From Hexactinellida sp. DTS-2022 (taxonomy: Eukaryota; Porifera; Hexactinellida), in contig JAPNXP010000014.1 in the NCBI GenBank assembly GCA_028753945.1, positions 3,968,001 to 4,032,000 of the forward strand: a DNA stretch of 64,000 nt, given 5' to 3'. This document shows, one piece after another, positions 1-64,000 of this stretch. A program made the position numbers and the translations under genes. How positions within the stretch are numbered: the first letter of the stretch is position 1; the number at the start of each line of letters is the position of its first letter. The notes below the pieces were generated by a model that was not told the origin of the DNA, did no database searches, and saw only the letters and a program-made list of their open reading frames with translations.

Positions 1-268
1 TATAAAGTATATTAGTAGATAATTAAAAATGTTAACTCACTTGATTCCACAGATAATTTACCTACATACTAGTCGTCAGTCTTTTGCATCGTAGATCGTA
101 GATAACAGCTCGTCTTTCGCCACTGGGGATATGCCGTTGCAGGTCACGTTTCCATATTCTGGGCTCGGGATGATTGGGATTGCGTTGCCTGAATAACCTC
201 GAGCAGAGGTCCCCACAAAGTTCGATGTACCTTGCCTTTGAGCGCTTTCGATAGAGTGTTGTGAGCTG

Positions 269-955
269 TTATTCAATCGTTTGGACATCATCTGAAATAG
301 TTCCATAAGTCTTGTAATTCGTGATCAGCATTGATACGACAGGTTGATAGTGGTCGAAGTAGTTTTGGATATAAAGGATGGCTGTAGGGTTATCTGTGGC
401 TCTGTGCAAACTCCAACGCACCTCGCGAATTACTGATTCTTTGGTTGTGTAGCAGTTATTGGCAATGTAGACATCGGCATCAAGAATAGCAGAAGCAGCA
501 TAAATTTCCACATCTGTTCCCAAAATGGATTCACGATTCATAAGTCTTTGTGTGCTAAGGTATTCACACGGTGTCGTTCGTTTGGTTTTAAAATACCATT
601 CTAGTTTCCTTGTTCCTTCACTGGCGATAAAGCGAGAGATGATGGAACGAAGATGTAGGTGGCTGTTTTCACTCCCAGTAATTAATTTGGATATGCATCG
701 AAATAGACAATTACCATCTCCTTCGATATGTTCCGCTTCGCAAGGTTCAAAATCGCTAAGTAACTTCCCAACGCTATTAAATGGTTGTCTACAAACTGAT
801 TCAAATGATATCCCCAACATATCGCATTTACTTCGCTGCCAATTTTCATCTATCACTGTGATCCTTGGGTCCATCGGTGTGTCGTAGGGATTACGAAGCG
901 GAACTGCGTCGTGAAATGATTCCCATAGCATTGTGTTTAGATACTGCATTCCCTA
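269..955 (-). pseudogene. OTU-domain exon of the integrase element
   Basis: This is the longest open block of the 0-3.9 kb element. The OTU protease signature EGDGNCLFRCISKL (Asp and catalytic Cys) is followed much later by the catalytic His in YFDHYQPV. OTU proteases remove ubiquitin or related modifiers; their role in transposons is unknown. The frame starts after an AG acceptor near 956 and stops at 269. An overlapping second frame (306-76) contains a Ser/Asn-rich tail that could be the true continuation after a frameshift or a further splice. The catalytic residues are present, so this block may have been under selection recently. Confidence 0.75.
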
Positions 956-1559
956 AAATATTAATTTGTTTACAATTTAATAAATATGTATAAGAATTAT
1001 TTTAATGTCACAACTTGCTTTGATATACTAAACAAACATACTAATTTAAATTGAATAGGGTTATATGAGTGTATTGTTAGATTATTTTAACTTACCACGA
1101 AATACAGTACTTTGTGGGTGTATCTAGCACGTTGGGTATCTGTATAGCTGGGGTAGAGATCTGTTGTCCATCCGAGTATAATCTCCATAATATCTCTCTT
1201 CTACAATAAATGGGTAAAATGATAATTTGTAGTTATCGTATGAATCATTGTTAATTAACTTACAACTTCCTCTTCTTTTCCACCATCCAAATACTCGAAT
1301 AACATCGTGTTGGGAGTGTAGTTGTGCGCTTTGTATAGCAAGTGGTCCAGCTCTTCATGTAGAGGAGTCATGAAGGTCTGCCCACGATATTCTGCATTAG
1401 GATTTCCTACAAATGACAACATTGTAAGAAAAATATTACGGAATGTTACAAATATTCTGGATTGACGTCAAGTGAAGGTGTAAAGCGAAAATAACAATGA
1501 GTGTCAATAAAGATTACACTCAATGAATTATACTAAAGATGTGAAAACGGGAAGCTTAC

Positions 1560-1972
1560 TTTTAAGTTATTAAGGTGTTGAAATATAGATTCCGTAGAAA
1601 ATCCGAAGAGATTCTGGTACATCTAAAAAAGGAATATTTTACTATTAACACTATTTTATCTTTTAAATAACAACTCAATCACAATGAATTTACCTGTGAG
1701 GTGTTGATTCCGATGCTAGTATCGAGGCTTACTTTCTTCTTAGTATTATTGGGACTTGAGGATCTTTCGAAGTAAGGTCTTGTGATATGGATTGGAATCT
1801 TTTTGTCCTTCTTTGTTCCTAATTCTGTTTGAGAAACATGGCTTTCTGTGGCTTTCGACACCGTGTAAGGCCCGAGATGTTTAGTTTGCTTCTTTTTTTT
1901 GGGCATGTTGGTATAGATGATCTTATCATCCTTCTTTAGAGGTGTACTAATTACAGAGAGAATAATTATGAA
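1560..1972 (-). pseudogene. Integrase C-terminal GPY block and small downstream exon
   Basis: The block at about 1950-1690 reads DDKIIYTNMPKKKKQ, LGPYTVSKATE and KIPIHITRPYF, the GPY/F-type integrase C-terminus. It ends at CAG|GTAAAT. A short exon (1624-1560) follows with acceptor TTTTTTAG and donor GTAAGC. More exon-like blocks at about 1409-1261 (EYRGQTFMTPLHEELDHLLY) and 1205-1095 (DIMEIILGWTTDLYPSYTD) link it to the OTU block. The basic KKKK run could be a nuclear localisation signal. Confidence 0.6.
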
Positions 1973-3246
1973 AATAATTATAATCGAAGGAAGGAATCGA
2001 ACATTAGTAACAAGATAGGCTGTGTGTTATGTATGAATTAAATACGTATCGTCATCAGTTCAACTAACCGACTAGTGTTAACTTTCTTATCATATTGTAT
2101 CTTCTGCTTGAGTTGTTCAAAACTGATGCAGTCCATAGCTGATTGCTGTGTAGAAGTTCGAGATTCATCGATGTTGCTAACTGCTTCGAGGGGATTATCA
2201 GGAGGTGGGGAAAATATGTCGTTTATACCTTCGGTATCATCTAGTGGATCTGTGAGTTCTCAGAAAATCGATTCTTCCAAATCAAAGTCTTCCTCATCGT
2301 TGGTATGCAGGTCGTTAATGGTGGACAAGAGATCTTGATGCCGGGACTCTCTTCCCCACATAACCTTGAATGGAGTTTGTCGGAGGGATCTTTTTATACA
2401 GGAGTTCATTGCAAGCACAGCCTGTTTGAGCAGTTTGGACCAATGATCCCCTATCTGGCTTCCATTTTAATAAGTTTTCTAAATGGATAATTCGTAAATG
2501 GGTCTTAAAATTATATTACAAAATACTAACTGTTTCAGAATCTTGTTGTGCGCTTCGACTAAGCCGTTAGCCATCGGGTGGTAAGCACGAGTGCTACGAT
2601 TGTCGATACCCAATTTCTGGTTGAATTCCTTAAATATCTGTTAAATACAATAAATAAAAATACAATAAATAAATACAAATAACAATACATACTATAATGT
2701 TAGTGTGTAAAATTAGATAATTATGATAATTATATAAGTTATTTAATTTTAATTAATTAATTAATACTAATCTAACAAACAGTATTACATTATACTACTC
2801 ACATTGCTTGTGAACTCTTTGCCCTGGTCGTGCTGGATAATATCAGGTAATCCCATATCGAGATAAATGTCCTTCAGATTCTGAATAACTTCTTGTGAAG
2901 TCTTAGTCTTGATAGGGCGTACTGCAACATATTTGCTCAGGTAGCATACAGTGACTAGAATGTGTTTATAGCCGTCTTCACTCTCAGGGAGGTCGCATAT
3001 AAGGTCCATTCCTATATGTCTCCACGTTTTAGAAGGAGGTGGTATTGGTTGGAGTTTCTTTTGCGGTTGAGGTGGCAAGGCCGCTGTCATCTGACATATA
3101 TGGCAAGTCTTTACCTTGATAATATAAGAAAGCCATTACTATTGTATGATTTAATATGTACTACTATGTTACAAAGCTAAGTGAATAGTTTCTAATCATT
3201 ATGAATTGGGATTATTTTCCACTGAGATACAGCCACATATTCTTAT

Positions 3247-3320
3247 GTGCCACTTGTCCCATAAGTAGCACGTGACATAGACACAGATGCCACTTCATGG
3301 ATAATTATTGGATAAACATG
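3247..3320. repeat. Dispersed repeat containing GTGCCACTTGTCCCA
   Basis: This segment matches 40093-40170. Both carry TGTGCCACTTGTCCCA, AAGT.GCACGTGACA and ATGCCACTT at the same spacing. It contains a short inverted pair (GTGCCACTT / AAGTRGCAC). The family is not recognised. Confidence 0.6.
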
Positions 3321-4027
3321 ACTTAAAATCATAATGTTATGATATTTATAATTATACTACAAGATTAAGTCATTTGAGAGTAGTTTAATTAATCCAGCAG
3401 AATCTATTACGCAAACGAGAAGTATATTGTAATTCAGCAATAAAAATTCAGTTCTTCAGATAGTTTTCGTGGGTTAGTATACATTTAGTTAAAATGCATC
3501 ATAACATTTAAAATAATTCAAAATTAAATAGCCCATTTGAATAATAAAAATAATAATGGTTCAAATGAAACGAGTTAGGTAGGAAATTTTTATAAAGTAT
3601 GAACAAATACAGAAGTGGTCCGAACAAAGATGGACTATCCTTTATAATAATGTCACTGTAATTGGCAAGTGGTCCGGCCATGACCGAACCACGTGGTACC
3701 TAGGAAAGTATGCCGAATAATTAAACTCACATATTCTTTAACGTCTTGGGAAACGCCTGCCCATATGTATCTTTGCTGAACTGAATGTAGGGTCGTATTT
3801 ATTCCGGGATGACCGACTTAGTCATGGAACTTCTCATAGATGCTGTCCAACTCAGACTGAATGGAACTGCCAAATCTGTCTCTGTGCCTTCCAGTTTACT
3901 CTCTAAAGGGAGAATTCAATTAAACCATGGGATATTTTAAAATGGTCTAGGGGAATAAGGAAGTCAATATTACCTTGAAAAGTCTGTTGGTATCTCCAAT
4001 AAAATAGGAAGACAATCTTAAAGGATT

Positions 4028-4103
4028 TTGGAGGATTTGATTGTTTGTTTGTTGTAAATGAATAAAGGATTTGATTGTTTGTTTGTTGTAAATGAATAAG
4101 ACA
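4028..4103. repeat. Two direct copies of a ~36-bp unit
   Basis: AGGATTTGATTGTTTGTTTG followed by TTGTAAATGAATAA occurs twice in a row with no visible change. This is a recent small tandem duplication. Confidence 0.85.
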
Positions 4104-4198
4104 ATTAATGTAGATATTAATTTCTTATATAGTTAATTAATTTGATAATAGTAGAGAGTTTATGTATATTATGATGTCAAAATCATAGTATACGTATT

Positions 4199-4470
4199 CT
4201 TAAATTCATAATAAAAAGTAAAAATATGGCAAAGATTACTTTTAGTAGTGTCTCAAAATATCACTGTATAAATTCTAATAGCACATCCATGGTTTGCTAA
4301 TACAATGTCTCAAAATCTCACGCGTCTCATTCTTGAATTAAATTCATAATAAAAAGTATAAATAAGCCAAAAATTCCTTTTATAGTGTCTCAAAATATCA
4401 CTGTATAATTTCTCATAGCACATCCATGGTTTGCTAATACAATGTCTCAGAATCTCACGCGTCTCAAAAT
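4199..4470. repeat. Tandem duplication, ~135-bp unit
   Basis: Two adjacent copies share TTAAATTCATAATAAAAAGT, GTGTCTCAAAATATCACTGT, GCACATCCATGGTTTGCTAA and CTCACGCGTCTCA in the same order, with a few substitutions. No function is visible. Confidence 0.85.
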
Positions 4471-4539
4471 ATCATGCAACAGACCTAAATACGAACACAA
4501 TTCCTAATTTACTAAGTATTAAGTAACACTACTTTATTT

Positions 4540-6351
4540 TAGATGTGATTTGAGGAACATCAACATCTCAAATCTTTCGTCAGACAGATTGCCCTTATCT
4601 GGACGAAATTTTCCCCACCAATACTAAAAAGTCGTTCCACAGGTGCAGAGGATGCAGGAATTGCTAAATATTTATTCGCTAATTCTGCAAGGTTTGGGTA
4701 GGTGCTTTCATTCTTTCCAAAAGGATAATGGGTCAGAATCATCAGGAATAGTGTGCTCAGGGTTTTATCCAGGCGTATTGGGCGCTCCTAAAGGAGCGTA
4801 ATTTGGATGAATTTTAATCTAGGCGTACAAAAATCGTGTCTAGGTGTACAATATCGAGAGATGCTCCCATAGACTTAATACAAAATGTGCAAACTAGGCG
4901 TACAAAATGAAAAATGAACGAGCTCAAACTAAATCTAGGCTCGCAGAAATTTTTGTCTGGATGAAAGCCTGAGTGTGCTTGATAAGATAGTCTTCTAGTT
5001 CAGATTTATTAGTGCCAAGAAAAGTTGTGTGCTCTTCATCGGACTCCATAAATGAAAATAGTGAACTACTATTTGGTTCTCTGGATTCAGTAATGTTTTC
5101 TAAATGTTTAAATCGTTTGTGACGGTAGTATTGTTGCATCAATAGAAATAATCTTAGACAAGAGTACACCTCTTTGATAACTTCGTTCACTTTCAAACTT
5201 TTATCACTTTAGTGTAAATCGAGGATCTAAGGTACATCTCACACTCATACACGGAAAGTCCACGTTCGAGTGAATCAGCAAGAGATATAACGAGACAATT
5301 GGATAATTTTGTGCATAAAAAGTGTAATTTTATGCGCAAACCTCGAATGCATTGAATAACTAAACTAGAGGAAACCTTGTTTTCAATTTGGGCGATATTA
5401 GTTGCCTCCTCAAACCGAGATTAAATCTTTCAAAGAGTTTAGTTTATAAGAGGCTAACTTTGTTGTGTCAAGGGATTCGAGTTAGTCTTTATCTACTTCT
5501 AGGATGGATTTAACCATGATTAGCTGTGAGTTCCAGCGAGTAGGCACACTAGACTCACCTTCGAGTATTTCTGCAGCAACAGTTGATTTATGAACAAATT
5601 ATACAATCGTCAATACCTTGGATACAACTTTGGTAAACACACCGGCATTGTTTAGGCCATCCTTTACTACAAGTTGCAGATGATGTGCAAAACATGAGCT
5701 ACGAGTTGGATCAAGTAGATCAAGTACACCATCTTCATAATCAAAATATGTTCGCTATAATCATCATTATCATCCTCACTTTCACTAATATCTGATTCTT
5801 GGTAGGTATTTATGTATCCAGGAAGACTAAACGCCTTTGCCATATTCGATTCGTTGTCGGTTATGATTAATGAAATTTTATTGCTGATTTAGTAAGAAAC
5901 TACTATATCTTGGATACTTCATATATATATATTACATCCCGTATGTCTTCTTGAAATCGATGGCATGCCACCATTACAGAGTTCATTCTCCAATTCAGAA
6001 TATAATGTCCAGTTATACCAATGTAGAGCCTCATTTGCCTATTAGACCAAAGTTCAGTATTTAGAAGCTATGAAGCTTTTCAAATTCTCATGTGAAGTTT
6101 TCTCGCATTTTAATATATTTCTCTCTTTTTATTTTATTGGCGAGATGTTCACGAGTGGGTAATTGGTATTTAGGGTCTAACTTCAAAATAAAAGAACGAA
6201 ATCTTGGGCTCTCTACGATAGAAATTGGAATCTGGTCTCCTGCAATAAAGTTTACCAATGCATAATTGATAACAAGCTGGCGTGTATCTTGTGAGGAATA
6301 TTTCTTACTCGAAGCAGAGAAAATATTAAGTTTCGGTTGGGTTTCACTCAC
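4540..6351 (-). pseudogene. Broken hAT transposase
   Basis: Minus-strand pieces of one hAT transposase lie in order. The N-terminal part at 6351-6088 (LVNFIAGDQIPISIVESPRF, DPKYQLPTREHLANKI) is followed near 6060-5880 by LYIGITGHYILNW and NSVMVACHRFQ, around the first catalytic region. A piece at 5196-4924 comes next. The hATC dimerisation region at 4742-4560 reads LAELANKYLAIPASSAPVER and LFSIGG. Frameshifts and stops separate the pieces, and a 214-bp MITE (4758-4971) interrupts the C-terminal third. Dead relic. Confidence 0.8.
4758..4971. mobile_element. hAT-type MITE inside the hAT transposase relic
   Basis: Ends CAGGGTTTTATCCAGG and, reverse-complemented, CAGGCTTTCATCCAGA (13 of 16 match). 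It is flanked by a perfect 8-bp duplication AGTGTGCT (4750-4757, 4972-4979). No ORF; it contains repeated CTAGGCGTACAAAA motifs. Confidence 0.85.
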
Positions 6352-6882
6352 TGGTACTTTGTGATCCTTAAATTCCTGGTACTAAACAAAGTGATTAAGC
6401 TTAATACGTTTGATGAAATTCGATGTAGATCTCATGCAACCAGAAATCTATTTATGACAATACCTGACTTTGCTCTGAAATTACCAACTAAATCATCTGA
6501 TAATTCAAAATTCTCCAAAATATGGGGGGTACTCTACTTGCCATTCTGGAAATATCAGTTGTATGAAGATAAAGTAAATGACAAAATGAACTTTACAAAT
6601 TACATTATATTAGTCGTCAGATACAGATTAATTATTGTTAAGTATTTCACTCCTTTGATATGCGTATAAATAACAATGACTTCTACATCTTCATGTGGCA
6701 AATATAAATGATGTGTGTTGGAATATATTGAGTGATAAAAAAGTAACGAGTAACAAGCAAGTACAAGTACAAGGGAATAATGGTGAACTTACTTAATTAA
6801 GTGGAAATTCAAGTACTAAAAAATGTTCTTAATTAAAGAAGTAATTAAGTAAATTGTACTTGAACCCCACCCTGGTAACGCC
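6352..6882. other. No gene seen
   Basis: AT-rich flank of the hAT relic. An open frame at 6337-6669 looks like the reverse-strand shadow and read-through of the transposase relic and has no recognisable motif. Confidence 0.4.
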
Positions 6883-7642
6883 CAGTGTTTGCAAGCGCTG
6901 GTTCTATTCAAACCCCGCTGCGCTGCGCTGCGCTTCTAATTTTTGGGTGCCCGCTGCGCTGCGCTGCGTTGTTAATTTTTTTGGATCCCCGCTGCGCTGC
7001 GCTCCAATTTCATATTAGGTTATCATATCATATATAGTATATATATATCATATTAGGACTACTGTGCTAGCGCCGCAAAGTAAAAATTTTTCCCTAACTA
7101 ATATACTTCTTGTGTCTATAGTCATAATCATGTAAATTTGTATAACTATCAATAACTCTAGTTAATATAAATAATTTATTACGAATTCATTAGTGTTAGT
7201 AGCCTACTTTCGTAAACTTTGAACGTACATACTATTCCTTCTGCCTTCCACCAGTATTTCGTATTAAAATTAAATAGTCTTTAGTTAAACATGTTTTCAT
7301 TTGGTTTCTCTTATTATGTAATAATCAAGCAAAGACAACTATCTAATTAAAAATTACGTAGTTACGAAATAGATATGAATATATTACTTTTATTTACTGA
7401 GTGCAACATTAAAACTATTGAAGGATTTTTGGATATTCTCATTAATTGCTGAATTAAATAATTGATAGGTATTTGCCCCTCGTGTTTTAAAGAACTGTTT
7501 AAGGGCATAAATCCTGAAATGCGTTCGCTGGAAATCAAGATAGCGCTCGCTGCGCTTCGCTGGAAGTCAATGTAGCGCTCCGCTTAACGCACTGCAGCGC
7601 AGCGAATTTGCGCTGCGCTGGACACAGCGCATGCAAACACTG
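6883..7642. mobile_element. Non-autonomous hAT with GCGCTGC-rich ends
   Basis: Ends CAGTGTTTGCAAGCGCTG and, reverse-complemented, CAGTGTTTGCATGCGCTG. Perfect 8-bp duplication GTAACGCC at 6875-6882 and 7643-7650. The subterminal regions are packed with CGCTGCGCTG repeats, likely transposase binding sites. The core is AT-rich without a gene. Confidence 0.92.
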
Positions 7643-7650
7643 GTAACGCC

Positions 7651-8190
7651 ACCCCGCGGCCCCCCTGTTTGCGCCACTGACTGCACCTACAATTCTCTCT
7701 CTCTTAACATCTGATAACAACTTAACCAGTTTGATAAAAATCTCATTTTTAAATATAATCAAAGTTAATTTAAATAATTTTAATTGATACATAGAAATAA
7801 TTTTAATTGGTATATAGAAAGATAATAATTTTAATTGATATATAGAAAGATAATAATTTTAATTGATATATAGAAAGAACATCCTTAGGAGAATACAACC
7901 TCTATATTTTCAATAACTAATTCGATTATTAAAGTCACTGAACCAGAATGCAAATTCGATATAACTTACAAACAAAAGCGAAATTGAGAAATCGGGCTTC
8001 GAGGTGATCATCTCCAGGAAATTCTATATCTCCTGTCGAACGGCCGACCGGAAGTCCGACAGAGGTAAATTTAGAACTGTGCACTTTTAGTATAAAACTA
8101 TAGTAGGACCTACTATAACCTTTTTTACTAGAAGAAGCACACTAAATATCTAGATGAATAATAATAACTATTGAATCTAATTTAAATATG
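7651..8190. repeat. Tandem AT-rich repeat and unassigned sequence
   Basis: Between about 7742 and 7880 a unit of roughly 36 bp, AATTTTAATTGATATATAGA plus AAGATAAT, is repeated about four times. The remainder holds nothing recognisable. Confidence 0.7.
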
Positions 8191-8415
8191 TATATGGTGC
8201 AGGCGAAACGCTTTTCGCCTGAAAAACTAAGCGAAACGCGTTTCGCATAGGCCATGAGCGTTTCCATTTTTATATAATCTTCATGGGTGTATTTATTAGT
8301 ATTGAAATCACTATATGCTATTTATCGTTGATGTGGTAGTTAGAGGCTATTATTAAATAGTTAATTAAGATCATCCAAGCTCTTACTTTTCATTCATACA
8401 CGTATTTAATTATTA

Positions 8416-8605
8416 CAGTCAACTCCGCATTAATTAATTGGGACATCGGGTAATCGGTTTAATCGCTTAATCGGGTCAAAATTTCACAGGATTTATGGGA
8501 CAAAATTACAGTTTGGCTTACAATATTTTCGGTTAATCGGTTTCTCCGCTTAATCGGGTCAAAACAACCTGGTCCCGATGTGACCTGATTAAGCGAAGTT
8601 GACTG
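8416..8605. mobile_element. pogo-like MITE
   Basis: Ends CAGTCAACTCCGC and, reverse-complemented, CAGTCAACTTCGC. Internal TTAATCGG and TAATCGGGTCAAAA motifs repeat. TA precedes the left end; the right flank reads TCTA. Comparison with the other palindrome arm, which lacks it, shows this segment is an insertion. Confidence 0.7.
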
Positions 8606-8625
8606 TCTATTTATATGAATTAACT

Positions 8626-8690
8626 TAACTTTGTTATAACATTTTATTATTTTAATTCATTATTAGGATCAATACAATTTACACAAATTC
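8626..8690. repeat. 65-bp direct repeat, copy 1
   Basis: Identical to 9401-9465 as far as can be read. The two copies directly abut the ends of the 710-bp element at 8691-9400. Confidence 0.92.
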
Positions 8691-9400
8691 AGGCCCTTCA
8701 GCCCTACTGAACCCTGAAATCCCCCAATTTTTCGAAAAATCGAGGTTTTTCCTGAATGTTGCATAGAATATATGGGTAAATGCTTCTGCAAAGTTTGAGC
8801 AAATTCTATTCGATAAAAAACAAATTATGGGCAGCCAAAGTTTACATAATGAAGAAATCTCATTAGAAAAATCCCGGGGATCAGCAAAACCTGACCCCAA
8901 TTCATAAAATTTGCTAAGAACTGTGTCTATAGTAGAGCTATGAACTTTAGTGTAATCAATAGATAAATGTATTAGGTAGGGAGCAATGGAGAGTTATTTC
9001 CAAAAATAAAACATAAACTTGTGTAACACTAATAAAATAGGCACATCATAAATGTTTGATAACCAAATTATCGAAAATTCAGAAGGGATGACGTGTTATA
9101 AAAGAAGTTATAAGCATTTTTGTGAATCTGGCTTCATAGCTCCCTACCTGGATACTTTATACAATTGATCAATAGGCATATTGACTTAATATATAACCAT
9201 AGCAGAATAATCGCAAAGTAACCTGTATAAATAACTATATGGATATTTGTATTGATTCCATATAGTGCTATTTTTGTAATTGATGCTATGGGAAAGGTAT
9301 GCATTCGCAAGTTGAGGTGAGAATATTCATAGATTCATTATACGATGTAGTCATAGAATAACACTTAAAAACGAGTTTGCTCAGTAGGGCTGGAGAGCCT
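8691..9400. mobile_element. 710-bp element with 20-bp TIRs and 65-bp flanking duplication
   Basis: Ends AGGCCCTTCAGCCCTACTGA and, reverse-complemented, AGGCTCTCCAGCCCTACTGA (18 of 20 match). It is flanked on both sides by the same 65 bp. No gene is visible inside (an open frame at 8679-8900 has no motif). Confidence 0.75.
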
Positions 9401-9465
9401 TAACTTTGTTATAACATTTTATTATTTTAATTCATTATTAGGATCAATACAATTTACACAAATTC
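9401..9465. repeat. 65-bp direct repeat, copy 2
   Basis: Second exact copy of 8626-8690. A diverged inverted relative lies in the right palindrome arm near 11961-12000. Confidence 0.92.
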
Positions 9466-10490
9466 TACTACTGAGTAACGAATTTTTATATCTAAGTGAC
9501 CGATTTTGTGATTATTATCTGATGTCACTTATGTAGCATTACTATTACATACTGACAACTAATTTTTAATATGAATGTTAACTAAAAATACATAATTGAC
9601 AATTTAAAGTCAACATGAAACCATTTGATATTGAAGCCAGTTATAGAATTTCCGTAACCATGGTTAAAACTCCGTCATTACCCTTTATAGAACAATAGTA
9701 ATTTTACCGGGATGTGACTACGTATGTGTAGAACCGGTTATTTCCGTAGTTTTATCCCAGTAACCATGATTTAACCGTATCTGAACATTGTTATAAGTAT
9801 GTTAGGTTCTGGTAATAAACAAGGTTAGTTCCTGTGTCGGAGTTCCAGCGGTCCCCCAGACATGTGGCTATAGGGTTAGATCTCCCCCTTGGGTCAGATG
9901 TCCTCGGACTCCTCAACACTAGAATCCCAGAACAGTTAAATTTCACAATGCACATTACGGTACTAGTTTTATATTCTTAATTTAAGTGTTGCATATTTTC
10001 CCAATACTATACATTTCTATCACTTTAGTTTAGTAACTATGTTTCCTCCATCAAAAATGCCACGTGATATGGGCTTAAACTTAAAGAGATGGCATGGAAT
10101 GATGCTAGTGAAATAGATTTCTAAGTAATACATGTAGTTATATTATAGTAGCGATTCTATAGTTTGCAACATGAATCTGTGTCAGCTGTCAGGATATGGG
10201 ATAATTGCTGTCGGGAGGACATCTGGGCCTAGGGTGAATAGTCCGAGTGGGGAAAAGAAATTCGTATCGGATTTATGGCGAATTCCGGATTATAGGGAGT
10301 CTATTAAGCAGTTTGTATTTTATCCCAGTTACAATCGTTATAATTGGATCTACCCTTAGTTATATGCAAGTTAGTTCTGGTTATAACAACCATGGTAATA
10401 ATGGTGCCAGTGGTCCCCCCAAATAATATCTCCCGGACCTATTGCACTAGGGCCAGCTGTCCCCCCTAAGTGTCAGGTGTTCCCCAGCTG
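9466..10490. other. No gene seen
   Basis: Core of the palindromic element. Loosely repeated motifs such as TTAGTTCTGGTTATA and runs of GGTCCCCC occur near 9800-9900 and 10370-10460, suggesting another decayed repeat. No coding motif. Confidence 0.4.
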
Positions 10491-10494
10491 TAGG

Positions 10495-11611
10495 GCCCAG
10501 ATTATACCTCCCACCCGAATATACCCCTGTATAAACTAGCCTAGCCTAGCCTGGTTTATACCAGGAGGTTAAACTGGTCTAGCCCAGATTATACCCAATT
10601 GGTGGTATAATCTGGGCTAGGACAGAATAATGTTTGCACACGGATTGTTATACCATACTTGTTTATATACCGTAATGGTGGAAATATCTATGTTATTAAA
10701 ACTCGATTGTTGTTTGTGTTTGTTGTCCGCATTGTATTAAAGCGTTAGGGTAATAGAAACCGAATTTATATTGGAGATATAAACTAACTTCCAAAAGTTA
10801 GATAAGGTAAGCAAGTACAGTCAGGTTCTTTTATTTTGAACATTCAAGGAACCAAAATTGTGTTCATAATAGAGACTTCATAATAAACGAACACGACTTA
10901 ATACAAACCCTATGTAAGTTGTTGAATTGGACCCATATACATAATAAAAAGTTTTTCATATTAAAATATTGTTCACAATAAGCAGACCTGACCTAACTGT
11001 ATTATCCGCCGCAGTGACCCAGCAGAAGGGCTCTCAAAAAGAGAAACATAGAAATTATTTTGTGGTGCTATATCCGGGTCCAGATCCAAGTATATTCACA
11101 GGGGGTTGCATGTTTTGCGAGTAATACAAGAGGAATTTGGGGCTTGTCTACCAGAATTATATTAAACCTCTTATACGATACTTAAAATTAATAGTACTTT
11201 CTTGTTAATTAGCAATAAAATTAATCAACCGGTGAACAAATTAGAGAGGTATGTAGAATAGTTTTGACCGTGGTTTAGAGACTGCTGTTAGGACTAATAT
11301 ACTTTCCTGCCCCACCCCATTGATTCGCACATGTTTGTCTATCTATAAATCTGATACAAATATAAAGAGTAGCTGCAATGGATTTTACTAACTCTGAAGG
11401 GGTTTTTCTATTTATGAAACAGTCTGTGTAACTCATACAACATAATGTTATCATAGATTACACCAAATAATCTATATTTTGCACATGCTATTAAAAACGA
11501 AGAGAGGAGGAATATCCTGGGCTACCCCAGTTTAACCCCCGGGGTACAAACTAGGCTAGGCTACTTATATACCGGGTATATTCTGGTGGGGGGTATAATC
11601 TGGGCTGCTAC
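10495..11611. mobile_element. Element with ~60-bp TIRs (GCCCAGATTATACC)
   Basis: Left end GCCCAGATTATACCTCCCAC, then GAATATACCC and TAGCCTAGCCTAG. The right end reverse-complements to GCCCAGATTATACCCCCCAC, then GAATATACCC and TAGCCTAGCCTAG. No certain target duplication and no gene inside. Confidence 0.65.
10578..10621. repeat. Perfect hairpin CTAGCCCAGATTATACC
   Basis: CTAGCCCAGATTATACC and its exact reverse complement are separated by CAATTGGT. The arm is the same sequence as the terminal repeat of the surrounding element, so a second element end lies here inverted. Confidence 0.8.
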
Positions 11612-12028
11612 ACAGGGTGATGATCCACTTTGAATCATGGTTACGTTAGTTGTGTATCCAGAACACAGCTATTAGATAAGTCTCAAGTGTATCACCCATT
11701 AAATGTAATAGTGTTGACAAAGAAAATACTTGAGGAGACACCCTGCAGTAACTATTCCTACAATTAGTTTTTAACTTACAGTCACTTTAAATTTGTGCCA
11801 CCTGTGCCTAAATTGGAACATGGTAGAAATATTCAGGCCACTTTTGAAATGTCGACGGGCCCCAATTGTCCCAAACATTTTGCATAACAAGCAATTAATC
11901 AAACTTGGAAAATTAATAAGTCACATAAGATACTAATTACAAAATCGGCCACTTAGTATTAGAATTTGTGTAAATTGTATTGATCCTTAAGTATTAATGA
12001 ATTATAATAATAAAATACGAGTTTAGAG

Positions 12029-12161
12029 ATCCACCGATCATCGGCGTTTATGTTAAAAAACCTCGCTAATTTCTACCGATTGTTTTTTTATGTTTATAAA
12101 AAAAACACAATCGGTAGAAACTAGCCTGGTTATTAAATACAAACGCCGATGATCGGTGGAT
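12029..12161. mobile_element. 133-bp MITE with ATCCACCGATCATCGGCG ends
   Basis: Terminal inverted repeats of about 22 bp, perfect over ATCCACCGATCATCGGCGTT. It interrupts the right palindrome arm. TAATAAAATAC occurs on both sides a few bases further out, possibly a 9-11 bp duplication as in Mutator-type elements. Confidence 0.75.
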
Positions 12162-12414
12162 AAGTAAATTAATAAAATACTATACTATAACGAAGGTTAA
12201 GTTAATTCGTATAAATAAATAATAATGAAATACCTGTATGAATGAAAAGGAAGAGCTTGGATGATCTTAATTAAATGATAAATAATAGCCTCTAATTACC
12301 ACATCAATGATAAATAGCAAATAGTGATTTCAATATCTAATAATAGACACCCATGAAGATTATATAAAAATGGAAACGCATTTGGCCTGCAACACATATA
12401 CATATACTGTAGTA

Positions 12415-12713
12415 CAGGGCTCTTCAATTAGTTTTATCCCCGGGCCACTACGTAACTGGAATAGCCATAAATTATTACTTATACGCTAATAACAAATAGG
12501 TAAGAATAAAACACATTATGTGATATACATAATATGGATACAAGCAAGGACGGATCCAGGCTAAATAAGTGGGGGGGGTGACCACCCCTCCGCACCGCCC
12601 CGGTGGATCCGTGCCTGGATATAAGACTACAAGTACAAGCAAGAAAGGCAATTGGGCATATTAATGCATGTGACAATTTAATAAAGAATATCGGGAAAAG
12701 TTGAAGAGCCCTG
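12415..12713. mobile_element. hAT-type MITE (CAGGGCTCTTCAA) with a second MITE nested in it
   Basis: Ends CAGGGCTCTTCAATTAG and, reverse-complemented, CAGGGCTCTTCAACTTT. Flanks CTGTAGTA and CAGTAGTA match at 7 of 8. Confidence 0.82.
12545..12617. mobile_element. 73-bp hAT-type MITE nested in 12415-12713
   Basis: Ends CAAGGACGGATCC and, reverse-complemented, CAGGCACGGATCC. Flanks GATACAAG and GATATAAG match at 7 of 8. Confidence 0.75.
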
Positions 12714-12721
12714 CAGTAGTA

Positions 12722-13050
12722 TATACTCATCGAAACCACGAAATAATTTCAAAATTGAATCTATAATATTAAAACACAAGGCTGGTATATGTATATGTGT
12801 AATATTTGTTTGTATGTTACGAGTTGATTAAAGAAAGTGGACGGTTTCCAGATGTGATTTTTGGCACACGCGAACAAGTTGAGGTTTCCACTCAAAATTT
12901 CTCACACCTCGACAAATTATGACCCTGAAAATTCACTTAATCGCACATAATTCGCGCCCAGTAAGAGATAAAAATCGGAAAATTTAATAAAACATGCACA
13001 TTAATGATGCGGACATGGTGGTCATACCAGATCGCCACTATGCTAAGTCA
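12722..13050. other. No gene seen
   Basis: AT-rich unassigned sequence with no recognisable coding region or repeat. Confidence 0.4.
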
Positions 13051-13345
13051 TTATCGCATGATGACGTAATCATTAAAATTTCACATTGTTAAATTTGACT
13101 AGTCGTGTTCGCCTAATAGCAATATTGCTCTATTAGCAAGTTACTTTTTGTCCCCAAGCGAGCATTTAATGTTAAATTTGTTCCTCTAATAGCAAGTTCG
13201 CCTATTAGCAAGGAAATTTCGTGCTTGCTATTAGGCGAACACCACTGTATATAGGCCTATTTTTGCTTTATAATCAATATTAGGAGTATATAAAATAGTT
13301 CTACCGCGAAGCAACCTAGCAAGCGAAGCGCACTAGTATTAATGA
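13051..13345. repeat. Dispersed repeat, copy 1, with a nested TA-type MITE
   Basis: Shares with 60581-60755 the stretches ATCGCATGATGACGTAATCA, TAGGCCTATTT and CCTAGCAAGCGAAGCGC in the same order. A MITE with ends GTGTTCGCCTAATAGCAA and its reverse complement (about 13106-13248) sits inside. Its right end reads CACTG|TA, as in pogo-like elements. Confidence 0.7.
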
Positions 13346-14210
13346 AGCCTATTATTAGGAAAAATTGGTATAATATAAAAATCGCGAGGGGCTATTAGCT
13401 CCAAAATACTTTTCTGAGTCGTATGATTTAAAAAATATTTTTATGGCTATTATTTACTTATGGGACAAAAAATGCCAAAATTGCCGTAAAATCTTCCCAA
13501 ATCGAAATCTAAAAATCGGGGCACAAGATGCACATCAATCAACAACCAGGTATTTATCCTGTAAATCTCAGAGCTCAAGCATAAAATTTCTAGCCAGAGC
13601 AGGAGAAACGGAGAAAAAAGGCAGTAAGATTAGAACTGGGCCACTACTTTAGTATAATCGGTACAGTAAAAAAAAAAACAGGAAGTGATTTCAATACTGG
13701 GCCGCTACACTATAGTATAGTAGGGACAGTAAAAATTAAAATTGATAATTGAAGAATTCTGTCTGCATCAAATATATTCGTAATTCTTTATGCACGATTT
13801 CTATGAGCTTTTATAATCATTGCATAACGGTTCACTATGATAATTATTATCGAAAATATTCTAGTTGAATTTTTTCACGAAAAATATTATTTCTAATTAA
13901 TGAATTTTTGGAAATAACGCAATAATATCAATTCCAATTGAAGATTGGGAATAATTTGGATCAGGAAACTTACCTTTATTGTCCTGTTATTCTGGACTAA
14001 CACACCGACAATAATTGTGTTTTTAAATCAGTAGTAATTTAATGAACAAATCATCTATTCCTTATGAAGCTACCTAAATTACTATTACATGATATATCAT
14101 ATCAAAATTAAATAACTTTTGTCCTCTTGGAGGACATGAGATATCTCTGATAAAATAATTGATAGAATCTAATTGGTGAATTATAAGCTTTTTGATTGCT
14201 AGCAAGTGGT
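13346..14210. other. No gene seen
   Basis: AT-rich. GGGCCACTAC followed by TTTAGTATAATCGG-like motifs occurs twice around 13630-13730, perhaps a small decayed repeat. An open frame at 13443-13652 has no recognisable domain. Confidence 0.4.
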
Positions 14211-14218
14211 ATACCAAC

Positions 14219-14848
14219 TAGAGCACTGCGCGGGGCGGGTTGCGGGACCCGCAACCCGCGGGTTCTTGCGGGTCGGGTGCGGGTCACGGAATCGTAATGC
14301 GGGGCGGGTGCGGGTCAGAGATTCTTACTGCGGGTTGATGCGGGTCAGCGCGGGTTTGCGCAAGAGTTCTCGCTAAGGATTATTTGGGGGTGCAGTGTCC
14401 ACTAATTGTAACAATGTACCCCTCTATAGTTCCTAAACAAAATTAATGATCAATATAATCTTAAGATGGCAGAAGTCTTGCGATGGAACGAATTGTACGG
14501 TGAATTATTTCGTATTCCCGAATAATAAACACGTAATTCTATGTTCAAATTTCCGCCCAAAACATATTGCCGTCTTCTTTATTCCTTAATGATGTAAATA
14601 TTATTGTGCCCGCATTGTGCGCCGAGTGTTTACACCCTATTATATAATCCTAGCGATAATACTGGTCAACGAGTTTTGGTGCGGGTTGGTGCGGGTTGGT
14701 GCAGGTTGAGCGCGGGTTAATGTGTGTTAGTTGCGGGTTGGTGCGGGTTCATTGGTTTATATTGTCGGATTTGCGGGGCGGGTGCGGGTCAATTACTAAT
14801 AGATGCGGGGCGGGTGCGGGTCCCGCATATGACCCGCGCAGAGCTCCA
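14219..14848. mobile_element. Non-autonomous hAT (TAGAG type) with GCGGGT subterminal arrays
   Basis: Ends TAGAGCACTGCGCGGG and, reverse-complemented, TGGAGCTCTGCGCGGG. Perfect 8-bp duplication ATACCAAC at 14211-14218 and 14849-14856. Both ends carry dense GGTGCGGGTC / TGCGGGTT repeats, very GC-rich against the surrounding DNA. AT-rich core, no gene. Confidence 0.9.
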
Positions 14849-14856
14849 ATACCAAC

Positions 14857-15177
14857 ACAATGATACAGTATCCAACAAAGTAGAAATTAGTTCTCATTCA
14901 TCTCAATCAGAGTCAAGGATACTTACCCTGCGGTGCGATAAATCCGTTATTGTGAACTTGTCTATAGTTGCGGAAATATTTTGAATAGTTGCAATCCCGT
15001 TTCTAGTCTTGGTCCCAGTATGGTAAATTATTATTCGCTCGTACACTACTATTAAAGATCAGAATCATCAATAAATATTACTTGTTCAACAATGAAAAAT
15101 CATTTGGTTTGGTTGTGATTGGATGAATTCTTAATTGAATTAGTACATTAATGCATAATAATGTTCTGAATATATAC
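14857..15177. other. Downstream flank of MCM3
   Basis: AT-rich sequence past the presumed MCM3 3' end. No gene or clear repeat. Confidence 0.4.
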
Positions 15178-15183
15178 TTTAAT
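15178..15183 (-). promoter_or_regulatory. Candidate MCM3 poly(A) signal
   Basis: The minus strand reads ATTAAA about 100 bases after the MCM3 stop codon. It is a common variant of the AATAAA hexamer. In such AT-rich sequence a chance match is likely, so this is only a candidate. Confidence 0.3.
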
Positions 15184-15279
15184 TGGGATACAATATAAAG
15201 TTCGTTTATCAAAAGGTAGGATTGAAAAAGTGATACTAGTTTAAAAAAACTATACTAATAAATGAAATAATTAACCTAA

Positions 15280-16192
15280 CTATATCAGATAAATCATGTC
15301 TTCAGATACCATTAGTTGATTACACGCTTGCATTTTGGACAAAAGATTTAGCATAGTTTCACGAGTATACGTTTCACTCTGAGTGACATTATTAATGAAA
15401 GAAAGTAGTTCGCTGACTTTCATCAATTGAGTGTGTTTTTCAGAAAAAGTAAGGAAAACCAATCCTTTAAACGTATCAAATTCTTGCTCAGAAACAAGAT
15501 TGGATAATATTGCAATTGATTCGCAATTCGATGAAGTGGTACTTTCTTGATTATTAAAATTACTTGAGAAATGTGAGGATAAATTCGTTTCTCCAGCGCT
15601 TTTTGAAACTATAGTTTCATTACTTTTCCTATCAACTTGAGTTTTTATATGCAACTCTTTAAAATAAGCAAAATTTATCATAGAAATAGCAGCATATACA
15701 TCAATAGAGTCAATGTTTCTATTAATGCGAGATTTTGCATGCGCTGTAGATAGTCTGATCAATGATTCAAGAGTGCGCGCAGTAATAGGTTGAGTTTTTG
15801 CAATATTATGTTGGGTGATATCCTGGGTTCTAAGCCTTGTATATTCTGTCGATATCAAATCGCAAGCCGCCGATGTCAACGTAGGTTTTAAAGCACGAGC
15901 AACTTGGAGATATTTTGCAAAAAAAGTATGAGAAAACACTCTGCTATCCGAAGAAAGAATTTGTTCGCCATGAAGTAACTCATTATAGTCTTCGAAAACA
16001 TTTTCAGTACTACCTGAATCCGGTAATAAATTAAATGAACTAATTGAAAAGTTGTTAAACGAATCAAACCTAATAGGTTCTCCATCTGACTCTAAATCGG
16101 ATCTGAATCGATGCATTCTAATAACATGTTCTGCAATTCGTTTGTCGCTTTCAACTTCAACAGTATCAAGTAAGATGAAGATTAAATCAAAT
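15280..16192 (-). CDS. MCM3: MCM3 terminal exon (arginine finger to C-terminus)
   Basis: This last coding exon starts after acceptor TTCTAG (AG at 16194-16193). Its first base completes the Arg of the SRF arginine finger. It continues FDLIFILLD and HVIRMHRF, typical of MCM3, then the lid and C-terminal winged-helix region. ITARTLESLIRLSTAHAKSR is the sensor-2 helix region. The protein ends in MVSEDMIYLI, close to the conserved MCM3 terminus, with TAG at 15282-15280. About 303 codons agrees with the usual length of this part of MCM3, so nothing seems missing. The middle (NNFSISSFNLLPDSGSTENV) is a low-complexity linker where MCM3 proteins vary. The 913-nt exon carries no stop or frameshift. 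Confidence 0.95.
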
Positions 16193-16890
16193 CTAGAAAA
16201 TGTAATCTTAGAAATAAATGATTGATAATCAAATAAAAATACTTTTAAAATACAATAAGTATACAAAAGTATTAGAAACACAATTTTTGTTGATAATAAA
16301 TGTGGCCAGCGAGCAGATACAATAAGTAAGATAACTGAGCATATAATAATTGGATCACTCCGACGACAGTGCCCGGATAAGGTAAATTAAATTGTGAAAA
16401 TTGGCATTGAAATTTTTGATCAAATTTAGACAATAATTTGTTAATAACTCAAAGAATATTATTCGCATAAAATTTCATTCTAATAACGAAGTAAGGCAGT
16501 ACGCGAAAGAACACAACCACACCTCAAACGCTTTGTCGTTGTAATGTAGTTTCATACTTCTCAATCTAAATATTAAAAGCACAATCAATTGTTGTCTGTG
16601 TGTGTGTGATTGTTTGTTTGTCCAGAATTAATAGGAATGACCATTAACTTTAATAATCAGAAAATTAGCATTGCAAGGATAATTTTACACGCTGACAACG
16701 ATCTTTTGGCTTTCTTAACGAAATAACAGGATTATGACATCATAAAATCACATATTTTGGCATTATTATTTCAGTTTTTATCCGATTCGCCCACAATATT
16801 AAATGGGAAGACAAAACGAAATAAGACACACAAACAAATTTATGGGATTGTGAAATCACATAGGAACTATTTGGATTTAGCTGTTAAGCC
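16193..16890. other. MCM3 intron sequence beside the last exon
   Basis: AT-rich intron. The first bases on the MCM3 side form the acceptor of the terminal exon. No other gene or convincing repeat was seen before the MITE starting near 16893. Confidence 0.5.
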
Positions 16891-17311
16891 CACCATACAC
16901 GATGCAACTTTTGCACGCAACAATACTGCATCCAATATGTTGCATGTAACATTTATTTTCGTGCAACATTGTTGCATGGAAATTACTTTATTACACATCG
17001 TAAATATTGTTTTAAATAAGTACTATACGTATAATACCAATGGATTTGTTATTTTCCAATTCAATATTATGACAAACCACACGTTGTCGTATCCGCATTC
17101 CAATATAAATACTTCGCCGGAGGAAATTGCATTTGATCCGTCAACGCAAAAGGAGAATCTCCTGGGTTATGGATTGGATCTAAATCGAGAGACGCAAGGT
17201 GCATTTCATCAATTGATTAAATAAATTTGTTCATTGACAAATCAGTTATATAAATTTCGTTGGGATGAATCGTCTGTCCAGTGATAAGGCATATCCATTT
17301 GGTATTCTTAG

Positions 17312-17525
17312 CAGTGGCGGCGCGAGGGGGGGGCGCGGAGGGGCGGCCGCCCCCCCCCCAGATTTTGGTCCGCCCCCCCTGGGGGGGGGCGAAAATGCAG
17401 TGTTTACATAAGAAAAGCGGCCGTTCCCAAGCAAGGAAGTCGGGAAATTATCATTTAAACTGTATGTCCGCCCCCCCAGCACATCCGTTCGCCCCCCCGA
17501 GGTTTCATCGCTGGCGCCGCCCCTG
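17312..17525. mobile_element. hAT-type MITE, G/C homopolymer-rich
   Basis: Ends CAGTGGCGGCGCGAGGGG and, reverse-complemented, CAGGGGCGGCGCCAGCGATG. Perfect 8-bp duplication ATTCTTAG at 17304-17311 and 17526-17533. Confidence 0.92.
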
Positions 17526-17579
17526 ATTCTTAGCCAGAACTAAATATTTTAAAATATCGAGGTTGAAACCGATTACTGA

Positions 17580-17880
17580 TATATTTGGTTGAATCCAATT
17601 TTATTTGCCGAATAGTTGATATTTGGTTGCCAAACTGATATCAGTAGTCGGTATTCGGTTGCCAACCTGATATGATATGATATGATATCACTATTCGGTA
17701 TTCGGTCTCCCGACGAATATTATCAGTATTCGTATTCGGTTGACGTAGGGAATATTATCAGTATTCGCATTTGGTTGAAGCATTCGAATAGTATCAGTAT
17801 TCGTTATCGGTTACTCAACCGAATATCAGTATGCGTATTCGGTAGGGCAACTATCCATGAATACCGATATTCGGTTCGAG
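17580..17880. repeat. Degenerate tandem repeat of TATCAGTATTCG / ATTCGGTTG
   Basis: The words TATCAGTATTCG and TATTCGGTTG recur many times in both orientations with a loose period of about 40 bp, plus a TGATA microsatellite near 17670. The pattern looks like the subterminal repeats of a hAT element. Confidence 0.7.
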
Positions 17881-17881
17881 C

Positions 17882-18166
17882 CAGGGGTTTATCTAGGATT
17901 TTCGTGGCTAGCATTTTATTATGGAGGTATACATTTTCCGGCACCCTAAAAGTAATAGCCAAGATACATAATCAGTATAATTCAATGATGTGGTACTATT
18001 TTAAGGAGGTAAATCGTTACGGTACACTAACAGTGTTTATCCATCATTTCTGTCCTGAAATTTACACCCGGCACCTAAATCGAATCGCAATTCACGCATT
18101 TCTTTTACCACAACTCATGCCTGGCAGGTACTTAAAGTGCCGGCCGGGAACCTAGATAAACCCCTC
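17882..18166. mobile_element. hAT-type MITE (CAGGGGTTTATCTAGG)
   Basis: Ends CAGGGGTTTATCTAGG and, reverse-complemented, GAGGGGTTTATCTAGG. Perfect 8-bp duplication GTTCGAGC at 17874-17881 and 18167-18174. Confidence 0.9.
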
Positions 18167-18400
18167 GTTCGAGCGGTAGCAACCTTGTTATATATACAAC
18201 CAAACCTCCCTTATCAGGGCAATGTTGTCCGGTGGCTGCCATAACTTGGAATTTGCCCGGATCTCAGAAATACAATGGTTAGTTCATATGCAGTTCATAT
18301 TGCACAACAATCATTATACACGGCGCAACAAAGTTGCACGCAACATTTCAAAATACACGATGCAATTAAGTTGCATAGAAATCTTTTGCATCGTGTATGG

Positions 18401-19018
18401 AGGTTTTACAATTTTGATTCAATCGACATACAATTTTGTCATATTAGAAAATAGATTGTAATGTATCTCCCTAATTTTTAAAAATAATTTTTATAATTAA
18501 TCTGCGCCAGGCAATAATAAAAATGTAACATCCTATTGCTGCGTCATTGCACATATTGAGGTTTGATGATTTAATTTTCACCTACACTAATTTCGAAATT
18601 GCATTATTTGATTAATCCAGTTTGGCTTCCATCAGTTTACTTCTATTCGTGATGTACTATTAGCTTACGTCAATCAAATAATTATAACCTTTATATCTGT
18701 ATTATAATAATTAATAATTATTTGGCGCCATTTTGGTAGGTATATGCCTCTATAATTAGTTACCGAAAACGATTATTGGTTTTTATTTTTATATCACATT
18801 GACGAATTTCATTATTGTTATGCCTCCCAAACTGTCGCCAGGGATTCAGGGGGAGAGGCAAATTCAAACTGAAGCTGACCGGAAGAGTTGGGAGTGAGCT
18901 AACGAGACTTCAAAGTAGACCCGACTTTAGTCTTGATACGTGAAGGGGGCTTCAATCTGCTATACGAGATGGGAGCCGTAGAGTGAACTTACCAAGCGCC
19001 TCGATAACCTGAAAGAAA
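18401..19018. other. No gene seen
   Basis: AT-rich, then a more GC-balanced stretch from about 18830 leading into the tandem repeats. Nothing recognised. Confidence 0.4.
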
Positions 19019-19230
19019 ACTAGTCGACCTATTTAGGCTCTCAGACTAACGAGGAAACTGCTGCGTGCGCGCCTCGATAGGCAGAGAGAATATAAGTAGG
19101 CCTATTTAGGCTCTCAGACTGATGAGGAAACTGCTGTCCGCCTCTATAAGAAGAGAGAATACCAGTCGGCTTATTTAGGCTCTCAGACTGATGAGGAAAC
19201 TGCTACGCGCCTGAATAATCAGAAGGAACA
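19019..19230. repeat. Three tandem ~70-bp units
   Basis: Each unit starts AGTMGRCCTATTTAGGCTCT and continues CAGACTGATGAGGAAACTGC (CTAACGAGG in the first unit), then a variable GCGCCTC part and AGAGAGAATA. Copies begin near 19022, 19096 and 19161. Function unknown. Confidence 0.85.
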
Positions 19231-19960
19231 TCGTAACATGCTGAGAGGAGAAGAGACAGGAGAGCAGCATGCTGAGTGTTTGCAGGAAGGGTTGAGTTAT
19301 ATGCCAATTCACTTACTTCTAAGTCTGCCTTGAAATTAGATAGGTAACAATCTACCTGTGAAGTTGCTGATAACTTTAGAGCTGAGTTTTCAGTTGGAAA
19401 TATGTGGTGGCGCCTATACAGCTTAACTACAAACCTGAGATTCCATTGGACTCGCAATGGTTGATTACCCAATATACAACCCAAATAATAACAATAGGAG
19501 GCATATTTTATCCTAGAATGAAAATTAGAAACTGGCCTCTTTGTTTTATGGCCTTCTCGGCGACATATATAGCCATATATTAATTAGGCCATGATGACGT
19601 CAATCCGTATTTTCTCCTTCAGACAGGTAATATACGTTATGTGAGAGCATGAAGGTGCAGACATGAGGATGACGATTCGAGCTGAGGTGCTTCTGACCCC
19701 CGTCGGTAAAACTCCCCCACTGCCCATGAGATCGCCGTTATTATGCCTGGAGACGGATAAAACGAGTAGGAAGCCAACAGAGGCATTGTACTGCACGCGA
19801 GGACCGAGACCCACCGCGCCTAGGATCCCAGCATTGTGTGCTCATACTCCTCGAGGTTAGTACTACTGATTGATTGAGATTAGGAATTGCTGTTCACTAT
19901 GTACATACGGCGATATTAAAGTAAACTATAATAATCAAGATTATATTTCTCGCCGTCTTT
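19231..19960. other. No gene seen
   Basis: Two long shadow-like open frames overlap at 19584-19860, without any known motif. The region is more GC-rich than its surroundings and lies just upstream of Helitron helicase sequence, so it may be decayed Helitron sequence. Confidence 0.35.
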
Positions 19961-20470
19961 TGATGTGTTCTAGGAATTATACAACTGATTTTATCAATCA
20001 ATACGTTATGAACCTGATTAAGCGCTGACTCGGTAGGCGAGGAGCAGGCGGCTATGTACCACACTGAATTCTTAAATTATATTACACTTAATGGTTTGCT
20101 TAAGGTTTACGCTTCTATTATTTTATTGCGCAGTCTTGATCCGATTCAAGGAATGTGTAACGGCACTCGGTTAACTGTAAAGCATTCCTGAATCGGATCA
20201 TTGACGCTGAAATTGCTACAGGTGTTCATAAGAGTAAGCGAGGTTTTATTCCCCGCATTCCCATGACTCCATCTCACTCAGACTTTCCATTTGTACTCTG
20301 AAGGAGGCAGTTTCCAATCCGTCCTGCCTTTTGTATTACCATTAACAAAGAAAAGGATAGAGCTTAGAAAATGTGGGCCTATTCCTACCATCTCCGAATG
20401 CTATTTTAATCCATGGAAAACTTTATGTTGCTTTATTAAGTAGAGTTTAAAATCCTAACTGCTTAAAAAT
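19960..20470 (+). pseudogene. Helitron helicase C-terminal fragment
   Basis: Translated across frames, the plus strand gives the end of a Helitron PIF1-family helicase: LSADSV, YHTEFLNYITLNG, ILLRSLDPIQGMCNGTRL, then GFIPRIPMTPSHSDFPF, RRQFPIRPAFCITINK and a decayed final motif near 20400-20460. In intact elements the middle block unwinds DNA during rolling-circle transposition. Several stops (for instance in FVL-stop-RRQF) and frame changes show it is dead. The Rep nuclease and earlier helicase motifs are absent, and the diagnostic hairpin-CTRR end was not located. Confidence 0.78.
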
Positions 20471-20479
20471 TATGGTATG

Positions 20480-21876
20480 TGGCGGCACACCTCCTCATCT
20501 GGTGGAGCCTGGGTTATTATCACAGGTCCGGTACATACTATGGATATTGATTTGCTCAACTGTTCCATCAATAACTTGATTCCCCTTATGCATAGGAGCA
20601 GTGTATTATACAGCAATTTGTAAATACGCTCCTAATCCTCATCTGATGCAATTTTCATACGCCTAAATCACAAATTAATGTTGCGGTATAGGAGAAGATA
20701 CCAAATTTTCTCCCTCCTAATTAAATTTAGAGAAAAATCATACTCTAAAAGGAGCGTCTCGCGTTCCTGGATAATTCCTTGCATAGGAGGATTGCCAGTA
20801 GTATTGGGTTGGATATAGAAACTATTTTATTGGCTAGACAATCTTACTAATAATTTGATGCACAACTACTGTTCGTTGGAAAATAGATTGGCAAATACAT
20901 TTCACATTAATATTTCTTTAGTACAAGTATTTGCCCATGTTAAATGTTTGTATCGAGCATTATCCCATATTATATTTGGTATTGAATCGAAATATGAAAT
21001 GATAAAGCAGAATCTGATTGGTAGACTCATGTCAAGTCCACAACACTTCCCGAATGTTGTAGAGAAATCAGGTTTGCTCTCTGAGCAGGAATTGCATGAA
21101 TACGTACAACGCATTTCTGCTCCTTATGCATAGGTACTGACGTTCAGCTGAGGATGCTAGGAGCTTTATCTGGCATATACGTCGTCTCTATTATGCACCG
21201 AAATGGATTGCAATTACTGGAGACTAGACCCTGTGTATACCCATGGTCAACGAACAAGTTAAATATTATGTGATTCAACCTACCATGGTCAAACTAAGCG
21301 AAAGTGTATCATCGCATACACCACCATGTAGGTTCTGAACATTTTGAAACTTTTACTTAATAACTCAATAAGGTTACATCAGTATTTGATATCCCTCTGA
21401 CTATTATATTGGTTGGATAGTGATTCAGCTGTATATGATAGCTGTATGTCCACAGCTGCAGTGTAATATCTACTGTTGTGTGATTCTCCTGATGGATGTG
21501 AATGAGATCCCTCTGCTTATTCTTTCGTGCTAAATTGAATTGGTTAGGGAGGGATTCAGCTATTATTATAGCTGTATGCCACAGTTGCAGTCTATGCAGG
21601 GTTCTGTAACCCATCGAAAAATATGAACCTAGCAATTCTACCTCACGATGATCCAATCAATAAATATACGAAAACATATTTAATTTAATCATAGTCTTAT
21701 GAAAATGTGTTGATATATTTAGCCAAGAGTTTTTGAGAGCGAAATTTAAAAATAGTAATATTGATTTCATAATTTCGCAAGATTAACCAAAAATTACTTT
21801 TGTCAACGATGCAACGCCGTGGGCTCGCCCCGAATTGTGGTGTAATTTTTACAGGATCGCCCTTAATTATAAAGAA
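20480..21876. other. No gene recognised
   Basis: A 92-codon plus-strand open frame (20855-21133, MMHNYCSLENRL...) has no motif I know and may be a transposon remnant. Near 21410-21590 a GATTCAGCTRTA / ATAGCTGTATG / CACAGYTGCAGT block occurs twice. Confidence 0.35.
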
Positions 21877-21884
21877 CCCTGAGG

Positions 21885-24800
21885 CAGGGCCGGATTTATA
21901 TCTTTGGGTGCCCCGAGGCAATCAATCTGTGGGGACCCTGAAATTGCGTTATTGTACAATATATTGGTAGTACTATTTCTATTAAAATTCCAATATTAAT
22001 AAAATAAGTGAATAACATGAAATATCTCTAAAATATGTTTACGTACTTTTTGAGAGACAAACAATTCAATAATATCTTTGAAATCTAGTTCACGGAGTAA
22101 ATCATACTCAATACTTAACAAAGTAAGCCATGAGAGGCGATTATGATTCATAGTTGTTCTAAACCTATTCTTGATGATCTTCATCTTGGAAAATGATCTT
22201 TCGCCACTGCAGTTAGACGCCATCAGAACTAAGTACATCCTCAGTGCGATTTCAACATTTGGAAATGCTACTAGAAAATCTTTCTCAAAAAGCAATTGAT
22301 AGAAGATAACTCTTTTGGAATGTTATCTTTGTAGTCTTCTTTGTTGAGATCCACAATGACTGAAAATTTAGTTAATTCATTACCAAAGTTGGGTTCTAGG
22401 TCATTAGATATATACTAACCAGATTGGCTGCAGCAGAGCAGAGGTCTGATGAATTCATTATGTCTATCTGATTAAGGAAGCCAAAATGTTCATGGGCTAA
22501 ATCATAGGCAGCTATCCTTTCTGTTAACGAAATAATGAACTGATTGATGACTGGAGTGAAAGTATTTGCGTAGAAGTTCTCTTTAGATGTCTGCTCGACT
22601 TTCGAATCTTGCTAATTATCTAGTGGATTGAGGCGGACATTTCTCTTTCGAATACGAGCCTGAGTATAGTCCGTTGTCCCAGATAATACTTTCCCTAATT
22701 CCTCATATTCATCAAAGCTATCTCTCTTTGACTCTGCAAATATCTACAGATTATTCAATGCTATCACAGCACAATGGAGGACCATTTTGGGATCCTGTAA
22801 TAGGTGGTTTATTGCATTGAACCTTTCCAAAATATCATTCCAGAAAGAAGAATATATTCCGGTTTCCAGTTTGCACATTTTCTCTTAGGACCTATAGCTT
22901 GATTCCGAACATCTTTCTGCTCTGGGTCTACGGAGATTTCATCGAGAGCTTGCTTTATCTTATCATAACTCTGTACTAGGACTTTTGTTGCATCAGCTCG
23001 GCAAGACCAACGAGTTTCGCTTAATCTCTTAGGTGCCCACAACTGCATTGCTGTTTCAGACAACCAATTGGAAAGAATTGCATAACGAGCAGGGGATGCA
23101 ATGAAAAAGGCATAGAGTTGTTCGACAAAATCAAAGAACCGCACACTATGGGACAAGTATTAGCCGCCGCTTTCCCAAATAAATTAAGAGAATGTCCACA
23201 ACATGGTACAAACACAGCCAAATTATTATGTTTAATAATGAGAGCTTGCATTCCTCTGTATTTCCCACTCATATTCGCAGCATTGTCGTATGATTGCCCA
23301 CGACAGTCTTTAATTTCTTTGTTGTGCTGATCCAGAAATTCAAGCAGTGCATCTGCCATAGCAGCACCAGTGTTACCGCGATTTGGCATGAATGTTAGAA
23401 AACGTCCCTTTGGAGAATGTTTTTCCATGTATCGTATTACTACCGTTAACTGGTCGATATGAGCCTCGTCAGGTGTGTAATCCACTGACACAGAATAATA
23501 TTTCGACTCTAATCGATCTAACAATCTGTTTCAAAACGTATTCTCCCATAATTTCAATCAACTCTTTACAGATGCTAGATGAGAGGTAATTGGTGTGACC
23601 ACTTCCCTTATTCGCATGTAGTTTGATATGGGCTGAGAGAAACGTGTCATATTCTGCTAGCAGTTCTAGAATACTGAGATAAATTACTAATTTGTTGGCG
23701 AGCCTGCACCTCGAAATGCCAAACCACGGTCAGCAATAAATTTGATAGTACTTACAAGTTACAACACGCATGAGTACCTTGCAACAATATCTACCCATCT
23801 CAGCTGACTCATTTTCCAAATCCTAGTTAATCCAAAATTCCTTTCCACGTTTCGCAAATATCAGCACTGCTTCTAAATGTGATCAAGATTTCTCATGTTC
23901 AGTTAATCTCTCATTTGCATGTTTCCAATCACAAAATCCATTAATAGATGGTTGTGATTTCTGGACAGCCACCAGTTTACAGATGTAACAGTAGATTTTT
24001 CCGGTGGTTGGAGAGTATCAGGCCAAGAGCGATTCACTGTTTCGTTGTTCAAAGTTTGTCGCCGAAAAAGATTTCGTGTACATTTTCGTACAATATACTT
24101 TCCACCAATGGTCTGTTCTTGCAAGGCTGACGATTTGTCAAACTATTGTTCGTCGCAGTTCTGTAAATCAAATGATCCTTTATTGACCATAAGGTTATCG
24201 TGTCTAGTGTAGATGTTTCTTGCCATAAGCCAACATAATTGTACAAACTAAGTGGTTTTGATCCCAAAAGGCTCTTACAATATACAGAAATTCGGAATTC
24301 TTCATTACGTTCACTTGATTTACCCATAGTTTCTAATATTAGAGTTTGCGGTGTAATGGATGATGTGTCTGTTGTTATTGATGTTATTTGAATTGATTGA
24401 TTGGAGCTGATGAAGCATTCGATTATTTTTGGCACCTTTGAGAGAGTTTCAATTTCTTTCCTTTTACGTTCTTCAGCTAACTTCCGCTTTTCGGCACCAC
24501 TTACATACAGACGTGGAGTTTTATGTCTGTCACACATAATCAATATCTAACCAATATAACATAATTAAGCAATATAAAACAAGGAAAACATTATATACTT
24601 GTTAAATAAAGATAGATTCTTCATGGGGGGTATTTTTGAACAGGAGCGTGAGAAGGTTCAACCGACCCTTCACCCTTGATCCATCCAAATTTCGAAGCCA
24701 CAATTACCATCGAACCCAAACAGCAAAAGCAAAACTAACTAAATAGATGTTTCCAATTAAACATTGTTGCCATCTCATTCGTACACTAACAGTGCGCCCT

Positions 24801-24933
24801 TGGCAATTTTTTGGTGAGGTGCACCTTCAAACACCCTATTTTTAAGGTCCTTACTCGCTAAGCATGAGGAGGAAATTATGTGTGGGGGCCCCGGGGCAAA
24901 TGCCCCGTTTGCCCTGGCTTAAGTCCGGCCCTG
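21885..24933 (-). mobile_element. hAT transposon (ZMYM1/DUF4371 type) with TIRs
   Basis: A 3.05-kb element whose ends CAGGGCCGGATTTA and, reverse-complemented, CAGGGCCGGACTTA match at 13 of 14. Flanks CCCTGAGG and CCCGGAGT agree at 6 of 8, consistent with an old 8-bp duplication. Inside on the minus strand lie pieces of a ZMYM1-like hAT transposase (24543-21996). It sits in the 18-kb MCM3 intron in the same orientation as MCM3. Confidence 0.88.
21996..24543 (-). pseudogene. ZMYM1-like hAT transposase, decayed
   Basis: N-terminal part 24543-24049: MCDRHKTPRLYVSGAEKRK, low-complexity linker, then the TTF-type region. Middle 23524-23021: YYSVSVDYTPDEAHIDQLTV (catalytic Asp block of DUF4371), DCRGQSYDNAANMSGKYRGM and VPCCGHSLNLFG. 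Next frame 23156-22809: FFDFVEQLYAFFIASPARYA, then RLSETRWSCRADA. The C-terminal 22295-21996 is the hATC dimerisation domain: LVLMASNCSGERSFSKMKII, KNRFRTTM, LSIEYD. Frameshifts separate these blocks, so no full protein is made. Family resemblance is to ZMYM1-like proteins common in animal genomes. Confidence 0.85.
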
Positions 24934-24941
24934 CCCGGAGT

Positions 24942-26158
24942 TAATGCATTCTGTAGTAATCCATTGGTGATGAAATTATTCACTCATCCCAGCAGGGATT
25001 CACATTAAAGTTTTCATATATTTCCGAAAAATATGCATCATTGATTTGAATGAACATAATTAAAATTTTATAAATTGCTATTCGGGCAGTGAATATAATA
25101 TATAATATTGCGTCGAAATAACGACGATTGAAAAAGTTTTCGCCAATTTCAAATAGTTTAAAATCAACAATAAATCAAATAATTTAGATTTAGATTTTTT
25201 CCAATCATTGTTTTTACTCTCTCAGCTCCTAATTAACACCATTTAGTCATTAAAGTGCAGAAAACAGTACTAATACTGTTTTCTTCCCCCTGACAAAACA
25301 GATCATAATGGCACTAGGTTCGGGGAAAGGTATTGGCCATGTCCCAAGTGTTTCCGTTCTATTTATAGAACATTCTTGATGGATCGACCAATACTTTAGG
25401 GCTATAGGATTGTTCGGAGATAATACTGTCAGAACGATCTTCAATGCGAATTAAATAAAGTTATATAGAATAATGATTATCCCAATGTCTAATAATTATG
25501 TTGTACATGAATATTCTTCCATATCTTCACGAAGCTTTAGTATTTTCAACTTTAGATAGTGTTTTATTCTAATACAATACTGCAATTTTTGTATTATATT
25601 TTACTACTATAATTGAACTGTCCTAAACAAATTGACTTGTTGATTATTTTAATCTTAGTGAATTGACTTAAATAAATGCAAACACACAAACAGAAAACTA
25701 CGTTATTACATCTATCAATAAACACCAATAACATTATTTGGCGCAAATGGCTTTTTTAAAGAGAATTTTCGTAACGCCATAATGATTTGAAGCTTTACAT
25801 CAAGCGCCATTAGTATATATAAAGAAAAATAACTGTAATATAAACATATTTTGATTGCAAGTACTAAATGCGGTATAACCGTAATTCACAACGATTATCA
25901 CATAAACAAGTCGATACAACATAATTACTTTAGAAACTTCATATCACTAGCTATAAATACAGTAAGTTAGACAAATTATTCGCTCCACACCAAAATGTCA
26001 TTAATTATTTAATTAATTAATTATATATTTTGGAATGATAACTACAATATAGTGTCTAACGCTACCCAAACTAGTTGAATCATTAACTGTTGATTGCTGT
26101 CATTTTCTTATGCACTTTCTTCATTTGTTCAGATTGCCCCTATCGAACATTATTTTGG
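24942..26158. other. No gene seen
   Basis: AT-rich intron sequence between the ZMYM1-type hAT and the Transib-carrying MITE. Nothing recognisable on either strand. Confidence 0.45.
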
Positions 26159-26234
26159 ACTGCACCCAGGGGCGTTCTGGCCATACAATCAATGCGGGAT
26201 TCCCGCTCGGGCCCCCCTTTTGGGGCCGCTTTAG

Positions 26235-26261
26235 CACAGTGGTTTATTGACAGGGAGTGGG
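26235..26261 (+). repeat. Left RSS-like terminus of Transib copy 1 (10-bp spacer)
   Basis: Heptamer CACAGTG at 26235-26241, spacer GTTTATTGAC, then AGGGAGTGGG from 26252. The transposase presumably binds the inner block and cuts at the heptamer border. Confidence 0.8.
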
Positions 26262-26807
26262 ACAATTTTTTACCTATTGTGATCTCCTCAAAAACTTTTT
26301 ATCGGGTTCAGCATAATCGAGAACCTAGGTAACTATTTTTACAGTTAAAAATTCCAAGTAAAATTAGAAATATGATGCAGTGTCTATGGATGAATGGCTA
26401 ATTATAATTGAAGAAATTTTGAGGTTAATAATTATTCATCAGTTCATGCTCGTGTATCTCAGTAGGTTTCTATCAGATAGTGCTAATACTTTCACAGTGT
26501 TTAATTATAGTTTAAATCATCCTAAAACTATTGAATACTCTTTATATAATTGATTGTCCGTTAGTATAATTATCATTGCAAAATATGATTAGCTGGAAGT
26601 GTCCGAACTGTCAAATTCCTTTATTGGTATTGCGAAAACTGTCGTGTCGTGTCGTGTCGTATTAGTAGCCCTGTTTTTATATAAAGTTTAACTATATAGC
26701 TACCCCGCGCAAATGGAAATATTACTGTATACAAATGCCCGCTATAAATATTACATACAAATCAATTGTATACTTGTATTACGTAAATAGCTTTCCTCTG
26801 TTTCGAA

Positions 26808-28190
26808 ATGAATAATCGAGACGCTTGGGATCATCTCTCAACTAAGGAGTCAATACGTGTTGCTGTTCTGGCATTTATGCAAGAATTCCAAATCGAAGAG
26901 AATGAATATGAACCAATTCGACATAAATTTAATATCCTTCAAACTACCAGAGATTCTTCGAGAAAGCTAAAAAAATTGGAAGAGTGGGAAAACAAAACTT
27001 TTTTAAATATTCCATCAGCGGAACCCACAAAGAAGCGAATTATGGCGGATAAAGTAATCGTTGAGTCTGATCTATCCATGGAAACAATAAAGCCTTTATC
27101 TCAATTAACCTTAAAAGCCTTACGAGCAAGGCTTAATCCGCTTTTAAATTTAATCGACTCTTTCGCGACCAAAGAAGAAGTTGACCCGAAAATAATTGCC
27201 ACCTACGCTCTAATGCTCATATCTAATCTTTCTAGAGATGTAAATACTACTAGTGTTTGCAAACAAATTATAGCAAAGGGGTCATTTGTAAGTGAAATTA
27301 ATTCCATGCCTATTGATAAGTCAGCATTCTTGCTTGACCTCCTTGAAATAGGAAGGCGAAAATACACCAACTTTAAGCGGCTTTGTAAATCCGAAAACAT
27401 CGTATTCCCATCCTATTCAAAACTCGCACAATATCGACATAACGTTCACCTAACTAATGAGTTAGTATTCGTTCATAATGAGATGAATGTAGCGATTGGT
27501 ATTGCAGTATCTTATAAACGCATCCTACACCATAGTTTGACACGCTTGTTCGAAACAATTCCTCCTCTATCTGATTCCCAATTTCCTTTAACTATCAAAA
27601 TTGCCGACGGCCTTGATGGCTCAGGGTGTCATCAAATTTACAACCAATATGAATTAAACCCAACACCAAGTACAAAAAACTACATCTTGTTCGCGTTTAA
27701 ACTACTCTCCATTATGGATTCAGAAAACAATCAAGTGTGGATAAATAACATCCCGAATTCGCAATTTGGAGTTAGGCCTGTTCTATTAACGGCACAGAAG
27801 GAGTCCATCCTTAACGTCAAGTTTATCATGGAAAAGATTATCAACCCAGAAGTGAACACAATTGAACAATTGGGTTTACAGTTCCCACAAGGTTACGTTC
27901 ATGTAAAGATCATTCGTAGTATGCTTGATGGAAAAATGTGTGGGATTTTAAGTGGGGCTGGAGGTGCGCACTGTCAATTATGTACGGCAAGCATCAAAGA
28001 CATTAAAGACATTGAAATGATTAGAGCTGGTTTTCCGATTAACAGACATATTTCTGACGCGAAAGAACTTTTCGAATACGTTGACAAGGATGAGTATCTT
28101 AGCCTTCCATCCAAACAAAGGTTAGGAATAACCCATGAACCAATCTCGGAGATAAACATTATGGCAGCTTTCGATGGTATATGCTATTAA
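26808..28190 (+). pseudogene. RAG1-like/Transib transposase, N-terminal and first catalytic part
   Basis: A 460-codon frame for the DDE recombinase that would excise and insert the surrounding element. Residues 265-280 read IADGLDGSGCHQIYNQ; Asp270 aligns with the first catalytic Asp of RAG1 (CDGMG-type motif), the best guess for D1. Near residue 390, GAHCQLCTAS gives the CxxC pair matching RAG1 (ICTLC). THEPISEINI near the end matches the region just before the second catalytic Asp of RAG1. The frame then stops at GICY; the coding sense continues in the next frame at 28181 (RWYMLLIYHL), so a small deletion or frameshift removed the D2 segment. The N-terminal ~180 residues are helical and match nothing I know. 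The start Met is the first in the frame. Confidence 0.82.
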
Positions 28191-28918
28191 TATATCATTT
28201 ACAATCTGGAAGATTGATATGGTCACCTACATCAAAACAGATTGTCACTGCAAGAAAATTTTGTAGTGAATTTCTTTACGAAAAAACGGGTTTGAGGATT
28301 GATCAGCCCTCAAGTGATGGTGGAACAACTTCAACCGGAAATGTCGCTAGACAATGTTTTTTAAACAAGAACAATTTTATATTCCATGCAACTACACATG
28401 TTCCAGTCGAAACTAGAGATGAATTAATTCTCATTCAAAATAATCTCTCTGTAATTTTAAGGATATTTAACAGCAGCGACGAAATTGATACTGAGAAATT
28501 GGAAACTCTAGACAAGGGAACTTACGAACTCATTATCACCGCTTTTCCTTGGGCCAACATAACACCTTCTCTACACAAGCTACTAGCCCACTGTACTGAA
28601 TTGATACGGGACTGTAATGATGGCTACGGGTTAAAAGAATATTCAGAAGAAGCGGTAGAGGCTTGTAATAAGCTAATTCGACGGTTTAGAGAACATCTCT
28701 CTCGAAAAAATTCTTTTACGTCCAATATCAAAGATGTATTTACCCGTCTTCTTAGTCAGAGTGACCCCGTCCTCTCAAGTTTCCGAAGAGCCCTAGTGTG
28801 TAAGCATTGTGGTAGAATAGGGCATATTCGGAATATGAAATGTAAAGGTAACCAAGTGGTAACTTTAGAACAGGATAAACTAGTTAACTCTCTCATGCTC
28901 CAAAATCTTAATATTTAA
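28181..28918 (+). pseudogene. RAG1-like/Transib transposase, C-terminal part
   Basis: This continues the transposase after the frame break. Around residues 125-170 it reads TPSLHKLLAHCTELI, then GLKEYSEEAVEACNKLIRRF. This matches the RAG1 segment ending SEGNESGNKLFRRFRK; Glu160 (28658-28660) aligns with the third catalytic residue. The end carries a CCHC-type zinc knuckle, CKHCGRIGHIRNMKC. The frame is open to its natural stop at 28918. Together with the upstream frame the protein would be about 700 residues, the length of a Transib transposase. No RAG2-like partner frame is present. Confidence 0.84.
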
Positions 28919-29179
28919 ATTAGTATGATGCCCTAGTGTAGCTCATATTAGTCGCAATTTAGTTATTTGGAATTTTTTTATGTATTTATTTTCTTAATTT
29001 GTGTAATATAAAAAATATTTATGAAAAGAGAGAATTAAATAATTGGTGTAAAAATTAAATGACGTCACAACTCAAAAGTCTGGAGCCATACAAGTATTGT
29101 GAGTTCATTAATCGATTTCTAGGTAGGGATAACCCATATGTAAATAATACAATTCAATGACCTATCTGCTCGGGAAACC

Positions 29180-29215
29180 CCCACTCCCTATGAATGCCCC
29201 AAATAAACCACTGTG
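29180..29215 (-). repeat. Right RSS-like terminus of Transib copy 1 (19-bp spacer)
   Basis: On the minus strand: heptamer CACAGTG (29215-29209), a 19-bp spacer beginning GTTTATTT, then AGGGAGTGG. Confidence 0.8.
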
Positions 29216-29312
29216 TTTAAGGCCCCTTGTGGGACCGCAGGCCCCCACTGCGATACTTTCTGAATGGAATCCCGCCTGGGCCCCCTAATGCCAGCACGCC
29301 CCTGACTGTACC

Positions 29313-29622
29313 GACAGATGTCTGGATCAAAATATAATGTATTTGTATGCAATGTACTTGAGGGAAAGGGGCGTAGCTAGTGAGGTGGGCGGGGTGGCGG
29401 CATAAATTGTATTTTAGTTTACGGCATAAGAATAATCTACTGAATACTTATTTTTGATAATTATATACAACAATAGGAAACATAACATTACTTACCCTTG
29501 CTATTATTATTCAGCAAGAAGCCACAACTTCAAAGAACTTGTTTCAATTAGATTGCTTCGATTCAATTCAATTCAATTTGATACAATATGAGGAAACCAT
29601 TGATACATCATAAATATAGTAG
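29313..29622. other. No gene seen
   Basis: AT-rich, with GGGGCGTAGCTAG near 29367, which resembles one end of a hAT MITE; a partner end was not found. Confidence 0.4.
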
Positions 29623-29624
29623 TA

Positions 29625-30205
29625 CAGTACATAATAGATATAGTGATATTGGATATAGTGATATATTGGATATAGTGATAATTTTGCAGCTTTAGGTGCG
29701 TCCCCGAGCAAATCCCATGCAAATTTTATTGGTTATGGTGATATCATTATTGGATATAGTGATAATTTGTGTAGATTACACAAGAATATTGGATTTTTGA
29801 CCTTCCTTGGACCCCAAAATTTCATATTTTACAGTATAATATTGTTATCACTTGAATTTCATAATCAATTTGATTATTCTTTTCAGAATATAAGTATTGG
29901 CAATGTATACAGTTATATACTAAATGCGGTGATGCGGTGATACAGTGGATATAGCGTACAGTGGATGCCGGTTATAAGCACATCGTCGGGAACTGGGCTT
30001 AATGTGCTTATAACCGACATAAATTATACAGGGTATATGGCAACCGTTTTCCTACATAGTGTGCTTATATCCGATATGTTCTTATAACTGGTGTACTTAT
30101 ATCCGACGTCTACTGTATAATGGGTATAGTGATATATTGGATATAGTGATAATTTGGCCACAAATCAGATGTCCCCACCATTATCACTATATCCAATATG
30201 TACTG
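29625..30205. mobile_element. TA-type (pogo-like) MITE family X, copy A
   Basis: Ends CAGTACATAATAG and, reverse-complemented, CAGTACATATTGG, each flanked by TA. The arms are built of repeated TGGATATAGTGATA. A second MITE (29959-30115) is nested inside. Copy B is at 51170-51806 in the opposite orientation. Confidence 0.85.
29959..30115. mobile_element. TA-type MITE (CAGTGGATGCCGG) nested in copy A
   Basis: Ends CAGTGGATGCCGGTTATAAG and, reverse-complemented, CAGTAGACGTCGGATATAAG, flanked by TA. Copy B of the host repeat has a single TA at this site, confirming the insertion. A truncated relative is at 55254-55425. Confidence 0.88.
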
Positions 30206-30643
30206 TATACGAAATTGCGTATCCAACAATCATGATTATAATATTATTTCCAACATGAAAACAGTTGTACGGTATACTGTATTTGTCGGAATGTATAAAA
30301 AATTCAGAAAAAGTGAACGACCGAGATTAATTTCGGCCGAAACTTTCGGCCGAAATTTCGGTTTCGGTTTCGGCCGAATTTCGGTATCGGTGGCTTCACC
30401 GAAATCATGCTAAATTGATGATATTATAATGCTTTTGAATAAGCAAAGAATACTTATCAAGTGTGCTAAATAAACATTCAACAGACACAATCTACATAGT
30501 CTTTTAATTGGTAAACCATAGATGTGCAATGCCATTGCCCAAATAGTCTTTCAATTGGTAAACCATAGTACAAATATGAGTCTTTGAATCGTATTATCGT
30601 ATTCATAAATTATCCGCCGTGTACTCGATTCTTAATTAGCAAT

Positions 30644-30973
30644 ATGTCCAGTAATCGTTCTCCACTTTGGCAATTCTTTTCAATCAGTGCAGTTGATAAA
30701 AAATTTGTTGTTTGCAAATTTTGTAGTGTAAACATTTCTCGTGGCTCTGAGGATCCAAAAAAGCAAACTACTTCTGGTATGAAAACCCATATGTTATCTA
30801 AACATCCAGTTGAATTTAAGGAGCCAATCTATTTGACTCAAGCAACTTCGGCTCAAAGTGAACTAAATATAAAAAATACTCCAGAACTATCGAGGAATGA
30901 GGATTCAATCTTCAATATACGGTCTAAAGGCAGAGAATTGATCTATTTGAGACAACTATTCCTGATTGGGTAG
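30644..30973 (+). pseudogene. hAT transposase N-terminus (BED finger)
   Basis: The start chosen is the Met of MSSNRSPLWQFF, just before the BED zinc finger. Zinc ligands: VVCKFCSVN (CxxC) and MKTHMLSKH (HxxxxH). The frame shifts out near 30930-30973 and the protein continues in the frame that opens before 31039. A BED finger binds DNA, here presumably the TTTCGG-rich ends. Confidence 0.82.
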
Positions 30974-31038
30974 AGAGTAAAACAGTTTGGGATTTCAACA
31001 GCGAAAAGGCTCAAAGACTACATAAGTCGGTATTTGAA

Positions 31039-32535
31039 ATGATTGTTTTGGATCTTATGCCGTGGTCAACAGTTAATAAACCTGGTTTTCTACGGAATCA
31101 AAAGCTATCCACTCCTAATTTTGAACTGGCATCCGAGAAGTACTACCGTGATATGCTCGGTCCAAGTTATTTTAAGATAAAAACAGCACTAAAGAATAAG
31201 TTAGAAGTTGACAATCCAATAGTTGTTTCTCTAGCATTGGATGCTTGGTCAGCCCATCATCATGGTTATTTAGGAATTATTATTCATTATATCAGTGACT
31301 GGCATCGTAAAAGTTTTCATATTTCCTGTGTTCCATTCGATGAACGCCACACTGCACAAAACATTTATAAAAAAATAGAAGATGTTATTTTAGAATGGGA
31401 TATAATTAACAAAGTTCAACTATGCCTTCGCGATAATGCTCGAAATGTAACAGCAGCGTTCAATGAGCCTAATTGTTTGCTAAAATCTTCTCCTTGTCTC
31501 AAACATTCCCTCCAGTTAGTGATCAAACGTGAATTATTCTCAATGACAAGTGTAGAATCGTTAATTAAAAAGTGTAGAAAGCTATGTACACATGCAAATC
31601 ACTCCAATATATTATATTCCGAATTCTACAAACAGCAGGAAAAACAGATGGGAATATCTCGTCGATTATCTCTTATTCAAGATATAGATACCAGATGGAA
31701 CAGTACATATTACATGCTCCAAAGATTTATCTATCTCAAGCCTGCAATTGCCGCTACTTTATTAGAAATTGATTTAGATATCGAGTTCTCATCTGCTGAA
31801 TGGACACTGTGTGACAAAATAGTCACATGTCTAAAGTGTTTTGAAGAGGCAACAAAGTTGTTATCTTCGAAAGAAGCATCAATCAGCTCAACTATTCCCT
31901 TTGTATTTACAATCATACGTGCTTTAGAAACAACAACTGAAGATCTTGGAATAATGAGAATGAAAAACAGACTCAAAGGTGCTATGATTGAAAGATTTAG
32001 AGACATTGAGAACTGCGAGCATTATTATCTCTCCTGTTTACTTGATCCACGATATAAGAAATATTTCTTCAAAGATAAATCAAATTTTCAACATGCAAGA
32101 TCTGTGCTAATTTCTAAAGTAGCGAATTCTATTAATTCATCTTCTGAATCTCCAAGATGCGATGACAAAGTTACAGCTGATCAACAGGATCTTTCTTTCA
32201 CAAGTTTAATGGAGATAATAATAGCAGAGAACGAAGTAAGTCAATGTACTAGTACTTGCCAGGACCATTCATTTACTAATGCAAAAGACACAGTTGACAA
32301 ATATCTAAATGCTACTGTAACTGAGGAATGTTTGGAATTCTGGAAAGAATATTCAAAATCAACAAATCTTTACGAAAAGAAACTAGCTGAACAAGCATTA
32401 TTATATCTTACTCCACCACCGACTACCACTGATGTCGAACGTTTATTTTCAACAGCTGGTGACATTGTAACCGATGAAAGGAACAGATTACTACCAGCAA
32501 ATGCGGAAAAAATATTGTTTTGTCGAGAAAACTGA
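31039..32535 (+). pseudogene. hAT transposase catalytic and dimerisation domains
   Basis: About 498 codons follow the BED part after one frameshift. IVVSLALDAWSAHHHGYLGI holds the first catalytic Asp, LRDNARNVTAAF the second region, CLKHSLQLVIK the typical C/H helix, and DIDTRWNSTYYMLQRF the RW motif. The hATC dimerisation domain at the end reads LYLTPPPTTTDVERLFSTAG, DERNRLLP. This frame is open over its whole length, so only the upstream break keeps the element from encoding a complete ZBED-like transposase. The age of the copy is probably young. Confidence 0.9.
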
Positions 32536-32713
32536 CCCAAAGTTGATTTCATTTATTAGAAAAAGATAGTAACACAAATTACGTAATTGAAAATTTGCTC
32601 AACTATATTAAAATAACAGTGATGATTAATTAAAATAGTATTTATTGTCTTGTAAATTGTGGCCGAAATAACGAAATTCGGTTTCGGTAAAATACTGGTT
32701 TCGGTCGTTCACT

Positions 32714-33245
32714 AGTGTACACGTTAATGAAAGTGAAGTTAAAGTAAATAATCAGTTACATGGCAATCCTATAGTATCTAGATTATAAAACAAAAGTATT
32801 TATCAAATTTCAAGTATTAAAGCATGTTAAATAATTCCTTGAAATGTACTAAAAATTCAAAATTGTCCTCGCGGAACATTTTTAGGCATTGCTTCGACCG
32901 GCCGCACCAAAGAAGTGGCCTAAAAAGGCCAGTTTTCGAACCCCTGCCTTAGAATTATCAAAACACACAACAACCGTTCTGCGGTTGCTGTGTCATTTTG
33001 TTCTAACTCGAAAGAAGCCTAACAAGCGAAGCGCGCGTTTAACAAAATTTTGGGGTTACACAAATCATAACAAAACACGAGTTATTATGTAGATATTATG
33101 TAGTTATGATGTAGTTATCACAAATTGAAAGATGTCAAAATACATATAGTTGCTAACAACTAAAGCCCCACAAACGATACAATAATGAGTATATTAATTA
33201 AAGAATATGATAAGGCCGAAATATTGTCGCCATTTTATAATTATG
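32714..33245. other. No gene seen
   Basis: Contains CCTAACAAGCGAAGCGCGCG near 33018, a partial match to the dispersed repeat at 13051 and 60581. Otherwise unassigned. Confidence 0.45.
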
Positions 33246-33253
33246 GTCACTCG

Positions 33254-34383
33254 CCGGGGCGGCATTAGGGGGGGCGAGTAGGGCGACCGCCCGGGGCGCC
33301 AGTCCTTGGGGGGCGCTTAAGGCCCATTGTCGGCGCCATATGCGCCGAGCCCGAAGGAAAATTAGGGCGCTTTAGCCCCACCTGGTTTGTTGCGATCTCA
33401 TAAAGCTAGCACACCTCAACAATGTATGAGCTGATTGAGTTGCTGGTAGCCTGGTACTATCAAGATTTTACAAAGTTCGGCGCGTGGTTGCCACAAAATA
33501 TACAAAATTTCCTTTGCGACTATTGTTTTAGGAGGTTATAACCAGTGTGGAAACAGCTCGGATGTTAACAGCAAACAGCAATTTATGCTGTTAACAACAA
33601 TTTTTCAGGGCTTTTCACGAGTCATTTGATTGACTCAGACTCGCGTGTCACCATGAATCATCGAGTGAAATGACTCGGTGACTAGAGTTGAAAAGATCGT
33701 GATTCATGAAAAGCCCTGCAATTTTTAATCATTCATATTCTCGATTATAAAGAGAAGTAACTTTCAAATTTATTGTCACAAAAGTGTTGAAAGAATAATG
33801 TCATGTATGTGAAAAAAGTATGGGGAAGATATTACTTCAGAATTACACGCGGGGTGGCTGTCCCGAAATTCCGCGGGCTTTGCGGCCCTAAATCTTTGTT
33901 GCAGGACATTGGCTCGCAACAAACCCACAACAACCTGCACAATATGTACTACTCAACGACTGGGACAGTCAGGTAAGCCAATGACCAATTAACACACCAC
34001 ATTGTTAAACTCTATTGATTTACCCTTATTTTACTTTAATTTTAGTATCTTAGTTTATAACTTCTTACAATTTGAACTCGGCCCGTGGGGGCCGCGAACA
34101 ATTTTTACTTAGAATTTCGGCCCGTGTGTAACACTGGATTACATATGCTACAGCAAGGTGTTCAAATATCCTTAACAGCTATTAACAAGCTGTTATTAGC
34201 AAATATGAGCCGTTATAACAACAAATACGAGCTATTAACAGCTACACACTAGCTTCTAAGAGCAAATAAGCGTTGTAAACAGTGTGGTAGAATAGAAACT
34301 TAGAAAGATTGAAATTCCCTTCATAGGGCGCGCGCAGAAAGTTGTCCTCGCCCGGGGCGACAATTTGGCTAAGGCCGGCCCTG
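33254..34383. mobile_element. Non-autonomous hAT, 1.1 kb, with a nested MITE
   Basis: Ends CCGGGGCGGCATTAG and, reverse-complemented, CAGGGCCGGCCTTAG (12 of 15). Perfect 8-bp duplication GTCACTCG at 33246-33253 and 34384-34391. The right end resembles that of the ZMYM1-type hAT at 21885-24933 (CAGGGCCGG), which may have mobilised it. No gene; AGCTRTTAACA motifs recur near 33560-33600 and 34180-34250. Confidence 0.88.
33606..33718. mobile_element. 113-bp hAT-type MITE nested in 33254-34383
   Basis: Ends CAGGGCTTTTCACGA and, reverse-complemented, CAGGGCTTTTCATGA. Perfect 8-bp duplication CAATTTTT on both sides. Confidence 0.92.
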
Positions 34384-34572
34384 GTCACTCGTATAGAATA
34401 CAGACTAATCGAAAAAAATCAAAAAATCAATACATATAAAATATAATAGGAAAAGTCCCATTAGGCGTATAAATCAGATAAAAACAATGATCATAAAGGC
34501 GACTTCAAATTTTGGATGAAAACTTGATTGATCATGGCCATTTATGAGATAAAACTATTAAATACATAATTA

Positions 34573-35749
<1,177 letters not shown>

Positions 35750-35832
35750 GGTTTTGTCGTACACGAGTTCTATTCAGTTTATAGTCGTGAGCCACGACTA
35801 TAAACTGAATATAACTCGTGTACGACAAAACC
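35750..35832. repeat. Long near-perfect hairpin
   Basis: Arms of about 40 bp, starting GGTTTTGTCGTACACGAGTT and running to TTATAGTCGTG, are inverted around a 3-base centre (AGC) with one mismatch. It is either a tiny fold-back MITE or a structured RNA if transcribed. Confidence 0.88.
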
Positions 35833-35867
35833 GTGACGACTCGTGACTCAATAATATATTCCTAGTT

Positions 35868-36360
35868 ATGTATAATGACTCTACTCTGAATTTGAACTCT
35901 ATACTGGCTTATTTCTTGACTAGCAATATTTCATATAAAAGCACTTATATAGATTTTCTAATGGTAAATGGAATTAGAAAGCTAAAGAAGCTACTTTGGA
36001 ACCATGATGTTCAATTACTTTATCGGAAGAAATCAGTGGAGCAGAGTCATGAAAATTTAGTTGCAGCTTTCCAAGATTCCATAACAAACTCCATGACCGC
36101 ATGCTCCAATCTCAGCAAAGAGATTCCACCCATTTTGGTTTGGAGATAATGTAATCATTCCTTATAAAGACCATATGGATGACTTCGCTAGGACATCAGA
36201 ACTTGATTGGAGTAGTAATTGAGGTAGAGAATGACAACTATATCATTGGGAGACGAGAAGGAATATTGAACAATGAGTATAGTCGAAATCAATTCGAGTT
36301 GTGTTCTACCAATTTTATCCACCCTGATATTGTCCCTTCTAGCTCAATTTCTTAAAGAGC
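35868..36360 (+). pseudogene. C-terminal fragment of a KRBA2/Ginger-like integrase
   Basis: Across frames the plus strand reads GDNVIIPYKDHMDDFARTSE, LIGVVIEVENDNYIIG, GILNNEYSRNQFELC and STNFIHPDIVP. This resembles the tail of KRBA2-like integrases (the GDNV...RNQF.LC pattern). The open frame 35868-36149 in front (KKSVEQSHENLVAAF) may be the linker before it. The integrase core is missing. Opposite strand to the 0-3.9 kb element and clearly a different copy. Confidence 0.6.
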
Positions 36361-36583
36361 AGCAATGATAAATGTAACGTTTGGTATCGTATGCGAGCGG
36401 TATGCAGATATAAATTTTGTAAATCCCTCGATGTCCTTATAAGATTTTATCTCGTCTTTGCAATACTAAGTGAAACAAGGGACAAAGATGTTTCAACAGG
36501 GCTTAACGTTATAGTATATTCCAAATTAACAATAAAACAACTTCTAATTTCTGTCCAATAATTAGATAATAGACAGTACATTA

Positions 36584-36611
36584 CACAGTGGCTTAACACC
36601 AGGAAATAGAG
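36584..36611 (+). repeat. Left RSS-like terminus of Transib copy 2 (10-bp spacer)
   Basis: Heptamer CACAGTG at 36584-36590, spacer GCTTAACACC, block AGGAAATAGA from 36601, then a run of A. Confidence 0.82.
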
Positions 36612-37329
36612 AAAAAAGTCATGATCATATTTTGACTTGTTTTAATTGCTAATTATTCTAAACTGTTTAAATAGCACACAGTTAAAATTTGAAGTCAATT
36701 GAGTACCTATAAGTCTCATAAATCGAAACCAAAGATTTCTAAAATTCAATAACATTTTGTGGTTACGAATATTTCTTAAATAAGCACTATGTAAAATAGC
36801 TCATCAAAGTTTAGCCAAGCATGTTATTCTTATGAAAACTTGTACAGTAGATAATTCAAGCTTTCTGAATCAGAATATTTGATTATCTCGACTGAAAATT
36901 GAAAAGATTTTTCTGAAATAACATTTTTTAACTCAACTGGTCTAAAGAACAGTTTATTTTTTCAAAAAAATATTCCGAGTGTTCGGGAAAAAAATAGTCA
37001 GAGATAGACAAGCCAATATTAATACATGTTCATGACCAATGTCATCACTAGTTAAATACAAAAAAACTGGCCCCCGAAACAGTGCGCAAGACAATAATTA
37101 TAGCCACATTCCATTCTCGTATTTCGGTTGCTATGTAAATACCATATACTAAGTATTGCTGTCATGTAATTAAATACACCATAAATTTATCACCAATCAA
37201 CCACTGATGTGGTTTGTCTTGTATTTATATACATAGTTCTAACTACATTTTAACACAAATACTTAATCATTTAATCAAGCATTTATTTGTTGTTCCACTC
37301 ATGGCTAAATTTTAACTGTTCCCAAAACC

Positions 37330-38306
37330 CGGCTTGATCTGGCAAAAATCTTGAAGAGCAATGATTATAATATCGACGAAACAATTTCAGATCTTGGACA
37401 TCTTGATTTAGATGAAGTTAAGAAAGATTGTTTGCATGCTACTCTCCGCAGAATACGTGATAATGTCAGAAAAGCTAAAAATACTTTAAATAGTTTGGAT
37501 GGTGATTGGTGGAATTCAGAAATTTCTCTGGAGCCTCAAACGACAAAATTATCAATTTCTCTTCCTGATATTACTAATACAGTTGAAAAATCTCTACACC
37601 ATAGGAAGAATATAGATTAGCTTTCCCTGAAACAACAACGATCACGCCTCTCAAGTGTACTAGAAGCATTATTATAGAGTTACTTTCAAAAATTGAAAAC
37701 ACCTCAAAAGTAAAGATAGCTACCCTTGCATTGCAAATATTATCTAACGAGGAAAACAACAAAAAGGTTTCTCAAATATCCAAATCAATTGTCTCTGACA
37801 ATTTCAGCGGCCGCTTTGGGAATCTTGTAAAGAAAGAGCTTGAAGTCGACAAGGGATTATTCCTTATAGATTTATTGGAAATCGGAAAGAGGAAATATAC
37901 ACAATTGCGCCAGCATTTGTTAACTAGCGATATTCATTTTCCAGCATTTCAAAGAGTAGCTGAGCATAGAAATGCGATAATAATACGTCCTGTAATTCAA
38001 CTCTACCCAAATCCTACATCTCCTATCGGCGTAAGTGTACCATACGCACAGTATGTCCAACATACCTTTTCAAGAATATTACAAACCATTGCCTCTCCTC
38101 CCAAAGAAGATTTTCCATTGATTTATAGAATCGCAGACGGCTTAGATGGTTCTGGGAGCCATACTGTATATAACCAACTGAGCACAAACACAGAAACAAA
38201 ATGTTTAATACTTTATTGTTTCAAACCTATTCAAATCACGTCTTGCTCCGGAAAATTATTGTGGAAAAACAACTCCCCTAATTCTCCATTTTACCAAAGA
38301 CTTTAG
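37330..38306 (+). pseudogene. Truncated RAG1-like/Transib transposase of copy 2
   Basis: The coding sense runs from about 37330 (LAKILKSNDYNIDETISDLG) through a stop at 37618-37620. After at least one frame change it continues as KKELEVDKGLFLIDLLEIGK and RKYTQLRQHL. It then reads YRIADGLDGSGSHTVYNQ, with the D1 Asp in the same place as in the 26808 frame, and NNSPNSPF before ending at 38306. Sequence between the two copies is well diverged outside these blocks (LLDLLEIGRRKYT versus LIDLLEIGKRKYT), so they are different subfamilies. The D2 and Glu blocks are deleted. Confidence 0.85.
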
Positions 38307-38698
38307 ATTTCTCAAGTATCATATAGCACAAATAGATTACATATATGTAATTGTGATCACGCTAAAAATTTTGTAAAGAATAAAAAATTATGCAAATAAT
38401 AAAATAACACAAATTTTAGGATGACGTCATAACTGGCAAATTAGAACCCATACGAAAATTTTGAAATTGTCAAAAGTTTCTAAATATCCGAAAACCTATA
38501 TGTAAATAATACACAGTATTAAGCTAACTCCAAAGAATTAGCAGATTTGAGAATTCTAAAAAAATTGTGAAATCATCATGACGTCATAACAGACAAAGTA
38601 TGTGCTGTATCTAAATTTCGATATGATCAATCAGTTTCTAAACATCGATAACCCATATGCAAATAATACATTATATTATGCTAAAGTGCACACATATA

Positions 38699-38734
38699 TC
38701 TATTCCCTACCAACTGCGATTTTAAGCCACTGTG
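38699..38734 (-). repeat. Right RSS-like terminus of Transib copy 2 (19-bp spacer)
   Basis: On the minus strand: heptamer CACAGTG (38734-38728), a 19-bp spacer starting GCTTAAAATC, then AGGGAATAGA. Confidence 0.82.
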
Positions 38735-38739
38735 CATTA

Positions 38740-39161
38740 ATCGTTACCATACTACATTAACTGATATAATTCCTACAATACGTAGGTACCTTATAATTTT
38801 ACTAATGTTAATTAATGAATCAATAACAAATTTACTATCAAATTTACAATAATTAGTGTGCTTCTTAAAGTGAAAAATTAGACAATAGTCGTATGCCATA
38901 AAATGCACGAATATGAAATCTGGGCGGCCGTAAAGAGCAATCTAACCAAACAGTAGTGATATAATTTAAAATTTGAAGAGGAGATAGAGAATTTCTTGGA
39001 GAAATGCACCTCGAACCCGATTTCTGAATTTCATCGTTGTCCTGCAGATAGATCGAAATTTGCGTTCTGGTCCAATGACTCTTTCATAATTCGAATTACA
39101 AAGTGAATTCTTATAATTTGAATACTAATTAAAAGATATTTAAGATTTAATGTAATTTGAA
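38740..39161. other. No gene seen
   Basis: AT-rich intron sequence without recognisable features. Confidence 0.45.
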
Positions 39162-39163
39162 TA

Positions 39164-39349
39164 CAGTGGAGCCTCCCATAACGGACACTCCAAATAGCGG
39201 ACAACCTCTAAATAACGGACAACCCTCGTGGCACGGATTTATTTAATTAGCATATGTCTAATAGAAAAGCAACTTCTAATAGCGGACAACCTCTAAATAA
39301 CGAATAACGGTTCCGGTCCCACGGTGTCCGTTGTTCAGAGGCTCTACTG
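39164..39349. mobile_element. TA-type (Tigger/pogo-like) MITE, copy 1
   Basis: Ends CAGTGGAGCCTC and, reverse-complemented, CAGTAGAGCCTC, each flanked by TA. Internal GCGGACAACCTCTAAATAAC is repeated. Same family as 39916-40084, in opposite orientation. Confidence 0.92.
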
Positions 39350-39351
39350 TA

Positions 39352-39913
39352 TTCACATTATATTTATATATATTACAATACTATTGAAAAGGTTTGGTAA
39401 ACCAAAAATTGGGCGAGGCCTGTGCCATTCAAAGACTCCCATCCCGTCTGAGGGGCTAAATAAATTAAATTATAATAATAGATACTAGGGTTGTCCCAGT
39501 ATAGATTAGCAGCTAGCATTTAAACGTATAACTTAGTGTCTCTGTCTGTTGTTAAGTGTGCATTAAAGCACGTCTGCCTAGCAACACTCCCCGGCCAAAA
39601 TTTTTGAACAACAGATATCATTATACAAACAGTAAGGGTTTTTAGCATCAATATAAAGTTTGTAGATCCTTCTACATGGATATTTATATAAAACAATATA
39701 TTTAGCATGATAAAATAACAAAGTTTTGAAAATTGAATCTTGACAGAGATGATAAACTCATTACCTATATAATCAGCTAATTAAATAATTCATTTCGGAT
39801 ATTAATGAGGCATTAGAATATACAAATTATGATTTCAGATTTGAATGAACGGGGCCAAATTATTCTAGATGCTAAATTTCTAATCATACGATTATTTTCT
39901 ATTGAAATAGATA
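39352..39913. other. Spacer between two inverted MITE copies; no gene seen
   Basis: AT-rich; an open frame at 39520-39708 has no motif. Confidence 0.4.
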
Positions 39914-39915
39914 TA

Positions 39916-40084
39916 CAGTAGAGCCTCTGAACAACGGACACCTTGGGATCGGAACCGTTGTCCGTTATTTAGAGGTTGCTTTTCTATTAGACATATGCTA
40001 AATAAATAAATCCGTGCCACGAGGGTTGTCCGTTATTAAGAGGTTGTCCGCTATTTGGAGTGTCCGTTATGGGAGGCTCCACTG
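39916..40084. mobile_element. TA-type (Tigger/pogo-like) MITE, copy 2, inverted
   Basis: Begins CAGTAGAGCCTCTGAACAAC, ends with the inverse of CAGTGGAGCCTCCC, TA on both sides. It is the inverted counterpart of 39164-39349. Confidence 0.92.
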
Positions 40085-40092
40085 TATTCCAA

Positions 40093-40170
40093 TTTGTGCC
40101 ACTTGTCCCACAAGTGGCACGTGACAGGGACACTATGCCACTTAACGGATATTAGCTGAAAATGACTTAA
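40093..40170. repeat. Dispersed repeat containing GTGCCACTTGTCCCA, copy 2
   Basis: Matches 3247-3320; the shared tail continues into ATGACTTAAAATCA. Family unknown. Confidence 0.6.
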
Positions 40171-40180
40171 AATCAACAAT

Positions 40181-40603
40181 GTTTAAAACTAAGAAATATA
40201 GCAATTTATGTCATTTCAGGGCTGCATAACGGCATTTTTCTCTGTTGGGTAGTAATTAGTGCGGGACTAGCAGGTTCCACTGTATATAAATACAACATAA
40301 ATTTAAAGAGGAATGTACTTTAAATAAAGCGAGGGTAGCAGGGAAAGGTACAGATTGTAAGAACACGAGTAGTGCGGACGAGAAGCTTATGGCGAGAAAG
40401 TGCGGTAGATAAAATATGATGCAGGCGGTGGAGTCGAAACAAATTCAAAACGAACAATAAGATTGGTTAACAGAAATCCCTGGAAAATTGTTAAATGCAC
40501 TATTATTTGGACAGTTTACTAAAAAATGTTTCCACAATTCAACTACAAATCTAGCTCAACAGTCTAAATACAGTGGTGATTAATTCAGTTTAGAAACAAA
40601 ATT
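40181..40603. other. No gene seen
   Basis: Unassigned sequence upstream of the P-element relic; it could contain its lost 5' part. Confidence 0.35.
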
Positions 40604-42540
40604 ATGTCCATTAAGACTCATCTCATTTCTCCAGCTTGTTATATTTATCTTCAGAGTCTAGAATGTATTACTCTACCAAATCTCCATACATTAGACAAGT
40701 TGTATTCTTCCTTCGGATTGAAAGTGATTTTTGCACTTATCTCACCCAGACTACATCTTGCTTTAGTTCTGAGGGAAAATGTAATCATTCAAATGGAAGA
40801 AATCCATGTTAAATCTAATATTGGATATTAACGGGGGAAAATATTTGCACCAAATTTGAACCCTGAGGATCCGACGAGAACTGTATTCGCGATTATGATG
40901 TCTAGTTTGCATAGGGAATGGTCTTGTTTACTTGTTTGTTACCATGTGCATCTATCTCAGCTAAAAAATCTTTCCCACTATCAAATCTTGTATAATCGAT
41001 ATTGAGCATTGTGGTATAAAGGTCCAAATAATTTCTACCGATAACTACCCATTGAATGTAAACTTGTTGAAATTGTTTTCTCTTAGTGGAAAGCTGTAAA
41101 CTAGAGTACCCCACCCTTTTGATGAAAATATACCTCTCTTCCTTACCATTTTATTTTGTCCATATATTGAAAAGTATACGCAATAATTAGTTAAATGAGA
41201 ATTTTTTTGATAAAACAATTCGCTATCCAAATTTTGAACATATTGAGATTGATAGATGCAGTTAAACCCTTAGTGTCCATTCTGCTTCCTTTCAAAATGT
41301 ACGCCTCTCTACAAATATGAAAGATACAGTTTCGCAAAACTAGCCCCTCACTTGACTGTAAACTTGTTTTCCTTCTAGTTTAGAGAGGAAAAATGTCAAA
41401 TTGTTTTTGAAGATTGTTAGCGTCCTTACACTATCTGCTCTTAAAATCCAAAATGAAAAGTCGTTGTCCGGAGTATCGTAACAATACATCTACTTTCGTA
41501 AGTATCCTTCAATCTCTTTAGAAAATATTCAATATTAATACGCCGTTGAAAGGGACCAGTTTAAACGATAGCCTTTCAAGACCCTTGATCTTAAACGATG
41601 AACGATTTATTTTTGACACATATAGTATTTTGGCTAGATGCTTGGCAGGATTTACCTGACAAAACGGGTAAATTGAGTAAGCAAACGTATACTAGTTTTA
41701 GACACGCAGGTACTGCCTTACCACTTAACTAACCATCTAATTGAATATTGTGGCTTTCTTACGTATTATCATCCTTTTTGCAAACTGACCCGTTGGAACA
41801 CCATTTTGGACTATACCGTATGATGACGGGTTCGAATTACCAACTAATTATCTTCATATTCCTGAAACCGAGAGTCGTTTTAAACTTTCTAGTATACTAA
41901 ACATGTTTGCAGACCAACAACAAGAAGACTCTTTCCAATCGAATCAGACATTTGTAAAGTCTTTTTCTTCCCCCTCTGAAACATCTAGTGATGATGAAAT
42001 AGTTGTAATGCCTTTTCTTGACGAAATTGGCGATCTATCATCCATTGAATGCTCTCAACAAATCCTTCAGTCGTTTCTTTTATCGCAGGTTATACGGTCC
42101 ATAAGTTCTTAAAAAGATCTCAGGAATGCCATGTGTTATGTGTACACTGATAATTTAACTTATGATAAATAATTTGTTTTTGATGTTGAATCACATACTG
42201 AGTTTAAGCTTTTACAATTAACAGATCGTGGCGGACTTAAGTATCCGTCCGAGTCTGTTCTTACTTCAGTTATAAATTTATGGAAGATATTGAATGCAAT
42301 AGAAAACAATAATCAGCTGTTGACTTTGCTTGTAGACGGTCACTCTAGAAGGTTATTAGTAGAACTCACCTAGATATACATGGAAAATGATGATGATATT
42401 GCTATCTGGGAACCAAATTGTAGTAATTGCGATGAGTACAGATGGAGTATTTTGAGCAAGTTAATATTTACAGGTGCAAATGATTTTCTTTCCAATAAAA
42501 TAAAAACTACAACTCCTCTGTGCTTCAAATAGGTATCGAT
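40604..42540 (+). pseudogene. P-element/THAP9-like transposase relic
   Basis: Plus-strand blocks in several frames give, in order: SPACYIYLQSLECITLPNLH and TLDKLYSSFGL; QMEEIHVKSNIGY, the conserved Asp-Glu-Ile-His block near the first catalytic residue; GKIFAPNLNPEDPTRTVFAI then SSLHREWSCLLV; much later DAWQDLPDKTGKLSKQTY, FLQTDPLEHHFGLYRMMTGS and ESRFKLSSILNMFADQQQED (ORF from 41903); and a C-terminal RGGLKYPSESVLTSVINLW. The order is that of THAP9/P-type transposases, with QTDPLEHHFG the typical late motif. The N-terminal THAP finger was not found. Many stops and frame changes; dead. Confidence 0.78.
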
Positions 42541-42684
42541 AAACTTAAATTGAAATAATTTTTAAGAATTATTGTTACCATTTCATAATATATATTGTTG
42601 TTAGCAGTTAATTTCTTTATATTTGTATCTTAGATTTCGCGATATAAAGTATACTAATTGTCAAGTGATGTGAATGTGAATTTG

Positions 42685-42728
42685 AGAGAGAGAGAGAGAG
42701 GGGGGGGGGGGGGGGGGGGGGCGGGGGA
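42685..42728. repeat. (GA)n followed by poly(G)
   Basis: A GA microsatellite runs straight into more than 20 G residues. The homopolymer length may be unreliable in the assembly. Confidence 0.95.
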
Positions 42729-42729
42729 G

Positions 42730-43352
42730 TTCCAAGGATATACTAGGTTGGGGAATATTTGACTTGAGATGCACTTAAGTGCTTTTATATTCACTCCCAA
42801 AAGATTATTATATTCCTAAATCCATCTATTGCCGCATCCATGGTACATCTACTGTTAGGCCTTAAATAAAGTAGGCTATGGCTATTCAAATCTCTTAATT
42901 GAACGAATGAACTCGCTATCTTTTAATTACTGTACTAAATAATTTATGAAGTGGAGATGGTATACATTAAAAGAAAATTATAACAGTGAAACGATACATT
43001 CGATCTGAGATAGTCAAGAAGCAAAGCAAATTACGATAATATAAGTATAACAGATGCAAATGTGATTAATGGAATTCAATACATACTACATCATAAATAC
43101 TCACTTAGTAATTCATATTACTATATATTGTTAAGAATCCATTGCAGATAAAAGTGGGGAAATATACACAATAAGATTGGTATAAGCTAATTGGAAAACA
43201 ACAAGCTCTTGATTGTAGGAAGCGATCTCTCAACACAACAATTACGATGTAATTCGACACGTGTATTGAAACTATAACTTAATAAATTGCCTCCTAAAGA
43301 AATCCTGGTCCTGGTTCCGCCGGCCCGGTAAAATTTATGTCCCGTCGATCAC
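42730..43352. other. No gene seen
   Basis: AT-rich, nothing recognised. Confidence 0.4.
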
Positions 43353-43354
43353 TA

Positions 43355-43514
43355 CAGTCGAAATCGGTTTTTTTTGCCCCCCAAATGCACGACAAAAGGA
43401 GGCAAAAAAACCCGATTGAAAACACATTAAGATATCCCATTTTTGCACGACAAAAGGAGGCAAAAAAACCCAATAAGCAAAAAAACCCGTGGCAAAAAAA
43501 CCCGATTTCGACTG
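43355..43514. mobile_element. TA-type MITE with CAGTCGAAATCGG ends, variant core
   Basis: Perfect inverse ends CAGTCGAAATCGG flanked by TA. The interior repeats GGCAAAAAAACCC and CACGACAAAAGGAGGC. A relative with a different core is at 58728-58916. Confidence 0.9.
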
Positions 43515-43650
43515 TACTACTACTTGATATTAATTTGAATTTATCTATCTAATAAATATAATTTCAATTAGATGATTCATAAGATCAGAGAAAAGTCTAA
43601 TGATCTTGACCAATTTTGATAAAGGTACAACAAAATATATAAATGGGGTC

Positions 43651-44347
43651 GTGACCTTCGTTATATAAGGCCTTACTACCACTCCGAACCATGGATTACT
43701 TAAAGGCCATTGATTATAAGCTGACATATCTTTATCTCAATAGCTAATATTGTGAGACCTGAGAATTGCATTATAATTGTATAGGAAATTAGAAACATTA
43801 TAAGAGACACACATAACAACCCTTTAGAATTGAGTTATATCACCATTTGATTACGTAATCGCTATTTTTCGTGGGAATTATCGTGTTTTTATAGCCAGTA
43901 TTTAACATAGTTAAACGCGTTATAATTGTTCAAAATTGGAACATGAGGATGTCCATAACTAGGTGAATGAAATATATCGAAATTATAAATGGAATGTTGA
44001 CACATTCCTCGGTTGACAGTGAAATGTATATTTCCTAAATGAGCCATAACTCAAAGACTATCTATTTTATGTAAACTATGCTATTACTAATCTATCCGCA
44101 ATTGGTAACTTTCTATTCATTGATAATACATTATCTAGGCCTAACTTCAATAACCTTTGAGATAATGAGTATATTACCATATAAACAATTAAGTGCTAAT
44201 TATCTCATTATCTCAAAAGATATTTCTCAGGTCTGTAAATACTAGCTATTGAGATAAAGATATGTCAGCCAATAATCAATGGTCTTTAAGTAATCCATGG
44301 TCCAGCAAAATCTACTCAGTATAAGGCCTTATATAACGAAGGTCACG
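43651..44347. mobile_element. Palindromic non-autonomous element (GTGACCTTCGTTATATAAGG)
   Basis: Left end GTGACCTTCGTTATATAAGG and its inverse at 44328-44346; the arms continue to match (CCATGGATTACTTAAA, CTGACATATCTTTATCTCAA). Flanks ATGGGGTC repeat perfectly at 43643-43650 and 44348-44355. A related copy lies at about 54965-55850. Confidence 0.87.
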
Positions 44348-44355
44348 ATGGGGTC

Positions 44356-45777
44356 TATTGTCTTATTGATTTCCGTAAAATCGAAATTACCAGAGATTAA
44401 AACATTGTTCACGTATAGTTCCAAACGGTCCACAAAATATTAAGGTTCATACTATGGGTGTGAGTAGGCTCAAGGGCTCGCAGGCAGTGGAGGAATTGTT
44501 AGAATATATTTAAAATTGAAATTGTTGTAAATTGCTACTAGATCGCTATTTTATATAAAGTTTTCGCTTAATTGGCAACACTGCTTATTGGGATAAAAGG
44601 CCTGAAACAAATCGTCAAACCAATTGGTGAATTTTTAGACTCAAAGTCAATTGACTCTTCCATTGGAAGCACGGAAGCGATAAATTCATCCCGATTTTAA
44701 ATCAGGGCTATTATCAAATTTCCTGATTCTAATTTGACTTTTGTCCAAAATGTTTGCTGAGTAAATTGGAATTTAGTTTGAAATAATCGATCACTCAAAG
44801 CTTGTAGTGGAACGAATACTTCCTTTCAATATGCAATAATAATTTGTTCTTGGTAAATGTTCACTGTATTGTCGAATTAATTAATTGTAAGTTAATTTTT
44901 CATCTGAATATACTTAATCCATATCCATTGTAATATTAATCCATATAGCACCTCTGATTGAATCATGCTTGTACTTAGAGTGATACTTCACGTGTAATTA
45001 ATTCGTAAATAGCATTTTAACAAATTTTATGGAAATTAATGTGTGTAAATAAATATTCAGATGATGTCTTGATTAAAATATTTAAAGCCTTACGAGTTTT
45101 AGTAAAGTACGCCTGTCGATTGATAGTTATGTGATACAAATACATTTCAAAGGTTTATTTGTTCCGATAATGACGACTTTCTTCGATTGCTCAAACACGC
45201 CACTGTTAAATGAGATGGCTGTCTAAGATGTTGCGCGCATAATTTCCACTTTAGGCTAAAATTTGTTACCGCTATTCGTAGACCACTATTAGCTTGTTTC
45301 CAGGAAAAGATTTCTCAATGAAGTTATGAAGCTTTGATAGTAGTATCTCATTCCTGATGTCAGATCAGTTGTATCACAATATATTTCCAAATGGATAGCT
45401 TTCCCTCCCATTAATCATGTTACCATATTTAAAATGCTCTCCCACTTTGTATCAGCTTGTAGTATTTTCACAAATAGCATCTCGTGTGTATTTACTTCAC
45501 TCATCATACATATTCCATCAGAAAGGATTCCTTATCAGGAAGTGTAGATTCATCCAGTTGTAATGGAAATTAAGTTTTTTGAAGCATTCTTATTAGTTAT
45601 ACCCTATATCTTGACCCATTTCTTCAATTCTTGGGACGGTATTATTGGGAATTAGCATATTCAAAATAAACATAGAATCATTGTATCAGCTATTATATAC
45701 GGCTGTATACCTTGTGCTATTATATAACATTGTAGAATGCAACTATTCCATCATCCGTTTTCATTGAACTCTCTCAC
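44356..45777. other. No gene seen
   Basis: AT-rich intron sequence; no protein motif or confident repeat. Confidence 0.4.
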
Positions 45778-45851
45778 TAGTGTTGTAAGGTCGGAAAATT
45801 TCCTAGGAAATTTCCATAGAAAACAAAAATTTTGGAAATTTTACAACACTA
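45778..45851. mobile_element. 74-bp TAGTGTTGTAA MITE
   Basis: Ends TAGTGTTGTAAG and its inverse TTTACAACACTA. Flanks TCTCTCAC and CTTCTCAC match at 6 of 8. Possibly a tiny hAT MITE. Confidence 0.65.
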
Positions 45852-46430
45852 CTTCTCACTGTTGCTCTCAACATGTTCTTAACTTGAAATTTATCGTGCA
45901 GACCTTTAATATTGTTTATTTAGGCATTATTTTTTACCAATAGTTGGCTCTGCAGATGATCCTGATTTCTTGAAGGTTTTTCATAACTTCATTAGAGAGT
46001 GTGTAGGCACAGTAGACGTATTGGAAAGTGTTCCTCTTATGGAGACTCGATAAATCCACAATTACATATTCCAAAGAATACTGACGTATTTTCCTCTTTT
46101 GTATCATTATTATGGATAATATAAACATATTTTGAATAATATATCAAACTATTAAATTGTATAATTTTACATATCTTGTAAATAATCCCCCCCCCCCAAG
46201 GAGGGTGACATTGCTCCCGGTGGGATCAACTGATGAGAACGCTTGTAGTAGACTCATCATAACATTTTATACAAATGGGGTCAATATGTCGATGTGAAGT
46301 CGGGTCTCTTAACCGATGATGAACAGGAATTGGGAAATATTGTTGCTCCTAAATCCCATAGAAACATGTGTTTGATCATTGTATTCGTATAATAAAAATA
46401 TGTATTGATACTTAAGTGTCACTAGTGATT
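45852..46430. other. No gene seen
   Basis: AT-rich with a poly(C) run at 46188. It flanks the MULE relic and may include its lost end. Confidence 0.4.
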
Positions 46431-46439
46431 TATCATAAG

Positions 46440-47892
46440 TAAGCTTGAGAGAAACAATGATTAGTCATTCTGTTGGGCATATCATTTGACCACAATTGTC
46501 TAGTAAGTGTTTTGAGTCTCTCAGAGTCATCAGAGTTGCCCTATAGTTTTCCCAATCCTTTACATATCATTCCTTGGCACCATCGATAACGCCGCCTTTG
46601 GCGTCTGGTGAGTTTTTCATCATGACAAGCCTGAGTTGGAGATCAAGCAATTTGGCCTAAAAAACTAACAATAATCTTATGAGCAATAATTATAGAATTT
46701 ATAATATTACAAGGCCGGCGCCACCGAGGGTGTCCGGATACGCATTGTCTCAAGGAAATGAAGCGGTGCTTGGACAGTGCACCCACTAGACTATACAGTG
46801 ACACCCACTACACCCACACCTCATAATACGTGGCGCCGGCAATGATATATTCAAAATAATAGAATACTCGCCAATTTACCTCTCTTGAGAGCAACTCTAC
46901 AAGCAAATAAAATTCCAAATTACTTCTTGCTGATGCTCGATTCAAACTCGAGTGCCAACCTTCGACATCATTATTTGTTCTTATTAACTAGTTATAAACA
47001 CTCCAGCAATTTGGTTTCCACATGCGGTTTATCATCCAAGTGTGATAAATGTAGTTAGTTAGGTCTGTTAATTGTGGTGTATTCGCCTTTTGGCGCAATC
47101 GCCTAATAATGTAAGCAATAAATCAATTCACTATTAGATACTAAATTTAAATATCAGTAAATTATAATAAGTTCACAAGTTTTGAGACGAATGAATTACC
47201 TGAAGGATTCTACGACATGTTCAGTAGGTAGATAAGGCAGTGACATCAACCGTTTAATGTATTTCAGATGGGAATCATCTTGTCTAAATATAGATTATAA
47301 AATGTTACTATTGTCAACAAACATACAAAAATGAATTATCTGTATGCTATCACGAGTCCCAATTCCTGTGATTTTCTCCATACAGCCTGGTTCCGATGAA
47401 ACGCACACCCCATTAAACATACCTCAGGAAATACAATTTGAATTGAGGCCCACATAGCTAATTCAAAATCCAAACTACTCTTGTAACATATGGATAAGTA
47501 AGTAGAATATTCTCAATTTCACGTAGAACCAATTAATAGTCGCTATTCCTTCGTTTTGACATAAGAATAAATATCAGGGGCACTTGTTTACATGCTGCTC
47601 CATGTTTTACAAATGCGGGAATTGAAAACAATTACCAAAAGGGTACTTAACTACCTTAAAAGTAGCATCTACCAAACTTTAGCACGAGCAAGAAGTTCAA
47701 GCATAGAAGCAGTAGCAAATAAAATATGTCTATAATCAATACCCACAATATCTCTTTGTAGGAATCCAGCTGGTACATGGTCGTAAGAGATAGCAAAATC
47801 CAATGGGGAAGGGTCTTTGGGACGGAATCGTTGGCGGTGGCAATTTGCTGATCTGGCCAAAGCTCAGGATGTGGTAATGACTCAACTGACAT
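46440..47892 (-). pseudogene. MULE transposase, decayed
   Basis: Blocks read across frames on the minus strand. 47892-47650: SLPHPELWPDQQIATAND, and in another frame RPKDPSPLDFAISYDHVPAG with HILFATASMLELLARAKVW, followed after a one-base shift by VDATFKVVKYPF with the first catalytic Asp. About 47620-47540: AFVKHGAACKQVPLIFILMS. About 47465-47360: [19 protein letters not shown] and [19 protein letters not shown], the typical second block. 47290-47200: DDSHLKYIKRLMSLPYLPTE. 47085-46870: YHTWMINRMWKPNCW, a stop, then TNNDVEGWHSSLNRASA. 46660-46500: the tail. Stops and frameshifts make it dead. Confidence 0.85.
46714..46840. repeat. 127-bp GC-rich inverted-repeat element
   Basis: Ends GCCGGCGCCAC and its inverse. 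No clear target duplication. It interrupts the end of the MULE relic. It could be a MITE. Confidence 0.65.
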
Positions 47893-48134
47893 GCTATATT
47901 CAATTGTATTTATAAGTACATCATTGGCAATAGCTTGTGCAGATCTAAATACTTGAGAAGCAGCCCTCTATTTTATTTCTACTCTAACTTTTGTACTTGT
48001 TAAGAGTCCTGAAGAGGATGGGTGTATATGTGGCTGTGGGCCAGGAAGGATTTAAAAATAGTAATATCGTTTGACATCAGGGACAATATTAATACATAAA
48101 TTAAAATAACATACCAGGTTTGAAGGTGCTGCTA

Positions 48135-48386
48135 TTAGAATAACAGTGGCTCTGCAAGTATGTAGTTTGCTTCGTTAACTACAAGTCCAGCGGGTGATAA
48201 TTGTTCCCTAAATTTAACAGTGTACTTGAAACCACAGCTGTCAATTAATAATGAACGACCTCTTTCACTTCCAGTCCTCACAATTTCAAAATCAATTATT
48301 GGGTGCATTTGAGTAATAGTATTAGAGGGATCAAGATCTCCTAAAGACTCTTCTTCTGTGTGCACTGGTTTTTGAAGTGTGTCCAT
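48135..48386 (-). pseudogene. FLYWCH-like block of the MULE element
   Basis: Reads IDFEIVRTGSERGRSLLIDS then CGFKYTVKFREQ. This is the start of the FLYWCH-like finger found in front of many animal MULE transposases (FE.V....RGR..L.DS.G..Y). The Cys/His second half was not found in frame; the next exon or a frameshift must hold it. Confidence 0.6.
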
Positions 48387-48441
48387 TTCAAAAGAATCAC
48401 CAGATGAAAGAATAGATTCTAAATTTAATTCGAGATCACCT

Positions 48442-48900
48442 TCAAGGTATCAAATCATGCACTGTGAAGTTTGCTTCATCATCTAATTCAAAAGAATCTA
48501 TATCATCGATACTGAAAGTGCTGTTGGCATTAATAAAGTCAGTATTGAAATGTGTCAAGTTAGAAATATTCAACTCAAATGTTGGAACGACCGGAGACAA
48601 AGTAATATGCGGAGAATGTACTGGTGTACTATTTGCGAATGGCATAAAAGTATTGTTATTAATATTAATACAGTTTACTTCAGCAACTGATATCTGTTCA
48701 TTTTCGTTAGGGGATATATTTGAGTGACAAGATGTGCAATACCAATCAATATTCCTCTCTTCGCGAACAGCCTGGCGATATACATCCTGAGAAACGCCAG
48801 TTCCGCAAATTCTATGAATCCAACGTCCACAAGGTTCACATTGTAAACCCTGTTGTCTGGGTGTCACACGTTTTCCACAGTGGATGCATAATTCTGACAT
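48442..48900 (-). CDS. PHD-finger protein of the MULE element
   Basis: A 152-codon intact frame starting MSELCIHCGKR. Residues 5-58 form a C4HC3 PHD-type finger: Cys5, Cys8, Cys21, Cys24, His29, Cys32, Cys55 and Cys58, with Trp53 before the last pair as in PHD fingers. The rest is an acidic, Asn/Ser-rich tail ending DEANFTVHDLIP. PHD fingers usually read histone H3 tails; in a transposon this could target insertion, which is inference. The downstream MULE frames suggest this is the first exon of the transposase gene rather than a host gene. Confidence 0.75.
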   Translation of the reverse strand: MSELCIHCGKRVTPRQQGLQCEPCGRWIHRICGTGVSQDVYRQAVREERNIDWYCTSCHSNISPNENEQISVAEVNCININNNTFMPFANSTPVHSPHITLSPVVPTFELNISNLTHFNTDFINANSTFSIDDIDSFELDDEANFTVHDLIP

Positions 48901-49143
48901 GTATTTGTAAGCGAAATAACAAATTAAATAGATAATTTTAAAATATATTTAGAATTTAATAAAAATAAGAATATCCAGAGCTGGCTTCATCAATAGACGT
49001 GATATTTGAAAACATGTAAAACTAATTCGAATATATCAATGGAATTAATTAATATTTTACAGATTTCATAGAGCCCAAACTTTTACCCATCCAACCAGCA
49101 TCTATCAATCTATTTACAATTTGGTCAATTGGACTATCTGCTT

Positions 49144-49270
49144 AGTAGGAGTTGACTTGAGTACGAGTCGACCTGAAAGAATTGACTTAGTACGAGTCGA
49201 CCTGGTACGAGTTTGTATCTAGTACGAGTTGGTATATAGCACGAGTTGGTATGTGGTACGAGTTGACTGG
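49144..49270. repeat. Minisatellite of TACGAGT units
   Basis: About six units of roughly 21-25 bp containing AGTACGAGTTG or AGTACGAGTCGACCTG, some degraded to GCACGAGTTGG. No coding sense. Confidence 0.85.
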
Positions 49271-49440
49271 CAATCATATTAATATACCAACTCCAAATAT
49301 AAAATTAAATATACCAGTGGACCCCTAACTTTTGGATGTGGAGAAGTTATTGTATTGATTGATAACAATTTGATATCAAAAAATACAATGGAATGTTAGA
49401 AATGTATGGCTATACAGACAGAACACAAATGGATGTTTTT

Positions 49441-50664
49441 TTTTTCTCCCTGTCGCCTCCCCAGGCTAAACCATGAGTGCTAGAGCTCTGAGACTTTCAG
49501 GATAGGTGTCTGGTTGTTGATTAATGTGCATCTCGTGGCCCGATTTTTCAATTTCGGCTTGGGAAAATTTTTAACGGGACTTTCAGCTTTTTTTGTCCCA
49601 CAAGAAAATAAACGCAATAACCAGAAAAATTATAGAATCATTAGTATCAGAAAAGTATTTTGCAACTGATAGCTCTTCACGATTTTTTTTAATCCGTCCT
49701 CATTTTCTTGAGAATTAGGCTCAAAGTTGCCACAATTCACCCTTAACATTCTAAAATCGTAAATACATTAATATTCAATTATGCAATTATTTCGTGGTTT
49801 CGATGAAGATCTACTATTTATGAATAATTCAATTAGATTCAGTGTCATTTCGATTCAAGTTATTGTTGATATTATAATTACAATAAAGAATTCTAGTATA
49901 TATGAATAATTAATTCACATTCAATAGATATTACTATACAAATCAATTTCTGATATCAAAGTTACAATAATTTATTCTATTTATATGAATAATTCAATTT
50001 GATTCAATAGCTGCTGCAATATAAATCGATTTTCTACTACAATAGTTGTATTGATGTTTTCTCCTATATAAAATTTTAATTTCACTCAAGAGTTATTCAA
50101 TTTCAGAACGATTTCTGATTTTCAAACAATGGATTAATGAGATGGAATATCTATTTGTTAAATATTTGTCTATTTGTCTGCTTGGTGCCCGAAATGTATT
50201 AGAGTATTAGGGGGGGTTTATAACGCATTAATAATGGAAATATAAACTTAATCCCATATGTCATTCTAAGTAAACAAGTAGGCTAAATTCAAAACGATAA
50301 CTGATATATAACAATGGATTATTGAGATGGAATTTCTAGTTTATGACAATTCGTTTGTGTGCTTGTTTGGTGCCCGAATTGTATTAGAGTGATAGGGAGG
50401 TCTAAAACGCATTTATAATGGAAATATAAACTTAAACTCAAGATGGTTTAAGATAGAAATAAACTTCAAATTCAACAATGATTCCTTTGTCCTGTACAAA
50501 TTGTTAAATGAGTCTAAACACCATGTGATGTTCATGACATGGGAAAAAATCCAAAATTGCAGCCTGTGTCGACAGCATGTACCATTTGAGGCACTATTAA
50601 TAGACAAAGACCAAAATATAGTGCCATCAAAGGAACAAGCGTCGGCACAGGCTGCAAATTTTGG
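49441..50664. repeat. Segmental tandem duplication, unit A
   Basis: Starts at TTTCTCCCTGTCGCCTCCCC and ends before the same words at 50665. Within it a shorter ~180-bp block (ATGGATTAATGAGATGGAAT ... TGGAAATATAAACTTAA) is itself duplicated near 50125 and 50310. No gene seen. Confidence 0.85.
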
Positions 50665-51169
50665 ATTTCTTTCTCCGTGTCGCCTCCCCAGGCTGAACCA
50701 TAAGTGTTAGAGCTCTGAGATTTCTAGGATAAGTGTCTGCTTGTTGATTAATGTGCACTCGTGGCCCGATTTTTCAATTCCGATTTTTTAACGGGAATTT
50801 AAGCTTTTTTTGTCCCATAAAAAAATATAAGCATTAACAAAATAATTTTCGAATCATTAGGTTCAGAAAAGTACTACGGAACTGATAGCTCTTCACGATT
50901 TTTAAAATTCGTCCTCATTTTCCTGATAATTAGGCTCAAAGTTGCCACTATTCACCCTTAACTTTCTAAATGAGGATTTCATTAATATTCACTTATGCAA
51001 TCTAATCGTGGTTTCGATGAAGATCTACTAATTATGAATAATTCAATTAGATTCGGTGTTATTTCGATTCAAGTTATTGTTGATATCATAATTACAATAA
51101 AGAATTCTAGTATATATGAATAATTAATTTATATTCAATAGCTATTACTATACAAATCAATTTCTGATA

Positions 51170-51806
51170 CAGTACATATTGGATAGTGATAATGGTGGGG
51201 ACATCTGATTTGTGGCCAAATTATCACTATATCCAATATATCACTATACCAGGGGTTTTTTTTAAGGTTGAGACCTTGGTGTAACTCAACACTGCAGAGG
51301 ACGCGGCCGACCCGAATCGTGGTGTAATTCAACACTGCAGAGGCCGCTGCCGACCTGAATCGTGGTGTAACTCCAAAAAATCTTGGTGCAAATTTTACAC
51401 CAAGATCGGCCTTAAAAAAACCCTGCACTATACCCATTATATCACTATATCCACTGTATCACCGCATCTAATATATGACTGTATACATTGTCAATACTTA
51501 TATTCTGAAAAGAATAATCAAATTCCGTATCAAATTCAAGTGGTAACGATATTTATACTGTAAAATATGAAATTATGGGGTCCAAGGAAGGTCAAAAATC
51601 CAATATTCTTGTGTAATCTGCATACAAATTATCACTATTTCCAATAATGATATCACTAGTATAACCAATAGAATTTGTATGGGATTTGCTCGGGGGCGCA
51701 CCTAAAGCTGAAAAATTATCACTATATCCAATATAGTACTATATCCAATATATCACTATATCCAATATATCACTATATCCATTATCAGTATATCTATTAT
51801 GTACTG
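51170..51806. mobile_element. TA-type (pogo-like) MITE family X, copy B, inverted
   Basis: Ends CAGTACATATTGG and, reverse-complemented, CAGTACATAATAG with TA on both sides, the inverse of 29625-30205. Unit A of the tandem duplication lacks it at the matching site (near 49950), so it arrived after the duplication. A hAT MITE (51250-51425) is nested inside. Confidence 0.9.
51250..51425. mobile_element. hAT-type MITE nested in copy B
   Basis: Ends CAGGGGTTTTTTTTAAGG and, reverse-complemented, CAGGGTTTTTTTAAGGCC. Perfect 8-bp duplication CACTATAC at 51242-51249 and 51426-51433. A ~55-bp block (GGTGTAAYTCAACACTGCAG) is repeated inside. Confidence 0.92.
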
Positions 51807-52759
51807 TATCATAGTTACAATAAAGTATTCTATCTATATGAATAATTCAATTTGATTCAATAGCTGCTACTATATAAATCGATTTCTAATACATAGTTGT
51901 ATTAAAGTTTTCTCCTATATGAAAATTCAATTTCACTTAACAGTTATTCAATTTCAGAACGATTTATGATATTCAAACAATGGATTAATGAGATGGAATA
52001 TCTATTTGTATAAATATTTGTCTAAGTGTGTGCTTGGTGTCCGAAATGTATTAGAATTATAGTGTAAGGGGCTTTATAAGCATTTATAATGGAAATATAA
52101 ACTTAATCCCATATGTCATTCAAAGTAAGCGAGTGTGCTGATTTCAATTTTAAAATGATGACTGATAACAAACAATGGATTAATGGAATGGAATGGAATA
52201 TCTATTAAATAACTATTCGTCTGTGTACGTGTTTGGTGCCCGAATTGTATTAGAGTGATAGGGGGAGGGGGTTATAACGCATTTATATTGGGAATATAAA
52301 CTTAATCCCTTTTGTCATTCTAAGTAAACAAGTATGCTGATTTCTAATTTTTGACAGTATATTAATATTCAATGGATTAAAGCAAATTAAATTAAATTGG
52401 GAATTTGCTTACTTAACACAACTCACAGTGGATAACATTGGTATAATAAGTAACTAATAATATAATTTATTATCAATACATAATGAATGAATGACATTAA
52501 ACTCAAGATGGTTCTAGATAGAAATAAACTTAAATTCAACAATCGTTCCCATGTCGATTAAAAACTTGTTAAATGAGTATCAATACCATGAGGCGTTCAT
52601 GACATGGCGAAAAAATCCAAAATTGCACCTGTGCGACAGCATGTTCCATTGCAGGCACTATCAATAGGCCACCACCAAATTATAGTGCTACCAAAGGAAG
52701 ATGCGTCGGCATAGGCAATTTTTGGTTTTTGGTGTTAACTCTCAATTACTCTCTATCAG

Positions 52760-53205
52760 CATAGGCGTAGAGTATGACGGGGCGGTCTGGGCACGCCCCT
52801 TCAGCCCATATGCAATACGGGGCGGAGGCCTCTTCGCCCCGTCAGCTTTCTGTTAAAGATTCCGGAATATATATAAATATAAACAGAGCATGAAATCTTG
52901 ACTATTTCAATCAAGAATAACTATACTTTCCGGATATTTAATCAATAATTTACTGTACGAGTATACCAATTGGGGAATCCCGCTTAACGACTACCTCAGA
53001 ATAACGATCATCCCGATATTGCTACTACTTTTTATATTCTCGTTCAACCACTCATTGACATTAGTATTAATTGATTTTGGAATTACGACCACCCGTACCC
53101 CGCTATTCTAAATTTTGGCCAATGTTTATGAACGAAAAATTGTTTTCAAACACAGAATCACGCCCCGTCAGCATTTGGTAAATAATTAACAACACTTCGC
53201 CTATG
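52760..53205. mobile_element. hAT-type MITE with CATAGGCG ends, copy 1
   Basis: Ends CATAGGCGTAGAGT and, reverse-complemented, CATAGGCGAAGTGT. Perfect 8-bp duplication TCTATCAG at 52752-52759 and 53206-53213. ACGGGGCGG / CGCCCCGTCAGC motifs near both ends. Confidence 0.93.
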
Positions 53206-53213
53206 TCTATCAG

Positions 53214-53600
53214 CTCTATAGATATCCCGATTTTAAATTTTTAGAGGTTACAAATAATATATTGAATTTGAATCCGAAAAAATTACTTCAATCAGCTATA
53301 TAAGTTAATCCCTAGTATACATTTTTCTAGATGCTGTAAACCAATGCAAAGTTAAATTTACCAACTGAATTGCATCCCTGTTCGGCACACATAATGCATA
53401 GTACTGTATTAGTTACAAATTAGATAAGAACTATAAAATTGATAAACGACTCAAACGGTTAGTGCTACATGCATGCGGTACTATGGTAAAGAGTACAAAC
53501 ATCGACGAAATAAATATTGTTTATGAATCCCTGTGTGTTTTAATGACAACTGAATCAATTTTACCCCTAGTTACTAAGAGTTTGTTAGATTTAGAAAGCA
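53214..53600. other. No gene seen
   Basis: AT-rich; nothing recognised. Confidence 0.4.
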
Positions 53601-54960
53601 TAGTTAAATGAGAGAGTCATAATTAATAGTTCAGAGAATACATTTATTGACGATAACACTGAAAATTTTGAAAAAGATACCTATAGAAAAACTTCCCCTT
53701 TTGGGAGACATTTTGAGGGGATCTACAGTGAAATCTGTGTTAAAGTATTAAAACTAAAACAATTAACATCTATCAAAAATTTATGTTATTACCCACAAAT
53801 CCTAGAATATATCTTAACTTATTATATGCCATTGCTACCACTTTGGAGTGGAATTATATTTAAAAAAGTATATGGAAACAGGGTTTCAACTACGTAATAG
53901 TAAAGCGCAGGTAGAGATCTGGTTTAAAATAGTTAAATATTCAATATTTAGATCAAAAGTAAATATTCGAGTTGGCGATTTTGTGCGACAAATTTTTGTA
54001 CATGTACGGGATAGATTGACCTCAAATACATTTGCATTTCATCCTTTGGGCCACAGAGTATTAAATGCAAAGAAAAGAAATATTGAAGTCAGTAATGAGG
54101 AAGAATGTAAAGTACTGGCAAAGGAGGAAAATTAGCAAAATTAGTTACATAAATCCTGACATAAATAAAATAGATAGAGCAGGGTGTGATACAGAGGGGG
54201 GGTGGGATTTCCCCTCCTAAACAAAAGTTCCCCCCCCCCCAAACAGGAAAGATGCCCCCATCCCAGGAATTGCTTAACTTTGCCTCATAGTTATTAAATA
54301 AAGGATAAGTAATTGCTAATATAAACAGGATTAAAGCATAGAATGATTATGCCAACTAAATACATTAATTTTGGCCTATACATGTATATGCTGCTCCTTT
54401 ATCCAAGGGAACAGTTGTTTCTAGGAAAGTTTTCCCCCCCCCCCCCCGCTAGGAAAAATTTCTGTATCAATCCCTGTATAGTAATTGGAAAGTTAAATGA
54501 GAGGTATTTAAAAAGCCGCAAAAAAAGCATCCAGATAGTTGCCACGAAAAAAAAATTCAAAATTAAATAAAGGAAAGAAAAAAGCTCATTAATATACTAC
54601 CAATCCCGGCAAGTGAAATTGAAATTATAACTGACTCAGATATCATAGCACTAGGTACAGTTTTCGTTATATTACCAACCTTCAAAAAACCCACACTCTC
54701 AAATCAAATACAGTTGTGTACTAATTTAGGATTACCATTCTGTAACGAAGTTTTTTGTACAATTGATTCCGATAACGTAATACAAGTTATTAATATAAAT
54801 TAACTAGTTCCATCATTAACATTTAACATTCCAGGAGATGGAAATTGTTTGTTCTCCAGCCTATCATATTTAGTAACTGGTAGTATTGACTGTAGTTACA
54901 AAATACGGGTATTACTAACAGATAATATAATGGGCAAGCTTGAGAATTATGCATGAAATT
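53600..54960 (+). pseudogene. Relic of an OTU-domain transposon protein
   Basis: Across frames the plus strand reads LEYILTYYMPLLPLWSGIIF, then from 53848 ETGFQLRNSKAQVEIWFKIV, VGDFVRQIFVHVRDRL and DVSNEEEC-like VSNEEECKVLAKEE. After two insertions of C/G-rich sequence (54195-54255, 54430-54450) come DIEIITDSDIIALGTVFVIL and LGLPFCNEVFCTIDSD. From 54832 it reads PGDGNCLFSSLSYLVTGSID, an OTU protease start with catalytic Asp and Cys. The OTU domain is cut near 54955. The first part resembles uncharacterised transposon-borne proteins (PLWSG, VEIWFK). Exact family not certain; a different element from the one at 0-3.9 kb. Confidence 0.6.
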
Positions 54961-54964
54961 TATT

Positions 54965-55850
54965 CAAAAAACTATTTTATGTAAACTATGCTAATACTGA
55001 TCTGTCCGCAATTGGTAACATTCAATCGATTAAAAATGCAGCAATCGGCAATCGTTCCATTCATTGATAATACAATGTCTAGGCCTAACTTCAATAATCT
55101 TTGGAGAAAATGAGTGCAATACCATATAAGGAATTAAGTACTATTAATCTCATCATCTCAAAAAATATTGAAGTTAGGCCTAGAAAATGTATTGTCAATG
55201 AATAGGAAGTTACCTATTGCGGATAGATCAGTATTAGCATAGTTTACATAATACAGTAAATGTCGGATATAAGCACACCGGTTATAAAAGCATATCGGAT
55301 ATAAGCACACTATGTTGGGAAACGGTTGCCATATACCCTGTATAATTTATGTCGGTTATAAGAACATGTCGGTTATAATCACATTAAGTCCAGTTCCCGA
55401 CGATGTGCTTATAACCGGCATCCCCTTATTGATAGTTTTTGAGTTATGGCTCATTTTAGGAAATATACATTTCCCTGGCAACCAAGGAATGTGTCAGCAT
55501 TCCATTTATAATTTCGATATATTTCATTCAAATAGTTATGGACATCCTGATGTTCCAATTTTGAACATTTATAACGCGTGTAACTATGTTAAAAGCAGGC
55601 TATAAAAACACGATAATTCACACGAAAAATAGCGATTACGTAATCAAATGGTGATATATCACAATTTTAAAGGGTGTTATGTATGCCTTGATATCATGTT
55701 CCTAACTTCCTATACAATTATAATGCACTTCTCAGGTCTGTCATTACTAGCTATTGAGATAAAGATATGTCAGCTAATAATCAATGGCCTTTAAGTAATC
55801 CATGTTTCGGAGTAGTAGTAAGGCCTTATATAACGAAGGTCACGGCCCGT
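54965..55850. mobile_element. Second copy of the GTGACCTTCG palindromic family, rearranged
   Basis: Right end TATATAACGAAGGTCAC equals that of 43651-44347, and long internal stretches match (AAACTATGCTAATACTGATC, CTAGGCCTAACTTCAATAA, GATTACGTAATC). Around 54965-55245 it is folded back on itself (an inverted TGTAAACTATGC pair). The left end is not GTGACC, and a MITE (55254-55425) is inserted. A rearranged relic. Confidence 0.75.
55254..55425. mobile_element. TA-type MITE, relative of 29959-30115, truncated
   Basis: Starts TA|CAGTAAATGTCGGATATAAG and shares GGTTGCCATATACCCTGTAT with the 29959 copy in inverse order. The final CACTG is missing at the right. Confidence 0.75.
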
Positions 55851-56880
55851 TATTAATTTAAAACTGCGGAGGGCGATCATCAATAATAACATTTCTCTTT
55901 CTTTCTTGGCCTGCTGATTTCCATTCCAAGACAAACCCTTTCAATTTAATTATCTGTATCAGAAATTATTTCGTTTAAGATTCCCATAAAGTTCCATATT
56001 CTGGGGTGGTTGTATATGATTCTCCCCTTCAGCTTCGCAAGGTTGCCTTCGGCTCCATTATTCGTTGTAATTTCTGACTCAAAAATTGAAAGTTCTTCAG
56101 CACATATTTAAACGAGCCATCTCTTTCTAAAATATTTCTTTAGATGCATCTTGTTAGCAACAGGTAGATTATGCGATTTCAAAAGATTATAAGTTTGTTG
56201 AATAAGGTGTGTTGGTAGGAAAGAGATAGCCATTAACAACGTACATATGTTGCAAACTCTAGATTCTCTTTTAAAGTCTCTACTAGTCCTAGTTTTTTAG
56301 TTTTTTGCCAAATACGCTGACTAAAATGGAACCAACATCCATAATTTTGCACATTTGGATAAATTTCTTTAAATGCATTCCTTGGAGCTGCCTCCCAATC
56401 CGACATAGTTGAAATTGGGGTATAGATTCGTAAATTTGTAAACTTTGAAATTGGGGTATAAGTTTACGAATCTCATTTAATACTGCCTCACATAGATTTT
56501 GGTCTTTAGCTGTCATAAGACAATGTATGGCTGGTAAGTATATCGTCCAACAGTTAGGAAACCGTCCACAACTGGAAAGATTGGACTGGAACTGTTTGAA
56601 AAGTTCCGTCAAACTGAATACTCCTAATCAGGTGAAAATTAGTTTTTAGTTTATCAGAAAATAAAATCATTGCGGTTTCGTTATCGACAGACACAGTACT
56701 CCTATAGTAGCCACCAAATATTGCAGTCGATAGGATTTCTGAAAATTCGATAGCATTTTAAGGTATTTTAGGTTGTAACATTCTCCTTGAACGATACATC
56801 GTAGATTCACACTTGAAAATGATACACTAGATCCAGCTGGATCAACTCTTGTGATTTCTTCAAAGATTTTTCTCAAACTA
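55850..56880 (-). pseudogene. Second MULE transposase relic
   Basis: Minus-strand blocks: KIFEEITRVDPAGSSVSFSS (56870-56800), ETAMILFSDKLKTNFHLI, FDGTFQTVPVQSFQLWT with the first catalytic Asp (about 56600-56550), then WEAAPRNAFKEIYPNVQNYG with CWFHFSQRIWQKTKKLGLVE (about 56390-56290), and near 56080 EITTNNGAEGNLAKLKGRI, the late NNG block. Typical of animal MULE transposases but of a different subfamily from the one at 46-49 kb. Stops and frame changes throughout. Confidence 0.8.
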
Positions 56881-57189
56881 TCTTGCGAACATGTGCCTTA
56901 GTTTTGCATCTAGATTTTAATCCATATTATTGTGATTTGTATTGCACCAAACTGTGGTTATGTATGGACATTGGTGAAATTAAGTTCGTATCCATATTTA
57001 ACTTTGACGTTGCTTTACATCCATCTCTAAAAAAACTCAATTCAAATAAGTCTTGTTTTCTTTTATTTTACTCCGAAGATTTTTGTGCCCATCAGTCGTT
57101 GTGAGAACCTTTCCTGTTTGACGTCTATAACAACCAATTGTGTATTCCAATTGCTCAGTAGAAGGATATACTATATAGATATGTGAGAT
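56881..57189. other. No gene seen
   Basis: Flank of the MULE relic, AT-rich, nothing recognised. Confidence 0.4.
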
Positions 57190-57197
57190 GATGTTAT

Positions 57198-57541
57198 CAG
57201 GGTTGTCGTGGATATGGGAATTCTCATGGGGATCCCCATACCCATGGGAATGGGAATCAGATGTTCCCCTGTGGGGATCCCCATGGGAATTCCCATTTGG
57301 GTACCAATACAACTCATACAAGGCCAACAGGGACGTTACACCAGTTTCTTCATTTTCCTACTACTTTTCTGAATTGTTATAGCTGCCTCGAAGAAGACAT
57401 ATCCCTATACCCATGGAAATGGAATGGGAATCAGATAATCGTCTGTGGGGATCCCCATATTGGGATTACCATGGGTATCTCCATATGGGAATCCCACAGA
57501 AATCCTGTGGGAATGGAAATTCCCCTCCCACGGCAACCCTA
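57198..57541. mobile_element. hAT-type MITE rich in GGGGATCCCCAT
   Basis: Ends CAGGGTTGTCGTGG and, reverse-complemented, TAGGGTTGCCGTGG. Perfect 8-bp duplication GATGTTAT at 57190-57197 and 57542-57549. Both arms are arrays of GGGGATCCCCATGGG and ATGGGAAT, self-complementary. The four open frames across it are artefacts of this repeat. Confidence 0.92.
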
Positions 57542-57654
57542 GATGTTATATATGTAATAACTTCAATTTTGTTGACTATTAGCGAATTACTCGACGAAGG
57601 ATATAATAAGAAACTCATTACTGTAAGGTTTCAAAATAGAATGAGAAACTCTCA

Positions 57655-57815
57655 AAATCGAGTCGAACTAATGACAACCCTAGTAAAACCGAATCGAACC
57701 AATTACAACCCTAGTAAAAGCGGTTCGAACTAATGACAACCCCAATAAAAACCGAGTCGAACTAATGACAACCTATGAAATTCGGACTAATGACACCCTT
57801 CAGAATTCGAACTAA
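57655..57815. repeat. Degenerate tandem repeat (CGAACTAATGACAACCC)
   Basis: Five or six units of about 30-36 bp built on TCGAACTAATGACAACC and TAGTAAAACCGA. Confidence 0.85.
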
Positions 57816-57852
57816 TGCATGCACCCCGATTCTATATTGTTGTTGTTCATGG

Positions 57853-58583
57853 CATAGGCGTAGAAGTAGCCCGGGCCTGCCCAGGCAGATTCTAGAAACA
57901 CACGGGCGGCCCGGGTAGATTTTGGATCGAATTATCAATTTACTATAATAGTACCAATGATTTCTCAAAAACTTACATAGTGCACTTGATTGAATCTCCA
58001 TTCAATACGTAAAACCTTATTTGTTAGTGTTGTAGTTACTTGATATAGAACATTGCTAGGTGTAACTCTCCAACCTGCAATCCGAGATTGTCTAAAAGGA
58101 ATATTGACGATGGCTCTAAACAACCAAGTATTGCTAACTATTTAATGTCGGATAAAATACTGAAGCTGCTGAAAATATTCAATTTTTGGAGCATTTATTT
58201 GTAGGATTAATTAACCCCATAAATTTATTGCTCACAAAATTGAATATTATTTAGCAGACTTGAAATTTTTTGCGATACTTGGCTGTTTTGAGCCATCCTC
58301 AAAATACCTTTTAGACATTCTCGGAGAGCAGAATGGACCTTAAGACCTGTCAAGGTATATACCGACTACAACACAAACAATAAAGAATACGAATTGAATA
58401 AGAAATTCAATGAAGTGAACTATATAAGTCTTTGGAGAAGGCACCATCGGTAAATTGTAGTACTAAAGTAAATTGATAATTCGATCCAAAATCTACTCGG
58501 GCCGAGCGGGATATTTTACCCCTATGGTTTAATATCGCGCCCGGGCAGATTTTAGTGATTTTGGGGAAACCTTTACGCCTATG
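57853..58583. mobile_element. hAT-type MITE with CATAGGCG ends, copy 2
   Basis: Ends CATAGGCGTAGAAGTAGC and, reverse-complemented, CATAGGCGTAAAGGTTTC. Perfect 8-bp duplication GTTCATGG at 57845-57852 and 58584-58591. Subterminal GCCCGGGC / TAGATTTTGGATCGAATTAT blocks are present inverted at both ends. Same TIR family as 52760-53205. Confidence 0.93.
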
Positions 58584-58727
58584 GTTCATGGTATATTTAT
58601 TTTATGAATCAATAAGCTATGTAGTGATAGTACAAAACTTCACTAACTACTATTAGGCATTCATTAATATCAGAAGGGGAACAAGGTATAGAAAAACGTA
58701 GGGAAATATCCATCAACAAAGCAACTA

Positions 58728-58916
58728 CAGTCGAAATCGGATTATTTTGTCATCGGATTATTTTGTCTTATCGGACTATTTTGTCCTAATATTCGAGGAA
58801 AATTATGATATATTTACCATTTTGCATGGATATCCCACCGGATTTATTTGTCTTATCGGATTATTTTGTCGAATTATTCATAAAAAGAATTGGACAAAAT
58901 AATCCGATTTCGACTG
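58728..58916. mobile_element. TA-type MITE with CAGTCGAAATCGG ends
   Basis: Inverse ends CAGTCGAAATCGGATTATTT, perfect as read, flanked by TA. The interior repeats ATCGGATTATTTTGTC. Relative at 43355-43514. Confidence 0.92.
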
Positions 58917-58918
58917 TA

Positions 58919-59226
58919 TACTGTAAAGTGTAAACAATGACAAACTTTATTATACACTATGTTGAATTTAGGTATTTCGAATATTTAACTCGTTTAATAT
59001 TCCAATCCATTGAAAAATACAAAAAAGCCAACAAGAATTCATAAGTCAATTAAAATATTTATTGCAAGTTGGACAATAGAGTAAGATTTAATAAGCTAAA
59101 TCAATATAAATGTTATAAGTTGAAACAATATAAAAAGATTTAACAGTTTTACTGAATCTTTAGTGTGAGGAAATAAAGGAGATTGGCACTCCAATTTTGG
59201 CACAAACCTAGGCCAAATTGAACATC
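58919..59226. other. No gene seen
   Basis: AT-rich spacer between two MITEs. Confidence 0.4.
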
Positions 59227-59234
59227 GGGATTAC

Positions 59235-59654
59235 CAGTGCTCGACAAAATGAAATTTTGATGGTGGTTAATTAAGCCACCACTTCACTTTTTCTGGTGGC
59301 TAAAGAATAAACAACGGACGATCAAAAAAACCACTGATGACTTAACAAAGATCTAATGCCGTAAAACAACACTCATATTAATAACAAATAATGCAACGAT
59401 AAATATAATCTACACCACGTCAAATAATCCACAATTCATGGTAGATTAGTTAACCCTCGTCTGGCTAGGAATGTAAAATTGAAACTGAAAGTTAATTGAA
59501 TTTCAATTGAAAGTGAAAGTGAAAGTGGGGTTTTTCTATTTATACCTTTTACCCCAAGCCAGCCGAGGGTTAAGCCACCAAAGGCAATATTTGGTGGCTT
59601 AAATAAGATTTTTGGTGGCTAACGCCACCAAACCACCTAATTAAGAGAGCACTA
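59235..59654. mobile_element. hAT-type MITE (CAGTGCTC) with GGTGGC arrays
   Basis: Ends CAGTGCTC and, reverse-complemented, TAGTGCTC. Flanks GGGATTAC and GTGATTAC match at 7 of 8. Subterminal GGTGGCTTAA / TTAAGCCACCA repeats in both arms. A TTAA-type MITE is nested inside. Confidence 0.8.
59454..59569. mobile_element. TTAA-type (piggyBac-like) MITE nested in a hAT MITE
   Basis: TTAA precedes CCCTCGTCTGGCTAGG and follows the right end, which reverse-complements to CCCTCGGCTGGCTTGG. The TTAA duplication at 59450-59453 and 59570-59573 and the CCCT start fit piggyBac-type elements. Confidence 0.87.
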
Positions 59655-59662
59655 GTGATTAC

Positions 59663-60152
59663 CATGAATGTGCAGAATTTAATTATACATCCAAAAAATG
59701 CAAATCAAGATAATTATTACTTATTCCATGTTATGAGCCATTATTAGTTTAAATAGCTGTAAATTATTAGAACAAAAAACGTAACCGAAGGTGCAAATTA
59801 GACGGTCAATCCGCACCTGCCTGCCAAGTTTTTCCATCAACTTGAACTATGAAGACATGGCCTAGCCGCCTGGGTATCGTCTAAGGAGAAAATAATAAAA
59901 ATAATAATTCTTAAATTACACCTATGCCGACCGGATGTTCCAATGAGGCACCATATTTGGTGGCGAGTTATTTGTCAGTGCCTCCTGAGGAACATGCTGT
60001 CGGCACAGGTGTGATTATAGATTTTTCGTCACGTCAACATCACAATGAGGTGATAAACCATTTCATAAAAGTGTTTCGGTAAGCAACGACCCTTAGAGAA
60101 AGTTTCCTTTTAGCTCACTTCATTTCAGAGATATTCAAGTTTTAGTATAATA
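59663..60152. repeat. Unassigned, contains a TGCCGACAGCATGTTCC segment
   Basis: The stretch around 59925-60010 carries GCCGAC and GAACATGCTGTCGGCACAGG, also found in diverged form at 50560-50660 and 52610-52710, in the tandem duplication. No gene. Confidence 0.5.
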
Positions 60153-60177
60153 TACAGTTAACCCGGGTAATCCGAAC

Positions 60178-60553
60178 TAGATGTGAGCTTCGTGTTCAAA
60201 TTTGTCTTTAAGACTAACACGAACACGAAACATGTGACACGAACACGAATTCCGCCACAGCAATATGTCACGACACGAACACGAAACACGAAACACGAAC
60301 GCCAACACGAAACACGAACACGAAACACGAACTCAAACACGAAACACGAATATCAACACGAAATACTAATTTGGAAAAATTAAATGAATAAATAAAATGA
60401 ATTAGGATCATAACATACTAATAATATACAAAAACTTGTTTACCCAAGTATTGTATAATATTAATAACAAACCCCCCATGAAACTTTAACGAACACGATA
60501 CAAACACAACACGATACATGAACGTCGTGTTCGTGTCTTATCGCTCGGCTCTA
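60178..60553. mobile_element. hAT-type MITE (TAGAG type) with ACACGAA arrays
   Basis: Ends TAGATGTGAGC and, reverse-complemented, TAGAGCCGAGC (8 of 11 match). Perfect 8-bp duplication ATCCGAAC at 60170-60177 and 60554-60561. Both arms carry GTGTTCGTGTTT / AACACGAAACACG repeats. Same terminal type as 14219-14848. Confidence 0.88.
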
Positions 60554-60580
60554 ATCCGAACCTCGCTAAAATGCGGACTC

Positions 60581-60755
60581 ACTATCGCATGATGACGTAA
60601 TCACTAAAATTTAACAATGTTAAATTCCACTGTTTAGGCCTATTTACGCTACATAGTGAATGTTATAAGCATATAAACCACACACCAACTGCGAAGCGGT
60701 TCGTGTGTGGATGTGTTCTGCAGCGAAGCGACCTAGCAAGCGAGCGCGCTAGTGA
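60581..60755. repeat. Dispersed repeat, copy 2
   Basis: Matches 13051-13345 without the nested MITE: ATCGCATGATGACGTAATCA, TAGGCCTATTT, CCTAGCAAGCGAGCGCGCTA. A short hairpin CACACACCAACTGCGAAGCG with GGTTCGTGTGTGG lies inside. Confidence 0.72.
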
Positions 60756-61509
60756 GAATTAAAGTCTAAGTGGAAATACGAGATTTTTCGTAATATGAAT
60801 AATTGTTAATTGGATTCCTTTCAATCGGAGGTCTACGAGTAAATAATAAAAAATTATAAAAATATTAATAGCAATCAGATGCAGGACTTTATTGTGCAAA
60901 AGATACAATTTTTATTAGTTTAAAAATACATTATTTTAGTGTTGGTCTATACTAATTGTCAAATGTTGGCAAAAAATTACGGAATGAAATATGGATATCG
61001 AGTATTCGGTATCGACAGTTTGATACGCACAATTCAATGCATAATAAACTTTGCACATATCTGTTCCATAAAGAGCCCATAGACAGGTATATTTGCACAC
61101 ATTTAGTCGAGCCAACCTCTCTTTCCTCCTCTCTCAATGCCAATAAATTATAACCCCCAGTGTCTGTTGTTTGTGATGTAACACATAAAGCCATTATCTT
61201 TCGATTATTACGACCTTTACTTGAATATATGATCGAAATTAAGCTGGGGTCCGGTGGGCAATAAATTTATTGATACATTGATTTAATTGACCAAAATATT
61301 AAATTATTTATCACGTTTGTTATGATGAAGTTGAAACCACCTAACTCTGTAAAAAATTATACATAGGGTTTAGAGTTTTCTATGTACATAATTATAGCAA
61401 CGAATGGTACCGCATTGAATTGTATCGTACAGTCGGTATTCCTAGATAAATATAACTCAATTTTTAAAGAACATAATAAATACGTATATTATTGCCAATT
61501 TAAACCTAC
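60756..61509. other. MCM3 intron, donor side; no gene seen
   Basis: AT-rich sequence just inside the 26-kb intron. The donor GTAGGT is at 61509-61504. Nothing else recognised. Confidence 0.45.
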
Positions 61510-61889
61510 CTATAAGCAAAATATTGATATCTCCGCGAAGTCTTGTGCCATTTTGTAAAGTTTTTTCGACACCACCTAACAATAAACAGAGAATAGCACT
61601 CTTAACAAACTGTAATCCAGATAAAGAAGGAGCAATTGAATTGGAAAGTAAATCAAATATGTTCGGTAGGTTACTAATACGACGAATTTTAGATACATCT
61701 TCAGAAGATAATTGAGGGTTCTCATCTCTAGAAACCCGAATGTTATTAACAATAATCACAGTGCGAAATGATGCTGAGGTATATCCAGACTTTTTATATG
61801 GAATTGAACGATAAACTCCATAAAGGTAAACACGATCACCAGCTCTAGCACAATCAACCAAATCCTCCTCCAAAATTACTTCAATTGAT
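61510..61889 (-). CDS. MCM3: MCM3 exon (N-terminal/OB-fold end, leading into the AAA+ domain)
   Basis: This internal exon encodes the end of the N-terminal domain of the MCM3 subunit of the MCM2-7 replicative helicase. Seen: RSIEVILEEDLVD, GDRVYLYGVYRS and the linker GDINILLIG directly before Walker A, all matching metazoan MCM3. The acceptor AG is at 61891-61890 and leaves a phase-2 start (one base completing an Arg codon). The donor is ATAG|GTAGGT, with GT at 61509-61508, phase 1. The split Gly codon joins exactly to the exon starting at 34988. Upstream exons (start codon, zinc-binding region) were not found to 64000 and are probably outside the window. Reading on past the exon ends gives unrelated residues, as expected of intron. 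No frameshift or stop was seen. Confidence 0.93.
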
Positions 61890-62140
61890 CTAACGACAAT
61901 GATAAAAAATCTGAGTTTGTGCCGACAGCATGGAGCACAATATTTTAGGAAGTCAGTATAATGGCTGCAAAAACATGCAGTCTGTACAGAAGTAAGATAT
62001 ATCGAAATAGTCTCATTGAGCACTAAATGCATTAATTATTCTCCGATTATAACGAATAATTAGATATAACGAAGCAATTTATAGGTCCCAAGCACTTCGT
62101 TATAAGGAGAGTTTACTGTATAAATAAATATAGGACTAAT

Positions 62141-62385
62141 CAGGGGCGGATACAGCCCTTCGACTCAGGGGGGCCCAAATTTGGAGGGGTAAAGCGCGAG
62201 TAAAACGAGTGACGGTTAGGGGTCTGGGGGGCTTGCCCCCCTGAAAAGAATTACCCTTTGATAGCCAGATAATGAGCTATTACCATTTTTATTTCTAAAA
62301 TAACTAAATTACAAAAATTCCCTCCCATGAGAAAAATCTCAGGGGGGGCCGGGCCCCCCTTGCCCCCCCCCTAGATCCGCCCCTG
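62141..62385. mobile_element. hAT-type MITE (CAGGGGCGGAT)
   Basis: Ends CAGGGGCGGATACAGCC and, reverse-complemented, CAGGGGCGGATCTAGGG. Perfect 8-bp duplication GGACTAAT at 62133-62140 and 62386-62393. C- and G-runs in both arms. Confidence 0.93.
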
Positions 62386-62393
62386 GGACTAAT

Positions 62394-62856
62394 ATCAAGG
62401 TCTGGTAAATTAATTAATTGCATATAGGATGATGTTATTTGCATATTAATGGAAATATAAAATATAAATAAAATCCCTTCCGCTGTCCGAATTTCTAAAA
62501 AATCCTAGATGATAAATCATATATTTAAAAGGCTCGACCCACACCTTAGACACGGCAATACAGGATATTAATAAATTGTGTATTATTGCATATTTCGCAT
62601 GGTCTATAGATTGGGTATATTCACAGCAATTTTTTATCAAGAAATTCCAAATACTTCAGAAAATAGACCACCTTGCGCCACTGACGTAATACATAAATTT
62701 GGTGGGGATTTCGTCACATTTTATAGCGAAATTATGTAAATTGTAATGTTTAATACTTCACAACATAAAATTAAACCATTGCATAATCACCTACATAGTT
62801 AACAATGTAATATAACCACTATATAAGATTGCTACTGAATGAAGTGGATATACTAC
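62394..62856. other. Upstream of the MCM3 exon; no exon found
   Basis: Searched on the minus strand for the preceding MCM3 exon (motifs such as NPLETEYG) without success. AT-rich. Confidence 0.4.
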
Positions 62857-63131
62857 ATATACCGTATTTATTCGAATACTAGCCTAGGCGATTATTGTTT
62901 TTTAGGCCATTTTCTGACCAATAATTTATGTGACTTTTCGAGAATATCACATGTTGATACAATATATTTAGTATAGTCGGTTGATAATCGTAATGCGACT
63001 GATATTAGAGAAAGAAATTTACTCAGGGTACCGGTAGTAAATTTGTATTTGCTTATTTGGGGGGGGGGGGGGTATTATTGGTGGTAGGCGATTATTCGAA
63101 TAGGGGCTACTATTAGAGTATATACGGTATA
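62857..63131. mobile_element. MITE with ATACCGTATTTATTCGAAT ends
   Basis: Left TATACCGTATTTATTCGAAT with AGCC..GGCGATTATT, right inverse of TATATACCGTATATACTC with CCCTATTCGAATAATCGCC. A run of G near 63060. Target duplication not certain, TA possible. Confidence 0.7.
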
Positions 63132-64000
63132 TACATATAGGAAAACTGTATTATAATATAAATGCATTGATATTTTTCTCCAAACTAAAAAACCTATACC
63201 TGCATTCACCCAATTTAATAAAAATTCATTTAGAAATTTGATGATTTCAAACTTAAAGTATATTGCATACACATTCGATATTCCTAATAAATTTAACGAA
63301 TAGTTGTAAGTGTTTGAAGATAGAAATGCGAATAATAATTGGAATTTGAATAGTTTAACTTTGAAGCGTTACTGAACAATATTGTGCAAATGAATTTTCA
63401 TCAAAGTGGCTGCAGCTCACTGTTGGTATACATAGATAATATCTAAAGACTAAACCACTCTTAAACTTCTGCAGTTTTTTTTTCAAAATGAGCGCACGTA
63501 AATTCATCAGGTATAGGAATTTAATATTACGGAATTTTAATTATACTCAATCACTCGAGTCAATATTATTAGAAATAAACTTTCAGTCTAATTGTGATCA
63601 TTATAGATAAGGCTTTCACTGATATAACAATGGATCAGAACATGAACTACTATAGATAAGGACTGGAAACGAAAATAAAAAATGGACCATGGATGAACTA
63701 GAAGTGCATTCGATATGTTTGCCCATTACAATTGGTAATGAACTTTACACATGAATTATGTTGTTTTTACCTGGATTTGGCTCTGTAAACTAAGTATGTA
63801 ATATTGTCATATATTTGACATCCATTCATTGTAGAAATAAGTTATCCATTAACATACAAGCAATATTATAAGTACTCAAATAACAAAATGTGAAATGAAA
63901 ACAGAATTACTATGCACAGTATTTGTTATTAAATAATTGATTTCAATTTTCTTCCGAATATCTTTAGGTAATGTGCATTTAGTGGATATTACTACCATAT
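63132..64000. other. No gene seen
   Basis: AT-rich; no MCM3 exon, protein motif or repeat recognised to the end of the window. Confidence 0.4.

Follow-up and report, generated by a model that had tools for sequence, protein, structure and literature searches.

Unequal ends have already been described in several relatives of RAG. The portions of PMC8289069 used here report a 27/31 spacing and a preference for unequal pairs in the amphioxus transposon ProtoRAG, and term the ends of HzTransib (6pqn, 6pqx) symmetric. Following Kapitonov and Jurka, portions of PMC8355894 mention 12/23-like Transibs in Drosophila and Anopheles; they also argue that recognition of the 12/23 asymmetry requires RAG2 and that it occurs in few transposons. 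An excerpt of PMC7204232 anticipates rather little sensitivity to asymmetry in invertebrate RAGL. Asymmetric TIRs are stated for all Subgroup I Transibs in PMC9435367, which also describes a CTT1 tail, an NBD equivalent and a segment of the zinc domain (alpha11-alpha12) that HzTransib lacks. Lastly, each end of AanRAGL, from Aureococcus anophagefferens, combines a 13-bp element, a space of 4 or 13 bp and a 10-bp element (PMC9435367); counted from the heptamer, and by our own arithmetic, this layout corresponds to a 10/19 register.

Here we describe a transposon found in the window, a 64,000-nucleotide stretch of a glass sponge genome, together with related elements elsewhere in that genome. 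The sponge family combines a RAG1-core-like DDE transposase, 5-bp duplications, CAC-heptamer TIRs and a single gene without a RAG2-like gene, which places it in the Transib superfamily. Compared through the text description in PMC9435367, Subgroup I and the sponge family have asymmetric TIRs in common, and the NBD equivalent has a counterpart in the sponge family. The CTT1 tail and zinc-domain segment have possible counterparts; 6 of 13 sponge relatives lack the CTT1-like knuckle. HzTransib differs in its symmetric ends and in a solved chain whose residue 8 already aligns to position 168 of our family profile, beyond the NBD-like region; the 48 zinc-domain profile positions 407-454 face only 13 HzTransib residues and align through in ProtoRAG RAG1L. 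AanRAGL resembles the sponge element in its 10/19 register and 5-bp duplications. Compared with the sponge block NNNRAATAGG, the AanRAGL block CCTCAA[C/T]A[C/T]G has A5, A8 and G10 in common, allows T7 and differs at G9; AanRAGL also differs by its RAG1L and RAG2L genes, by a first element that reads CACACCC... and not CACAGTG, and by the kingdom of its host. ProtoRAG (6b40) likewise has two-part asymmetric ends and a related transposase (E 9.8e-18), but differs in its 27/31 spacing, its heptamer CACTATG, its block GCCATCTTG and in working with RAG2L (PMC8289069, in the portions used). With vertebrate RAG, the sponge element shares a heptamer identical to the consensus, CACAGTG, a block whose two spacings differ by about one turn, an NBD and the same catalytic core fold. 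It differs in a spacing of 9-10/19-20 as opposed to 12/23, in a block unlike the A-rich nonamer ACAAAAACC (given in an excerpt of PMC8289069), in the lack of a RAG2 gene and in 5-bp duplications that show transposition.

The sequence-only reading of this stretch knew of no report of the 10/19 spacing in Transib. On this point it has to be corrected, since asymmetric Transib ends are published (PMC8355894, in the portions used, and PMC9435367), as is the 10/19 register in one relative. What is new is the series of many lineages with a co-varying block: in open-licence full text we found neither a many-lineage series from a single genome in which the unequal spacing is near-constant and the block co-varies, nor an account of the present family from glass sponges, and no glass sponge is named in the text or legend of PMC9435367.

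The window elements

The main element of the window (26235..29215, + strand; 2981 bp) is recognized by its ends, its ORFs and its PDB match to HzTransib. On the left, the heptamer CACAGTG (26235..26241, +) is followed by a 10-bp spacer (26242..26251, +) and the second block AGGGAGTGGG (26252..26261, +). On the right, read on the minus strand, the same heptamer (29209..29215) is separated from the same block (29180..29189) by a 19-bp spacer (29190..29208), which holds a GGC..TT-type stretch that is conserved across lineages and not seen at left ends. Pattern search and direct reading thus confirm what the sequence-only reading had noticed, namely CACAGTG at both ends with a second block 10 bp (left) and 19 bp (right) behind it. 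The flanking 5-mers TTTAG (26230..26234) and TTTAA (29216..29220) are compatible with a target-site duplication bearing one mismatch.

A second Transib-type element (win2; 36584..38734, +), decayed and of another lineage, is flanked by the duplication CATTA/CATTA and also has a 10/19 spacing. Its left block AGGAAATAGA (36601..36610, +) lies 10 bp behind the heptamer at 36584-36590, and its right block AGGGAATAGA (38699..38708, -) lies 19 bp behind the heptamer at 38728-38734. A Pfam search of its ORF returned nothing at the limits used.

Each part of the signal taken singly says little. Within one mismatch, AGGGAGTGGG occurs at only two places in the whole window, and since 1.45 chance matches are expected at this looseness, the block alone is not significant. 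CACAGTG occurs 11 times against 4.06 expected, 4 of the 11 being the ends of the two Transib elements, and on its own is weak evidence for element ends. The two ends of the main element, however, share CACAGTGGTTTATT, a likeness that extends beyond the heptamer, and the exact left-end pattern has three matches in the genome, namely the window's own and copies on C2 and C12, with none in the reversed control. The two-part end signal is not due to chance.

The transposase is encoded in two pieces. The first (26808..28190, +; 460 aa) covers the N-terminal region, the NBD-like region and the first two catalytic Asp regions; the second, in a different frame (28181..28918, +; 245 aa), carries the SEEAVEACNK region, where by comparison with RAG1 we presume the catalytic Glu to lie, and a C-terminal knuckle. 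The Asp codons in DGLDGSG (27606..27608, +) and LDGKM (27927..27929, +) are both invariant in transposase alignment A1 and would encode the first and second catalytic Asp, a role transferred from RAG1 and HzTransib through the alignment. The CTT1-like knuckle, CKHCGRIGHIRNMKC (28799..28843, +), scores below the cut-off for zf-CCHC (E 0.12). The region homologous, via relatives, to the RAG1 nonamer-binding domain spans 27081..27287 (+), coordinates placed by eye from the translation.

A Pfam search of the first ORF returned nothing at the limits used. Both ORFs match HzTransib (6pqn) with E values of 5.4e-9 and 9.2e-18, the second being followed by ProtoRAG RAG1L (4e-5) and by vertebrate RAG1 (0.004 and weaker). 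The RAG1-like motifs noted earlier are present in the translations of the two ORFs, and the assignment to a RAG1-related, Transib-type transposon stands. The two ORFs are parts of one transposase gene. Compared with copies L008 and L005, the window copy has 28 gap bases where the ORFs break, its frame is shifted and it no longer has the SPLH.Y segment that is invariant in alignment A1; the transposase gene of this copy is thus broken. ORFs of 708-751 aa are present in relatives L006, L007, L011, L012, L013, L032, L064-L067 and L070-L072. None of the nine intact elements examined has a second stop-to-stop frame longer than 123 aa, and apart from the two transposase pieces the frames of the window element are all of 80 aa or less. 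The intact elements examined carry no RAG2-sized second gene, RAG1L and RAG2L do not occur together in any of these elements, and a RAG-like transposon with RAG2L is rejected.

Spacing and blocks across the genome

Searching the 112.4-Mb genome with the protein returned at least 99 transposase matches, and DNA searches with the window ends returned at least 40 matches per end. Thirty loci cut around left-end matches (L034-L063) revealed a non-autonomous family of about 1060 bp, with both ends found at 23 of them. At the other seven, the right end either lies beyond the stretch cut (L034-L036, comprising the window element and two long copies of it) or was not found within it (L039, L041, L060, L061). 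The spacing of the 23 copies is 10/19 in 22 and 10/18 in one, and 21 are flanked by exact 5-bp target-site duplications.

The subfamily pattern CACAGTGGTTTATT-N(0-28)-AGGRAGTDGG matches the genome 74 times and the reversed control never; the spacers of these ends measure 10 bp in 36, 19 bp in 37 and 20 bp in one. A broader pattern, CACAGTGG-N(4-32)-GAAATAGG, gives 419 genome matches and none in the control. Among the 100 of these that were listed, taken in contig order, 96 have a spacer of 9 (7), 10 (33), 19 (29) or 20 bp (27), and lengths of 12, 14, 17 and 18 bp occur once each. Convergent neighbours form 25 pairs in the subfamily (<9 kb), all of them 10/19, and 18 pairs among the broader-pattern matches listed (<6 kb), all of them short/long; four close but non-convergent neighbour pairs among the latter were not counted as elements, and 24 subfamily ends and 64 broader-pattern ends have no convergent neighbour in the lists. 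All 43 convergent pairs are therefore unequal, a count that does not represent 43 independent events because many of the pairs are recent duplicates of few founders. The genome-wide count of 10/19 against equal pairs, which had been set as the test of the spacing, thus came out on the side of short/long pairing, and the 43 unequal pairs together with the 22 of 23 non-autonomous copies contradict random spacing or equally common copies with equal ends. The target-site duplications have a GC content of 42% (41 duplications), not clearly GC-rich, and a GC-rich target preference is not retained. In bacterial and viral collections, 74 and 73 pattern matches were obtained, none of them confirmed and none with tblastn support.

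To compare lineages, ends were sought at 39 transposase loci (L004-L033, L064-L072) using the heptamer, the inverted match and, in cases that allowed it, the duplication, in a search that demanded CAC; those of L005, a second-ranked candidate, were picked by eye for family resemblance. Both ends were found at 23 loci (L004 being the window element, win1), the other 16 having no pair within the stretch cut, and with win2 this makes 24 paired elements. Twenty are flanked by exact 5-bp duplications; L005, L019 and L030 lack an exact one and the window element has one mismatch. A register search over all spacer combinations places the blocks at a difference of 9 bp in 15 elements, 10 bp in six and another value in three. 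A difference of 9 or 10 arises in 3.75% of shuffled sequence, and a chance block match is thus rejected for the 21 of 24 elements that have it. The exceptions are L064 and L071, which have weak blocks, and L018, with a difference of 14, whose left end lacks 4 bp that its relative L016 has. The 9-bp left spacers belong to L070-L072, which group together in the transposase tree with win2 (10/19) inside, and the 20-bp right spacers to L016, L019 and L022, which also group together. As the spacing is 10/19, 10/20 or 9/19 according to lineage, what is near-constant is the difference of 9-10 bp and not exactly 10/19.

The lineages were then tabulated as 17 representatives, in which the spacings of L030, L064 and L071 were set by eye and L018, a deletion copy of the L016 type, was omitted. 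CACAGTG stands at both ends in 16 of them, the right end of L022 being CACAGCG. The block has a consensus of about NNNRAATAGG: its last part is steady and AATAGG-like, and its first four bases vary by lineage (for example AGGG, TGGA, GCTG, GTCG, TTCG). These four bases agree between the two ends of the same element at 58 of 68 positions, against a mean of 28.7 and a maximum of 48 in 20,000 re-pairings. Agreement between own ends is likewise raised at positions 9-13 (73/85; permuted 34.5) and in the 3 bp preceding the block (32/51; permuted 16.0), and is at chance level in the 4 bp behind it (16/68; 15.5). Matching blocks are expected if one protein has to read both ends, and exchange between ends could contribute to them.

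The length of the spacers has been held far more tightly than their sequence. Mean p-distances across lineages are 0.63 for the left and 0.49 for the right spacer, and the tree requires at least 53 and 78 substitutions, respectively. In the 23 non-autonomous copies, which lie 1.7% from their own consensus, there are 61 indel events for 418 substitutions (0.146); at this rate at least 7.7 left and 11.4 right indels are predicted. Only two length changes on the left and one on the right are seen, each of one base. Three changes against at least 19.1 expected correspond to a Poisson P (<=3) of 6.9e-6, an estimate that leans on a hand-copied tree without L009, L065 and L067, on the by-eye spacings for L030, L064 and L071 and on the omission of L018. 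Constraint on the spacing is well supported by these comparisons.

Proposed mechanism and its alternatives

We propose, as the likely reading, a Transib cut-and-paste transposon whose transposase recognizes two-part ends, with an NBD-like domain that grips the block and a dimer that synapses one short and one long end without RAG2. The transposase would read each end twice: at CACAGTG with a few bases beyond it, the site of cleavage, and again at the 10-bp block, which lies 9-10 bp deeper in the element on the left and 19-20 bp deeper on the right. Gripping of the block would fall to the N-terminal domain homologous to the RAG1 NBD. Two transposase molecules would hold both heptamers in the catalytic core and both blocks in an NBD dimer, whose tilt would allow for one block lying about one helical turn further away than the other. 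RAG holds its 12/23 signals in a like manner, with a tilted NBD dimer reaching unequal signals; the sponge enzyme would pair a short with a long end in the same way, but without RAG2. Such a tilted dimer would explain the near-constant unequal spacing, the matched blocks and the retention of the NBD. It is most likely that the transposase itself sets the spacing, and it would prefer short/long synapsis; the genomic pairs listed are all unequal, but elements inherit their ends as pairs.

The choice of the NBD as reader of the block is plausible. A profile of 13 family members has 3gna as its best match (E 4.3e-4), and this match and a fold comparison identify a RAG1 nonamer-binding-like domain in the transposase relatives. 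The block might instead be contacted by another part of the transposase, for example the C-terminal tail with its CTT1 knuckle, which we regard as distinctly unlikely. In favour of the tail, the CTT* of amphioxus ProtoRAG is needed for cleavage and aids specific end binding, according to portions of PMC8289069. The sponge knuckle, however, is carried by the window copy and by 7 of the 13 relatives with a C-terminus, some of which are near-identical copies, and missing in the other six. Two of those six, L032 and L066, have clear 10/19 ends and a third, L064, has a weak block; the knuckle is thus disfavoured as block reader. The NBD-like region, in comparison, aligns in all 13 sequences, all of which were chosen for covering it.

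Two other explanations concern the spacing itself. The asymmetry could serve to tell left from right, the long spacing giving room for a right-only stretch bound by the transposase or a host factor, with no rule of the 12/23 type. The right spacer does contain such a stretch near TGGCAATT, for example at 29190-29208 (-) of the window: across the 17 lineages its GGC and TT columns are conserved (1.05-1.36 bits) without a left counterpart, which speaks against the right spacer being mere length. ProtoRAG, too, favours 5'/3' pairs, and its spacers contain elements specific to one end (PMC8289069, in the portions used). Left/right marking nevertheless leaves the presence of the block at both ends with a 9-10 bp difference, and the tight left spacing, unexplained; as a full account it is unlikely, albeit with some weight, and it is not exclusive of a spacing rule, as both can hold. 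It is very improbable that the spacing is a frozen accident, in which an ancestral right end 9-10 bp longer was inherited without functional demand. All lineages do descend from one ancestor, and the non-autonomous family, with its low divergence, is young, but the spacer sequence has turned over while its length hardly moved, and the block matches its partner end lineage by lineage.

In this sponge genome, 17 representatives with diverged transposases, several of them with intact genes, have nearly all the same unequal spacing. If the proposed mechanism is true, the lineages amount to a natural series: their transposases and blocks changed in step, and the spacing rule was kept. Because the register is common to an animal Transib and an algal RAGL, we put forward, tentatively and at somewhat less than even confidence, that a RAG2-free forerunner of the 12/23 rule, in which a one-protein transposase sets a short/long spacing (10/19-20) through its NBD, predates the divergence of Transib and RAG-like elements. 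The origin of the 12/23 rule would thereby become testable in a tube, through RAG2-free enforcement of short/long pairing and through reading of the block by the NBD.

Surroundings of the elements

A/T tracts are often found just inside the blocks, AAAAATTT-like on the left and TATTT-like on the right, for example at 26262-26275 of the window, and are a possible bend or host-factor site. In a window with a GC content of 33-38%, the flanks of the main element (26150-26234 and 29216-29305) are GC-rich and, by eye, partly inverted copies of one another, and the element may sit within another palindromic repeat; its 120-bp flanks have no match in the other loci collected or in the rest of the window.

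The MCM3 exons that surround both Transib elements lie on the other strand. The MCM pieces at 61457-62032, 34570-35046 and 15280-16281 (all -) are consecutive in the MCM profile and end with the MCM3 winged helix; MCM3 is apparently one gene over about 47 kb, with gaps of about 26 and 18 kb that house both elements. These introns are long for a 112-Mb genome. An ORF at 48442-48900 (-) resembles a PHD/C1-type finger, both finger scores being just below cut-off, and an OTU-like cysteine protease ORF is located at 269-949 (-). Lastly, a hAT-type transposase at 30584-32535 (+) comprises one ORF with a BED zinc finger and one with the hAT dimerisation region.
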